From assembly GCA_964035015.1 (NCBI GenBank), contig OZ036007.1, forward strand, positions 13,771,141-13,835,140: 64,000 nt of DNA, given 5' to 3'. This DNA comes from Corallium rubrum (Eukaryota; Cnidaria; Anthozoa; Scleralcyonacea; Coralliidae). A program made the position numbers and the translations under genes. Below, piece after piece: positions 1 to 64,000 of the stretch. A model generated the notes under the pieces. That model had not been told where the DNA came from. It ran no database searches and saw only the letters and a program-made list of their open reading frames with translations. Every line of letters starts with the position of its first letter. Position 1 is the stretch's first letter.

Positions 1-2370
1 AAATATCCGTCAAGCTGAGCTGGAAATGAGCACAAATTTGTTTGGAAAACTCATTAAGATAATCTGTAAATGTAATATAAGTTCTGTTAGAAATTATTTA
101 AGAAATTCAAACCCAAGTGTCGTAGACAACATTATAGGGCGGAATAGCCATCATTAATTTAATAGACTTAAATCAAAGGATTTTTTACTATATGTTCTGA
201 CTCAATATACTTGTATGGATATAAACTGTTAATAATCAAAATCAGAACGAAATTGTATTTACCGATGCTCGTTCACTATTCTGCCCCCTCTCCCCCATTC
301 AATGTTCAATCTATTATGCACACATAATAGCTATGTCACACCAAGATTGTTTAGGGGAAACCAGGAAAGGGGTAAACAATTGTAATTTCCACATAACGAC
401 CACGGCCCTTGCTCATGGATTATAATTTATTCACTCATTTTAATTAATAATTCACGCATGCGCATGCTGTACATTCTGGAAGCAACGTGTTTGAAAAAGA
501 ACTGATTTTTTTCAAGCTGGTTTTTTTGGCAAAAAACCCGGCTTTTTGGCCGGTTTTGAAAGACGATTGAAGTAGTCAGACGTATTTTACAAAGGTAACC
601 GTAGCATGACAAGTTTTTAATGGTTTGAAACTGATTCAAATTTGTTTTTGTGTCAAAATTTGTCGGAGCTCATTTTCGTGCTTCGATTTGTTCTTCAAGT
701 ATTATAGTATGTGTTTTCGGTATATTTAATATATTACTTAAATGTGTTTTAGGTGCATCAAAAGATAAAATAATTTATGTGCAATCATCTTTTCAATTGT
801 ACTTGGACGATTGGTCTTGTACTGGATTGGGAAAATCGCCATTTCATGACATATTTGGACATTGCTGCTAGCATGAAGCAACATGGCACACGGGCATGGA
901 CGTAATGTAATATACGCAAGCAATGACAATGTAGGAATATACGGCAAGAACAGATGCATGTACAAATAACGCTTGCAATCTATAATTTGTGGATGTTTTA
1001 ACGGAAACTACGAAAGCCAAGGGACGTTGTGAGCGACACTGGTACGGACATATTTTAAAATTGTGCGTTAAAGTGTACAGCCGACGGGAGCCGTGTGTAC
1101 GAAGGACAACATTGCTTTTTATAGCAAGGTAGGCTCGTTTATATTAAAACATTAAGAAACTTATTTTGTTCAAACCGACAGGGCTGCTATTGTTGTCTCC
1201 ATACTGACTCTTTGTTTTTGTGAGTGGTTTGATATCAAACAAAAAATCGCAAATCTTTTTCCCAGCACTTTTATTAAAGTGCATGATTGTATAGCTACAT
1301 ACGAGCGCTACAAAAATATATAGTTCATGATATAAGAAAAACAAATTTGCCAACTTACCAAAGAAACAAGTTAACGTTGACTTGAAATGTGTTTTTGTCT
1401 TGCATATTATGGGCAGTTTTTCCACCAACTGTACATAAACAAGTATAAAATACAAGATGAAATTTACTAGTTTGTATTTTATGAATATTTAATTGTGTGA
1501 AAAACGCTCAAAATTTTATACGCACCTGTAAAGTGATAGTCTTCGCACTTTTCTTCTTTACATCTTAGTGCACTTGCGTTTAAAAAAGTATTTCATATAT
1601 TTTAAAATAATATTTTCAAAATTTTTGTCCTTTCGTGTTTTCCCGCTCTTTTTAAGCTTATCTTACAACTTTCAACTCTCCCCCCCGGTTTTGAGAAATC
1701 TCAAGCCAGTTTGTTTATTTTTTCGACCAATCAGATTCGCTCCTCAAACCGCTAATCGCATCCCGCATCGTCCCACAAAATTTCTCGGCAAATAAGCAAA
1801 AGTTTTGTACATTTTTTGTACATTTTTATCTGGTTTTTAAAATTCTTTTTCTGAAATAATGTTGTTTGAGTATCAAATTTTCATTTGTGCTAATTTATTT
1901 GAGGTTTTGTTGTTTTTTTCACACGAAATTTTGTCGGCGAATTTCGTAGGTATGTGTAGATGATTGAAAGAGTTTCCTTCCTTCTCAAATACTATAGCTT
2001 ATGCTTCGTATACGCGATTTGCTTACGTCACAGAATTCAAAGCGCAAGATTGAAAGCAGTCAAAGAAGGTTAATACAATGCAAATTTATTGAAAATTAGG
2101 CAAATTTACGCTTTTTATTTGTTACAAAACTATTTATTGGGATTCCTATGTACACACGGGCAAATAAAACTTGTCAAGTTGAAAATTGCCAAAGAAAAAT
2201 CGTGCAAGGAAAATTCGCTGTTTCTCTGGGTTTTGATGGGGGTAAAACGCGGTATGGGGATAAAACGCGCATATAGTGATAAAACGCGGATATGAGGTCG
2301 GTTTAGGATCAAATGCACAATTATTACAAACAGGCTTAACAATTATAGTATCTGATGATAATTTTTAACG
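1..2370. other. No gene recognised
   Basis: AT-rich DNA with short scattered open frames on both strands, none longer than about 100 codons and none with recognisable domains. I see no repeat with clear borders here. Confidence 0.5.
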
Positions 2371-2516
2371 CACAAACAAACAAACAAACAAACAAACAAA
2401 CAAACAAACAAACAAACAAACAAACAAACAAACAAACAAACAAACAAACAAACAAACAAACAAACAAACAAACAAACAAACAAACAAACAAACAAACAAA
2501 CAAACAAACAAACAAA
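2371..2516 (+). repeat. (ACAA)n microsatellite
   Basis: About 36 near-perfect copies of the tetranucleotide CAAA. It produces an artefactual Thr-Asn-Lys-Gln open frame. Confidence 0.98.
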
Positions 2517-2727
2517 GAGGTTGTCTACTTAATTTGCTAACTATCCCGCAGAAGCAACATCAAATAACAGTCAAGTGTTAAGTGTTTGTCGACACGTTTT
2601 TTCCCCTGTATTATGCCCATAATAAAACTTTTAACTTTACGCTAAAATGCAACAATCTGTTTGACATGTAACAACGCAGATCCTTGGAGCCTACCACAAC
2701 ATGCATAAACTAAAAAAATTACCCTGG

Positions 2728-2873
2728 TTGCCAAATAAATATTATGCATATAAATTGACACCCTGACTTCGTGTTATATGTACCGTGAGTAAAAATTCTT
2801 TTAATTTTCGTGTATGAAAACGAGTTCATGGGAGTCAATTTATATGTATGAAAAAATATTTATTTGTCGGGCA
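2728..2873. repeat. Imperfect inverted repeat (hairpin)
   Basis: Arms of about 35 bp (2729-2763 and 2833-2873) pair through AAATAAATATT and ATATAAATTGAC with a short loop. Probably a small MITE remnant; no target duplication was seen. Confidence 0.6.
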
Positions 2874-3339
2874 TTTATGAATAAGGTCTATTTAATACTA
2901 AACGTTGCTTTAATCGCGACTAACATCAACAATAAACGTATATATTTAAGAGCTCCAGATGTGAATTTTAAGCTAAATTAAATACTAAATAACTTTGAAA
3001 AAGGTTGGCATCATATAAATGATACATATATGCAGAAAGTTATATCACGTTCGATTCGATTTTCTTTGTTCTTTTGCGGGTTATAAATCTCATCTATTCC
3101 TGCTACGCACAATAGTGAGATTTCACACAGTGAGATTTCAGGGATATGGTACACACATATTAAATAATGGTAATGAGCCGCCCGCCCGCGTGCAATTCTC
3201 AGGAAGGGGTGGACGGGAAACTAAAGTCTAATTTGGCATGGAGTGGCCTAAAGCGACTTTGTTAATTGAGGGTAACATATGAGTGATATGACAGTATTAG
3301 ATACTGATAACCCAATGGTCCTCGCCCGTTGATGGAAGT

Positions 3340-3450
3340 AGTTAGTAAAATTAACTGGGGGAAGCTATGGTGTTGATTTTATGGAGGGAGGAAAACCGGT
3401 GCATGTGAAAAATCCTTAAGACAACAACTGTCATGAAGCTAAGGATGCAT
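3340..3450 (+). repeat. SINE body remnant
   Basis: Contains ATTTTATGGAGGGAGGAAAA followed by CCGG. The same block is in the body of the full 5S-headed SINE at 22859-23233. No promoter head is recognisable, so this is a fragment. Confidence 0.55.
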
Positions 3451-4460
3451 TAGATTATTTGCAAACTTACACACCACTGCGCATATCTGGAAATTGGATC
3501 ATTAATTTGCAAACACGCCTGCAAAGTGCAAACACACACCACCAGGGCCGCTGAGAAGAATTGTGGGGCCCCTGGGCAAAATATCGATTTGGGGCACCTT
3601 AATGACGCCAAATGTTGTAGAATCGTATTTAAGTGTTTTGAACTGGACTCGTGATCTGGCTAAATACCAAAACTAGTTTTAAATCGGGATGTAAAATATG
3701 AGACTGTATAGAAAATATTCTTTCTGGCTTTTTCTGCCGCAAAAGTGCCGATTGCTCTATGGATAGTAACATAAGATTTGCAATGCTGTCTTGTGTCACC
3801 ATGGATAGTAATAAAAATACATTTTACTATCCATGGTGTCACCGCTTCACTCGGGCTAGAGGAATGTCTTTGGAAAACTATTCAGATTGTCTCCATCTGT
3901 TGTTGTGTGATATATACATATTTTATGAACAAAGACAAAGCAAAAAAAACAAAACAGAGATCGACTTGCTTTGTAGTAATGTACAGTTGATTGTAGAGCA
4001 GAAGAAATTCCGACGTAAATATATGTGAGTGTTGCATCACCATAAGACACTGAGTTGAGGATTGCGCAAGATGTACCGATTTGCGACGCAGAAAAAAAAA
4101 AAAAAGACAGCCGAATTTAATGCTTGGTCCTTTAACAGATAACCGTAATTATAATTAATTAGTTCATTTGCAAGCTTACCGTACCACTGCATGTCTGGAT
4201 ATCAGTGATTATTTGAAAATTTACAGAGTACTGGATCGATGTGATCTTACATTAGATCATTAACCTTTGCAAACTTGCAGACCACGCATATTATCTGGAT
4301 ATGACCCGGCCCAGCTTAGATCACCTGCGAACCTAATTATATAGTACTGCACTACAGCTTACCTGGGCGTCACCCCAGATTAGATCATTTGCAAACTAAC
4401 TGCATAGTGTGGCTCCAGATTCAGATTGGATCAGTTGCGAACTAGGAACACAACATTCGC
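3446..4460. repeat. Degenerate satellite, unit about 60-70 bp, interrupted
   Basis: Recurring blocks of the form ATCATTTGCAAACTTAC, then ACCACTGC, then TATCTGGA, occur at 3446-3540 and 4150-4450, with the order kept but the sequence decayed. Between them lie an unrelated segment and a short inverted repeat (3793-3842) built on CCATGGATAGTAA. A fragment resembling the end of another MITE family (GGGCCCCTGGGCAAAA) sits at 3545-3600. Confidence 0.5.
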
Positions 4461-4972
4461 CTGTGTGCATCCAATTCAGTTAGACACAGACTGATGGTAC
4501 GTGGTACATTGCTAAATGATGGTTAATTCGACGTTCCTTGGATGAGTGATAACTCATGGAGCTATTGCTTTTGGTGGTTCAGTCGAGATTGATGAGCACA
4601 ATAACAGTATGGTCTGACCTAAATCCGAGTAATGACAACTGCCTGGAAGATGGATGACCCCCCGTCTGACCTATTATTAAGTCATCCATTCAACATGTAC
4701 GACGCTCGCATTAATTTAGAATTCAGGTTATCTCGCCAGGTGGAAGAGCGCGGCAGAAAAGGGGGCGCCAAGTGGCTAGCAGCGTTGCTGTTTAAACATT
4801 ATTAATTATGAACGTGAAATTAAAACAAAAGATTTGTGCAATTTCCGGTTAGCCTCAACTTAAATTACAGCTCATTGTTAGATCATTTAATTCTAGGGAG
4901 TGTGTGCAAAGTTAATGGATATTTCACTTTTACTCATTGTTCGAAGCTTTGTCTTACAATGGAGGTTATATA

Positions 4973-5350
4973 CAGGGACGTAGCCAGGATTTTGAAAGGG
5001 GAGGGGGCAGCCGAAATCAAAATACATTTTTAGGGGGGTCGGGGGCATGTCCCCCGTGAAATTTTGAAATCGAGAGTCGCTGAAATGCCATTTCCTGGCT
5101 TTTGGAGGAAGATTTTACAGACTCTAAAGGTTAAAAAACGTCATATAAAATACTCAAAACACGCAAACGTCACATAGATACTCAAAATGCATACACTCAG
5201 TAGATTGAATACACTGTTTACAGTTTATTTCCTGACACAATTCATATTGCATCAGTTTTATAGTTACATCAGTCTGTTGTTTTATATCAAAGGGGGGGGG
5301 GGGGAACCGCGGTTCCCCCGGCTCCTCACCCCCCCCTGAATACGTCCCTG
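4973..5350. mobile_element. Non-autonomous hAT element (MITE)
   Basis: 378 bp. The ends read CAGGGACGTAGCC and, inverted, CAGGGACGTATTC. It is flanked by a perfect 8-bp duplication GTTATATA (4965-4972 and 5351-5358). Eight-base duplications and CAGGG-type ends are hAT signatures. The interior is G/C-homopolymer rich and has no coding potential. Confidence 0.85.
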
Positions 5351-5490
5351 GTTATATATATATATATGAGTTGGTAATGTGCGTGTGGTGGTATGTCACA
5401 CGTGACGTACGTTCGCGTGCATAATGACTTGAATCCGGATTGAGTTTCAATCCGGATTGAACTCATTCCACTTCTGATCAAACCCCTTTA

Positions 5491-5803
5491 TCTGTTTACA
5501 TGAATCCGGATTGAGATTAGCTCATTCCGAATTGAGTTCAATCCGTTTCTCATTCCAGATTGAAATCTCATTCCGGATTGAAATTTCGTTCCGGAATCGT
5601 GTAAACGCGGTGCGAGTTTCATTCTGGAATGAAAAACGTGACAGAGAGGGCTAGAACAAACAATGCGTGCGTGTTTTCTAATATTTACGGATTTCAGATT
5701 ACAGGCGGATTTCCATCCAGAAACCCAATTCCCATGTAAACACGGATTGACTTCGCTTTTCAATCCGGATTGAAACTCAATCCGGATTCATGTAAACGGC
5801 TCC
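5491..5803. mobile_element. PIF/Harbinger-like MITE, AATCCGGATT family
   Basis: The right end reads CATGTAAACGGCTCC followed by TTA; the left end reads GTTTACATGAATCCGGATTG preceded by TTA. The interior is full of inverted AATCCGGATT motifs. A second copy, truncated at its left end, is at 42963-43226. A separate fragment of the same motif lies at 5430-5470. Confidence 0.7.
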
Positions 5804-6504
5804 TTAGCGGACGGAACTTACTCTGTTATTTTATATGTGTTCTTTCAAATAAGAAAAACTTAATTTTCGTATCATATGCACTTAAAAAATATAATATATA
5901 GACCTATTAATAAGTATAGAATATGTAATTTTTACCCTGTGACGTCAATTTCTTTTCAATTTTTTTTGGAATTCCTTTTAATTTCGTTTATTGTTTTAGC
6001 TTTTGTATATTTTCAATAAAATTCAAAAGGCTGAAAATGACGTCAATATGGCGGATAATATGACGTATTCTGGACTTTGAATGGTCTTTAGATGGTCGTC
6101 TTTCAGGGTCCATAGCAAGACACGATCGGAAATGGCGGCAGGGTTGCTCCTTCTCGGCCTGTGCGAAACGCGGTGAAATGATAAAAACCCTACTAGCAAA
6201 CAGAATTTACTGATAACCCCCTGGGATTTATAATTAACAGGGGCTAGCCAGGGTTGTTTAAAATCATTCAATTCCCCTCTCTACGGTATTATGAAATGGA
6301 ATAATAGAACACAGGGGAGGACTGGCAGCAGAAAAGTTACCGTGTAAATCCTGAATGTTCTAAGGGGTGTGCGCCCGGGGCGTTCCGGCCTCTAGGAAAT
6401 TTTTGAGCCTCTGAAATTGTATTTCCTCGATATGCATATATTTTTGTGACTACAACATTTAATAGACTCTGAATAATATATTATATACTATGAGTAATAT
6501 TTAA

Positions 6505-7408
6505 AGCCGTATTTACACGGCCAAAATTTAAGCGGGATCTGAGCCACATCTGACTTTAAGCGGGCTTAAAATGTTCGTGTAAACAGATCGGCGTTAATTA
6601 ATCGCGATTAGTTTGCACCACCTCAAGGAGGTGGATTAAACTGAGCACGATCAGTTAATCGCGCTTAACTTGGCCGTGTTAACGCAACAGGATTGAAAAA
6701 CGCTTGCTATTAATACGGTGTTATTAATACGATAAAATGCAGTTTTTTTGCCTTGCTGTAGAAGCGGTCGGGACTATGTATATAATCCCTATGAATTGAT
6801 AATTGCCCAATTCATAGGGTGCCTGCTACAACTATCTCGTATGGTAACGCCGGTAGCGCCCACATACGAGAAGGAGAGCAAGGGTTTGCTTTTCGCTCAC
6901 GTAATTTACGACAGGAAGGAAAACCAATGAAAATCATCAAAATCTGCTGGTTGAGTCAGCACTTTATTCCACTGAACGTTGAGCATAAAATGTGGGATTG
7001 ATACTGCATCAATACGCATGCCCAATGCTATAATGATATGTGGTACTAATTATTCATCTGACTAATTATTCAAACAAGCTTGTAGAAGTCTGTGTATGTG
7101 TTCAATGAACCATTACGTACTTCTCAAGTTTGTTTAATAAACTGCTTTGGAGTCTTATTATTTCATAAAATATCGTTAACATTCGACATAACAATGTCCT
7201 TCGACACTCGGTAAAGGCTATTTTTTTAGAAAACCTTCTTCAATTGTGTTTTAAGTAGGTTAAAAACCTCGAACCTCGGCTTTAAGCCAGATTAATCCCT
7301 CGAGGCCTGCGGCCCCTCGGGTTATATCTGGCTTAAAGCCTCGGTTCTCGGTTTTTAACCTGTACTTAACTTAAGCGTGCTTAAATTTGTGGCCGTGTAA
7401 ACAGGGCT
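6505..7408. mobile_element. PIF/Harbinger-like MITE with internal hairpin
   Basis: 904 bp flanked by TAA (6502-6504, 7409-7411). The termini pair as TTTACACGGCCAAAATTTAA and AAATTTGTGGCCGTGTAAAC. A separate long hairpin lies inside at 7251-7369, with arms reading AGGTTAAAAACC and GGCTTTAAGCCAGAT, and looks like a nested insertion. No coding region. Confidence 0.7.
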
Positions 7409-8137
7409 TAAGTCACAAGTGAATTCAACTACTCTTAGTCTTAGAGTTACAAAATATATTATACAGTATACATGTTATGAAAAGTGAACTACAAAGAAAA
7501 GGGAATACAGTACAATTACATGCAGAGTAAGTAGTTTAGAAAATACATATTGTATATCATTGTGTTTGTAGTTTACGACTACTAATCTTGCAATGCAACT
7601 AGTAACAATTGTATTTCATGTTTACGTTATAAGCTGTATTTTGTAATTGTCGGCTTTGTGGGGGCGCCTGAAACGAAAAACAAGTGGGCGCACCGGGAAA
7701 TTTCCCGGTCTCCCGGTGGGCCAGTCTGCCTCTGATAGAACAAAACTTTATTTTACGAGGGAAAAGACGTTCACAATATTACAATATTTACAAATACAAC
7801 AGACAAATAATACACCATATATGGAAATAATGTCAAGTGATAAACTAGTCAAGTAGAAACACATTTACAATTCAATAAAAATTTACAATTGACGCAAAAA
7901 AGGTCTTCCAGTTAATACAGGAAAGTTTATGAAGAAAGTAATTACGGAATGTGCGTTTAGTAATAGTTAATCTTAAGTAACGTGAAAGCATCAGAAGTAC
8001 GTGCAGGTGACATGGCAAGCTGTTTGCAATCACTAACACTAAGGCGTTTTAAAAAGAGAATTGAGGTGTGGTCACGATAGGCCGAGAATAGCTTGTGAGT
8101 TGTGATTGCCTGTCCTGCCATAGTTAATAGAAAATAT
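7409..8137. other. No gene recognised
   Basis: Upstream AT-rich DNA with a short GC-rich patch near 7660-7730. I see neither a gene nor element borders. Confidence 0.4.
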
Positions 8138-8340
8138 ACATGGTTTGGAAACCCGGCAAATTTCAAAGCGGTTAAAAATCAAGCTACGATTCATGTCGAA
8201 AGGTACATGAAAGTGTCAAATCCTTTGTTTTAGGTTTATTGATATTTAAACAGTACGGTTGAGTGATTGAACCCAAGCGTTTGCTATTGGAGGATTGCTT
8301 CATTATACAGAAAACACAATATGTTAAGTAACCGTGAAAG
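8138..8340 (+). repeat. Dispersed repeat, copy 1
   Basis: Homologous to the reverse complement of 25455-25645. Shared blocks include CCTTTGTTTTAGGTTTATT and GGTTGAGTGATTGAAC. Element type unknown. It lies just upstream of the demethylase start. Confidence 0.7.
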
Positions 8341-8684
8341 TGCAAAAATATCCATACCTTGAACAAAAACATAAAACAATGACTTTTATTGAGCTTCCAA
8401 ACCACTGACCTGTATATATAACAGGTCAGAGAGTAGCTGCAGGTTTAAATTCAAATTCAGGTCACGGACCACCTTAATTATAATTCTGCCCTAGGATTTC
8501 CTACTCTAGTTCCCAGTCTTCGCAACTCTCGATCCGTGAATCAAACTCTTGCAGTTTTGAGATCGACGAAACGGTTTCACTTGAATAATAGCAAGAAACA
8601 ATCATCGTTCAGGCGTTTTACTGCACAGAAATTACTTGACCATTCATCGAATTGAACCTACCGGTGTCCTTCTTTCATTATGGA
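8341..8684 (+). other. KDM3: Upstream flank and probable 5' UTR of KDM3
   Basis: The interval between the dispersed repeat and the first ATG. It contains a near-palindrome at about 8409-8428 (GACCTGTATATATAACAGG), similar to the termini of the hAT element at 16830-17850. No TATA box can be assigned with confidence. Confidence 0.35.
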
Positions 8685-8906
8685 ATGAACAGAAGCGATG
8701 AGAGGTTGCCAAATGAGATGTACGAGCAGCGAAGCGCAATGCTTTCGTATCCCATAAGAAAAGAGCTTGTCGGCAAGCGATTTCTTGTCATCGAAGAAGC
8801 CCCAATAAGCCGGCGAGGAAGAAATCAGCATTTGGAGAACTTCAACTGGAAAGCTGGCTACATTCGTGCTTGTTCCGTGAAAGATGTAAACGACAAAGAA
8901 CTACAG
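8685..8906 (+). CDS. KDM3: KDM3 exon 1
   Basis: First coding exon, phase 0 at its end, donor CAG|GTATTT. It encodes about 74 residues, including [11 protein letters not shown] and [14 protein letters not shown], which match the start of the conserved KDM3 N-terminal region (in KDM3A, a GRRFL motif followed by a W-L-x-G-x-I-R-A motif). I take the ATG at 8685 as the start because the frame is closed by TGA at 8637; ATGs at 8718 and 8739 are alternatives. Confidence 0.85.
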
Positions 8907-11900
8907 GTATTTTGCTAAACGTTTCAGAGTTTAGAAACGAGTCCCGTCGCACGCCATTTTTGTTTGTCACTTTTGATGGAATTAGTGGTATTTAGTTTGG
9001 TTTTAACAAACCAATGGGTAGTTTTAGTTGAATCGATACATAAACGCGTTTCTGGACTCAATGGCTTTTGTAAAACAGTGTTATTTGTTGAAAAAACCGA
9101 GCGAACAAACTGGCTAGTTCCATTAGAATTGTATTATAAACAGTCATTTGAGGTCTTTTTAATTTTTACTGTAACAGAGCCGCACGGTATGTGCCGTTGT
9201 GACAATCTTTTTACCACCTGCATGGTTTAGAAAAGTGCAAACACAATGGTTTAACCGTTTAAGTTTCAGAATTAGATGGAGATTTTGAAATATGTTCAGT
9301 TCTGCTTATCTGAAGGCTGTCTATAAATGTCTTGTGAGGCTTGTTGACTGACTGACATTTTTTCTGTGTGAATAACACTGTTTCATGGTTACCGCTGTAA
9401 AAACTCTATTTGGTCTTCTAGGGTCTAAAAATAGTTTATGAATGAAGGGGGTGTTTATATGGTGGCAAGTCGTAATATTATTGAGCCCAATATATTATGG
9501 AAGTGGGCCCATTTTGCAAGATCATGCAATTGCTATAATAAACACTTTATAATATTTAGGCCTAGTTATTTGCATTTTATGCCAGCACAAAAAAACTATA
9601 CCAGACAGGACTTCTGTTCACACACAGAACATCTGTCCAGGAACAATTTTTTGAACTGACATGCCACTGTACCACTCCAATCGTGATAGTGGTACTGTAC
9701 ATCTTGTGCTATTTCTTGTCAAGTGCCAACTGTATTTTCTGGACTATAAGTTGCACTGTCAGTTGTATAAATTGCAGTTCCAGTCTTTTTGGTAATTTTT
9801 CAGAACAATCCTTAGGTTAACCACACTGGTATACTACTGCACTGTTATGCCGTAATCCACATTTCTAAACTGTAATTAATGTCAAGATTACAACATAGTG
9901 ATTATAACTTAGCATATACCATACCCAAATACCCATACACTGGCACACCCAGCAGGGCTGCAAATTACTGTTGGAGATTGGACAATGTCAGACCAAATTT
10001 GACAAATGTCAGAACAAAACCAAATTGTCATCAGACATAGTGTCCATGCAAATAAAATATATTGTCTGATCAAGAAATTTGGCTTTATGCTGTTGAAAGA
10101 GAAACTTCCCTTTTTGAGAGAATAATTCCCATTTCCTTTTGGTAATTCTATTGGCTAGATTGAGCATGTTTGAATTTTAAATCTTCCGTAACTGAATCAG
10201 TCTTCTGAGAGAAACTGATAGTATTTAATTACTCTGGTACCAAGGAGTTAATTAAAACAATGTATAAGACAGTATAACATACATGCGCGACGCTAAACAG
10301 ATTAGTCAGACAACCACCACAGAAATCGGCTTTATATCATGAACTCAGAACTGTATTCTGAAGAATTATATGACCGACAAAATGTAGTGATAATGGTTTT
10401 ATGTCTGAACAAATTTTAGTAATGTCTGACCAAAATTGGAAATGGATCAGACACATGTCCTGTCAAGAAAAAATATTTATTTGCAGTCATGACCCAACTG
10501 CATGACTGTGCTATTTTTCTCACTTGTGAAAGGCCTTGTTTAATTGTCCACTCAACATTGCAATTTTGAAAATGTGTGAAAGTTTCAGTTAATGTCACAT
10601 CTCACAATGTAATGTAAGGTCTCACTATGTAATGTAAAGTTTCACAATGTAATTATGTAAGGCCTAACAATGTAACGTAAGTACTGCAAATAATGGCTGG
10701 TCATTTTTTTTTTGTACTCTCCTCTAGTAGAGTGATCTGTGTAAGCTAATGAGTAATGGAATAGTTTAAATAGAAGAACATGTTATTAAATTCTTCATAA
10801 ACAGTTGTTAAATGTATCAAGATTGAGTATTGATTATGACATATTTGTAATGTGTGACCAGCAGGATTTGGCACTTGACCATTAGAATTTTATTTCTCCT
10901 GGTCATCATGACCAGCAAGTTGCTAAACATTATTTGCAGCTATCTAACAATATAGCAATGGTCTCATAGTGTAATGTAAGGTCTCACAACATTTTATAAG
11001 GTCTCGCAATGTAATGTTATTAAGGCTGCAATTGTCATCCATGACCCACGGCTAAGCCAAGGGAAAAAATAAAAGGTGCCAAAAATACAATGTTTTTGCA
11101 AGGTGCTGGCCAGTAAACAGATGTAAGTGTTTTATTACATGTATACAGTATATTAAGTCTTAAATGGCAATCAAAATGTTGAGCAAGATTTTCAAGTAGT
11201 ATTTAAAACATGAGCAGCAGTGCCTTATCAGATTTTAAACATTTGGTGATAGCTGAGTGCTTTACTGTATATCTGTTAAATCACATACTGTAATGTCTTG
11301 AATAACTTCAAAAATAATCCATTGGTATTAAAGTAAAGTTACTACCATTTGCATCAAAGTGTTTAGCATTAGTGAATAATTAGTTGTTTTTGTCCAATGA
11401 CAACTATATGTTTGACAGATCAAATCAATAATGTATAGGGGGTGTAACTTTTTGTTGTCAATACTTGTCATCGTTTGCTTGGAATAACTTGTCTTAATTG
11501 TGAGAATTGGAATGATCAGTGAATGCAGATCATCTGATAAGGGTACTTGCTGTACTTCACTTCAGTATGACTTACTGAATGCATTTATTTTGTATTCCAT
11601 GTTTGCTGTGGCCCGTGAGAGTATATCAACACAATGTTGAAACTTGAAATGGAAGCAATAACAATCACTTATGGAAAGTTACACCCCCTATAGATTCGTT
11701 ATTGATTTGATCCGTCAAACATATAGTTGTCATTGGACAAAGTTTGTTTTAAAACTCAAACACAACTAGTTATTTGCTAAATGCTTGAATGCAAATGGTG
11801 GTAATTGGCATTGATAGTAATTTTGAAAAATAATGTTGTCTAACCCGAGATGTTGCTTTCAGGTTCTTGTGGAATATGATGGTGCAAATTGGGAATACAG

Positions 11901-14900
11901 ACAATGGGTTAAAGTTCATGAAAACACCAAGGCATTCTTAGTTGAAAATACCATTGTATGGGCTGCACGGATCTTCTGCACTGCTTCAGGCTCTCAGCCT
12001 CCAGTTTCATGGCCAGCATTGGTAAGTTTCATATCAACTTGCTGACAGGTGTTTTTTCCTTTCAAATACTATAAAACCCTCAAAGTAGCCCCCCTCTCCC
12101 AAAAAAATTCTAAAAATATATTTACTGTAAAGGGGAGGTCCCCAAGATGTACGTAGTTATAATAATTATTTGTGTTATTTTATTTAATATATCTGATGTG
12201 GTGATGTACCAGTAAAGTGGTCAGCATACAATATATTAAAATTAATAAAAAAGAACATTTATACAAATTATAAGACACATTATTTCACTGCTAATTAAAT
12301 CTTGCAATTTTCAAGTAGAGGTGAGCCGATCATCGGCAAAACATTGGCAGAGCTGATTAATGGCTAGTTTTTCTCACAATCGGCCATCAGCCGATTGTCT
12401 TTCACCATTGGATCGGATGTCTCGTGACTCTCGTCCTCGTATTTCTGCTCTCTCGTCCTCGTTTATCATTGTTTGGCATTTTTGTGCTTGTCGCGTTATT
12501 GGTACAAAAATATTTTAAATAAAGGAAACACTGCTGACTACTTGACTGTTTTCTGTTTGTTTTGTTGTGCTTCAAAATACGAGAATTGGCTTGATGATTT
12601 TTTCATTGCAAAACTTGAGATGAATAAAACAACAAAACAGGAGCACTGAGCATCAGGTTAGCAAACATTGGTTTTGCCGATTAATTGGCCGATGATGGGG
12701 AAATATCAGCTCTTAACAATCGGTATCAGCAATCGGCTTTTTTTTAACATCGGCTCACCTCTATTTCCAAGCATAGAGTGGATGCAAGGCTAAAAATAAT
12801 GCTCAGAACTAATCGCTATGATCAATTAATTATGACTAGTCATTACCATTTTTGCTACTGACCAACTTCACTCAACAAGATTTTGCCTTACGGTTTTGAC
12901 TGCTCATTGACTTGTGACTACTGTATTTTCTGGGTGATAACCTGCGGGTTATCTCTTAATTTTGCTAGGAAACATAATTAGTGCGGGTAATAGGGTGATG
13001 CGGGTAATCTGTTGAATTCGTAAAATGATGCCATCACGAAGACCGGAGACTAAGGATTCTACTTTCATCTTTCAACTACTGGTACTGTACTTTTTTAAAA
13101 TTTTGTGGTCCCAAACCAAGGGAGCAAGCAGACTGACCTGTATTTCTTCTTCTTTGTTCAGTGTTCCTTCATTTATGTACATGTATATTCAGCCATTTTG
13201 AATAATGTAGTATATTCATTAGTGTATCACAGGTGCGGGCTACAGCCCCGGTTATTTCATTTTTGGAACGCTCGGGTTTCCTTCAGCCATGTAGCCCGTG
13301 CCTGCGATATATATATACCGTAGTGCCGCGGGTAAGCGCCCACATCCGAGTAAGTGCCCACCCCCCTATTTACGACCAAAGTAATTTTTCGGGCTTATTC
13401 TATTCGAGGGCCGAGCTGTCAAAACGCGCTATTTTTAGACATTTTCTCACTGCAACTGATTACCCCTATGTGTTCGCAGAGGTCCGCCTAAATTAACCAA
13501 TGAGAATTAACACATTTTGATCCGGTCACTCTGGGGAAAATGTTTATACGGTAAACAGCAACCATGCCGCGAAAGTTGAAACAATAGTGTCGAATGGAAA
13601 GTAAGCGTTGTAGAGTGGCATAGGCAAAATGGGCACAAAAATTCTTTTCTCACGTGCGGGATTTCCAACAAACTAGACGGAACTGAAGACGATCTTGTTT
13701 CCGATAACTTTCCCGTGTTAGATGAAGACAATTTACGCGGAGAACTTGGCGACATATTATTTGAGTCAGACGATTCAGACTTAGAGTTTGATGGCTTTGA
13801 TGAACAGGATTTGTAATCTATAGTTTAGTTTGTTTGTTTGTTTCATTATTATATTAAAGTAAGATACTCAGTTTCAATGTTGTTTCATTTTATAGGCATA
13901 AAATTTGCGTTCTTTTTTTGCGTGCTCCGAGTAAGCGCCCACCCCCCTTTTTAAGAAAATTGTAATACGTCATGGGGGTGGGCGCTTACCCGCGGCACTA
14001 CGGTATATATATATATATATACCGCATTATTCAAAATGGCTGAATATAAATGAAGGAACACTGAACAAAGAAGAAATATAAGTCAGTCTGACGTGCTCCC
14101 TTGCCCAAACCTACTATTAGCAGCTGTGGGTTATCCAATGGTGCGGGTAATACACTGATTTATTTTTCCAAAAGTGACATTTTTGTTGCTGTGCGGGTTA
14201 TACGCCATGCGAGTTATTGCCCAGAAAATATGGTTATTAGCTGTTATTTTTAGCCATGTATGTATAGGAATTGTAGTACTACTAACTTGACCATGATCGC
14301 TGTACAAATACTACCATTTACATTCAAGCTTGAAGCATGAACTATTTTGCACATTTGTTTACGTTTGAAAAGCTTACATTTGACTAATTAACTTCCTCGT
14401 TTTGACCAATGAAATGCTTGTGTGTTTTTTCACATGGGAATTTCACGTGAACAAATGCATTTCATTGGTCAAAACAAGGAAGTTAATTAGTCAAACGTAA
14501 GCTTTTCAAACGTAAACAAATGTGTGAAATAGTTCATGCTTCAAGCTAGAACGTAAATGGTAGTAACATTATTTTTTAACTGCAAAGGGTCCAATTGGAG
14601 TGCACAGTCATTACATTGTTGTGGATATGACCAATATACAGTAAGGTCTCACCTGTACAGTGTAATGTCTTTAATGTAACTCAAGGTCTCAATGTAATGT
14701 AAATTCTCACAACATGGCATTGGAAGCTCAATTGAAATTTAACTTTTACGAGATATGGGCTTTATAATAAATATTTAATAAGTAGAAATGTAAGGTCTTA
14801 CATACAATGTACATGTAATGTTAGGCTTTTCCAACATAAGTGTTAGCTTGCCCAACATAATTCCAACATTTCAAATACGTTTGATCATCATGTGATAGAA

Positions 14901-17900
14901 TTAGAGGGGTACAGTCTGTGGTACAGTGTGTCAATCAAAAATTTGGCCAAGACAATACCTACATATATGTAAATTATGATTTAATATCCTAGCCAGGACA
15001 CTTTTGTCCTCAGAGCAGAAATTTTAATTTTGGCTCCAGACTTACTGTACCATAAAATAATATGATTGAATTGAGAACTTTATTTATAGAGGGTAGCACT
15101 AAATCGTGGAACACTAATAAACTCGTGGCCTTAATTAATCATAATTAATGATAATTAATGACACAGTAACTTATATTTATTGTTTACATTTTATTATCAG
15201 TATGCAAGCGCAACTAAATTCTGTATCTATTTTGTTTTATAGACTTTTGCACCATTGGTGGATTATTTAGGTCTGAATAATGAAGCTAAACATCCAATTG
15301 AATTTTTTGGAGACAAGCAACTGTGAGTTAAATGAAAGAAACTGAAACTTTCACTAGGATGAGCCAATAATCAGTTATTTATTAGCCTGTGTGCAGACAT
15401 CCCCCATTTCTGTTCCCCAGAGGGTAAATTTTTTGGTGGCCATTTTTTATCGCCTAAAGGCCAGCATGGCTGAATCTTGTTCTGTGTGTTCAGAGACGAT
15501 TGTTAAATCCTGTGATAAAAAATTTGGCATGACCTTTTCTTTACCAGAAGTCTGCACGTAGGCTAGATATTTATCGGTAGAAGCCGATAATCGGTAACTT
15601 TCAGGCTTATCGGTTATCAGCCGATAACATCGATTTATATATCGACATATATCGGAGTTTCCGATAAATAACATACTGCCCTGTTGCTGGCTTTTTTCTA
15701 GTGATATTTCCTTCGTTTATCAAGAAAAACACCAACTTATATAAGACGCATTCTGTTCCGCAATGAAACTGTCAAATTTAATTAATTTGCTGTAAAAATA
15801 CTTAAAAATGAATGTTTACGAATTACGACTTTACGTCGTTATAGTAATTTACCGTACTTGATACTTTCCCAAATGAAATTGATTACTAGAGTACATTAAA
15901 TATTTTAATCACGTTTCTTTTACTAGTCTATCAGTTCTTGTTTAATACGTTTTGCCAACGTTTCGCCCTAAATTCAAGTGCTAAAACTTCTTGACGACCA
16001 ATATCGGTAACTAGCGTTGGCACACGCGTGAACCCGACTGCGCGTGCTGTTTATCGCACGCGTGAAAAACCATGTTCAATTGTTCATTCACATTGCAATT
16101 GTGAAAATGTGAAAATTTCAGTAATATGTCACATCTCACAACGTAACGTAAGGTGTCACAACGTAGCGGAAGGTGTCACAATGTAACGTAAGGTCTCACA
16201 ACGTAACGTAAGGTCTCACAATGTAACGTAAGGTCTCACAGCGTAACGCAAGATCTCACAGCGTAACGCATGGTCTCACAACGAAGGTCTTTGCAATGTA
16301 ATTTATATCGTCTTTAAGCGTAGGCGACTGTTTTCACAGCGGAGTACGCTTTACATTTTACAACTTAACTAATGCGTTAAAGCAAAAGATAACGTCTTAC
16401 AATGAATATCAAGCAACGCAGCTTTCTTTTTCAGATGTGTAGGAAATATAAAAGTTAGGTTTATATTTCTGTGCCATAATTGATCATTTTAAACGCACGT
16501 GCGAAACGCACATGGTGGGGAGCACGGTTAGCGTGTGCTGTTAGGGCGCTGCCTCTCACCAATAGTTAAGCCCGATCGGACGGGGTTAGTACTTGGATGG
16601 GTGACCGTTTGGGAATAACCCTGTTCTCGAGCTTGAGACCTGTGACAGTGGTCACAGCAAGAATTGAACCATGCATTAACTTCAGCAATGGGAGGCCACC
16701 CATAGATAGAGTCCGGATAAAGTCTAGATTTAGTTCAATGAATTAAAAAAACAAAACAAAATCCCAAATCTGAAGCTATGAAAGTATAGTTTGAATCCTA
16801 CCTGACTCTGATTGGATTGGACTTCACACCACTGACCTGTATATAACTGGACCGCTTGCTCTTGCCAAAAAAGTGTGGCCATTTGAACATGGCGTCAAAT
16901 GGCGAGTTTGAGTCCTTCTGCTCATGGGAGAAGCCACTGACCAGTGCTTGACACTGGTCTGTAGGCGTTTTATACTTGTTATGTTCTTTTCGTAAAAAAA
17001 AAATTTTTTCTGTTTGAAAATTGATCTAAAATGGCCAGTTTAATATATTTTTACGCTCCGTTGTTGGCAACTAGTGACACCTGCAGAACACCAGCTTATA
17101 GTAAGTGCAGTTAAAACTTTCAATGTAATCTGTCGAAATACAAAATAAATGTTTTACATCGTACGTTTTTCAGTATATGATTGATGTTTCGGGTTTAAGT
17201 TTTAATAATCTTAACAGTTATGTTTACTTCGTATTTGCCTGCCCTCACTGGCACTTCTGGTTCAGATTTCAATCTCATTGGAACATTTCAACATAAGGAC
17301 AGAATTTTTCGCAAGATTTGGACATTTGGTGATATGTTTTACAACGAGAAATACTGATGTTTTACAACAGTAAGCTCATTAAATCCTTTTCGAAAAGTAC
17401 TAAAATGTGCCGAAAGCCTACGAAAAGTAGTAAAATACAAGCCATTGAATTGTCGACCTGGTATTCACTTGTCAGTTCAGTTGTCCCTTCTTCGTTTCGG
17501 CAACAAAAATAATCAGTAAATATATGCAACTACAAAACCGAGTAACCGACAGGAATTAACAATGAAACTGCTTTGTGTGTTTATTTCTGTACATTTTTTA
17601 ACCTTTCAAAAAAGATTTGTTGTGTTTATCTTTGAAAATATCAGCGAGTCAAGGATTTTTAATTTTTCTCTTCATTTTCACGGGATATTTTATAAAGCCT
17701 GCGTCTGTAATCCAGTCAAAATCGCGGTCAGTGTTGTCTACCATGAGCAGAAGGACTCAAATTCGCCATTTGACGCCACGTTCAAATGGCCACACTTTTC
17801 ATAACTCAAAGATAATAGGAGCAAGCGGTCCAGTTATATACAGGTCAGTGCTTCACACCAATAGTCCACTGGTCCAATAGTTCACTTATCTTGTTGTTAT

Positions 17901-20900
17901 TGACAGTTAAGTCTGTATGCTAAATTTTACAGGTCTTTTGTGAAAGAAAATGAAGTTAGTCAATTTCAGGTAATTCATTGCTTGTAATTACATTCAAACA
18001 GTCACAGTTTTAGTATTTTTGGTTTCGTGGAGTGGGGTGGGGTGGGGTGGGGTGGGGGTGAGTGTGTAATAATGTGTATGTGGAGGTGGGGGGTCTGGAG
18101 TGTGGTTGCATAGTGTGTGTAGTATTTGCAAGTCAATGTGTTATTAATATCTAAACGTTGTTGGTCTGTTGTTGCTTAGGATGGAGATGAACGAATTGAA
18201 CAAGTATTTTTGTTGGACCCAAGAGTAAAAAATGACTTGAAAAGCTGGCAGACACTACAGAAAGCTCAGGCCTTTCTCATGAATGGTACGCTATACTAAT
18301 TATTTATAGAAATATTCATCAAAAATTTCAAGATAATCTAACGTATAATCCCCGAGCTATAAACTCTCAAGCTTTGCTATGGCTATTTTATTTCTGGGGA
18401 AATTTGGGCTCTATGTAACAATGCCTTATGACATATCCATTACCCAAATGGCCAAATGACAACTATATGCATACTGCTGGTTGCAGGTGAGCGCGTCGTG
18501 CGCCGAATTTTGAAGGTCGTTTGCATTGTGCCAACTGCTGCTTGACATGGCGCCAAGTATGAGCTCAGTCAAGTCAAGGTCCGGGAGGGAGAAGGGAATA
18601 AGGGACTGTGTACATTCTATTCATAAAATTGGGGAGCGTTGTTCAGACAACGCACAATTCTCATTGGCTGAAACTTTATTTCATTAACACCTAAAATTCG
18701 ATTGATGACGCGTGTGAAACTATAATTGCTGCGAGCCGTAAGGCGAGCAGCTCACTAATCTTGACGAAGTCTGGGCCGAGTTTATATGCGTTCACAAACT
18801 CGATTTAGGATTTCGTGGACGATGATCTTCGGTATACGCAATGTCTACCGATCAGCGGCAGGCATTATTAAATTGTGCGCTACGCTACACCACGTTGTCT
18901 TTCTTCCTCAAGGACTTTTCGACAACAGTCGTTACTACCATTTGCGTTCAAGTGTTTAGCGAATAACTAGTTGTTTCCAGGTTTTGAAACGAACGTTATC
19001 CAATGACAACTATAAGTTTGACAGATCCAACAATGACGAATAGGGGGTGTAACTTTTCGTTGTCAAGACTTGTCATCGTTCGTTTCAGACCGCAGCGTTT
19101 GCTTGGAATATACTTTTCTTTGGCTTAATTGTGAAAATTGGAATGATCAACCAACGTAGGTCGCTTGATAAGGGTAGTTCCACATCAGTGGGTAGTTCAC
19201 TTCGATATGACGGCTGCCGAACGCATTTATTTTGTATTCTATGTTTCCCGTGGCCCGCGTGAGAAAATATTAATACACCGTTAAAACTTGAAACGGAAAC
19301 AATAACAACGAAAAGTTACCCCCTATTCGTCATTGTTTGATCTTTCAAACTTATAGTTGTCATTGGACAACGTTCGTTTCGAAACCCGGAAACAACTAGT
19401 TATTCGCTAAACACTAAACACTTTAGTCTGCGATAGCAGACTGATCTCGGCCGAGATCAGTCTGCTATCGCAGACTATAAACACTTGAACGCAAATGGTA
19501 GAATTGCTGCAAATCAACAACCTAAAACTGCAGATTGCCGTTCTTCACTTCAAGCAACAGTGCTGACGCCATCACTCTTTAATGGCTCGATTTTATACGC
19601 GTGACGTCCATGTTGAGGAAAACGTCGCATGCTTAAGCTCTTTAATTGAAAATGCTTCGGACGTTAACAAGTATTTTACTACTAAATAGTAAATGGTAGC
19701 AACTCGCAGCACTTCACTTTTGATAAAAACTTCTAGTATTTATACATGTAGCTTGCCTCCATCTCGACTGAATCAAACACTCAATAAGCGCAGCAAGTTC
19801 TTTACCTCTTGGTGTTCTTACAAATAAAGAACTGTCTTTCTTAATAAGGAGTACTTTCACTCTTTTCTCATATGGCTTCACCGGTTGCCGTTCGACTTCG
19901 ATTACGGACATGCGGCTTGTTTCCTTTTCAAATAGATTGTCCTCGTTACCGAATACTGAACAGGGATCTTAGTAATATTTTACGGTTTGGGATAGTGCGT
20001 TTGACATCGTCAACTGAGCTGGAAAGGCAATTCTGTTCGTTGTGCCTTTTGCTTGGCACCTAACGAATGTGGCAAGGTACTCGTTCGTTTCAACCGTGTT
20101 TCGCTATCGCTTTCAGTTTCATCGTTTGCTGTTTTACGGTTTGTAATTTTGACTTTAAATACTTCAGAGAAGTCGCTGAACTCCGTATCTAATTCCTTGC
20201 GCATTTGCCACACCCCCCCCCCCCCCTCCCCCCCTTAAAGAAGAATTCCAGCAATCCGAAGGTTTGGAATTTCAGTGACTTGGAGCAAATTAGCCCAAGT
20301 TTGTTTCGGTACACTTTGTCAATGGTCTTGTTGAGACAATAAATATTTTTTCCGTCGACGTCCTGTACCCTTTTGCACCAAATAATAAACGAATATTTAT
20401 TTTACAGACACGGAAGGTATCGTCAACGGCTGAATCTTTCGCTTTTACTGTTGCGTCTAGCAGGTTTTGTCGGTGTATTGTATGGTAACTGATCCATAAA
20501 GTCCTAACGTTTTTACAAAGCTCATGATCATGTCCTTCGGTTTCGAGTGAAGAAATTCGAGAAGAAATTGACAACTCAGTAGCCGAAAAAGGGGCAGTCC
20601 CGCAGGTGAAATATGGCGAAGTGTCAAAAAGGTGTTGGAAACATGATTAATGTAGCAAGTGCGAAAAACAAACTATTCCCTTCTCCCTCCCGCGCCCGCC
20701 CACAGGTCTCCCGCTACTCGACCCCCCAGCCCCTATAAGGCACTGTAGTCAGTCTATCTATCCCTAACCGTGCGTAAGGCACGCTCTACCTTGCCCAGAC
20801 CGTGCCTAACACTAATTGTCGAATTATGCGACGAGCTGTGTCGCATAATTCGACGGAAATGCGACGTTAATTTAGACGTCGCATAAAATGCAGTCGAATA

Positions 20901-23900
20901 AAATGCATAAATTAGTATAATCACTTTTTCTATCCTACAATATCCCTCAATACCCAACAATTTTACAGTTCGTGGGCCACGAAGATCATTTTCAACATGT
21001 CGCACTTGTTTGTATCTCCAGAATGTTTTGTGACGGACGACAATTTGTAACGACAATTAGTATGAAGTTGGGTGGCAATAAAAGGTTACTTGCTAAAGGT
21101 ATTGAAGTTTTCGGCTGAAGAAAATTGTCGAACTAGCCGAAAGCAACACGTTAATCGAGTTTTAAAAATGAGAGAGCTTTAAGCGAAAGCTTATACATTC
21201 ACTAACGACAAACGGGCGACCAACGACACATGTTGAAACACAGAGAGCCTCTGAAGGTCTTCTTTGTGTTTTAGCTTTTTGATATACTCACTTGAAGATA
21301 AAAACATGGCGTTTCTCTTAACAGCTGGGTGCCATGCAAACTGCAACGCGCGGTAATTCGAAACTCGAAACACCAACGTTAGAGCTATTTGGCGTTAAAT
21401 TGCAACCGTAACATTAAATGCGACACACCAGGCCTAACATGGCCACTGGAACAGAAGCTGGTAATGGAGCGTCTGCACTATTAATATGCCAAGCCTCCAT
21501 ACAACGTCTTTGGTGATACCTCGGAGTAATGTGATAATTATTGTTATGTAGATATCGATGAAATACTAGGTTTTCTTTTGTTGCGAAAAAGTGATATCTC
21601 CACATGTGAAGATATAAATGGTATCTTCACATGTGAACATATCGATGGCGTCAGCACTAAGAATCCGCTTCGCAACTCTTTATTAGCGTAAACAAAATTG
21701 TATTCATTCTAAATTATTTACCTGTGCTACGCTTTGTTCCAGAAACTACGGGAATTCTTGTGAAAAATGCTTTCAAAACTTATGGCTTATATATGTTGTA
21801 GTTTGTTGAGTATTTTGAGAAAAGAAGTGTTATATAACCTTTGCTCCTTTTTACGTATATTTTTTATAGTTTATCGATATCAATATAATAAACAGAACAT
21901 ATTATATGGCTGGGCGGAGATACGAATTTTATTTTCTCGTGTTTATATCTCTCACTCGTTCGCTTCGCTCACTCGTGAAATATATTGACAACACTCGAAA
22001 ATAAAATTCGTATCTCCGCACGGCCATGTAATATCCTGTATATATCCAAAACACTGCTTTTGCAGCACTATGTTTTTTCGAGTTTGGGTTTTGGTCGAGG
22101 GTCGAGTGTCGAGGGTTGCAAGTCGAGGGTCGAGGGTAGTTGGTCGAGGGTCGTAAAATACGCTAAAATTTACGCACATAATTTTCCTTCTAAGACAAAA
22201 ACAATTGCGGCGGAAGATATATATTTTTTGGACATTCGATACGCACGCGGCAAGGTGTTTTACTGACAGGAAATATTTGGTAAATTTGTCTAGAAAACTG
22301 GTAACCTATTAGCCATGTTTTCGCATTTTTATTCGTGTATTATCTTCATGTATTCCAATCCTTTACCATTTCGCAAGCGGTATGAGCAACTCAAGGGACA
22401 AATAGAAGCAAACCTTCCGCGCTATTTTTGTATAAAATCAACAGAGAGTTGCCTGCGGCGGAGGCTTATATTAAATGTACATTAGATTTTGGAAACAGGT
22501 CGTAAATCGTAATCATACAAATTCTTGGTTTATGAATCAACTTTACTCGTCCGGAAAAAGACGTCTTCGAAAGCCATGCAGGAAAACTTGAATCAGACCG
22601 TCTTCACAAGTCTTCCAAAACATTGAAGCATCATCCACTTTGCGTAAATGCCGCGGCAAGAGTTTGTTTACTTATATTTCAAGACTATTTTTAGCATATT
22701 TTACGACCCTCGACCAACTAACCCTCGACTAGCAACCCTCGACACTCGACCCTCGACCAAAACCCAAACTCTGTTTTTTCACATGTAAATTTTGGTTGAA
22801 AATGCTTAATAATTGACGCTAATTAAGCCTGGTTCTCGTATGTCGTCATAGTCAATCGAGATAAAGGATAAAGGATAAAGGACTGGGTGGCTAATCGTCC
22901 TTACTTGCAGCCAGCGGCTGAATTGCGAAGGACGCAGATCAACGTGGCCGTGTCGAGGCATATCAAAGGCGCTTTAAGCTGCCGCCAACGACACAGTTCA
23001 GACCACGGATCACAGCTAAGATGTTAGGTGTCGATTTTATGGAGGGAGGAAAACCGGAGGACCCGGCGAAAAACCCTCGAAGCACGGGAGAGATCAACTA
23101 CAACTCTACTCACATGAGCCTAAGCACGACAACGGGGTCATTCCCAAGTGGTCACCCATCCAAGTACTAACCCCGTCTAACTGGGCTTAACTTTTTGGTG
23201 AGAGGCAGCGCGCTAACAGCTCACGCCACCCATGGTCTGGAAACTCAGTTAAAGTCGGCGTTTAGTAAAACACGGAACACCGGAACAGCGGAACAGCGGA
23301 ACAGCGGAACAGCAAAAAATGGAACAAATAATAATAATAATAATAATAATAACAATAATAATAATAATAATAATAATAATATCAAAAATAATAATAATCT
23401 GAACTGGCTGTGGCGATCAAATATTGAACTGCTGGAAATACAGAAAATAGGCTGACCCGGGCTTTGTTTGTTTCATGCATCATATAACCATAAAAGTGGA
23501 TGTTTGAAACGGTTAAGTTTATAAAACACATAATTTTAAATGAGATTTCAGAAATGAGATTTATGTAATCTCAGCAAATATATGAGCATATGGGAGGGCT
23601 GGTGGGTACGATAAATCTTTGCTAGACTTCGTGCTTCACTGCTTGGCGATAGCGTAATAATGCTTTGCGTAATACAAGCTTTGCTAATTATCAGTTGCTG
23701 TCAACAACAAGCTGGCGCTCACCTCCTTGCACATCTGGATTCCATGAGATTTACTTGATCCCAGGACCATGTGCGTTGCTGTGGTTTCATAACCCCAAAA
23801 ATCAACAAGGATTGCACAGGGTACAGGCACCAATGGCAACTCACCACGGCTGTTCCTCCTCTACTCCGTGGTTAGATGTAATTGCACGCCAGCAACGACA

Positions 23901-25178
23901 AATATCTCACACGTCTATCTACCCACCTGTTGCGCAAGGTCTGCCGTTACCTGCACCCCACCAAAGCCCCCGATCCCCCACACTTTAAATCGTTACGAGG
24001 TTAAAAAGATATCTGGTAACATTTCAACATGTAATGGTTGTTGTGGAAAATTCAAAGCACCAGGCACTGCTCCCCCAGATAACACAACTGTTATTTGCAG
24101 AAAGGAACGTGACTACTATCCTCACATTAATGACAATGGTTCAAAATCTTGGCATCTTGGTAGAGAACAGACTAGATATTACCATTTAAATATACACTGT
24201 ATACTTCGACGAAATCCTAGTTTTCATCCTAGTCAATTAGTTCCACTAATTACTAGGATTGAAGTCACGGAGGAGCTACGTCAAGCTTTCCAAAGAAGAT
24301 TCGGGCTCTTCATTTAGAACGACTAAAAATTTTCGATAGTTACGCAATTACATATTTGCATTATTTTAGGCCACCGAGAACGGGTTAGAGGAAGGGGGTT
24401 TCAGGTTTGATTATTTTTCCAAGTCGAAGTAAGAAAACAATGATATTTAAAACCAACGACTGTACTGTAACCGATTTCTTATTAATCATGAACATATTAC
24501 AAACACCAGATTGAGAATACAACATGTTTAGCTTTAGCTCCGTTTACACGAGTTCGAATAAATTTTCGTCCGGATAAAAAGATTGTAAGAGTGCTTGCGT
24601 TTATAATAATAACACTGGGTTTAACAGCTTTACCTCCTAAAAATTCGCCTGTTTACTTAGCCTTCCGTTTACATATCTTCACGTATCTTGTTCCAGTATG
24701 CGTGATAAATACAAAGTCAAGGGGTGACGAGACACCCCCCCCCCCCCCCCGTAGTTCTGGCTAAGTGGTACTACATAAACAATTTTTGTCTGGCATAGTA
24801 TTTAACTAGTACGCTTTCCGTTTGGTGGACAAATACTTGTACGGATAGTAAACTAGCCTGCGCCGTAGACGACTAAACCCCGTCTTAAACCAGTCTTATT
24901 GCTATGTTTGCCAACAACAAGATGCCAAGATGTTTGTAACGTTACACGTATGTCGACACTTCTGTAAAGTCTTTGTGTCAGCATGGCGTCAACTGTTAAG
25001 CCGGTTTTCCACTAGGCGATTTTTTTCGCGCGAAGCGACTTTCGTTTGTTCGAATTCAATAGATTTCTGATTAGTCCCAGCTCAGAGCTCATGAGACAAA
25101 AGAAAAAGTCGCTTCGCGCGAAAAGAGTCGCCTAGTGGAAAACCGGCTTAAGTCGTCTGCAGCGCAGGCTAACAGTAA

Positions 25179-25219
<41 letters not shown>

Positions 25220-25236
25220 CGTCATCATCATCATCA

Positions 25237-25313
<77 letters not shown>

Positions 25314-27295
25314 TGTTCCATTTTTTGCTGTTCCGGTGTTCCGGTGTTCCGCTGTTCCGCTGTTCCGCTGTTCCGTGTTTTACTAAACGCCGTTAAAGTC
25401 TTTGGTCTATCTTTTTGTTCGCCTTTATGCATTTTTATGCACGGTGTGCGGCCACTGAACACATTGTATTTTAGTATAATGAGCGAATTGTGCAATAGCA
25501 AGGTTTCAGTTCAATCACTCAACCGTGCTATTTAAATATTAATAAACCTAAAACAAAGGATGTGCACGGTGTAAGGTACGGTTCAACATAAAATCACTGC
25601 TGATTATAGGAGCTTTGAAGTTTGCCGAGTTTCCAGACCATATCTCGATTGACTATGATGTCGCCGATGCAAATTTCGAAACCGTAGACAGTCAGTCGCA
25701 TCATCGATGGTCAGTCGCATCATTGATCTCGTTCCCAAACCCCTGCCTCGGAAATAAACTCATTATTCGGGAACGCATCGAATGTAAATATTTTTCAAAA
25801 AGATGGCGGAGATGCAATCAACAAAGTATACTGGCTATCATGCGTTTTATAAAAGTGTCGCAGTAAGTAGCTTTATGATGTATCTTTTTATTGTAGAAGA
25901 ACTTAGGAATACTAGATTAGACTTGATTTTAGTGTTTGTATTACGTTTTAAAACACTCCAAATTAATACATATAAACACGATCATGTTTATATTCGCGAA
26001 CACGTGGTCTTGAAACAAAGACTTAATACGCGGTATTAAAATCTTGGCATTTCCCACTATAGATCATGTTTAATATATGGCTAATATTACTATATAGCCT
26101 ATGTTTAGTCTTAGTTCACTTAGATATTTTGGTTTAATATCTCTCATGGCACTGTTGGACTATACACGATCCTTTTTAATACTTATAAGAGCTAATTATA
26201 TAGCTAGTGAAGCCAGAAGTTGAAAATTGTATAATTGTAAATAATTGTAGGGTCAGATTAAAGAAAAATTGCCTGATGCAGACTTGAGCGCAATGAGTAA
26301 GACAGCTGCAGGGATGTGGAAGAGATGCTCAACACATGTTCGACAGGTAACAATTTGAAGTTTTGACAAGTAAAATCATCTGGCAATAAATAGAATGTTT
26401 GGTTTAGATTTTCGAACAGATTCATAACAGATTTTAAACATTTTTTGTAGGATTGGAGAAAGGAAGGCCAAAGAGTACGAGAAGACATAGATTGTGGTAT
26501 AATCAACTATGAATGTAGAAAATGTGCAAAATCATTCAGGAAGGCAAAACATGCAACTTACCATGAAAAAACATGTGGACAGTGCATGTGTGCAATATGC
26601 AACAAGAATTTTTCTGGTAAAGTAGCTTTGCTGAAACACATGAATATACACCAAGAGAAGTTTAAATGTGAAACATGCAACAAAGTATTTGGAACCAAAT
26701 ATGATCTGACACGTCACGCAAAAGTGCACAGTAAAGTGAAGGACTTTGCATGTCATACCTGTAATGCTAGGTTTACAACACAGTCCAATAAGAACAGACA
26801 TGCAAAAAACTGTGTATAAATAATATAAAACATTTTGGACAAACTATTGCCATTTCCCTTTTTAAATTGTTACAGGATTATTTAATTTATAGTTACAGAA
26901 TGTTGCCGTATTGCATAAATAAAGTTATATGAAAAAACTATTGTAATTGGCAACAAAATTTAATAATAGAGTTGCAATTTGGCACAATTATTTTTGTAAA
27001 ATAAACATAAAGTAAAATAAATGTTTAAAAGCCAGGTATTCGGATCCTGGGAATAAATCACCACCCATGTATGGTGTTGATGATTGTGGTTAGATATGGT
27101 TAGATTTATGGTTATGGTGCTAGGTTAGGGGTAGAGTTGGCGGTATGGTTATGATTATTTGGCAAAAATTCTGGTTGCAAAAGTTTTTATGTAATATTTA
27201 GACACAAATGGAACGGATGCTAAAGAATTTTTGTTCCGACTTTTTTTTTATCAGCTAAAATGTTGATATTGGTTTAAATTTTTATATAAAGATGC

Positions 27296-27377
<82 letters not shown>

Positions 27378-30300
27378 GATATCCTAAGTGAACAAAATTT
27401 GAAAGACTACTGGACTTAGATGTACAACAGATTAGACGTACAATGATGGGCAAGTCAGGCTTTATGCAACTGTTTGATAGGATTTTTCCTACCAAGACAG
27501 AAGCACCTTAAGGAGGACTAGCTCCACAAAGGATGATGATGATGATGATGATATATATATATGATTAAAAGCACTCTACAATTTGTTTTGATCTTGTCAA
27601 TTGTTTTGATATTAAACATATTCAAGTCCCCAGGGGTCGGGGCTATATCCAATTTTGCGCTTATAGATTATGCGCTGTACCCTGGGGACCTGGGGTATTT
27701 GTCATGATTAGATTGGGTTAACAGACAAATCTCCATGGGTTCCCGGGGGTCTGACCCAGGTTGAAGCCGATGATAGACGCATTACTCCTAGTGAAATACT
27801 ACATTATGTGTATATGAATACTGTTACTAATTTATAAATTGTACAACACTACTCGAAAAGCCGGATAGCGCTATCTACAGTATAAATTTTTCAACTTCTT
27901 TCTCAAAATCTTGAAACTTTAATACAAATACCATATAATCTTTCAATATGTATCAATAACTCAATGTTAGTATGCCTGGGTAAATTCACAGGCTACATGC
28001 AACCAAATTAATTAAATTACTGTTCATAAATTCTAGTTTTGGTAGCCATACTCCTTCCTGCTTTCTTGGCTACTGGTTCATTTCTACGAACATTCTCTGC
28101 AAACTTGTGGGATCTCTTTGGCTTTCCTGCAACCAAAGTAAATGGGTTATTCCTTACAGTTTGTCCTTGTGGTTGTCTTCTCCTTGTTCCATCTGCTACT
28201 TTTCGACGCTTAACAGACTCAGGCTGCACAAATATTTTTCCTCTCTTCTTTGCCTTCTTAACAATAGATGTTGCAGTCAGACGGGTATTGCATACACCAG
28301 CTGCTCCAAAACTGTGAAAACATGTGGCCAGTCTTGACTTCGGCATTTTCTTTGCACGATCTGCAAATTTCAACACACCTCTGAGGAAATTTTGGTCACT
28401 TTCATTATTGTCAAGTTTCCTTTCCAAGGACTCTAATGCCTTGTACAGGGCTTCTTTGCATTCAGCTACCGTTACCAGATCTTGTAGTTTATTCCTGTCT
28501 TGTACAGTTGACTGGGGCGCATCGCCTGTTTCCGAGACTTCCCTAGCAGATAATTGAATCGATGAGCATGGCTCGCTGGAATCTGGCAAAGTGAGCATCT
28601 GGTCGTGCAAGCCCTCATATAAATCCAGGGGTAAGGAAGCACCTAAATGTATAAAGAAGGAAGAATGTGTTTACAATTACATAACAATTTTATATAATCA
28701 GTACTTTTTATTTGCGCCCTACTTTGTTATTTTACTCTCATGCAGTCTAATGGCAGACAATTTTACTTGTCAAGGGAAGACCTTTGCGCCTTAATGGGTT
28801 TTAAAAGCATGCTAAGTATTGTTTAGGTAGCCAGACTCATGAGGGCAGTTGATAATAATCACATTTACAGTAACAAAGCATTTAAATACCTATGGCAATC
28901 TCTGCATACATCTGCCTTTGCTCCTTGCTGAAGATGGGCAAAAAGTTTACAGCAGTTGATACCTTGTTGACCCAGAGAATGTATTGGTGCTTACACGGTG
29001 ACCCATTCATACCAGTCCTGCATTCACAAAACCCACTGTCCATGTCCACCAGATAAGTTTGGTCTTCTTTGCTGATGCTTGGAACACAATACATGTTGGC
29101 TCCAACTTTAGTGATCTTTGCCATTGCACTCTGTTGCTCCTCAGAAGTTGGTTTCTGGAATCCCATACCATCAGATTTCTTCTTGCCTTGTCCCTTAAAA
29201 CGTCTGCTGTAAATTCCATCGAATTTGCCCGATGCAACTGCCAAGAGTTTATTCCGGTAGTGCTGATCAAACTCCGACGTGAATTTGTCCAGTAAAGCTA
29301 CAACATTCACCTCTTTCTGACGGTTAAGAATCTCATCCTTAATAACCAAGAATTGTGCCTCACAGTAATTGTTTGTGTTATTGCCCCTCAAGGGTAGGTT
29401 GACTCTGTAACAGAGTGCCCATGATGTGCGGTCTTCATATACATCTGCAACATACTTGGCAAAATTGGGATATTTTATCATAACTTCATCTGACACAAGG
29501 TTGTCATAATGCTCTTCTAGATCATCCTCACACTCTGCATAAAGGATTCTCTTGAATGCTAGAAGTAGGTGAGGTCTGTAATCCATGGCAATTCCATTCT
29601 TTCTTTCATGTAGCCAACGCCAAACCTAACAAGACAATTACCAAAAATGTCAATGAAAATCATCCTTCGCCAATTGATCAATCACAACTATAAAAATTTC
29701 CAATCACCAAACTGATGTGCCGTCATTTTCTTGATGTTTTTCAAGCAAACAATTATAATTACACTTGGTGGTTCAATTTGGTTAGAGACAGGGTCAGGTT
29801 TAGGATCAGTTTCAAAGCTATTTTAGAGGTTTTTGTATCAACTGTACATGTGCTGGTGGATACTATGCATATAAACACACTATTCTTGTGCGGGTGATTA
29901 GGTTGTATAACTGTGCATGGCAAGTTAATTTCAAGAAATAAAAGACCTTTCACAAGCATTAAAGTTTATATGTATTTATAAAGGTTTATTCGGAAACTTT
30001 TTAAGCATCTTCAGCCATACTTTACCGGTACTTTGTGTTAATTCAATATAGTGGATCACTATAAAGATTAGCAGGTTGAAATATCCAAAGTACGGTATAA
30101 TGAGAGAATTTCAATATGGTACAGAGTTTAAACAGCAGTAACCTAAATATAACAATCAAGTTTTAACAAGTCTTCCGCCAAACTATAAGGAACATACCAG
30201 TACAACAATTCAAAACATGTATGCCATCATACCGATAAAGTAGTGAATTTGACTGTGTTATGAGAAAATATTTAAAATTGTATACCTGCTGGAGCACATG

Positions 30301-33300
30301 GAAAATACACAAGACTGTCGTTGCATTTGGCCAGACCGTTTTTAAAGCTTCTCGTAGTTCACTACAGTTGTCTGTCATGATGACTTTTGGTCCAGTTGAT
30401 GGAGATGCTCCATAAAAGGCAAATTCTGGCAGGGAAGACTGGAACAACTGTAAGGCATCAACAAGCGTTTGTTCCTTCTCATCACTTGTGAACACAATTC
30501 CCAAAGGAAGGGCACCACAAACACTATGTGTCACCATAATGAACACACGAAGATTGTATTCTTCCATGTTGGAAGAAGAATCCAAGAATGCCAAATCATT
30601 GGATTGTGCAACCTGCAAGTAGAGGGAAAATATTCATTGAATAAGTACTTTGTAGCTCAATAATTAAATGCTACTAAATGAAATAATTTGGTATTACCCA
30701 GAATCAAAGAATTTACTAGTTTCTGGAATTCCCTATTGCTTTTTTGTACTTTAAATTAATATACTGAAAGTGCTAATGTGATATGTCAGGGTTGACAAAT
30801 CGCACGAATATACTAAGGCTGAAGGTATACAGTATGAACTGTCTTTTAAGAAAATAGATGGCTCAACGATCCCTTCTTCCCACCTATTGTTAAATGTGAA
30901 TTTCCATGAACTTACTAGCTTATGAACTCTCTTCATCAGAGGAGTGACCACAATCAGGATGAACGGCTGATCAATTTCTTCATCAAATGGCTGGTATTCT
31001 ATGATATATTCTTCATCTGCCTCTTTCAGGCTTTTTATTCTCTCCTCCAGGCTAGAAAACATGTCAGCTAAGCTGCCAGTTCCAAAGCGTTCTTTTTTGA
31101 ACTCCGCATATATATCATTAAAATCCTTTCTTCGTGGTGCTTCCGACCGATCGGAAAGTCTCTGATGGTATTCCAAATCATCCTTGCATTCACTCCTGAG
31201 TTGCCGCAACAGTTCCCGATAAGCTGCACCAGGTAGAAGCCCACTAGTATACATTTCTTTGATTCGACTTGTGACCAAAGGTGGGATATCCTTAAAACTT
31301 AAGGAGTGCAATGATTGCACTGAATGGTTGTGGTTCCATTCAATATCAATCGTTGAACAGAAGTCTTCTGCATCATTCTCTTTACCAATCCTCACTATCA
31401 TTGAATATGGACAATTAGTGTTTTTAAACCGTTTGTTTGGCTCCGATGCCAGAACTTGGTCAGGAAATTTAGTTCCTTCGTATCTTGTATTGTGGTGACA
31501 TCTGAAATACTTTACCAAAACTTGGTTTCCACCTTGAGCTTTCCTGGTCTTCGAGACCCTTAACGTTTCGTTGTTCTTTACGCCATAATTGTTTATGAAG
31601 ACATTAATATCTTCGCTCTTCAAATCAACTTTAATGCTTGCCTTGAATTTGGACGCACTGCCTTCAACACTGACAATCTTATAGTCATCAGCATTCATCG
31701 GCATAATCTCACTTACCCGTGAGAAGAGCTCACAAGTGTTTTTTTCACCAGAAAAACCATTTTGAAAGTCGGAAAGTGCTTTGAGAAGAATGTCGTCCAT
31801 ATTTCTGGCGAATATGAGCAATAAATAAACAATTACTTTCTTGAGCCAGCGTTCTGTGTGGCCTTCTACGACCGCGAGTGGTCTGGGAACGAGATCAATG
31901 ATGCGACTGACCATCAATGATGCGACTGACTGTCTACGGTTTCGAAATTTGCATCGCCGATCGTCGCCGACCCATGATTTAGATGCATGTTAAGTAAAAG
32001 AATAAAAGCACTGCTTTTCTGCATTGTTCTTTATTACTTAACATCCTGCTGCACTTCCCGTTTTAACATGCATCTAACTAAATCACAAATCGCCGACGAT
32101 CGGCGACATATGAGAACCAGGCTTATAAATTTCTTATATTATGCAAATCTTTAATACTCGCAAAAAAGCTGACTTAACAAAAATAACGGACTTGACAGTT
32201 TCATTGTTTATACAGAACAGAACGGTCATAGATCAAGGAACATGCAACATATATATTCGTATTTTTGCATAATATAAGTTAAACGAGTATAATAAAACAT
32301 TTTAATTATTCTAGAGATACCAGTTCATAGACTTGTATGTATGCGGTTGGTGAGCGCCTGATTTGCAAGCTAGTGAACGTCTTTCAGTTTGTTTATTCGT
32401 TAATCTTCTTTATATCGTTGTATTTTGAACCAGGTGCTGTAACATTAACTGGGCTACGAGTCACCGTGTACAGGTAAGAAACATCAATCAGAGGTCGAAA
32501 AATCTTCTGTATTATTTTGATAGTTTTTAATCGTTTGTAAATTTGTTGGGTCAGGTTAGTGTATAAGCTAGGCGGTAAATACACTAGTGGGTCAGGTTAG
32601 TGTATAAGCTAGACAGTAATCACGCTAGTGGGTCAGGTTAGTGTATAAGCTAGGCAGTAAACACGCTAGTGGGTCAGGTTAGTGTATAAGCTAGGCAGTA
32701 AACACACTAGTGGGTCAGGTTAGTGTATAAGCTAGGCAGTAAACACGCTAGTGGGTCAGGTTAGTGTATAAGCTAGGCAGTAAACACGCTAGTGGGCCAG
32801 GTTAGTGTATAAGCTAGACAGTAAACACGCTAGTGGGTCAGGTTAGTGTATAAGCTAGACATTAAACACGCTAGTGGGCCAGGTTAGTGTATAAGTTAGG
32901 CAGTAAACACACTAGTGGGTCAGGTTAGTGTATAAACTAGGCAGTAAACACACTAGTCGGTCAGGTTAGTGTATAAGCTAGGCAGTAAACACACTAGTGG
33001 GTCAGGTTAGTGTATAAGCTATGCAGTAAACACGGTATAGTGGGTCAGGTTAGTATATAAGCTAGGCAGTAAACACACTAGTGGGTCAGGTTAGTGTATA
33101 AGCTATGCAGTAAACACGGTATAGTGGGTCAGGTTAGTGTATATGAGCTAGACAGTAAACACGCGCTAGTGGCTTAGGTTAGTGTATAAGCTATGCAGTA
33201 AACACGTTATAGTGGGTCAGGTGAATGTATAAGCTAGGCTGTAAAGCATTACAAAATATCGGCTATCGGATGGGCTAGCAAAACACATCACAGTTGATCC

Positions 33301-36300
33301 TATATTCATTATATCACCACGACAAATTGCTATTAATACTTCAATCTTCCTGTTCTTAGGTTACAGTTACGACAGTGGTACACTGGATGTATAACATCTC
33401 ATAATTTATCAACCAGGGTGAGTTAAGCTTTTCATTGCGAGTGAAGCTTTAACGGCCAGGATGGTCCACTTAGGCTTAGTCTTGCAAACGTCGCTCTTCT
33501 CTTGCAATGCAAATCAGCATAAACAAAGGACTTAGACCCTGTTTACACGGTACCGGACAAATTCGGAACCGTTCTCGAATTACACACGCAAAAACGCACA
33601 CTCTGTGTCAGACCTGATGCAGAATGATGTCAGATCTGTTCAGAAAAATGTAGCGACCCCTGATACAGCCTGTTGCAGTATCAGCTATGATACACCTATG
33701 ATATATCTGTATCATACCTGCGCTACAACAGACTGTTCAGAACAGATTCTGTCAAACTGTATCAGCCTGACACAGTCAGTGCTGTATCAGTTTGATATAA
33801 CAGACTGAACAGGTATGTTGTCTACGGAGCTGTCGCGGTCTGTTAGAAATTCTAACTAAATGTTTATACATCAGCGCTGGTACATTCTGTAGCTGTCAGG
33901 CTGTATCAAGGGTCGCTACATTTCTCTGAACAGATCTGATATCAGAGCTGATCAGACTGTGCGTTTTTACGTGTGTAGTACGGTTCCGCCTGTTTACAAG
34001 GCGAAATAGGACGAATTATAGACCGGTCTCGAATTCGTCAGGTACCGTAGTCTTAGCTCATTATGGTTAGGTTCGGCGCATGAGAAGAGCGACGTTTGAC
34101 CTGGGCCTCACAATCTTATCTCAAGACTTTTCTGCAATGAAATCAATTTTGTTTATTTAATGTACCTAGAAAGAAACTAAAAGAGTTGGAAATCAAAATA
34201 CTCATTAGTATGCGATAAACAGTGCGATAAGTGGTTATCACACTCACTTTCATTCAAAAAAGTGTGATAACCATTTATCACACTGTATGCATACTAATCA
34301 GTTGAATAAAGTTAAACATCGCACAATAGACGAATTGAATTCAGACGAATTTAATTGTTTGAATTTAATTGTTTGAATTTTATTCGACGAAACTGCGACG
34401 TATAACTCGATTATTCGACACACGAATTAAATTCGTCTCAGCAATTTAAAGGCAGTTTTCCACTAGGCGACATTTGTCGACCGACTCGACATTTTTCTTT
34501 TGTCTTGGCTAATTAGTTCCACTCGAGAGCTTGCGAGACAAAAGAAAATGTCGCTTCGCGCGACATTTTTCGCCTAGTGGAAAACAGCCTTTTAAGCCGG
34601 TTTTCCACTAGGCGATTTTTTTCGCGCGAAGCGACTTTCTTTTGTTCCAATTCAATAGGTTTCTGATTAGTTCCAGCTCAGAGCTCATGAGACAAAAGAA
34701 AAAGTCGCTTCGCGCGAAAAAATCGCCTAGTGGAAAACCGGCTTAAGCCGGTTTTCCACTAGGCGATTTTTTTCGCGCGAAGCGACTTTCTTTTGTTCGA
34801 ATTTAATAGATTTCTGATTAGTTCCAGCTCAGAGCTCATGAGACAACAGAAAAAGTCGCTTCGCGCGAAAAAAAGTCGCCAAGTGGGAAACCGGGACAAT
34901 GCTTGTTCGAGTCTCACGTCAAATTATCGTCGGGTCGAATAAAATGTTTCTCTTTTGTCTGAAAATTCAGCGCCATGTTTTCAAGAAATCGTTTTCAGAC
35001 TCCAGAGTCCAAGTAAAAACAATTAAATTCGATTGAAATTCGAAATACGAATTTAAATTACGTCGCGTACTGACGAAGTTAATTCGAATTAAATTCGTCT
35101 GAATTATGTTCGTCTATTGTGTGACGTTTAGCGTAGGCCCAACGCATTTAGAACAATGAAATGTGGGTGTCATAAGGTAATAGGAGATTAGTGAACCTGC
35201 ACAATCCAACGAGAATGGACGAATATGTAGTTATGCTAATTATATGGCAAGCAAAATCTTAGATGTTCATTGACTGACTGTTGCCGGTGTAACAGGACCA
35301 GATGCCCCCCCCCCCTTCAGAATCCCCCCCCCCCCCAGGGCATCTGGTACTAGGACCAGATGCCTCCCCGAGCATGTTTCGAAGCGTTGAAATAAACCTC
35401 TGTTTGGGGGTCTGGCAAACTCTAAAAAAGGCACTATTTCGGCACAGGTTTTTCTCCGAAGTACTGTTTCAAAACTAGAAAAACAACCATTAATCTTTGC
35501 CGACCACGATTAACATTTCAATGGCGCTTTGGAAGACATTTCAACCAGGGCGCTTATATACGGGGCGGTGCAACGCGCTCATATCGCGCTGATCGATGTG
35601 TGATGCACAAAAGGACTGGCACGAGTGTGCTTCTGAGCAAAAGTTGATCAATGGATTTTTGGGCACTGTGATATTCTCACTGTTTTTTCTTTAACTATGT
35701 AATTTCGGAGGAACCTTTTGCAATGTACCGACGAAGTACTTATTCGTTTAATGTATAAATATTTGTTTGGCGTAAAAAGTTCTACTATAAAGGAGTTAAT
35801 ATGGATAATGACTCGATTTTTTGATGACTTCTATTGAGGGAAAATTTCATTACAAGATTTGAGCATGTTAACAGGTCGTCCACGCCTAGGAATTCAGGTA
35901 TGTTGAAGGTCATAATAGTGTGGTTATATCTTAAAGTTTTCATAAAAATCGGAGTTGATTATTTGGAGATATAGCGTTCGGATGATGGGTATTTTTGTGG
36001 TTTAACTCTTGCCTGTTTAGTTCCTCAATTGCTGCAAGAGAAGTAAACAAAACTTATAGTTTTGCCATGTTACGATTCTTAGTAATTATATCAATATCTT
36101 TATCGGGTTTTTGAAGCATTAGATTAGAATAACTGTAAGCTGTAAACAAATTTTACTCTCCGATCAATTTATTAAAATACGACTTGCTGGGACGCATGCC
36201 GAGCGCATTATGTGATAAACTGTCGTCCATACCTTGTAATTTTGTCATCAGATAGCCAAGATGACTTCTTGTTAGGTTTCATTGAGAAAATGCAAATTGG

Positions 36301-39300
36301 AGTTGATTATTTCTTGATATTCAATTGGAAAGATGACCTACCAGCTAAAATTCAATGCAAGATGTTGTCTTCTATCGAACATGGCCGAATGATAACGTGC
36401 ACAAACAAAGATTTCCAAAGACTTCTTGCGTCATTTCTCTTGCGAAAGCAACGATACGGTTCATATTTTTCAGCAACATATTTGTTCATGTTTCAGCAAC
36501 GACTCCGAATTTTTGGAGTAACACCAGAGAATATATTAGCTGAATCCACTGATATATCGTATGGCTCGGCATTTTCATCCACGTCCTCTTCTAAACTCAA
36601 CTCAGAGACTTCCACATCAAGCGTATTTTACCCGCCATATTTTGGACTTTCCCTGGCTTAGCGTTCGTCGCTATGGTGACAGAGGGGCTTGTTACCAGTC
36701 CTCTGCATCACACATCGATCAGCGCGCCCATTGCCATTTCACCGCCCCCTATATAAACGCCCTGATTTCAACGTCTATCGAACGCTTGCGAACTCATTTA
36801 ACCGTCTAAGAGTTTTATTGTTAGTTTCGAAACAAGTTTCAATACATTTCGAACTTGGTTTAAGAAGTATTTTAAAGGAATTCACAAGGGGGCCATCTGG
36901 TCCTGAAGGGGGGAAACTTGTCCTAGCACCAGATGCCCGCAAGGGCATTCTGAAAGGGGTGCATCTGGTCCTGTTAACCGGAATGTAATCAATAGTCGTC
37001 AACATTCAATATATATGAACAACCAAAACGCGTATAGCCGTATACCTTCACGCTGGAACCCGATCGAGAAACCATACATATCATAGATAGATAGATAGAT
37101 AGATTTATTAAGATTACATCGCAGCCAATATGGCTGAATTACGTAATTTACACATTTAGATATTCATAAGTAACTTATATCTATAAAACTATGTTACATT
37201 ACAATATAAAACAATCAAATTTAAAATGTAACTAAGGTAAAATTTTAAAAACTATATAAAACTACATACAAATTTTAAAAGGAATATAGGCGAAAGTTTC
37301 ACTGATTACACATAGCGAAATAAAAGAGTTCATTGTCCTGTTGGTGTGAACTTGTGGGATGTTGAAGTTTCGTTGACTTCTTAGATTATAATTAGGATTA
37401 TGCCTTGCTGGTAATAAATTACTAATCTTATGGTTTGGATCCGACGACACAGACTGGAAAAGTTTGTCACATAGGTGTTCGTGATGATCCTTCATAGGTT
37501 TAATACCTAATCTTTCAAGAGCAGTATGATAATCCATACCTGACATGATAATAGATATGGCCCTTTTCTCCAGACGCACCAGCTCATTTTTTAGGTATTG
37601 CGGTAGAGAATGATAAAACGCTGGTATTGCATAATCTACAACTGATCTAATACATGATACGTAAAACAACGCTAGATCTTGAGATGGCACTTTAGCCCGC
37701 CTTAATTGTACCAAAAAACACAATCTTTTGCTAGCTTTCTTTATAACCTCCTCTATGTAGGCATTCCAGGTTAAGTTATCACTGATAGTAAGACCTAACA
37801 ACTTGACACTATGAACTACCTCTAATTCTTTGCCATTAATAACTATTGGATTGAAAACTGCTGGTTGCTTAGCAAAAGAGATTCTTAGTTCTTTACATTT
37901 GCCAGGATTTAGATGCACTCTGTTTTCACGAGACCACTGAATTACGTGGTCTGCTATATTCTGGGCGTTACTAACACTATCCTTGCGAACTATTTCGGAC
38001 GTTGTCGTATCGTCTACATATTTCCAAACATTCGGTTCTCCAAAATATAAATCGTTAATCATAAGGACAAACAACCAAGGGCCTAGTATGGTTCCCTGTG
38101 GTACGCCAGAAGGGACTGACCCCCACTCCGAATAACAGCCATCTACTAGTTTAACTCTTTGGGATCTGTCGGTAAGGAAGTCAATTATCCAATTAATAAC
38201 ACTTCGAGGAAGATCTAATTTACATAGTTTGTCAATAAGAATACTATGATCGATAAAGTCAAATGCCTTACGATAGTCAAAGAGTATTGTTCTTACAGTC
38301 GACCCATTTCCATCAGTCCCCAGGAACCAGTGGTATAACATGCTGATTAACGCCATTGTAGTGCAGGATTTGGGGATTGCTCCATACTGGTTAGGGTCAA
38401 TTACTTTTAAGACAGCAGGCTTGACATAGTCTTCAACCAGGAATTCCTCTGCCACCTTGGAGACACAAGACGTGAGTGAAATGGTCGTAAATCTTTCTTG
38501 GGATCCTGTACAGGCTTAGTTTTCGGTAACGGCGATACATCGGCCAGCTTCCAAACGGTAGGTAAACGTTGCTCACGATACGAAGCGTTGAGGATATGCG
38601 TAATGGGGAAAGCTACCATGTTCGAGTATTCTTTCAGGAGCCAGTTTGGTATTTCGTCGGGACCAGACGCTTTTCCCGGGTTGAGTTTTGCCAAGACCTT
38701 CTGTACTCGTATCTCAGTTACATTTAATATCTCCGGTGACTCCTCCAAAAGAAGACACGATGGTGGAGCTGGTAATCTGTACTCTTCAAGGGGCTCCAGG
38801 AAGGCTGCATTAATGGCGTTAGCTTGCTCGTGCTGCGAGAGATTCGAAAACTCGTCGACATTCATTTGACTTATCAAATCATTATTTTTTATCTTCATAT
38901 TGCTGAGACGCTTCACCTCACTCCACCATCTCTTCGGATTTTCTCCTTTCAATTGCTGTATCTTCGATTCGTAGTATTTCCCTCTACATGCCTTTCTTTC
39001 TCGGTTAACTAAATTCCTGTAGTACTTAAAGTTAGCAGAATCAGCGCCACTGGTGTTAAACGCCTTTTGTCTCTTCACGATAAGGGACTTCAATTTCTGG
39101 TTCATCCATGGGGCATCAGCTGTACAGACCTGAATCTGTTTTTCTGGCATTAGTATAGGTCAAGCCCAGTACGTACTGTTCCATGAAAAACGTTCCACAT
39201 TTCCTCACAACTGTCCAAGGGGGCAAACAACAAGGACCAATTAACGAGGCTCAAATATCTTCCCATTTCAGCTTTACGACTTGCCCGATAGTCACGTCTT

Positions 39301-42300
39301 GTTATCACTTTCTTCGTATTAGTTTTATGTTCCTTAGTTTTAGGCGATGCCACAACAGTGTTATGGTCAGATAGACCAAATGGCGGATAAGCTTGCGGCT
39401 GGCAATAATACTCATGCATATTAGTTAACATAAGGTCTAATGTGGCATTTCTCCGTGTAGGTACTTTTACTATTTGCTTAAGACGAAAGTGATTTAACAA
39501 ACCACTAATATCTAGGCGATTAAAATCGCCAGTTACTAGTATACCACAGTTAGGGTATTTTGATTCGGCTAAAGTAAGTGAATTAAACAAATGGTCTCGA
39601 ATAGATCTCGCATCCCCTCCTGGTGGGTGGTATACCACCCCAGCAATTATACATGAAAAACCCCGAGGTAAGCGGTTAGGTCTTAAATAAAGCCACAAGG
39701 TCTCGTGATCTTCACAACAATTAAGTTCATTTATTTGCTTGTAGCTGCATTTATCATCTTTAATGTAAGCACACACACCACCATGGTCGTCTCTATTTCT
39801 ATCTCTGCGAAAAACGGTGAAGCCAGGGATGCTAATTACACTTTCGGATATTGACTCTTTCAACCAGGTCTCTGTAATAAACGCTAACTTTATCTCGCAA
39901 CGAAATAGAAATTCTCTCACTTCATCCAGTTTTGGAACTAACGACATCACATTAGTCAACATCAATTTGGGAACCTTGAATGGTATATTTAGAACTTCTG
40001 CTACTTTAGTTCTGCTTGTGATATTAACGCAATTTCTTGGTACGTGGCCCCTTATAGTTTCTGTATATGCATGATTTGGTCATAAGACCATTTGAATCAT
40101 ACCGGTGTCACAGGAAATTCGCCCCCCCCCCTGTAAATTCGCCCCCCTCCCCATGGGGGGCCGAATTTCCTAGGAATATCGCCCCCAGGGGGGTGAATTT
40201 CCTAGGAATCTCGCCCTCCCGGAGGACGAATTTCCTAGGAATATCGCCCCCCTTTAGGAATTTCGCCCCCCCCCCCCTTCTCGATTTCGATTTAAATTCA
40301 AAACATGTCAAGAACATAGTAAATTTAATATCTTATAAAAATTATACCAGTTGACTATATAGCTCAATGGGTTAGCTTATGAAAGATAGAAGTGCTTTCG
40401 ATTCTGAAAGGACTTTAAGATCCTGAGAACGGACTACGGCTACGGCAGGAAGTTTAAGAGTGGTATTAAATAGTGTTGTATTTATACATTCATAATCGCA
40501 CGGACTCATTCTGTTCTTAAATTCTTGAGGAAAAACACTTGTTCAATCTATGTTAGTCGCGAAAGTAAGTTTAAACTTTCCCAAGGCTTCTGTAGTAACT
40601 CGGGTTCCGCGTTGTCTATGCAACGTGAAAAAGCATTTTCACGTTGTCAACAGAGTCACGACGGCGTGAAAATTACTCTTGGGAACCGACGTCGTTTACA
40701 AACGTTCTTTGTATATGACATAGTTTTGAAACACGTTGCCGTAGTAGTTTTATCTCGACTGGCTTCCAGAATGCATATGTTGTTGGCAATATAAATGTTT
40801 GCCAATTTGGGCGACTTATGTTTTGCGACTAAAAGGGGGAGGGCGAAATTCCTAAAGGGGGCGATATTCCTAGAAATTCGCCCCCTGGGAGGGCGAATTT
40901 CCTAGGAATATCGCCCCCCGGGGGCGATATTACGGCGGGACGGATTTCCTGGGACACCGGCACAGAAATCATCTGAGGTATAGTGTTATGAAAATGTTCT
41001 TACTTGCCACAGCCACCGCTTCACAATTTATGTCAACTCCAAATTGTCATTAACCCATTGGTAGCTCTTCCCTTGACCACCTTGACAAGTATATAAAATC
41101 GTCTGGCGTTAGCCAGGGTAAAATACTAAAGTCTGAATCAGTCCCAGAAGACTGATTCAACCAGCCGGTTGGAACGACAAGTTATTATCACCCGCCTCAG
41201 TACTGACGAATATCATAATAATTTGTCGTCTCAACCAGTAGGAAAGCGAGTCAGTCGTTCTGTTAATAAGGTTATTCGTTCGTTCTCGTTGGATTGTGCA
41301 GGTTCGACGGCGGTTAAAAAGCAACATAAATTGTATAATTAAAAAAAGTCACGGCTAACTGACTATTATATTTGATATTTGAAGCTAGTTTAATGACTTC
41401 CAAAACGCCCCAGTACTGCTAAAATGATTGTAGTGTGTCTGTATTGAGGTCAATCTTAAGGGGGGGAAAACTAGATATCGTTAGAAAGCTATGAATTTGT
41501 AGATTACAATGGTGTCTTTGGTTTCGTGATAAATACAAACCGTTAATAGTTGTGAATTTTTTTAATTAAAACCAGAGGGCTTCACTCGGGGCGACTTAAG
41601 AACAAAGCGTTTCAAAAAAAATATTTTCGCACTTCGATTCCGAGATAAATGTCCAGCAAAACGGTGTCAGCGTTTTTTTTTATTTATTGCCTGGTTTCGA
41701 ATTTATGACTTATTTTGTCCGAATGTTGGTCGAAAAACAGCATTTTTAACTTTGGTCGTCAATAAAATCGGCAAAACTCGACATATCAAAAAACGCTGAC
41801 ACCGTTTTGCTGGAAATTTATCTCGTAATCAAAGCACAAAAAAGATTTTGAGTCGAGTAAAACGCTTTTTACTCGAGTCGCCCCGAGTGAAACCCTCTGG
41901 TTTTAATTAAAAAATACACAACTATAGGCGAGTTTCAGGGTGTTGCGCGCGCATAATTTTTCAAAACAACTGGCAAGCTACACTCAAAGTAAACATACAG
42001 TTTGAAATAAACAAAGTATAGATACAGTTTCTGGATGTTTAACGCTGTTATTCTGCTGTTCTTGGCTCGCTAGTAAGTCTGTTTGTCATTGCTTACTTTG
42101 TGGAGAGCCCGCCAATTTCTTTGCAAAACGATGCGCACGCAGTACCCTGAAAGTCGTCTATTAACCAAAGACACCATTGTATTCTACAAATTCATAGCTT
42201 TCTAATCTATTTTATTTTTATGGCATAAATTCTGACGAATTGAGAGCGCTTTACAGAAATGACCCTGAAAACCTTAACGAAGACCTTGAGTTGCCATCGT

Positions 42301-42394
42301 ACTTCGTAACGAGGTCTGTACGGGAGAATATCAGACCATGCAAGATCTTGATAGTACGTATGGGGCCGCAGGCGAGAAAAAGACCAATTGATTA

Positions 42395-42466
<72 letters not shown>

Positions 42467-45400
42467 CCCAAACTTACACTCAGCCTCCCGCGATAATTAC
42501 TTTAATTACTGTATATTTTCTTGTTTTCTTAGGAGCTACAAGTCATGGATGATACCGTTCTACAGACCCACCCAGAAAATCCAGCTTTAGTTCAAATAAA
42601 TCTCCTTGCTGATGGTAGGTAAAGCCTAGTTCTCGTATGTCGTCGATCATCGTCGATCACGTCGGCGATCACCGGCGATCAGATAGTTCTCATTTGTCGC
42701 AGATGGTCGGCGATAATCGGCGCGCGACGACGCTTCACATTTCCCGCCTCAAACATCCAAAATCAAAATGCAGGCATTGAACAGAAGGTTAGTTGTTGCT
42801 TGTCAACTACAATTAATTATCGCGCTTCTGAGGAGAAAAACGAGCCCTTCTTGTATTGAACAAGCCACGGAAAAGAAGATTCTGGGTAAGAGAAATGCTT
42901 AAGAGGCGCCAACAGCAGAGCCAATTTCACATTTTAGTCGAAGACTTACGTTTGCACAATAGGGAGTAATTCCAGATTGAAATCTCATTCCGCCGGATTG
43001 AAATTTCGTTCCGGAATCATGTAAAGGCGGTGCGAGTTTCATTCCGGAATGAAAAACGTGACAGAGAGGACTAGAACAAACAATGCATGCGTGTTTTCAA
43101 ATATTTACGGATTTCAGATTTCAGGTGGATTTCAATCCAGAAACCCAATTCCCATGCAAACACGGATTGACTTCGCTTTTCAATCCGGATTGAAACTCAA
43201 TCCGGATTCATGTAAACGGCCCCTAAGAATGAGTCATGAGAGGCTGGAGCATCTTATTAATCTGGTTGCCCCATATATTGTGAAAAAAGAATGCAGGAGC
43301 AGAATACCTCTCTCACCAGAATCGGAATGCGCTATGAGATGGGGACTGGGTTGTAGAAAATTATCGCCGATGATCGCCGATGCACGTTCTCATATGTTTT
43401 CAGGTCGGCGATGGTTCGCGACCATCGCAAGAAACAAACTTTTTTGTTTTCTGGGATTGGATAGCCGATGATCGCCGACGGTCGCCGATGACATTTGAAG
43501 CACGTTCTCATATGTCGCCGACGTCGCACAGCCCTCATCGCCGATCATCGGCGACATATGAGAACTAGGCATAATGTACGCCTACGAGTTGTCAGACTCC
43601 GGACTTATTAGATGAAGTGCCCATGAAAGCGAAACTTAGTTTGTCTCATTTGAAGGAACACTTAACTTGATAAAGTAACATCTTTTGGAGTTTCTCGTTT
43701 CCTTGCTTCGTTCTTGAGATATTTCAGTTTGTTTGATATGCAAATTTTAACATTTTGACGTCACATGTGCACAGTGACTTATCGGTGAAGGTTATATATC
43801 TTTACTATTATCAAACCGAATTAATTAGGAAGCATATGGGTGTGTTTCTTGCACAACACCAAACATGTATAGAATTGATTGTGTTTGATACTGAATAGCA
43901 AAGATATGTAACTTTCTCCGATTATACTCGCTATGCACCTGTGAAGTTGTTTTAAGTGTTACTTTTTGTTGTACAAGCTGGCGTAAGTTGTTAGATTCAA
44001 AAAAGAACTTTGAGCTCTAGACGAGACTCGAACCCACAACCTTCCGAGTACCCAGGGTCGTATCTCCCCTGCTCCGCCCACCGCTGCGAAAGTTGCGGCT
44101 AGTCACGTGCCCCCTAAAAATTGGGGGGTTTTCAATTAACGATTTAAAAAATACTCAGGGAGGAGTGACAAAGGCACAATTACAACCGCTTCACCGTTTT
44201 GTTTATACAAATAATATATTACGTATGGCATCGTTGTCTGGCTGTCTGATCGCAAAATATCTACTCGGTGTTGACAAAACATATCTCGCTTTCTTCTGTG
44301 GTGTACGTCGTCGAAGAACAAAAGATCATGTCGAATCCGAGAATTAAAGAAAGCCCGAAGAAGATATACCAATGAATCGACTAAATATGTACATACCGTC
44401 GAATACTTTGTCGGTCGCAGTGTTGGTGATGTGAAGTACCTTAAGTTAAGAATTTGTACCAGGTATATTTTGAACTGCTTTATTCAGCCGAAATGTCTTA
44501 CGGCAAAAGACTTCGTTGCGACGAGTATTCTTCCTCGTTTAATCTAAAGGCCATGTGAAAGAAGATTACAAAATTTCACAAAATTCAAGACTTTGGTTTG
44601 CGAGAGCCAAACCGCTCTCTCTCGCATCAAAAATGCATTGACATTTCAGCCAATGCCCCGATAACCGCGGCGAAAAGTGCCGAAAGATGCGATTCAGCCA
44701 CATTCAGGAAATATTGCAAATATACAACATCAAACCGACTGTCCTTTCACGCACATTTGTCATCAACAGAAACTCAGGTATAAATACAGTTGTTGAATCG
44801 CGTTTTTCATTTTTTTAATAAACTTTATAGTTCGCCTAAATCTAATATCAGATTTTAGAATATGAGTATTAAAACTGACTTGTGTTGTAGCATTGTCATT
44901 GAGTGTGCAGCTTACTAAAGCTTACCACCCCTCCCATGATTTAAAATTCGTTTAGGCGGCACGTGACCAGCCGCAACCAGGGTCTTTTCGGAGATAAGAC
45001 CCTGGGTACGAGGTTGATACTCGCCTGGCGTTCTAACCACTGAGCCACTTAGATGCACTGCTCTCAAATAATAGACTCATTATACTGGATAGAGCATCCG
45101 GTGCTCGCTGTGAAGTCGGAATAAATTAGCGGCGGCCATTTCAGGTGGGACCCACTTGGTTTTCATACGGCCACTTTTAAGTTCTCCCATAGCGACAGAT
45201 ACATGTCACAAAAATTTAGCTGGTTTTCGTTCAAAATCCGATCATTTAAAGCGAAAACCAGAGGCGAAAACTGTGATTCAGCAATATTGTGGGTCCCACC
45301 GGATATGGCCGCCGCGAGATTTTTAGCCTCACTTCCGACTTCAATTTTTGCCAGGCGCGAAACAATAGATGCTCTATCCAGTATAATGAGTCTATTATTT

Positions 45401-48400
45401 GAGATCAGTGCTTAGATGGCATACCGAGGTTGTTTACGAGATTTATACCTGAGAGCGAGTTTAGCCGTACGTGTGTATGTTTTCTGAGTTCAATCATAGA
45501 GATCATATATAAACTAGAGGGGGCATTGGGGGATAAATCGGGTAACCAAAATATATATAAAATATATAAAATATATAAAATCAATTGTAAACGTTCTCCT
45601 TTCTGCGACTGTACGTTGGGGGATATAGAATCTATTACGCACTACTTTTTATATTGTACTCATTATGTCGCTCAACGTAATCATCTGATAGCCTCTTCTG
45701 CGCGGTTGTTCCATGCCATGTGGTCAGGTTTTTCTGATTCTCAAAAAATTCAAATATTCCTACATGGATCAGAACTGCTTAGTTTCAAAGATAATCAAGT
45801 TCTGTTCTGTAATGTCCAGGAATTTATACGAGACACTAAGCGATTTTAAGAACTAAACGATAAAATGATCAGTAAGTTGGGACCATATCAGCAATTTCTG
45901 ACCATTTTTCAATTATTCTACTCTGTGTGTCCTTTTCTTTTCTTTTCCTTTTTTTTTTTTACAATATAATTTAATATTATCAGCTAAATCTTTTTTTTTT
46001 TATCATATATCAAACGAACTTTGCTCTTTCCCTTTAAAAAACTCTTTAGTGACTTTGTAATATTATATTTCGACATAATCTCCCTAGATGAGCTTTGCTC
46101 TTGGAGAAAATGTTTGTACTCTAAAATATGTTTAAATAAAAAAAACAAAACAATTGAAGGCTGCCACCTTGGATAACTGGTTGGCAAAACAATGATCCCC
46201 GGATGAAATTTCTTGGTTCCAGGCCTTTTTTCTGTATTTGAAGCTAATTTTACATTTCTTGTTTATCTCGCCACATTTGTTTATGGAAAAAGAAGGTGGA
46301 AAACTCACGAACTACGTATTGTTAAAATACATCGTGTACGTATGTTGTCACAAATTTCTTAAGCTTTTCATATATAGTTGAAGTTCTTCGTTATCTGTAG
46401 CGTTTTAAAACGTTCAAAATGTTCACACCTTTGTTCGTCAAATGATGAGAAGTGGCACCTGGTTTGTTGTTTTCCCATAATTTTGCCAGAACTAAAGCTA
46501 TAAGTTAAGGTAGTATAAAACTTCTGATATGCCTAAAAACAAAGCTTCATGATTTAAATTAGCTTTAAATTCATACCTAAAGTATTCCAAAAGTTATAGA
46601 TAAAAGCAAACACCAAAACTGCAAAAGACAAAACAAACTGCTTCCCACATTGACCAACTTCACCCAGGCCAGATCAAAATGACAAACGTTTCACAATTTT
46701 AAAACACTTCTGCTTCAGATATGAACTTAAAAGTTCTACCATAAATTGCATTTTACAATATGTTCTGTTTGATATATTGCTCAGGGTTGTGTGATAAGTA
46801 TTTTAAAGACAATAGCCAAAATTCTAAGCACTTGTGATAAGTCCATTAACTCCACTTCTCATCATTTGACGAACAAAGGTGTGAACATTTTGAACGTTTT
46901 AAAACGCTACAGACAACGAAGAAACTTCAACTATATATGAAACAAAAGCTTATGAAATTTGTGACAACATACGTACACGATGTATTTTAACAATACGTAG
47001 TTCGTGAGTTTTCCACCTTCTTTTTCCATAAACAAATGTGGCGAGATAAACAAGAAATGTAAAATTAGCTTCGGATACAGAAAAAAGGCCTAGAACCAAC
47101 AGATTTCATCCGGGCATCATTGTTTTGCCAACCAATTCATCCAATATGGCAGCCTTCAATTGGTTAGCTGTGGTTGGCTGAAATTAGGATTGGATGCCCC
47201 CTCTAGTATTTATATGATCTCTATGAGTTCAACTATATATAGTACAGCAAAAACAACCGAAAGTTTAGTCTGAGATATCTCAACAAATAAGCAACAACAC
47301 GAAAAACTGCAAAATACGTCACTTTGGCCAGTCATCGGGTCGATCCAATATTTTACCTTATTAGCCAAACAGTTTTCTACAGCTGGCTTTTGAACGTGGT
47401 ATTTTTTCTACTGTTTTTATTGTCATTTTGTCGTTGCTTATTATACTGTGCATGTATGTTTCACTTGTAGACGAGGAATTACAGAGGATCTTACATGGAG
47501 AACCATTGAAAGTTCTGCCAATGAGAAAACACAGACATACTCAGATATTTTTGCATGCCAACGGAGAAGCTTCAAAACAACATGAAGGAGTTGCTGTAAG
47601 TTGAGATTTTTATACTGAGGCGTTAAGGAGGCACTGTCCTGAGACGCATGTGCGCCATCTTGAAAAAGGTTTGGCGAAGCTTTTTCAAGTTTGCGTTTCC
47701 AGTATATATATCGCGTCTACGGAGAGTGGAAACCTTGGGCATAGTGGAAGCCGGAAAAACTCTGGCAGAAAAGAAAGGTTTACAATTACTAACACAAAAC
47801 AGATACATTGACTATAAAGACATAGTGACACTTCCGCCCACGTGAAAAGATAAATAATTATTTACATTGATTTATAATAATATTTTGACAGTGTTTTTAA
47901 GCCTTTTTAAGTAAAAATCGATATTGTTCTGGCAAGTGTTTTGCATTATTGTCTGCGTTTTCTCTACATGCTGTATACCAAGATTCTAGAGTCGATCTGT
48001 GTCGATAATTTGCGGTGTCTAAAATTTTTCCGTTAGAAAAGTCAATCCGGTGATCGTTTGCCCACGCATGATTAGAAATGTTGGATCCATTTTTGCAGTT
48101 TTTTACGTTGCGTTCGTGTTCCTTTCTTCTTGTTTTAAACGCTCTTCCTGTCTCACCAATGTAACTCCACGAACAATCAGAGCAATTTATTTGATAAATT
48201 ACATTTGTCTGGTCTTCTGAGGATGGTCTGTCTTTGATCGAGGGAAACATTTGTTCAAGTGTGCGAAGAGGTTTTGTAGTGGTTCGGATGTCATAGGGTT
48301 TCAGGAGTCGTTTGAGTGGTTCAGTTAGGCCTTTAATATAAGGGAGGACCGCATAATTGTAGTGACTCTTCGGTTCCACAACATCAAAAAACATGCGTAC

Positions 48401-51400
48401 TAACTCTTCAGGTGGTGGTGTTCTGTTCTGCTGCTTAGTATCCAACAAGTAGAGAGTCGCCGTACTAAGCAGCAGAACAGAACACCACCACCTGAAGAGT
48501 TAGTACGCATGTTTTTTGATGTTGTGGAACCGAAGAGTCACTACAATTATGCGGTCCTCCCTTATATTAAAGGCCTAACTGAACCACTCAAACGACTCCT
48601 GAAACCCTATGACATCCGAACCACTACAAAACCTCTTCGCACACTTGAACAAATGTTTCCCTCGATCAAAGACAGACCATCCTCAGAAGACCAGACAAAT
48701 GTAATTTATCAAATAAATTGCTCTGATTGTTCGTGGAGTTACATTGGTGAGACAGGAAGAGCGTTTAAAACAAGAAGAAAGGAACACGAACGTAACGTAA
48801 AAAACTGCAAAAATGGATCCAACATTTCTAATCATGCGTGGGCCAACGATCACCAGATTGACTTTTCTAACGGAAAAATTTTAGACACCGCAAATTATCG
48901 ACACAGATCGACTCTAGAATCTTGGTATACAGCATGTAGAGAAAACGCAGACAATAATGCAAAACGCTTGCCAGAACAATATCGATTTTTACTTAAAAAG
49001 GCTTAAAAACACTGTCAAAATATTATTATAAATCAATGTAAATAATTATTTATCTTTTCACGTGGGCGGAAGTGTCACTATGTCTTTATAGTCAATGTAT
49101 CTGTTTTGTGTTAGTAATTGTAAACCAGTGCTATTCATTGTAACCAACCCGTTGAAGGCTGCAGACTGGCAACCGAAAGCTCGTAAATAATAAATATTTA
49201 AACCAGAGAACGTCTACGATTTTAATTATGAATCCTGGTTTCGCCTCTTCTATATTTAAAAGAAAAGAAAGGGTTCAATAACAGAAATATAGAACAGAAA
49301 AGAAACAGAGAGTTCGTACATGCGCGGGTATCATGACAATACCCCTTTAAAGGGACACTCCACTCAAAATACAATGGGGGTTTAAATAAAAGATCGTACT
49401 GACTTTAGGTTGCTCACGAAGTTATTATTTTTAGTTAAGGAGAAATCGCTCGTCGAATTCTGTAAAATCGTCAAATTTTCGACGCCATGTTGCCTTTCTC
49501 AATCAGACGCGTATAGGCAAGTCACGGGTCAGCGGATTCTGTGTGACATTATAAAAATCATATTTTGGATTTTCTCGGGGGGGGGGGGGGGGGGGGCAGT
49601 TGCCCCTGCTGCCCCAACCCCCCTCCCCGCTATCTACGGCCCTGTGTTTATTTTATTAACCGCTGTGCCGGGAGGAATTGTGAATAGAGCTTTTCGATAA
49701 TTACGTCACGCTTCATGAAAACGAGGCTCCCAGGCCAAAGTTTCACAATTTTGATTATCATAGTAATCCCGTCATATCTGTCTATGGAAGAAGATGGCTA
49801 ATAACGTCCAAACTATATATGGTAGAAGTACATCGTGTACGTATGTTGTTAGACATTTCATAAGCTTTCATTTGATGTATATTTTAAGTTTCTGTGTTGT
49901 GTGCAACTTTTTAATATGTTCGTACCATTGCTCGTCAAGTAATAAATATGATATGGATTTCTCACAACTGTTGTAGAATTTCGAATACCGTTGTTAAAAT
50001 ATTTAACATACAACTTTGAAACATATATCAAATAGAAGATACTGTAAAATGCTATTTGTGGTAGAACTTTCAAGTTTCTAGCTTAAGGGGAAGTATTTTA
50101 AAAATGAGAAAAATTAGTGTTATCTTGGTCTGATGGATGAATTGTTAAGTTTGTTTTGTTTACAACTCAAACCAAGATAATAAATAGTACGTTTTCCCAT
50201 CAGTTTTAAAATACTTTCTCTTAAACTAAAAACTTGAAAGTTCTACCGCAAATAGCATTTTACAGTATCTTCTGTTTGATATATGTTTCAAAGTTGTGCG
50301 TTATGTATTTTAAAAACAATATCCGAAATTCTACAACAGTTGTGGGACTTCATTATTATTACTTCACGAGCAATGGTGCGAACATTTTGGACATTTTAAA
50401 AAGTTACACACAACATAACAACATACGTACACGATGTATTTCTACCATATATAGTTTGGACGTTATTAGCCATCTTCTTCCATAAACAAATATGGCAAGT
50501 TACTACGATAATCAAAATTGTGAAACTTTGGCCTGGGAGCCTCGTTTTCATGCAGCGGACGTAATTATCGAAAAGGTCTATTAAGGTCTTTCGTATAGGT
50601 TTTCAGGGTCATTTCTGTAAAGCGCTCTCAATTCGTCAGAATTTATGTCACAAAAATAAAATAGATATCGTTAGAAAGCTATTGGCTTCCTGGCATTTTT
50701 AGCCCATTAAGGTTATTTCTGGAAGTCAGTACCCTAACTTTTCAAAATAATTTATGTAATTCTATTCATGATATTTTTCAAAGGGTACAATAAATTATTG
50801 TTGTTGTTATTGTTGTTGTTATTGTTGTTGTTAATTTGTAGAATACAATGGTGTCTTTGGTTTCGCGATAAACACAAACCGTTAATAGTTGTGCATTTTA
50901 AAGTTAAAACCAGAGGGCTTCACTCGGGGCGACTCGAGTAAAAAGCGTTTTATTTTGTTCAAAATCTTTTTTGTAGTTTGATTCCGAGATAAATTTCCAG
51001 CAAAAGGCTGTCAGCGTTTTTTGGTATGTCGGGTTTTGCTGATATTATTGACGACCAAAGTTAAAAATGCTGTTTTTCGACCAACATTCGGACAAAATAA
51101 GTCATAAACTCGAAACCAGGCAATAAATAAAAAAAACACGCTGACACCGTTTTTCTGGACATTTATCTCCGAATCGAACTGCGAAAATTTTTTTTAAAAC
51201 GCTTTGTTCTTAAGTCGCCCCGAGTGAAGCCCTCTGGTTTTAATTAAAAAATTCACAACTATTAACGGTTTGTGTTTATCGCGAAACCAAAGACACCATT
51301 GTATTCTACAAATTCACAGCTTTCTAACGATATCTATTTTATTTTTGTGGCATAAATTCTGACGAATTGAGAGCGCTTTACAGAAATGACCCTGAAAACC

Positions 51401-54400
51401 TATACGAAGACCTTAAAGGGTATTGGCAATAAAAATTAACTCTCATTTGAAAAAACTCGTCAAATGGTATAAGAAGGCCTTTTACAAGTTTTCCATATCT
51501 GTTTTGGTTTTGGAAATATTTTGACTAAAGACAGCGTGCTGTCCGCCATCTTGGAATTATTTTCGATATGCAAAATTATGCATGTGACGACATAACCACG
51601 GTAAAGTGAATTTTTTATCTTGCCAACCTTATGACATTATGAGCTAGAAACTCGATTTTTTGTTGCGCTATTTCCATTTTAAATCGACCCACAACATTTA
51701 AAAAGCCTTCCGTGGAAATCTGGTCACCCACGGAGTAGTTTCATCAGGTTTACCCTAGTTAATTAGACCCAATATTACAACAAGATGGCGGACAGCACGC
51801 TGTCTTTGGTCGAAATATTTCCAAAACCAAAACAAATACGGAAAAATTGTAAAAGGTCTTCTTATACCATTTGACGAGTTCTTTCAAATGAGATAAACTT
51901 ATTTTTTATTGCCAATACCCTTTAAGTGTTGAAAAGAAATAACTCGGGTATCGAGGTGCGAATGACGCAACATATGGCCTTATGGTCGCAATGCCTTGCC
52001 GGAAGTAAATTGTGCAAAAATACAATTTTGTGAGACAGAAAAAAATACAGAAACGAAACCTAGACTCGGTCTACCACAGGTAGCCCGAGTAATTATAATG
52101 TGGTTAAATATAGGATATATTTAAGCGAAGTTAACTGCTGATATAGTTGGCCTGCGGTTCCACTTATTAGGGGAGTCCCTTGCGTCACTTACGTTAAAGG
52201 GATTCCCGCGCATTCGAGATTCATTGAGCGTCTGTTGCTTCGCTGCAAGTCGCTCAGCTTGTGCTCCCCCTTCGCCCTTTCCCCACCCGTGTTAGATACG
52301 AAGTATAGAATCCTATAGATCGTATATGTTATTCCACTGACTTGTCAGTGTGACTGGTGCCGGTGGTCATGGCAAACGCCTATTGCTTCTCTGATTACCC
52401 TAATTGCTATTGCTTAGTTTGCTGGCTATTTTCTCATGGCCCAATTGCTTACAGTTACTTTGCTTGCTAACAAGGCTAGATTGCTGACTAGCCTGGGCTA
52501 GATTGCTGACTAGCCTGGGCTAGATTGCTGACTAGCCTGGTCACCAACGGCACCTGCCTCTAAACAACGCATATTCTGCAGTTAAACTCACGACACACGT
52601 GCAAGAGTTACATTCTCTTCCACAATTTTCTAGAATTGGCACTTGTTACGTGAACTTACTGTGTCGCCACCGCAATCTGGCTGGACTCATTCACCTGTGT
52701 GTCACGTGGTCAATGGCGGGAAAAATACGTTTGTACCAACAACTGCTGTAAAAGAATGGAGCGAAGAAAAGAAAGCAACACCAAGGTACTGAAAAGGTCT
52801 TACAGTGCATCACTAAGGTTTACTCCGTCCATCCACGCATCCAGCCACCCACTAGCCTGAGTAAACAGCCACCTCTTCTCGCTCGCCCCTCGCGGAAGAG
52901 ACGTCTGAGCAACAAGCCAAGAAATTCCATACTGATGACGTAAATCTACCGAGATTCGGGTAGTAGCGCTGATTGGTTACTTTGTAATCATACGATACCA
53001 ACCATCCATCTATTCAACCAACTATCGATCCATTCATTCATCGATCCATCCGCCCGCTCATCTACTTACCCAATAATCTCAATCCTCATAATCTTTTCTT
53101 CTGTTTTTCTACTTCTATTTAAGAAATAAAAAACGTGTCGCGTGCGATTATCGAGTTATAATGCACGAGAGATGCGTGTAAAGCACGAGGCGATAGCCGA
53201 GTGTTTTACCAGCTTCTTGTGCGCATTCCCCGCAACCCCCCGCACCCCCCTGTAAATCCATCACTGACAACGTCTTGGATAATCTTTCTTTATTTAACCC
53301 TCGCATTTCTTTTCCTTTTAGTTTGCCGAGGCAGAAGTGCGCGAGACGTGCACGGCGTACCAGCGCTGTCGCCAAACAAGAACCCGAATTAGAAATTGCT
53401 GACCGTTTAGTCGAAGAAAAACCAAACTCTACACTCCCCCATGCGGTCGAAACACAAGTCATCAAACCAACTCCCTTTCCACGATACGGCCCGGTTATGT
53501 CGCCGAAGCCCAAGACCCCATCGCGGGCTCAGCTTGCGTCGTCTTTGAACAGTACCCCTTCTCCAACACTGTCCCAGCTCACGCCATCCCCGCAACCTCT
53601 GCCCAATCAAACGGGAAAACCTGCAACTGAGACTACCCGCGCAGAGTCACCGCTGAAGCAGCAAGAGCCCGCCCCTCCGACGGCGCCCGCATTGCCCGAC
53701 AAGTCACCGAGACCAGAGCGAGGTGGAGATCGGATAACACCGTCGGGCGGTGGCCTTGGTAACTCGTCTGGGGTCTCCCCGCCGAGGGCACCTTCAAAAA
53801 TACAAAACGTAGCTCGTCATGTGGAAAGTCCTCGGAAAAACAAGCCGGTCAAGTCATCGGACGAGTCCAGTCCCATTGTCGCTCCGTCAGTGGCTTCGAA
53901 AGCGCATTCTATTAGCGACAGCCCCGAATGCTCGAATCGACAGAGTCTCGGCACGGAGGCGCCAAAGGCGTTACTGTCTCAGGATATCTCGACACCAAAA
54001 GCCGACTCGGCAACGGCGCATACCATTAATTTCACAAACGTCCTCCAACGCTCGCCGAACGAATTGGCCACTCCGAGCGTTTTCCCCGACCAGGGTCAGA
54101 CTTGTCAGGGCCAGGGTCCCAGTCCTCCAACGGCCGATCGCAGTCACTTGTGTCTGCATTCGATGATGATCGCGAGCATTCAACAGCAACATATAACGCT
54201 ACAGGAAAACCTCGCCGAGTATCAACTGAAGTTAGTCCGCGAGGCGATGAGTACCATCGAACAAGCGAAGAACGAGGACCAGTTCTGTTTTATCGCTGAT
54301 TTCTATCATAGTCTGTTAGAGGAGAGTCGCCGAACAGCTGAATTATATAACATTGTTGCTATCAAGAAATTGGAATCGCAGCGGAAGGATCATCGTCGGC

Positions 54401-57400
54401 ATCAGACTCAGATGGAAATGGCTTCGCTCAATCATACCAAGCAATCTCTTCCCGAGGACGTGAAGATGCGATTGAAGTTGGCGAAGGAATTTGGGCTTCG
54501 AAAGAGGGAGGAGGTTTTGTCGCTGTTACACCAAAACGAAGCGTTGCTAACGAAGGGCAAGGAGGAACAACATGATCTGAAGAAACGACAGCTGCAGATG
54601 CAACAGCGACAACAGCAACAGCAGCAGCATGATCAGAAACCGCAACAACAACAACAACAACAACAATTGCAGCAACAACTACAGCAGCTGCAACAACAAG
54701 AACAACTACAGCAAAAACAACAACAAGTGCAGCAACAGCAAAAACAACAACAACTGCAACAGCAACAACAACTGCAACAACAACAACAGCAGCAACAACT
54801 GCAGCAGCAGCAACAACAACAACAACAACAACAACAATCGACACCTCACCAAGAGAAACAGAAGAAGCCGCAGAAACAACGGTCACGCCAGCAGCAGTCT
54901 AAACCGAAACAGTCCCAACAACAACAATTGATACAACAACAACTAAAACTACAACAAATTGCCAGGCAGCAAGATGTCTTAAAACAACTTCAAGACGATT
55001 TGCTGCTGAATCAGAAAACCAAGTCCAGTGAGCACAATGTATTGAAATCACATGCAGCTCAAAGATCGACCACAGCGAAAGAAACTAGTCATACGCCAGA
55101 ACTCTTGACCAAACTCCAAAGCAAGAAAGGTGTTCAAAACCCTGAAGCGCAGTTGAACTACCAGGTAGGGAATACTGGCGTAACGTACAGAAATTAGAGG
55201 GTTGTGATGGCGAGTCGGTGGGGTGTGTGGTGGTGAGTCGGTAGAGTGTGGTTGTAAGAGTCGTGGTGGGTCTGGTGGAGAGTGGTGGTGAGTCGGTAGA
55301 GTGTGGTTCTAAGAGTGGTGGTGGGTCTGGTGAACTGTGGTAGAGAGTGTGGTGGTGAGTTTGATGAGTGGTAGTAAGAGTGGTCGTAAGAGTGGTGGGA
55401 GTATGGTGGTAAGTGTTGTGGAGTGTGTTAGTAAGTCTAGTGGAGTGTGGTGGTAAGAGTGGTGGTGGGTCTGGTGGAGTGTGGTGGAAAGTTTGATGAG
55501 TGGCGGTACGAGTGGTCGTGAAAATGGTGTGGAGTGTGGTAGAGAGCGTGGTGGTGAGTTTGATGAGTGGCGGTAAGAGTGGTCGTGAGAATGGTGGTGA
55601 CTGTGGTGGTAAGTGTGGTGGTAAGTGTTGTGGAGTGTGGTAGCGAGTCTGGTGGAGTGTGGTGGAGAGTGGTGGTGAGTTTGAAGAGTGGCGGTAAGAG
55701 TGGTCGTGAGAATGGTGGTGACTGGTGGTAAGTGTGGTGGTAAGTGTTGTGGAGTGTGGTAGTGAGTCTGGTGGAGTGTTGTGGTAAGAGCGGTGGTGGG
55801 TCTGGTGGAGTGTGGTGGAGAGTGATAGTGAGTTGTGGAATGTGGTGGTAAGTGTTGTGGTGGGTCTGTTGGAGTGTGGTGGTGAGTTTGATGAGTGGCG
55901 GTAAGAGTTGTCGTGAGAATGGTGGTGGAATGTGGTGTGGTGGGTCTGGTGGAGTGTGGTGCTGAGTGTAGTGGTGAGCCTGGTGGCGAGAGGTTGTGAG
56001 TGCGGTGGTGAGTTTGGTGAGTGGCGGTAATGGTGGTGAGAGTGGTCGTGAGAGTGGTGGGTGAGTGTGGTGGAGTGTGGTGGTGAGTGTGGTGGAGTGC
56101 GGTTGTGAATGTAGTAGTGAACCTGGTGATGAGTGGTTGTAAGTGTGGTGGTGAGCCTGGTGGTGAATGGTACATAATCTGTTTTTTTAGGAGAAAATCC
56201 AGCGACTTCAAAGGACTTGTGCCTCTTATCTTTCTGCGGAGCAGTTATTGTCAAGTCTTACGTCCCCTTCTCTAACGGGTTCTTCTGTGTGGAATGTTGC
56301 CGACAACTTGGCCATGTTCTCTGGCTCGCTTGTGGACGCTGCACTGGCTGCAGCCGCTTCCAAAGCACACGCAAATGTCGAGTCACCGAAATCCGAGGAA
56401 ACTGTGAGTAATTGATTGATCAGCGACCGATCTTAAATGATGGTTGTGGATGGGAAGGATAGGGCCGTTTGGGGAAAGATCGGTATAGTTAGGGATAGAG
56501 ATGGGTAGGAATGGATGGGGATAGATTGGTAGGATAAGGACAGATAGGAACAGATAGGGACGAATGGAAAAGACATTCAAGGATAGGGTCGTGTAGGGAA
56601 AGATCGGTATGGATGGGGATAGGAATGGGTACAGATAGGGACGAATGGAAAAGATATGGAAAGATAGGGTCGTGTAGGGAAAGATCGGTACGGATGGGGA
56701 TAGGGATGGGTACAGATAGGGACGAATGGAAAAGATATGGAAGGATAGGGTCGTGTAGGGAAAGATCGGTATGGATGGGGATAGGTATGGGTAGGAATGG
56801 ATGGGGATAGATTGGAAAGATAAGAACAGGTAGGAACGAATAGGAAAAGATATGCAAGGATAGGGACGTGTAGGGGAAGATCGGTATGGATGGGGATAGG
56901 GATGGGTAGGAATGGATGGGGATAGATTGGAAGGATAAGGACGGATAAAAATAGATAGGAATGAATAGGAAAAGATATGCAAGGATATGGACGTGTAGGG
57001 AAAGATCGGTATGGATAGAGAAGGATAGAAATAGACAGGGAAGAGTAGGGAAGGATAGGGAAGGAAAGAGTATGATAGGGAAGGATAGAGATAACCATGG
57101 GAGAGGAAGGATAACCATGGATAGGAAGGATAGGGATGGATAGGGAAAAGTGAATAATGGATAGAAATAGATTGGGATGAGCAGGGAAGGATAGGGAAAG
57201 ATAAAGATGGATTGAGAAGGAGAGGATAGCTATAGGGAAGGATAAGGAGAGGTAGGGAAGAATAGGGAACGGTAGGGAAGGATAGGGAAATATAAATTAA
57301 AAGAATAAATATAAAGGTAAAAGGAATGGATAGGGAATTATAGGGACGAATAGGGAAGCCTAGGGATAGATAGGAAAGAATAGAGGGAGATAGAGACAGA

Positions 57401-59121
57401 TAGGAAGGGATAGGGAAAGATTGACATGGATAGGGAAGGATCGAGATGGATGGTTGGTTGGTCGATTGATTGATTGATTCGTTTATTAAAATATCTGACC
57501 ATACTAATTGTTGCTCACTTATTCATTTCCAGGACTCTGCAACTGTAAAAGCAACCGACATGTCTGCCACAAAAGATACCACTGTACATGTGGACACAGT
57601 GATGGCATCGGGAACGACGGAGGATTCTGATCGGCCATCGACGGGAAAAAGTGTCCCAAACAAGAGAAAGGCTTCCCCGCCGATCGCGAGTGGAGCTGTG
57701 TCCGAGATGGTTTCGAAACCTAAACGTCAACGAAAAAGCAGACAGAAGAAAGAAAAAGTACCAGCTGAATCCGCAAAGAAACCCCCAACGTCAATGCCCG
57801 TCGACAACGCTACTGCCGATAACTCTAGTGTCTCGCCATCAAATGCCGCAGCTACATTGAAGAAGGTGGAGAGAACTGCTATAAAAGCTTTCCCAGTCGA
57901 GGGCGCGATGTCTTTTAGTGATATATCGTTGATGTCGAATGATCGACCGCTGATCCCAGTCAAGGCGCCCGTGATTAATACCAACGGTTCTATATTAAAG
58001 GAAGATCCATCGTCCAGTACATCAATACGTGTCAGTGATCCGAAAACGCAGTACTTTCAGCCGAGGTCTATCACAAAGGGAATTGGATTCATGCCGATTA
58101 CAAGGCCAGTTGCGGTGGATAGTACGGACATGGGTAGCCCCCCGCTGGCCAATCCGGTTCCCACGCTGGCTACCAACGTCACGTCAGCTCCCGGATCGTC
58201 GCTCGACGTCCTGGCGTCGGTCAGCGCGTCGCTTGCGGAGAAGGGCGATGGAAAACGAGCGATCCCCCACGCGGCCTCGAAGCCGCCGAAGAAGCGCCGA
58301 GAAAGGCAGAAGAAAGAAAAGAAACCGAAGAAGAGTGGCAACGCGGTAAAGGTTACCGAAACGGACCTCGCACAGGCAGTGGTGACGGTGATGGAGACAA
58401 GTGAAACCATGGGACTGGTTGCGTCTAATGTAAGAGAAGCTACGAAGAGTTTTGTAGATGGTCAACTTCGTCCAAATAAGACTTCTGATCTTGTGACGGC
58501 TATTCAAGATCAACTCCAACCCGTAGACTCCCCACGCGTCCCCACTGCTGAAGAAACCAATGCGTCTTTGTTTTCTGTTTTGAAAGACTGTAGTCCAGAA
58601 TTTAAGGATAAAGACAGGCAGGCGCCTGAGTGTGAAGGGCATGTCAGTAAGGCCCTGCCTAGCAACCGCGAGGAGACGAGTGATGGGAGTGTCCCAACCC
58701 ACGAACAGACGAAAGCGCCGTATATTCAAACCGGGCCAAACAAGGAGGATGTGTCCAAAATTGTCGATGCCGTGGTCGATTCCAGTGCGGAAGAGGGGAT
58801 CGCGAAGGAACTCCAGGGAGACTTGGGGGTAACTGGGGACATAATTGTCAACCGTATAGTCTTCGTGAATGATCGATCGATCGATAATTTCGTGAAGGCC
58901 GCACAGGAGGGGCGCGAGGCAGGTCTGGATGATAATGTGTTTAACGAGTGTTTGTTAAACCGGAAAAGGCAACACAGTCAACGGTTAAAGTCTAACAGCA
59001 CACGGCCCAAGACTGGTGGTAATGAGCAGGAAACGACGTCGTCCAAGGCATCAACGCCGTCAGAGAATGGTGGTAAGTTTGCCTAACATTGTTCACCCAC
59101 TAACTTATATAACTAGGCTGA

Positions 59122-59187
<66 letters not shown>

Positions 59188-62100
59188 CTCCCCCTCTCCC
59201 CCTCTCCCTCTCCCTCTCCCCCTCTCCCTCTCCCTCTCCCTCTCCCTCTCCCTCTCCCTCTCCCTCTCCCTCTCCCTCTCCCTCTCCCTCTCCCTCTCCC
59301 TCTCCCTCTCCCTCTCCCTCTCCCTCTCCCTCTCCCTCTCCCTCTCCCTCTCCCTCTCCCTCTCCCTCTCCCTCTCCCCCTCCCTCTCCCTCTCCCTCTC
59401 CCTCTCCCTCTCCCTCTCCCTCTCCCTCTCCCTCTCCCTCTCCCTCTCCCTCTCCCTGTGCCTGTCCCTGTGCCTGTCCCTATCCCTGTCCCTATCCCTA
59501 TCCCTATCCCTATAGCTATGTCTATGTCTATGTATATGTATATGTATATGTATATGGCTGGGAAATGGTTGCCGTTCCAGTGGTTAGCGGTTTGTTTTTT
59601 TTCTTCTATGGTAGTAGCCGCTGGGCCGTCTCTGCAATCTCGAGCCCATAGTCTCCCCGTTTTTAGGCTCCGTTCACACTATACTGGATAGCTTTTGTGC
59701 CGGCACGAAAACCGTATCGGATAGACCTTCTGTTCACACACAAAACGCCTGCTCCGGCACAATTTCTGTGCCAGCACGCCGCTGCGCCGCTCCGATCTCG
59801 AAAGAGGTACATCTTGTATCGGATAGCTTTTTGTGCCGTTCCAGCTTCAGTGTGAACGGAGATCGAAATCGTTCCGTGGGAATTGCTTGTATCGTCAGGT
59901 TTTCGTGCCGGCACAAAAGCTATCCGGTATAGTGTGAACGGGACTTACTTCGGCACAATATCGTGCCGATCGAATCTGTTTACACTATACTGGATATTTT
60001 TGTGCCGGTACGAAAACCTATCCGGTGTAGTGTGAACGGAGCCTTAGTCAGCGGGTGAGCGCGGGGGAGACTCTGGGGAAACTGGATTGATTCTCCATTT
60101 TGATTGGTTCATTTAAATTTATTGAATTCATCGATTCAAAACAATGAAAGTCAAATATATTGCTTTATTCAATAAACAGATATATCTTCAAATTTAGGCA
60201 CCTCATTTACATCTCTTTTCTTTGTTTCATTATATCTGGGTCTCATTCACACAAACAAACTTCATAGCAAAGTTTCAAAGACTTTTAAATGACGAATTTC
60301 GAATAACAAATAGTCGCAATGAACAAAACAAACCCTGGTGGGATTTGTCGTTATATTTATCAAATATAAGTGTAAAACAATTTAAACAACGAAAAAGCAC
60401 ATTTATTTAAAGACAATTATCGTATTAAAAGGCTTGTGATCGACTGATCGAGGACAATAGTGGCGTCGGGAATTGATATTTTACCTTGGATTTCAAGAAC
60501 GTTTATGTCTAGTGCCACCACCAGCAGTGTCAGGCTCTCTCCGACAATTTTAACGTGCATTTGATCTGCATTTGATCTGCATTTTATGCAAGATTCTCAC
60601 AAAATGATTTCAAACAAATATCTGAGAAACGAACTCATGAACACAACACATTCTGCACAGCAGCTGAGGCTACGATCACGCGCTTAACAACTGGAACCCC
60701 TCATTTCAGGGGTAATTAAATCCAATTTCCCCAGAGTCTTCCCCGCGCTCACCCGCTGACCAAAAACGGGGTGACTGGGCCATAGATATAGGAGACCTTG
60801 ATTGCTGACTCGGCTGAAGAGGCGCGCCAAATTTGAAAATCCAAGATGGCGGCTCAACCGGTCAAAAATCATAGACAGTGCATAGGAAAAACGATGTTTT
60901 TCGCATTTTACGTCCGCCCACTGTTTCCGATCCCGTTCGACCACCTTTTTTTGGGAAGAACTACCTATTGTGAAGGTCTCGGATGAAAATCGTACAATTT
61001 GAGTGGAATTAACAACAAAATAATCGATCGTTAAATGTTGCCGAAACAGTCACTTGCGGTCACTTGGTCGGTTCGAGACATTTCTGGCCGAAAATAAAGG
61101 TTTTGGTTAGTTTTGAGGTGTTGGAAGATTCTAGGACGTTCTGTGTAAGATACGAGATGGAAAGCTTACGTGTTAGTGGACAAACAGATAGCGATCTGTC
61201 CTCAGTAATTTTCACTATTTTGTAGAATATAGTTATACACTAGGCATTAACTCCAGTGAACATTTTACTATCTAATTCGCTTCTTTTAAACACGAAGTAT
61301 TATATACATCTTTTGCGTTAAAAGACAGAATTTTACTTCAACAAGTACATTTAACCCAAAATTAGCTTTCTAAAGCATATTATACTATACAATCTGCAGC
61401 AGCAATCAGGTGAAAGTTCCAGTTCTATATCTATGATTGGCAAACAAAAAACATTTAACGATCGATTATTTTGTTGTTAATTCCACTCAAATTGTACGAT
61501 TTTCATCCAAGACCTTCACAATAGGTAGTTCTTCCCCAAAAAAGGTGGTCGAACGGGATCGGAAACAGTGGGCGGACGTAAAATGCGAAAAACATCGTTT
61601 TTCCTATGCACTGTCTATGATTTTTGACCGGTTGAGCCGCCATCTTGGATTACTCATATATCTATGGACTGGCACGAGATTGCCGTCTCTGATAAATTGA
61701 TTGGACCGCGAGCGCGCCTGAGCCCACAGTTAAATAAACATATTGAGCAGAATAAGGTCAGCGGTTGCTGTGGTGAGAGGAAGGGCCCATATTTCCACCA
61801 TTTCCATTTTTGATCACTTTCTGGGCGGGACCCGCAGTTCAGTTGTGTATAGGTTTGTGGTAAGACAGACTACTGACCTATGTATAACTAAACTGCCGGT
61901 TCCTAATCATTTTGTATTGCATGAAATGTTTTCATTAATTGAAGGTCGCCATTTCGTTAAGCCATCCGAGATCTCACCACTGAGCTCTTTATATATACAC
62001 GCGCATATAACGCACAACTTGTTCACGGTTGTCAACAGACGTGAACAAGGTTGTGCTACTCGCCGTGAACAAGTTGTCAACAAGTTGTTCACTAATGGTT

Positions 62101-63228
62101 CGAACAACTTGTTCACGGATAAATCAACAGTCATGAACAAGTTGTGCCAACAGCACATTTTTATAGCCAACAACGTTGTTCGCACATGATACAACATGTT
62201 GTAACAGCATGACGAAATAACGACGATGAACAACAATGTTACAAAAATAGTAAACATTGGTTGATGTATCAACACGTTCTTCGGTTGTTACAACATGCGT
62301 GAACAACGGTTGTTGTTTCATCAAGCTGTAACAACTTGTTGAAACAATGTTGTTCATTTATCAATGTTGTTCACATACGTCAACAACTTGTTACATCATT
62401 GTTCAGGCAACAATGCTGTGACAACTTGCGTGATTTTTACGCGTGTAACTGGAGAGCGTCGATTGAAGCCAAACATGGCGGACATGTAGGTATGAAGTAC
62501 GTATAGTTTCAGACCTCTACGCGGTCTGATCAGGCACGATCTGGTCAAAAGACCGCGTATGAGACTGAAACTATACGTACATTTCGCCTACAGGAAATTA
62601 GTTTTTTTTCTAGAATAAGAACTTGTTGAAATACCTGTAAATTTCGGTATAACACATTAATTCTGTGCAAAATTTTTATCAATAGGTCTAGAGTCTTTGA
62701 CTGCTTCAAAACTTGATGAGGCTCCAGTAAAGCAAGCTGATATCGTCCCTAAACAAAAAGCAAAAGTGAGAAGACGAAAGCGAAGCAAGGCGAAAGAAGA
62801 GAAAGATATGAAAGTGAATGTATTAGAAAAAGTGGTGGACACTTCGAATAGTATGAAACTTGAACGTCTAGACGGACTACATGATGACATGACGAAGAAT
62901 GACGTGGCTAAGAATGACGTGACTAAGAATGACGTGGTTAAGGATGACGTTGCTATGAATGACGTGTCTAAGAATGACGTTGCTATGAATGACATGGCTA
63001 GGAATAACGTTGCTATGAATGACGTTGCTAAGAATGACGTTAAGAATGACGTGGCTGGGAATGACATTGACAAGAATGACGTTGGTAAGAATGACGCGGC
63101 TACGATTGACGTGACAGGTGTTGAAGATACTGCAAAGCAAGAAGGTCAAGCTGAAGTGAAGCAAAATGATACCAAAGAGTCGACGCCAAAGACAAAGGGA
63201 AAAACGAAAAAGTCTAAAGACGTAAAAA
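8685..63228 (+). CDS. KDM3: KDM3/JMJD1-family histone demethylase, N-terminal 14 exons (3' end beyond window)
   Basis: Family knowledge: KDM3 proteins are nuclear Fe(II)/2-oxoglutarate JmjC dioxygenases that remove mono- and dimethyl marks from histone H3 lysine 9. Seen here: 14 exons (8685-8906, 11863-12021, 15243-15322, 17933-17969, 18180-18285, 32434-32473, 33360-33417, 42533-42614, 47471-47595, 52634-52785, 53322-55164, 56191-56403, 57533-59072, 62686-63228) with GT-AG borders and fully compatible phases. Together they give 5,200 nt, about 1,733 residues. Motifs such as [30 protein letters not shown] and QWYTG line up in order with the N-terminal region of vertebrate KDM3A/KDM3B. The second half is low-complexity, rich in Gln, Ser, Pro and Lys. 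The last exon ends in phase 1, so the gene continues; the C6 zinc finger and JmjC domain are not in this window. An in-frame stop at 8637 precedes the first ATG at 8685; a second ATG is at 8718. Assembly was by eye, without RNA evidence. Confidence 0.85.
8907..10580. other. KDM3 intron 1, 5' part
   Basis: AT-rich intron with small open frames but no recognised gene. Around 9955-10480, repeated GTCTGA/TCAGAC motifs and GCTGCAAAT-like ends suggest a decayed MITE, but I could not pair the borders. Confidence 0.35.
10590..11025 (+). repeat. 20-bp minisatellite, arrays in intron 1
   Basis: Tandem copies of ATGTAATGTAAGGTCTCACA at 10590-10680, with further copies at 10960-11025. The same unit recurs at 14640-14820 and 16130-16300. 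Confidence 0.75.
11339..11804. mobile_element. MITE family ACTACCATTTGC, copy 1
   Basis: About 466 bp. Inverted ends read ACTACCATTTGC and GCAAATGGTGGT. Long subterminal inverted blocks include CAATGACAACTATA and GGGGGTGTAACTTT. It is clearly homologous to 18933-19501; only the outer ends are shared with 14310-14564. Confidence 0.75.
11863..12021 (+). CDS. KDM3: KDM3 exon 2
   Basis: 53 codons, phase 0 at both ends. The acceptor is TTGCTTTCAG and the donor G|GTAAGT. It encodes [20 protein letters not shown] through VSWPAL. This is the best-conserved stretch of the KDM3 N-terminal region: vertebrate paralogues have V-E-F-D-G-x-x-W, W-V/I-x-V and Q-W-P-A-L/I at the same places. Confidence 0.9.
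12316..12763. mobile_element. Non-autonomous hAT element
   Basis: 448 bp. The ends TAGAGGTGAGCCGAT and ATCGGCTCACCTCTA form a perfect inverted repeat. It is flanked by the 8-bp duplication TTTTCAAG/TTTCCAAG with one mismatch. CGGC/GCCG-rich subterminal repeats are typical of this MITE type. Confidence 0.85.
13318..14003 (+). mobile_element. Pogo/Tigger-like deletion derivative
   Basis: 686 bp with a 26-bp terminal inverted repeat beginning CCGTAGTGCCGCGGGTAAGC. It is inserted at TA within a TA-rich run, as expected for Tc1/mariner-pogo elements. It retains only the C-terminal end of the transposase. Confidence 0.75.
13580..13816 (+). pseudogene. Pogo/Tigger transposase C-terminus remnant
   Basis: Open frame ending at TAA 13814-13816. 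The motif [16 protein letters not shown] followed by an acidic tail [15 protein letters not shown] closely resembles the end of Tigger-type DDE transposases, where F-K-x-C-G-I-S-N-A-L-D-G precedes an acidic tail. The N-terminal DNA-binding and DDE parts are deleted. No start codon is evident. Confidence 0.7.
14310..14564. mobile_element. MITE family ACTACCATTT, copy 3 (near-perfect hairpin)
   Basis: 255 bp whose two arms of about 110 bp pair almost completely; for example GACTAATTAACTTCCTCGTT pairs with its complement at about 14470-14495. The outer ends ACTACCATTTAC and GTAAATGGTAGT match copies 1 and 2, but the interior is different. Confidence 0.75.
14640..14820 (+). repeat. 20-bp minisatellite, degenerate array
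   Basis: Broken copies of the GTAATGTAAGGTCTCAC unit in KDM3 intron 2. Confidence 0.6.
15243..15322 (+). CDS. KDM3: KDM3 exon 3
   Basis: 80 nt, phase 0 to phase 2; acceptor TTTTATAG, donor CT|GTGAGT. It encodes [20 protein letters not shown] and then FFGDKQ. KDM3B carries F-T-P-L-V-D-K-L-G-L followed by a D-R-E-L motif at this position. The last Leu codon is completed by exon 4. Confidence 0.9.
15560..16025. repeat. Degenerate MITE with TATCGG motifs
   Basis: GATATTTATCGG and TATCGGTTATCAGCCGATAA motifs cluster at 15565-15675, and AATATCGGTAAC recurs near 16000. Probably an old hAT-type MITE; its borders cannot be fixed. Confidence 0.45.
16130..16300 (+). repeat. 20-bp minisatellite, best-preserved array
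   Basis: Eight or so consecutive units of the form CACAACGTAACGTAAGGTCT. It is preceded by the same leader as the intron 1 array (a CATTGCAATT and GAAAATGTG block), so whole array-plus-leader units were duplicated. Confidence 0.8.
16512..16752 (+). repeat. 5S rRNA-headed SINE (SINE3-like)
   Basis: GTTAGTACTTGGATGGGTGA, CCG and GGGAATA correspond to the intermediate element and box C of the 5S rRNA internal promoter. Upstream, AAGCCCGATCGGACGGG is box A-like. The 5' block GGCGCTGCCTCTCACC is shared with the antisense copy at 22859-23233. It is too divergent and in the wrong context to be a 5S gene. Confidence 0.8.
16830..17850. mobile_element. hAT non-autonomous element with about 100-bp inverted ends
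   Basis: 1,021 bp. The termini read CACTGACCTGTATATAACTG and its complement. A perfect 8-bp duplication CTTCACAC flanks it (16822-16829, 17851-17858). Arms continue for about 100 bp through GTGTGGCCATTTGAAC and GGCGTCAAATGGCGA. The interior has no transposase. Confidence 0.9.
17933..17969 (+). CDS. KDM3: KDM3 exon 4 (37-nt micro-exon)
   Basis: 37 nt, entering in phase 2 and ending in phase 0, donor CAG|GTAATT. It encodes (L)[12 protein letters not shown], matching the R-F-L-S-x-x-N-x-x-x-x-F-Q segment of KDM3B. It is too short for standard ORF finding and was recovered from homology plus splice phase. Confidence 0.85.
17970..18179 (+). other. KDM3 intron 4, G-rich tract
   Basis: A 210-bp intron with GGGGT repeats at about 18025-18060. 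This G-run tract could form a G-quadruplex in the transcript. Confidence 0.6.
18180..18285 (+). CDS. KDM3: KDM3 exon 5
   Basis: 106 nt, phase 0 to phase 1; acceptor TTGCTTAG, donor AATG|GTACGC. It encodes [20 protein letters not shown], then [15 protein letters not shown]. The next 14.1 kb (18286-32433) is intron, swollen by a MULE and many other elements, so gene finders may split the gene here. Confidence 0.85.
18933..19501. mobile_element. MITE family ACTACCATTTGC, copy 2
   Basis: 569 bp, same family as 11339-11804, with ends ACTACCATTTGCG and CGCAAATGGTA. It carries a 54-bp perfect palindrome (19424-19477) that is absent from copy 1. Confidence 0.8.
19424..19477. repeat. 54-bp perfect palindrome
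   Basis: Two 27-bp arms with no spacer, left arm starting TAGTCTGCGATAGCAGACTG and centred on CTCGGCCGAG. Copies of AAACACT flank it, consistent with insertion into the MITE. Confidence 0.95.
19714..20574 (-). other. Unrecognised minus-strand open frames
   Basis: Three neighbouring minus-strand frames (20574-20290, 20213-20010, 19911-19714) look somewhat protein-like, for example [20 protein letters not shown]. They have no domain I recognise and no convincing splice sites joining them. They could be a decayed transposon ORF or chance. A C-homopolymer tract at 20213-20236 separates the first two. Confidence 0.25.
21905..22027. repeat. Hairpin repeat
   Basis: Arms GGAGATACGAATTTTATTTT and its complement surround a loop containing CTCACTCGTTCGCTTCGCTC. 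A second short inverted repeat, CTTCACATGTGAA-type, is at 21595-21645. Confidence 0.65.
22080..22771. mobile_element. MULE-like MITE (9-bp duplication)
   Basis: 692 bp. Termini GAGTTTGGGTTTTGGTCGAG and its complement are followed by repeated GTCGAGGGT motifs. A perfect 9-bp duplication TGTTTTTTC flanks it (22071-22079, 22772-22780). Nine-base duplications suit the MULE superfamily; family membership is otherwise inferred. Confidence 0.75.
22826..22858 (+). mobile_element. Left end of AGCCTGGTTCTC MITE, truncated
   Basis: AGCCTGGTTCTCGTATGTCG preceded by TTA. It is cut off by the SINE that follows. The same terminus is found at 32124 and 42623. Confidence 0.6.
22859..23233 (-). repeat. Full-length 5S-headed SINE
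   Basis: Read on the minus strand, the head is GGCGTGAGCTGTTAGCGCGC, followed by CTGCCTCTCACC and the 5S-like GGGGTTAGTACTTGGATGGG. The body contains CCGGTTTTCCTCCCTCCAT. The 3' tail is a CTTTATC-type simple repeat (22862-22884 on the + strand). It inserted into a truncated MITE end. Confidence 0.85.
23252..23455 (+). repeat. GGAACAGC minisatellite plus (AAT)n, left copy
   Basis: GGCGTTTAGTAAAACACGG is followed by GGAACAGC-type octamers and an AAT microsatellite. An inverted copy is at 25170-25400. Confidence 0.8.
23665..24317 (+). pseudogene. Unrecognised zinc-binding-like ORF, probably frameshifted element gene
   Basis: Two overlapping frames (23665-23988 and 23868-24317) look like one ORF broken in the C-run near 23980. 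The C-terminal part has [11 protein letters not shown], then [19 protein letters not shown] and [12 protein letters not shown]-x2-C pair followed by spaced Cys and His residues suggests a zinc-binding fold. I know similar short modules from invertebrate transposon ORFs but cannot name a family. There is no start or splice evidence. Confidence 0.35.
24855..25172. mobile_element. MITE with nested TTAA hairpin
   Basis: The ends AGCCTGCGCCGTAGACGAC and GTCGTCTGCAGCGCAGGCT are imperfect inverted repeats. The hairpin MITE at 25000-25147 is inserted inside. Confidence 0.6.
25000..25147. mobile_element. TTAA-flanked hairpin MITE
   Basis: 148 bp with TTAA on both sides. Ends read GCCGGTTTTCCACTAGGCGA and its complement; the subterminal motif is TCGCGCGAAGCGAC. 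Three chained relatives are at 34450-34895. A TTAA target suits piggyBac-type elements, but no transposase is present. Confidence 0.85.
25170..25400 (-). repeat. GGAACAGC minisatellite plus (AAT)n, right inverted copy
   Basis: (ATT)n from about 25178 to 25315, then inverted GGAACAGC-type octamers and CCGTGTTTTACTAAACGCC. It mirrors 23252-23455. Confidence 0.85.
25455..25645 (-). repeat. Dispersed repeat, copy 2
   Basis: Reverse-complement homologue of 8138-8340, ending close to the left MULE terminus. Confidence 0.7.
25669..25740 (+). repeat. MULE left terminal inverted repeat
   Basis: Pairs with 31881-31952 with about two mismatches. Contains two tandem GTCAGTCGCATCAT motifs. Confidence 0.9.
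25803..26819 (+). CDS. MULE accessory protein: HMG-box-like domain plus four zinc fingers
   Basis: Three exons, 25803-25862, 26251-26346 and 26451-26819, all phase 0 with GTAAGT/GTAACA donors and TTGTAG acceptors. They encode 174 residues. Residues 9-60 ([19 protein letters not shown], then [13 protein letters not shown]) have the aromatic and Trp pattern of a small HMG box. Residues about 75-173 form four fingers: a C2HC, two C2H2 ([20 protein letters not shown] and [20 protein letters not shown]) and a final C2HC. It would be a nuclear DNA-binding protein. It starts about 135 bp inside the left end, convergent with the transposase, the same plan as mudrA/mudrB in maize MuDR. Role in transposition is inferred. 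The start sits in AAGATGGCGGA, a YY1-like motif. Confidence 0.75.
26820..28016. other. MULE central non-coding region with microsatellites
   Basis: Lies between the two convergent stop codons. It holds (TA)n-(CA)n at 27294-27376, a GAT run at 27530-27550 and otherwise AT-rich DNA. No third gene is visible. Confidence 0.7.
28017..31800 (-). CDS. MULE transposase (zinc finger, DDE, SWIM)
   Basis: Four exons on the minus strand: 31800-30916, 30612-30286, 29625-28890 and 28642-28017, phases 0, 0, 1, encoding about 857 residues. Residues 98-160 hold a C-x-H, C and H-x-H set (C101, H103, C130, H157, H159), like the WRKY/FLYWCH-type fingers that precede MULE cores. The catalytic core runs through FLDSSS (D306), [14 protein letters not shown] (D376), the C-x2-H pair in [14 protein letters not shown] and NNTNNYCEA (E493). 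A SWIM finger, C-x-C-x8-C-x-H, is at 604-617. The C-terminus is rich in Lys and Arg ([13 protein letters not shown]), fitting nuclear import. No stop or frameshift interrupts it. It would cut and join MULE ends, producing 9-bp duplications. Confidence 0.9.
31881..31952 (-). repeat. MULE right terminal inverted repeat
   Basis: Complement of the left terminus. The transposase ATG (31800) begins about 80 bp inside, so this end probably supplies the promoter, as in known MULEs. Confidence 0.9.
31953..32124 (-). mobile_element. Right half of AGCCTGGTTCTC MITE split by MULE
   Basis: Internal inverted blocks (TTTAGATGCATGTTAA and complement) and the end GGCGACATATGAGAACCAGG, CT, TTA. The left half is not clearly recognisable on the other side of the MULE. 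Confidence 0.6.
32434..32473 (+). CDS. KDM3: KDM3 exon 6 (40-nt micro-exon)
   Basis: 40 nt, phase 1 to phase 2, acceptor GAACCAG, donor CAG|GTAAGA. With the split codons it encodes [13 protein letters not shown](R), the V-G-x-R/E-V-K-I-Y strand that opens the tudor-like domain in KDM3A/B. It is the only piece I found that joins the phase of exon 5 to exon 7. It lies 75 bp upstream of the 41-bp minisatellite. Confidence 0.8.
32548..33245 (+). repeat. 41-bp minisatellite filling KDM3 intron 6
   Basis: About 17 copies of a 41-bp unit containing GGGTCAGGTTAGTGTATAAG, CTAGGCAGTAAACAC and ACTAGT. Most units differ by one or two bases; later ones have small insertions. Each unit has a branchpoint- or acceptor-like TTAG and several GT dinucleotides. 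Confidence 0.95.
33360..33417 (+). CDS. KDM3: KDM3 exon 7
   Basis: 58 nt, phase 2 to phase 0, acceptor TGTTCTTAG, donor AGG|GTGAGT. It encodes (R)[19 protein letters not shown]. The Q-W-Y/F-T/S-x-x-V/I core is the second strand pair of the KDM3 tudor-like domain. The preceding intron is almost wholly a 41-bp tandem array. Confidence 0.85.
33540..34060. mobile_element. Foldback MITE with palindromic interior (CTGATACAG type)
   Basis: The core 33587-33982 has ends ACACACGCAAAAACGCACA and TGTGCGTTTTTACGTGTGT. The interior consists of many short inverted motifs such as CTGTATCAG and CTGAACAG. Further out, CTGTTTACACGGTACCGG pairs loosely with the right flank, so it may be nested in an older element. 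Confidence 0.65.
34204..34300. repeat. Short hairpin MITE
   Basis: ATTAGTATGC / GCATACTAAT ends with arms carrying GTGGTTATCACAC and complement. Confidence 0.7.
34313..35130. mobile_element. TIR element ACAATAGACGAA with three nested hairpins
   Basis: 818 bp. The ends CACAATAGACGAA followed by AATTCAGACGAATTTAATT pair with the right end. The interior at 34450-34895 is a chain of TTAA hairpin MITEs. No coding region. Confidence 0.7.
34450..34895. mobile_element. Three chained TTAA hairpin MITEs
   Basis: Copies at 34450-34591, 34596-34742 and 34747-34895 abut and share single TTAA junctions (34592-34595 and 34743-34746). Copies 2 and 3 are near-identical to 25000-25147. Copy 1 is a diverged subfamily. 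The right end of copy 3 is decayed. Confidence 0.85.
35284..36981. mobile_element. Element with CCGGTGTAACAGGACCAGAT ends
   Basis: 1,698 bp. The left end is CCGGTGTAACAGGACCAGAT; the right end ATCTGGTCCTGTTAACCGG. GGACCAGATGCC repeats occur inside both ends, next to C- and G-homopolymers. No clear target duplication. Its terminus resembles that of 40102-40960. It contains an ORF at 36212-36661. Confidence 0.65.
36212..36661 (+). CDS. Hypothetical ORF inside the CCGGTGT element
   Basis: An open frame of about 149 codons, from a GTG at 36212 (first ATG at 36290) to TAG at 36659-36661. It reads [20 protein letters not shown] then [20 protein letters not shown], ending Ser/Thr-rich. It is not recognised. 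Codon content is protein-like, but no splice sites or homology were identified. It may be a remnant of the element's own gene or chance. Confidence 0.3.
   Translation: MINCRPYLVILSSDSQDDFLLGFIEKMQIGVDYFLIFNWKDDLPAKIQCKMLSSIEHGRMITCTNKDFQRLLASFLLRKQRYGSYFSATYLFMFQQRLRIFGVTPENILAESTDISYGSAFSSTSSSKLNSETSTSSVFYPPYFGLSLA
37084..40085 (-). mobile_element. APE-type LINE retrotransposon (CR1/L2/Jockey-like), inactive
   Basis: A nearly complete coding region on the minus strand with endonuclease then reverse transcriptase, and a 3' end in a TAGA simple repeat (37084-37104). The 5' end stops near 40085, next to the CCGGTGTCACAGG element. Clade assignment within APE LINEs is uncertain. Confidence 0.85.
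37262..40060 (-). pseudogene. LINE ORF2: endonuclease and reverse transcriptase, two frameshifts
   Basis: The endonuclease part (about 39965-39150) shows [20 protein letters not shown] and FGLSDHN, the Glu, Asp-Asn and SDH sites of apurinic endonucleases. The RT part shows FRKAFD-like [33 protein letters not shown] and the catalytic KYVDD. A one-base shift near 39150 separates EN from the linker. Another near 38483 breaks the finger region at L-R-P-I/F-S, where one A appears lost. With both breaks it cannot make a full protein. Confidence 0.85.
40102..40960. mobile_element. Element with CCGGTGTCACAGG ends and subterminal TTTCCTAGGAATA repeats
   Basis: 859 bp. The left end is CCGGTGTCACAGGAAATTCG and the right end TTTCCTGGGACACCGG. 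Both sides carry inverted clusters of TTTCCTAGGAATATCGCCCC, three on the left and two or more on the right. No transposase. Confidence 0.75.
40372..40440 (+). other. tRNA-like (A-box/B-box) fragment
   Basis: TAGCTCAATGGGTTAGC fits the A-box consensus. CTTTCGATTCTG about 35 bp on is a weak B box. Probably a tRNA-derived relic; no cloverleaf was formed. Confidence 0.3.
41460..42294. mobile_element. Foldback element, family GGTCTTCGTATAGG, copy A
   Basis: The arms contain AGATATCGTTAGAAAGCT, CAATGGTGTCTTTGGTTTC and AACCAGAGGGCTTCACTCGG with complementary copies on the right. The right end AGCGCTTTACAGAAATGACC and GAAGACCTT matches copy B. The left outer 100 bp are missing. Confidence 0.75.
42388..42467 (+). 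repeat. (GATT)n microsatellite
   Basis: About 19 copies of the tetranucleotide TGAT, 65 bp upstream of the exon 8 acceptor. Confidence 0.98.
42533..42614 (+). CDS. KDM3: KDM3 exon 8
   Basis: 82 nt, phase 0 to phase 1, acceptor TTTTCTTAG, donor GATG|GTAGGT. It encodes [20 protein letters not shown], then QINLLAD, matching the L-Q-V-x(8-10)-V-D-P-x-L-I-H-V segment of KDM3A. A PIF-like MITE begins only eight bases into the following intron. Confidence 0.85.
42623..43571. mobile_element. PIF/Harbinger-like MITE, AGCCTAGTTCTC family, with nested MITE
   Basis: 949 bp flanked by TAA (42620-42622, 43572-43574). The ends are AGCCTAGTTCTCGTATGTCG and CGACATATGAGAACTAGGC. Subterminal ATCGGCGA/TCGCCGAT clusters lie at both ends. 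A partial AATCCGGATT MITE (42963-43226) is nested inside. Confidence 0.8.
42963..43226. mobile_element. AATCCGGATT MITE, copy 2 (truncated left)
   Basis: Same strand and over 90% alike by eye to 5540-5803, ending CATGTAAACGGCCCC. The first 50 bp are missing. Confidence 0.8.
43575..43997. other. KDM3 intron 8, no feature seen
   Basis: AT-rich intronic DNA. I see neither a gene nor a repeat with borders. Confidence 0.4.
44049..45008. mobile_element. TIR element TACCCAGGGTC (4-bp duplication)
   Basis: 960 bp. The ends TACCCAGGGTCGTATCTCC and GGAGATAAGACCCTGGGTA lead into further paired sequence GCGGCTAGTCACGTGCC. The CGAG duplication is at 44045-44048 and 45009-45012. Open frames inside are short and unrecognised. 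Confidence 0.75.
45055..45411. mobile_element. MITE with 44-bp inverted ends
   Basis: 357 bp. The ends include CTCAAATAATAGACTCATTA then TACTGGATAGAGCATC, perfectly repeated in inverse on the right. TTAGAT flanks both sides. Confidence 0.85.
45583..46151 (+). pseudogene. LINE 3'-end fragment with poly(A)
   Basis: The ORF tail ends at 45849. It contains [19 protein letters not shown], the C-x-C...E-x3-H-x4-C finger found at the C-terminus of several LINE clades, followed by RNHLI. A 3' UTR follows, with AATAAA and an A-rich tail at 46131-46151. It is 5'-truncated and distinct from the LINE at 37-40 kb. Confidence 0.7.
46152..47167. mobile_element. Foldback element with about 310-bp arms
   Basis: Arms 46152-46460 and 46850-47167 pair, with CAATTGAAGGCTGCCACCTT at the outer end and CGTCAAATGATGAGAAGTGG at the inner end. 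The arms share a motif set (ACATCGTGTACGTATGTTGT) with the foldback at 49691-50576, so both belong to one diverged family. Confidence 0.85.
47471..47595 (+). CDS. KDM3: KDM3 exon 9
   Basis: 125 nt, phase 1 to phase 0, acceptor TCACTTGTAG, donor GCT|GTAAGT. It encodes [20 protein letters not shown], then [20 protein letters not shown] and VA. Exon-like by splice sites and phase; conservation beyond the domain core is weak. Confidence 0.8.
47897..48448 (-). pseudogene. Penelope-like GIY-YIG endonuclease domain, left copy
   Basis: About 183 codons, 5'-truncated. [20 protein letters not shown] matches the GIY-YIG core (Y-I-G-E-T and the Arg) with a Cys pair before it, as in Penelope [13 protein letters not shown] and the C-terminal [10 protein letters not shown] follow. 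The RT domain is missing. It differs from the right copy by a couple of residues. Confidence 0.85.
48463..49006 (+). pseudogene. Penelope-like GIY-YIG endonuclease domain, right copy
   Basis: About 165 codons from the first ATG at 48509; the frame is open upstream through [14 protein letters not shown]. Same GIY-YIG core as the left copy, with DHQIDF in place of DHRIDF and AKRLPE in place of AKHLPE. It is 5'-truncated, so not a working element. Confidence 0.85.
49340..49645. repeat. MITE end fragments
   Basis: AAAGGGACACTCCACTCAAA (49352) looks like one MITE end. 49575-49645 contains a G-run of about 21 and, on the minus strand, AGGGCCGTAGATAGCGGGG, a hAT-like end. Neither has a recognisable partner. 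Confidence 0.45.
49691..50576. mobile_element. Foldback element with about 340-bp arms
   Basis: The ends TTTTCGATAATTACGTC and GACGTAATTATCGAAAA lead into long arms sharing CCAGGCCAAAGTTTCACAAT and ACATCGTGTACGTATGTTGT. A related but diverged copy is at 46152-47167. Confidence 0.85.
50585..51412. mobile_element. Foldback element, family GGTCTTCGTATAGG, copy B (TTAA flanks)
   Basis: 828 bp with TTAA at 50581-50584 and 51413-51416. It is homologous to copy A (41460-42294). An insertion at about 50680-50840 with a (GTT)n tract (50790-50832) interrupts its left arm. Confidence 0.8.
51417..51921. mobile_element. Foldback element AGGGTATTGGCAATAAAA (TTAA flanks)
   Basis: 505 bp with arms of about 145 bp. 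TTAA at 51413-51416 is shared with the preceding element; the other is at 51922-51925. The arms contain CAAGATGGCGGAC-like YY1-type motifs. Confidence 0.85.
52478..52548 (+). repeat. 22-bp triplicate
   Basis: Three tandem copies of GCTAGATTGCTGACTAGCCT plus GG, 90 bp upstream of the exon 10 acceptor. Confidence 0.85.
52634..52785 (+). CDS. KDM3: KDM3 exon 10
   Basis: 152 nt, phase 0 to phase 2, acceptor CACAATTTTCTAG after a pyrimidine-rich tract, donor CCAAG|GTACTG. It encodes [20 protein letters not shown], then [20 protein letters not shown] and [11 protein letters not shown] inferred it because exon 11 needs a phase-2 partner and exon 9 ends in phase 0. It is open only from 52634, exactly at the acceptor. 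Confidence 0.75.
53322..55164 (+). CDS. KDM3: KDM3 exon 11 (large, Gln-rich)
   Basis: 1,843 nt, phase 2 to phase 0; acceptor TTCCTTTTAG, donor CAG|GTAGGG. It covers residues of about 354-968 of the assembled protein. First comes a basic patch (KCARRARR) and a Pro/Ser-rich stretch. A helical, coiled-coil-like segment follows, including [18 protein letters not shown] and [20 protein letters not shown]. Then comes a poly-Gln tract from about 54590 to 54960 made of mixed CAA and CAG codons. It is disordered and poorly conserved, as is usual for KDM3 middle regions. Assignment to this gene rests on splice phase and continuity rather than homology. Confidence 0.8.
55165..56190 (+). repeat. KDM3 intron 11: G/T-rich minisatellite rich in donor-like motifs
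   Basis: From about 30 bp after the donor to about 20 bp before the acceptor the intron is a degenerate array of GTGGTGAGTxTG, GTGGTAAGTGTTGTGGAG and TGGAGTGTGGTG units. There are dozens of GGTGAGT and GGTAAGT/GGTAAGA heptamers. Long Thr/His/Ser open frames on the minus strand are artefacts of this array. Confidence 0.95.
56191..56403 (+). CDS. KDM3: KDM3 exon 12
   Basis: 213 nt, 71 codons, phase 0 at both ends, acceptor GTTTTTTTAG, donor ACT|GTGAGT. It encodes [20 protein letters not shown], then [20 protein letters not shown] and an Ala-rich helix. It is flanked on both sides by introns made of tandem repeats. Confidence 0.8.
56404..57532 (+). repeat. KDM3 intron 12: purine-rich GGATAGGGA arrays
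   Basis: About 1 kb of almost pure purine/T sequence on the + strand. It includes a higher-order repeat of roughly 110-120 bp (GTCGTGTAGGGAAAGATCGG, then ATGGATGGGGATAGG, then ACGAATGGAAAAGATAT) and simpler GGATAGGGAA runs after 57000. Minus-strand Ile/Pro/Ser frames are artefacts. Confidence 0.95.
57533..59072 (+). CDS. KDM3: KDM3 exon 13 (large, Lys/Ser-rich)
   Basis: 1,540 nt, phase 0 to phase 1; acceptor ATTCATTTCCAG, donor GGTG|GTAAGT. Two strong bipartite nuclear localisation signals are visible, [14 protein letters not shown] near the start and [15 protein letters not shown] near the middle. A mostly disordered Ser/Thr/Pro-rich region surrounds them, with one folded-looking segment ([20 protein letters not shown]). 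The third-frame ORFs over this exon are shadows. Confidence 0.8.
59123..59565 (+). repeat. (CT)n to (CTCCCT)n to (TATGTA)n graded array
   Basis: (CT)n at 59123-59182, (CTCCCT)n to about 59456, then CTGTGC, CTATCCC, TATGTC and finally TATGTA hexamers to 59555. It is pyrimidine-pure over 300 bp in KDM3 intron 13. Confidence 0.98.
59666..60043. mobile_element. PIF/Harbinger-like MITE GGCTCCGTTCACAC
   Basis: 378 bp. Ends GGCTCCGTTCACACTATACT and complement, TTA on both sides (59663-59665, 60044-60046). GTGCCGGCACGAAAA motifs are repeated inside. Confidence 0.85.
60047..60763. mobile_element. TIR element GTCAGCGGGTGAGCGCGG
   Basis: The left end GTCAGCGGGTGAGCGCGGG and GACTCTGGGGAAA pair with the right end near 60720-60763. 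The interior is AT-rich without a recognised gene. Confidence 0.7.
60780..61667. mobile_element. Foldback element with about 205-bp arms and YY1-like motifs
   Basis: The ends CCATAGATATA and complement are flanked by ACTGGG/ACTGGC. Arms (60838-61036 and 61445-61652) contain AAGATGGCGGCTCAACCGG and AAAATGCGAAAAACATCG. Small open frames in the arms are mirror copies of each other. Confidence 0.8.
61990..62455. mobile_element. Foldback MITE with AACAAGTTGTT palindromic interior
   Basis: The ends ACACGCGCATATAACGCAC and GCGTGATTTTTACGCGTGT enclose many short palindromes such as CAACAAGTTGTTCAC. The terminus resembles that of the core at 33587-33982 although the interiors differ. Confidence 0.7.
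62484..62592. repeat. Hairpin repeat
   Basis: TACGTATAGTTTCAG and TACGCGGTC pair with the right half; about 94 bp upstream of the exon 14 acceptor. Confidence 0.75.
62686..63228 (+). CDS. KDM3: KDM3 exon 14 with in-frame KNDVA repeat
   Basis: 543 nt, phase 1 to phase 1; acceptor TTTTATCAATAG, donor AAAA|GTAAGT. It begins [20 protein letters not shown] and has a basic cluster, [14 protein letters not shown]. From about 62889 to 63110 a 15-bp tandem repeat encodes roughly 14 degenerate copies of the pentapeptide K/M-N-D-V-A. It ends in a Lys-rich tail ([13 protein letters not shown]). It must splice to an exon beyond 64000. Confidence 0.75.
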
Positions 63229-63254
63229 GTAAGTTGTGAGCGTTTTTTAACGTA

Positions 63255-64000
63255 GAATGGAGTTGTGTGGAGATGAGTAGAGTAGAACGGAGTACAGTAG
63301 AGTGGAAAGGAGTAGAGTGGAACGGAGTAGAGTGGAAAGGAGTAGAGTGGAAAGGAGTAGAGTGCAATGGAGTAGAGTGGAATGGAGTAGGGTGGAATGG
63401 AGTAGCGTGGAAAGGAGTAGCGTGGAAAGGAGTAGAATGGAATGGAGTAGAGTGGAAAGGAGTAGAGTGGAATGGAGTAGAGTGGAATGGAGTAGAGTGG
63501 AATGGAGTAGAGTGGAATGGAGTAGAGTGGAATGGAGTAGAGTAGAGTGGAATGGAGTAGAGTGGAATGGAGCAGAGTGGAATGGAGTAGGGTGGAATGG
63601 AGTAGAGTGGAATGGAGTAGAGTGGAATGGAGTAGCGTGGAAAGGAGTAGAGTGGAAAGGAGTAGTGTGGAAAGGAGTAGAGTGGAAAGGAGTAGAGTGG
63701 AAAGGAGTAGAGTGGAATGGAGTAGAGTGGAATGGAGTAGAGTGGAATGGAGTAGAGTGGAATGGAGTAGAGTGGAATGGAGTAGAGGAAAGGAGTAGAG
63801 TGGAAAGGAGTAGAGTGGAACGGAGTAGAGTGGAAAGGAGTAGCGTGGAAAGGAGTAGAGTGGAATTGAGTAGAGTAGAGTGGAGTGAAATGGAGTAGAG
63901 TGGACTGTGGAATGGAGTAGAGTGGAATGGAGTAGAGTGGAATGGAGTAGAGTGGAAAGGAGTAGAGTGGAAAGGAGTAGAATGGAAAGGAGTAGAGTGG
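63255..64000 (+). repeat. KDM3 intron 14: GGAGTAGAGTGGAAT satellite
   Basis: About 50 units of the 15-bp GGAGTAGAGTGGAAT (variants GGAAAGG, GCGTGG) start some 30 bp after the exon 14 donor and run to the window end. Open frames through it are artefacts. Confidence 0.97.

Follow-up and report, generated by a model that had tools for sequence, protein, structure and literature searches.

The window, a 64,000-nucleotide stretch of the Corallium rubrum genome, contains at 25669-31952 a complete Mutator-like element (MULE) of 6284 bp, belonging to what is here called family A. Its ends have the features by which MULEs are recognised, terminal inverted repeats (TIRs) and a target-site duplication in the range of 8-11 bp. 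The TIRs, predicted at about 70 bp, are 76 bp long with three mismatches (25669-25744, plus strand; 31877-31952, minus strand), and the 9-bp duplication foreseen around them, GTCGCCGAT at 25660-25668 and ATCGCCGAT at 31953-31961, is identical at eight of nine positions; it is perfect in the related elements L029, L034, L038, L041, L045 and L046. Contig C37 carries a near-identical copy, and since this is 99.7% identical to the window element over 6298 columns, activity has been recent. The C37 copy is flanked by a different, perfect (9/9) duplication, so the two are separate insertions. The right end of the window element adjoins a MITE-like repeat (31962-32125, with 39 further copies scored genome-wide), into the end of which the element was probably inserted. 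That the MULE is an animal one, as first proposed, agrees with the presence of Wnt genes in the same genome.

Two convergent genes between the terminal repeats

The transposase gene lies on the minus strand. Its predicted exons, four as originally proposed, give a stop-free protein of 857 aa when joined. Exon 1 (30916-31800) encodes an N-terminal Cys/His cluster, exon 2 (30286-30612) the first and second D of the DDE triad, exon 3 (28890-29625) the E and a SWIM-like motif and exon 4 (28017-28642) the C-terminus. The protein is of the MULE type by its Pfam MULE match (5.4e-9; 36.8 bits against a cut-off of 27.6), and the predicted DDE residues could be placed in LDSSSN at 305, TDN at 375 and NNYCEAQF at 489. 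The SWIM part of the prediction fared less well; a SWIM-like C-C-C-H pattern is present at 604, but Pfam SWIM itself scores 13.4 bits against a cut-off of 19.6, a SWIM or other zinc finger being a frequent rather than a universal mark of MULE transposases. The invariant Cys/His cluster has the form RCxHxTR..HNH and matches Pfam FAR1 only at E 0.33. Structure prediction for exon 1 from nine sequences reached a pLDDT of 71.5 and a pTM of 0.56, and Foldseek returned no PDB match to the predicted fold at E <= 0.001. A profile search with exon 1 found none, and a scan of viral_contigs with exon 3 found no relative.

On the plus strand, three predicted exons (25803-25862, 26251-26346 and 26451-26819) encode the 174-aa protein that had been proposed there and that is here called HZ. 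The exons carry respectively the start of a putative HMG box, its core, and its end followed by four fingers, of which the first and last are C2HC and the middle two C2H2. Residues 11-64 score 28.4 bits with Pfam HMG_box against a cut-off of 25.4, and Pfam zf-C2H2 matches fall in four stretches, as expected for four fingers; HMG_box and zinc fingers are what Pfam finds in HZ above cut-off. HMG_box passes the cut-off only in family A, the tested members of families B, C and E scoring below it. An HMG profile built from six HZ members and searched against the PDB retrieved TOX (4.8e-7) and also SSRP1 and HMGB1. The fingers differ between HZ families in the residues that occupy helix positions -1, 2, 3 and 6.

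The two genes converge between the TIRs, which is the layout of maize MuDR, where mudrA and mudrB converge. Each gene had been placed about 80-135 bp inside its own terminus; this holds for the ATG of HZ, at 134 bp, but the ATG of the transposase lies at 152 bp.

HZ as an inherited second gene

Full-length copies lacking the plus-strand gene had been named as the finding that would overturn the original prediction. The search for them came out the opposite way, HZ being kept in related elements. The whole-protein search and a second one, with a 44-aa query taken from the beginning of HZ exon 3, together place HZ at no fewer than 23 sites in the genome, and 21 of these have a convergent MULE transposase, whole or partial (19 loci were read directly, while C82:1.67M and C12:15.71M were judged from match coordinates). 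Several kb were read at 19 loci with HZ exon 3 (the window and 18 fetched ones), and every one of these has a convergent transposase or part of one, only a part being present at L030, L036, L044 and L046. The transposases of the HZ-bearing lineages are ~36-70% identical to that of the window. Both genes, some of them decayed, occur in all seven elements with TIRs and a 9-bp duplication (the window and the six perfect ones). The HZ reading frame is open in the window, L029, L033, L034, L037 and L046 and broken in L035, L038 and L045.

Seen from the side of the transposase, HZ adjoins 20 of the 22 clusters whose best stretch has at least 42% identity, a count that rests on manual grouping and includes the C49 fragments. 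At C15:408k and C8:39.75M a transposase is present and HZ was not found. No adjoining HZ was found at 14 more distant MULE clusters, and at C8:15.38M, with a transposase 34% identical, no HZ-like frame occurs in the 3 kb downstream.

The whole-protein search gave at least 243 matches with 150 of 1057 candidates scored, and the lower ones, among the matches listed, are zinc-finger frames in general. A chance zinc-finger match is nevertheless rejected as the source of the pattern, as the 44-aa query returned just 22 matches from 25 candidates, all of them scored. These are HZ genes or remnants adjoining transposase sequence in 21 cases; the other is on C247, where HZ is present and the 3 kb read contain no transposase.

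The introns of HZ lie in the same places, in phase 0 and with GT..AG borders, in families A, B, C and E (for family C the start of exon 2 was placed by hand in L037), and the zinc ligands and exon structure are kept across diverged families. Between families dS is saturated and dN is 0.26-0.77. Copies within family B show no excess of silent change among themselves, a pattern to be expected of dead insertions. Distances for HZ and for the transposase are correlated (Mantel r 0.67; 3 of 5000 permutations), as computed from query-anchored distances, with stops and gaps skipped, for nine hand-picked representatives, L046 contributing just 67-233 aligned transposase residues. The related loci, the conserved introns and the correlated distances mark HZ therefore as an old inherited component and reject the one-off capture of a host gene. 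At the level of sequence, these comparisons establish that HZ has been passed down as the second gene in a clade of Mutator-like transposons and has diversified in step with the transposase. Because a whole group of relatives has retained it, HZ seems to serve the element rather than to be carried along by accident.

Terminal motif, insertion sites and the proposed role of HZ

The sequence GTCAGTCGCATCAT occurs four times in the 64 kb, always inside the TIRs, against 0.39 occurrences expected by chance allowing up to two mismatches. The left copies are at 25691-25704 and, with a 19-bp period, 25710-25723 on the plus strand; the right copies are at 31917-31930 and 31898-31911 on the minus strand. 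A second copy, matching the first at 12-14 of 14 positions and 18-19 bp away, is present in 13 of the 14 TIRs examined, and the copy number varies, the left TIR of L046 having a single copy and L047 three. Compared among eight families, first copies match at 6-12 of 14 positions, and at nine or fewer in 20 of 28 pairs. HZ may recognise this duplicated motif, a reading made more plausible by the doubling of the motif in most families and its difference between them. The transposase could also be the reader, through its own Cys/His cluster, and the divergence of the motif may follow that of the transposase as much as that of HZ.

Insertions favour a palindromic, CpG-rich 9-mer, GNCGSCGNC. The mean GC content of the 17 scored flanks is 0.76, against 0.398 in the window, with a lowest value of 5/9, and CG stands at positions 3-4 and 6-7 together in 11 of them, against 0.19% of the 9-mers in the window. 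The count leaves aside L032, L033, L036 and L043, whose ends are decayed, absent or unusable, and matches to GCAA..TTT with no motif after them (L034, L037, L039, L040 and L043).

We infer, with the balance of our judgement about even, that HZ is an element-encoded DNA-binding helper in a two-component element, acting at the TIR motifs. The fingers would recognise the motif that is specific to the family and recurs within each TIR, and the HMG box would bend the element end; the bent, HZ-bound end might then recruit the transposase or allow the two ends to pair. Since each of the two start codons has the motif 80-130 bp upstream, between the ATG and the element end, binding could regulate the transcription of HZ and of the transposase as well. 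Such a two-component system would share the layout of mudrA and mudrB, though its partner protein would be of another type. A broader proposal is more tentative, falling somewhat short of an even chance: the elements would form an undescribed clade of two-component animal MULEs, whose HMG-box/zinc-finger protein recognises a TIR motif specific to each family. Across about eight lineages in this genome, protein and motif would have changed in concert, the complex would also steer insertion to GNCGSCGNC, and the system would have arisen independently as the animal equivalent of mudrB and VANC.

It is rather unlikely, if worth weighing, that HZ acts in the manner of VANC, binding the tandem motifs of its own element against silencing and taking no part in cutting or joining. 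VANC is likewise MULE-encoded and, in the part of the source used here, is described as binding specific, often tandem motifs that vary between related elements (PMC5735166), and the motif of the HZ elements is mostly tandem, family-dependent and variable in copy number (L046, L047). In the window, however, all four copies are confined to the TIRs, whereas the same part of the source places VANC targets in introns and upstream regions (PMC5735166).

That HZ picks the target, binding or bending the CpG palindrome at the insertion site while the transposase alone handles the TIRs, seems improbable to us. Transposases usually choose their own targets, which counts against this role; the preference at the scored flanks (mean GC and CG pair as given above) counts in its favour. 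So do two reports, in the parts drawn on here, that Muta1, a MULE from mosquito, showed no apparent sequence preference on reinsertion in yeast (PMC5225508) and that maize mudrB is needed for integration (PMC8224964).

A self-made repressor that covers the TIR promoters and limits transposition would suit a motif that lies, on either side, between the terminus and the start codon, but nothing points to repression specifically, and we hold this very improbable. The sole deletion copy with HZ and without most of the transposase, L030 on C38, has a damaged HZ exon 2 and is therefore no repressor-only copy. There is next to no chance that HZ has no function, being either a piece of a host gene taken up as Pack-MULE-like cargo or a product of chance, for although MULEs are known, from the part of the source used, for picking up host gene fragments (PMC6446971), diverged families share the gene, its place and its introns, and nearly all of the 44-aa matches (21/22) adjoin transposase sequence.

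Relation to other two-gene elements

The likeness to maize MuDR suggested at the outset is one of layout only. MuDR is likewise a two-gene MULE, with TIRs that are promoters for both genes (PMC6446971, in part), but mudrB is described in the passages used as a novel protein of unknown function (PMC6446971, PMC8224964), whereas HZ combines an HMG box with C2H2 fingers. The Spectre MULEs of arthropods (Dupeyron 2019) are compared by description only; the part of the text drawn on reports a single complete element that has TIRs of 74 bp and whose two ORFs comprise a C2H2 domain and a transposase, and gives neither ORF orientation nor a TIR motif, while the table has one ORF and 76-bp TIRs (PMC6446971). 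The Spectre duplication is 8 bp, against 9 bp in the window element, and that part of the source mentions no HMG box for it (PMC6446971). For mutB of Mutyl from Yarrowia, the same source, again in part, lists C2H2 for the sub-group, 22-bp TIRs and an orientation that is the same (text) or antisense (table), with no mention of an HMG box (PMC6446971). VANB/VANC of the Arabidopsis VANDAL elements provide a MULE-borne, sequence-specific partner with tandem targets differing between related elements, but the VANC domains are DUF1985/DUF287 and the targets, in the portion used, lie in introns and upstream regions and not in TIRs only (PMC5735166).

A literature search, partial in scope and made without Repbase, found no MULE with an HMG-box partner. 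In Harbinger elements, the partner of the transposase is a Myb-like protein that aids it. The Harbinger of Ectocarpus has a transposase and a second, convergent gene arranged tail-to-tail, but belongs to another superfamily (PMC12477816, in part).

Among Mutator elements, the helper genes mudrB, mutB and VANB/VANC are unlike one another, and HZ is built of recognisable DNA-binding modules. The roughly eight lineages in this one genome, which all differ in their version of the putative helper and of the TIR motif, are a natural set of pairs, which makes the helper role in MULEs directly testable; the preference for a CpG-palindrome target is a second testable trait.

The window element

The element at 25669-31952 (6284 bp) is a MULE of family A, one of about eight related lineages in the host genome. 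It is bounded by terminal inverted repeats (TIRs) of 76 bp, with three mismatches between the arms, and by a target-site duplication, GTCGCCGAT on the left (25660-25668) and ATCGCCGAT on the right (31953-31961), matching at eight of nine positions. The transposase gene lies on the minus strand; its four predicted exons, with GT..AG introns, give 857 codons and a Pfam MULE match (5.4e-9). The second gene, HZ, converges on it from the plus strand with three predicted exons giving 174 codons. Residues 11-64 match Pfam HMG_box at 28.4 bits against a cut-off of 25.4, and zf-C2H2 is matched in four stretches, the first and last fingers having a terminal Cys and the middle two being C2H2. The TIRs, the duplication, both spliced frames and the Pfam matches bear out the original prediction of an intact MULE carrying a second, convergent gene for an HMG-box/zinc-finger protein. 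A distance of 1197 bp separates the two stop codons. TA/CA and GAT microsatellites (27287-27376 and 27531-27562) lie between the genes, and the CA run seems to vary among copies.

Four residues of the HMG part (G6, F10, W38 and W49) are common to all six sequences compared, and a profile of this part matches TOX (4.8e-7), SSRP1 and HMGB1. The same profile also matches a designed protein, DHT03, at 3.3e-4 over 22 positions, so its weaker matches are no proof. HMG_box fell under the Pfam cut-off in all four tested members of families B, C and E.

An old association of two genes

The two genes form one heritable unit, their association old and their movement recent. In the host genome (474 Mb, 312 contigs), the matches listed for whole HZ begin with three near-identical copies of exon 3 (the window, C37 and C38), followed by relatives at 34-55% identity and then by zinc-finger genes in general. 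With 44 residues from the beginning of exon 3 as the query, 22 places matched; C1:76.89M, from the whole-HZ query, brings HZ to 23 places at least. A convergent transposase, whole or partial, accompanies it at 21 of the 23 (19 from reading of the sequence, the window included, and two from match coordinates only); the further copies on which the original prediction had staked its claim therefore make HZ part of the element. At C49, fragments of the two genes adjoin each other, and at C247 no transposase was found within the 3 kb examined. Among 20 stretches of 8-10 kb fetched around related loci, 18 contain HZ together with MULE transposase sequence, always in convergent orientation, the transposase match being only partial in L030, L036, L044 and L046; of the remaining two, L031 has the end of a transposase but no HZ, and in L032 an element end is accompanied by HZ exon 1 only.

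Approached from the other side, a query with transposase exon 3 gave 53 matches, which we grouped into clusters by the identity of the best stretch. HZ lies alongside 20 of the 22 clusters at 42% identity or more (C49 counted). At C8:39.75M there is no HZ among the HZ-query matches listed, and at C15:408k neither gene occurs within 3.8 kb downstream. Nor is HZ among the matches listed at any of the 14 clusters below 42%, one of which was also examined over 3 kb downstream and showed no HZ-like frame. HZ therefore seems to be confined to one MULE clade of this genome. Transposases 34% identical to that of the window, at C8:15380742, C25:14484896 and C82:1446805, each lie within one uninterrupted frame, of 1683, 1722 and 922 codons, respectively.

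In families A, B, C and E the HZ introns are all of phase 0, interrupt the gene at matching positions and have GT and AG at their ends (in family C, L037, the start of exon 2 was set by eye at the closest AG that fits). Comparison of one family with another shows saturated silent sites and a dN of 0.26-0.77, a pattern that fits selection on the HZ protein. Single copies drift: the HZ genes of L033 and L034, both of family B, differ by one silent and six replacement changes. Across nine representatives, HZ and transposase distances are correlated (r 0.67, reached by 3 of 5000 permutations).

The genome searches brought two side observations. Long C2H2 zinc-finger frames, of up to 840 codons, are many, clustered at 77-86 Mb of C1 and on other contigs. 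Ten of 11 COX1 matches, partly broken, fall on contig C129, the best of them in a 539-codon frame without TGA. As TGA usually stands for Trp in animal mitochondria, our guess is that C129 may come from the mitochondria of a symbiont, perhaps of a dinoflagellate.

Recent movement and target sites

TIRs and duplications bound seven elements, namely the window element, L029, L034, L038, L041, L045 and L046, the duplications of the last six matching at all nine positions; all seven contain both genes, whole or decayed. The HZ frame is open in the window, L029, L033, L034, L037 and L046, whereas in L035, L038 and L045 a stop or a shift of frame ends it early. The TIR arms of L045 (115 bp) are 100% identical. 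The window and C37 copies share 99.7% identity over 6298 alignment columns (two mismatches, one gap) and have different duplications, and so are separate, recent insertions. The C38 copy (L030) is a deletion copy in which HZ exons 1 and 3 persist, the end of exon 2 is missing and the transposase is reduced to its last part. A short copy, L008 (1501-1826, 326 bp), has TIRs and a perfect 9-bp duplication, GGCGGCGAC, and contains, inverted, an apparent remnant of HZ exon 1 as far as its GT.

Target sites were counted in 17 elements with a readable end (the window, L029-L031, L034, L035, L037-L042 and L044-L048), taking one 9-bp flank each, the left if both were readable. C is invariant at position 6, and G occupies position 4 in 16; C at position 3, G at position 7 and C at position 9 each occur in 14, and G at position 1 in 10. 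CG stands at both 3-4 and 6-7 in 11 of the 17, against 0.19% of window 9-mers. Judged by these flanks, MULEs of this group insert into a palindromic, CpG-rich 9-mer, GNCGSCGNC, which the flank of L008, outside the 17, also matches. Muta1, tracked in yeast, is reported to have had no apparent target preference (PMC5225508). On its right the window element is flanked by a repeat (31962-32125) that is MITE-like, has inverted ends and occurs in at least 39 other copies at about 95-97% identity (39 scored, 1535 candidates); the spacing of these copies suggests that the MULE sits in the repeat's left end.

The TIR motif and a possible role for HZ

Family ends start GCAA[A/T]TTT..CGTA[A/G][A/G]C, and a motif of ~14 bp comes next. 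Among 14 TIRs compared in one register, 13 have a second copy 19 bp further on (18 in L042), agreeing with the first at 12-14 of 14 positions; the exception is the left TIR of L046, where the motif stands once, L047 has three copies and the motif of L008 is of a further type. Between eight families, first copies match at 6-12 of 14 positions: at 10 or more in eight of the 28 pairs (A-B, C-E and pairs within D/E/L046/F) and at 6-9 in the other 20. The family A motif is confined to TIRs within the 64-kb window and this, with the family comparison, would suit a candidate binding site of an element-specific protein, HZ or the transposase. At the N-terminus of the transposase, an RCxHxTR ... HNH cluster is invariant, and a structure model of this part matched no known fold.

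In the literature, mudrB is described as needed for integration, the TIRs being promoters of both genes (PMC8224964), and VANC, a factor carried by a MULE, has targets that are tandem and fast-changing (PMC5735166). The nearest animal case found is the Spectre MULE, described in PMC6446971 as having a C2H2 ORF. No MULE with an HMG-box partner appears among the literature matches listed, a search outside which lay Repbase and most subscription papers, so that absence is unproven; 'HMG' is absent from the main text of PMC6446971 and PMC13359780 and occurs in PMC8277862 only in the reference list. We class the window element as a MULE whose second gene is of a new kind; HZ would be a DNA-binding helper acting at the TIR motif, where it may assist the transposase, expression or both.
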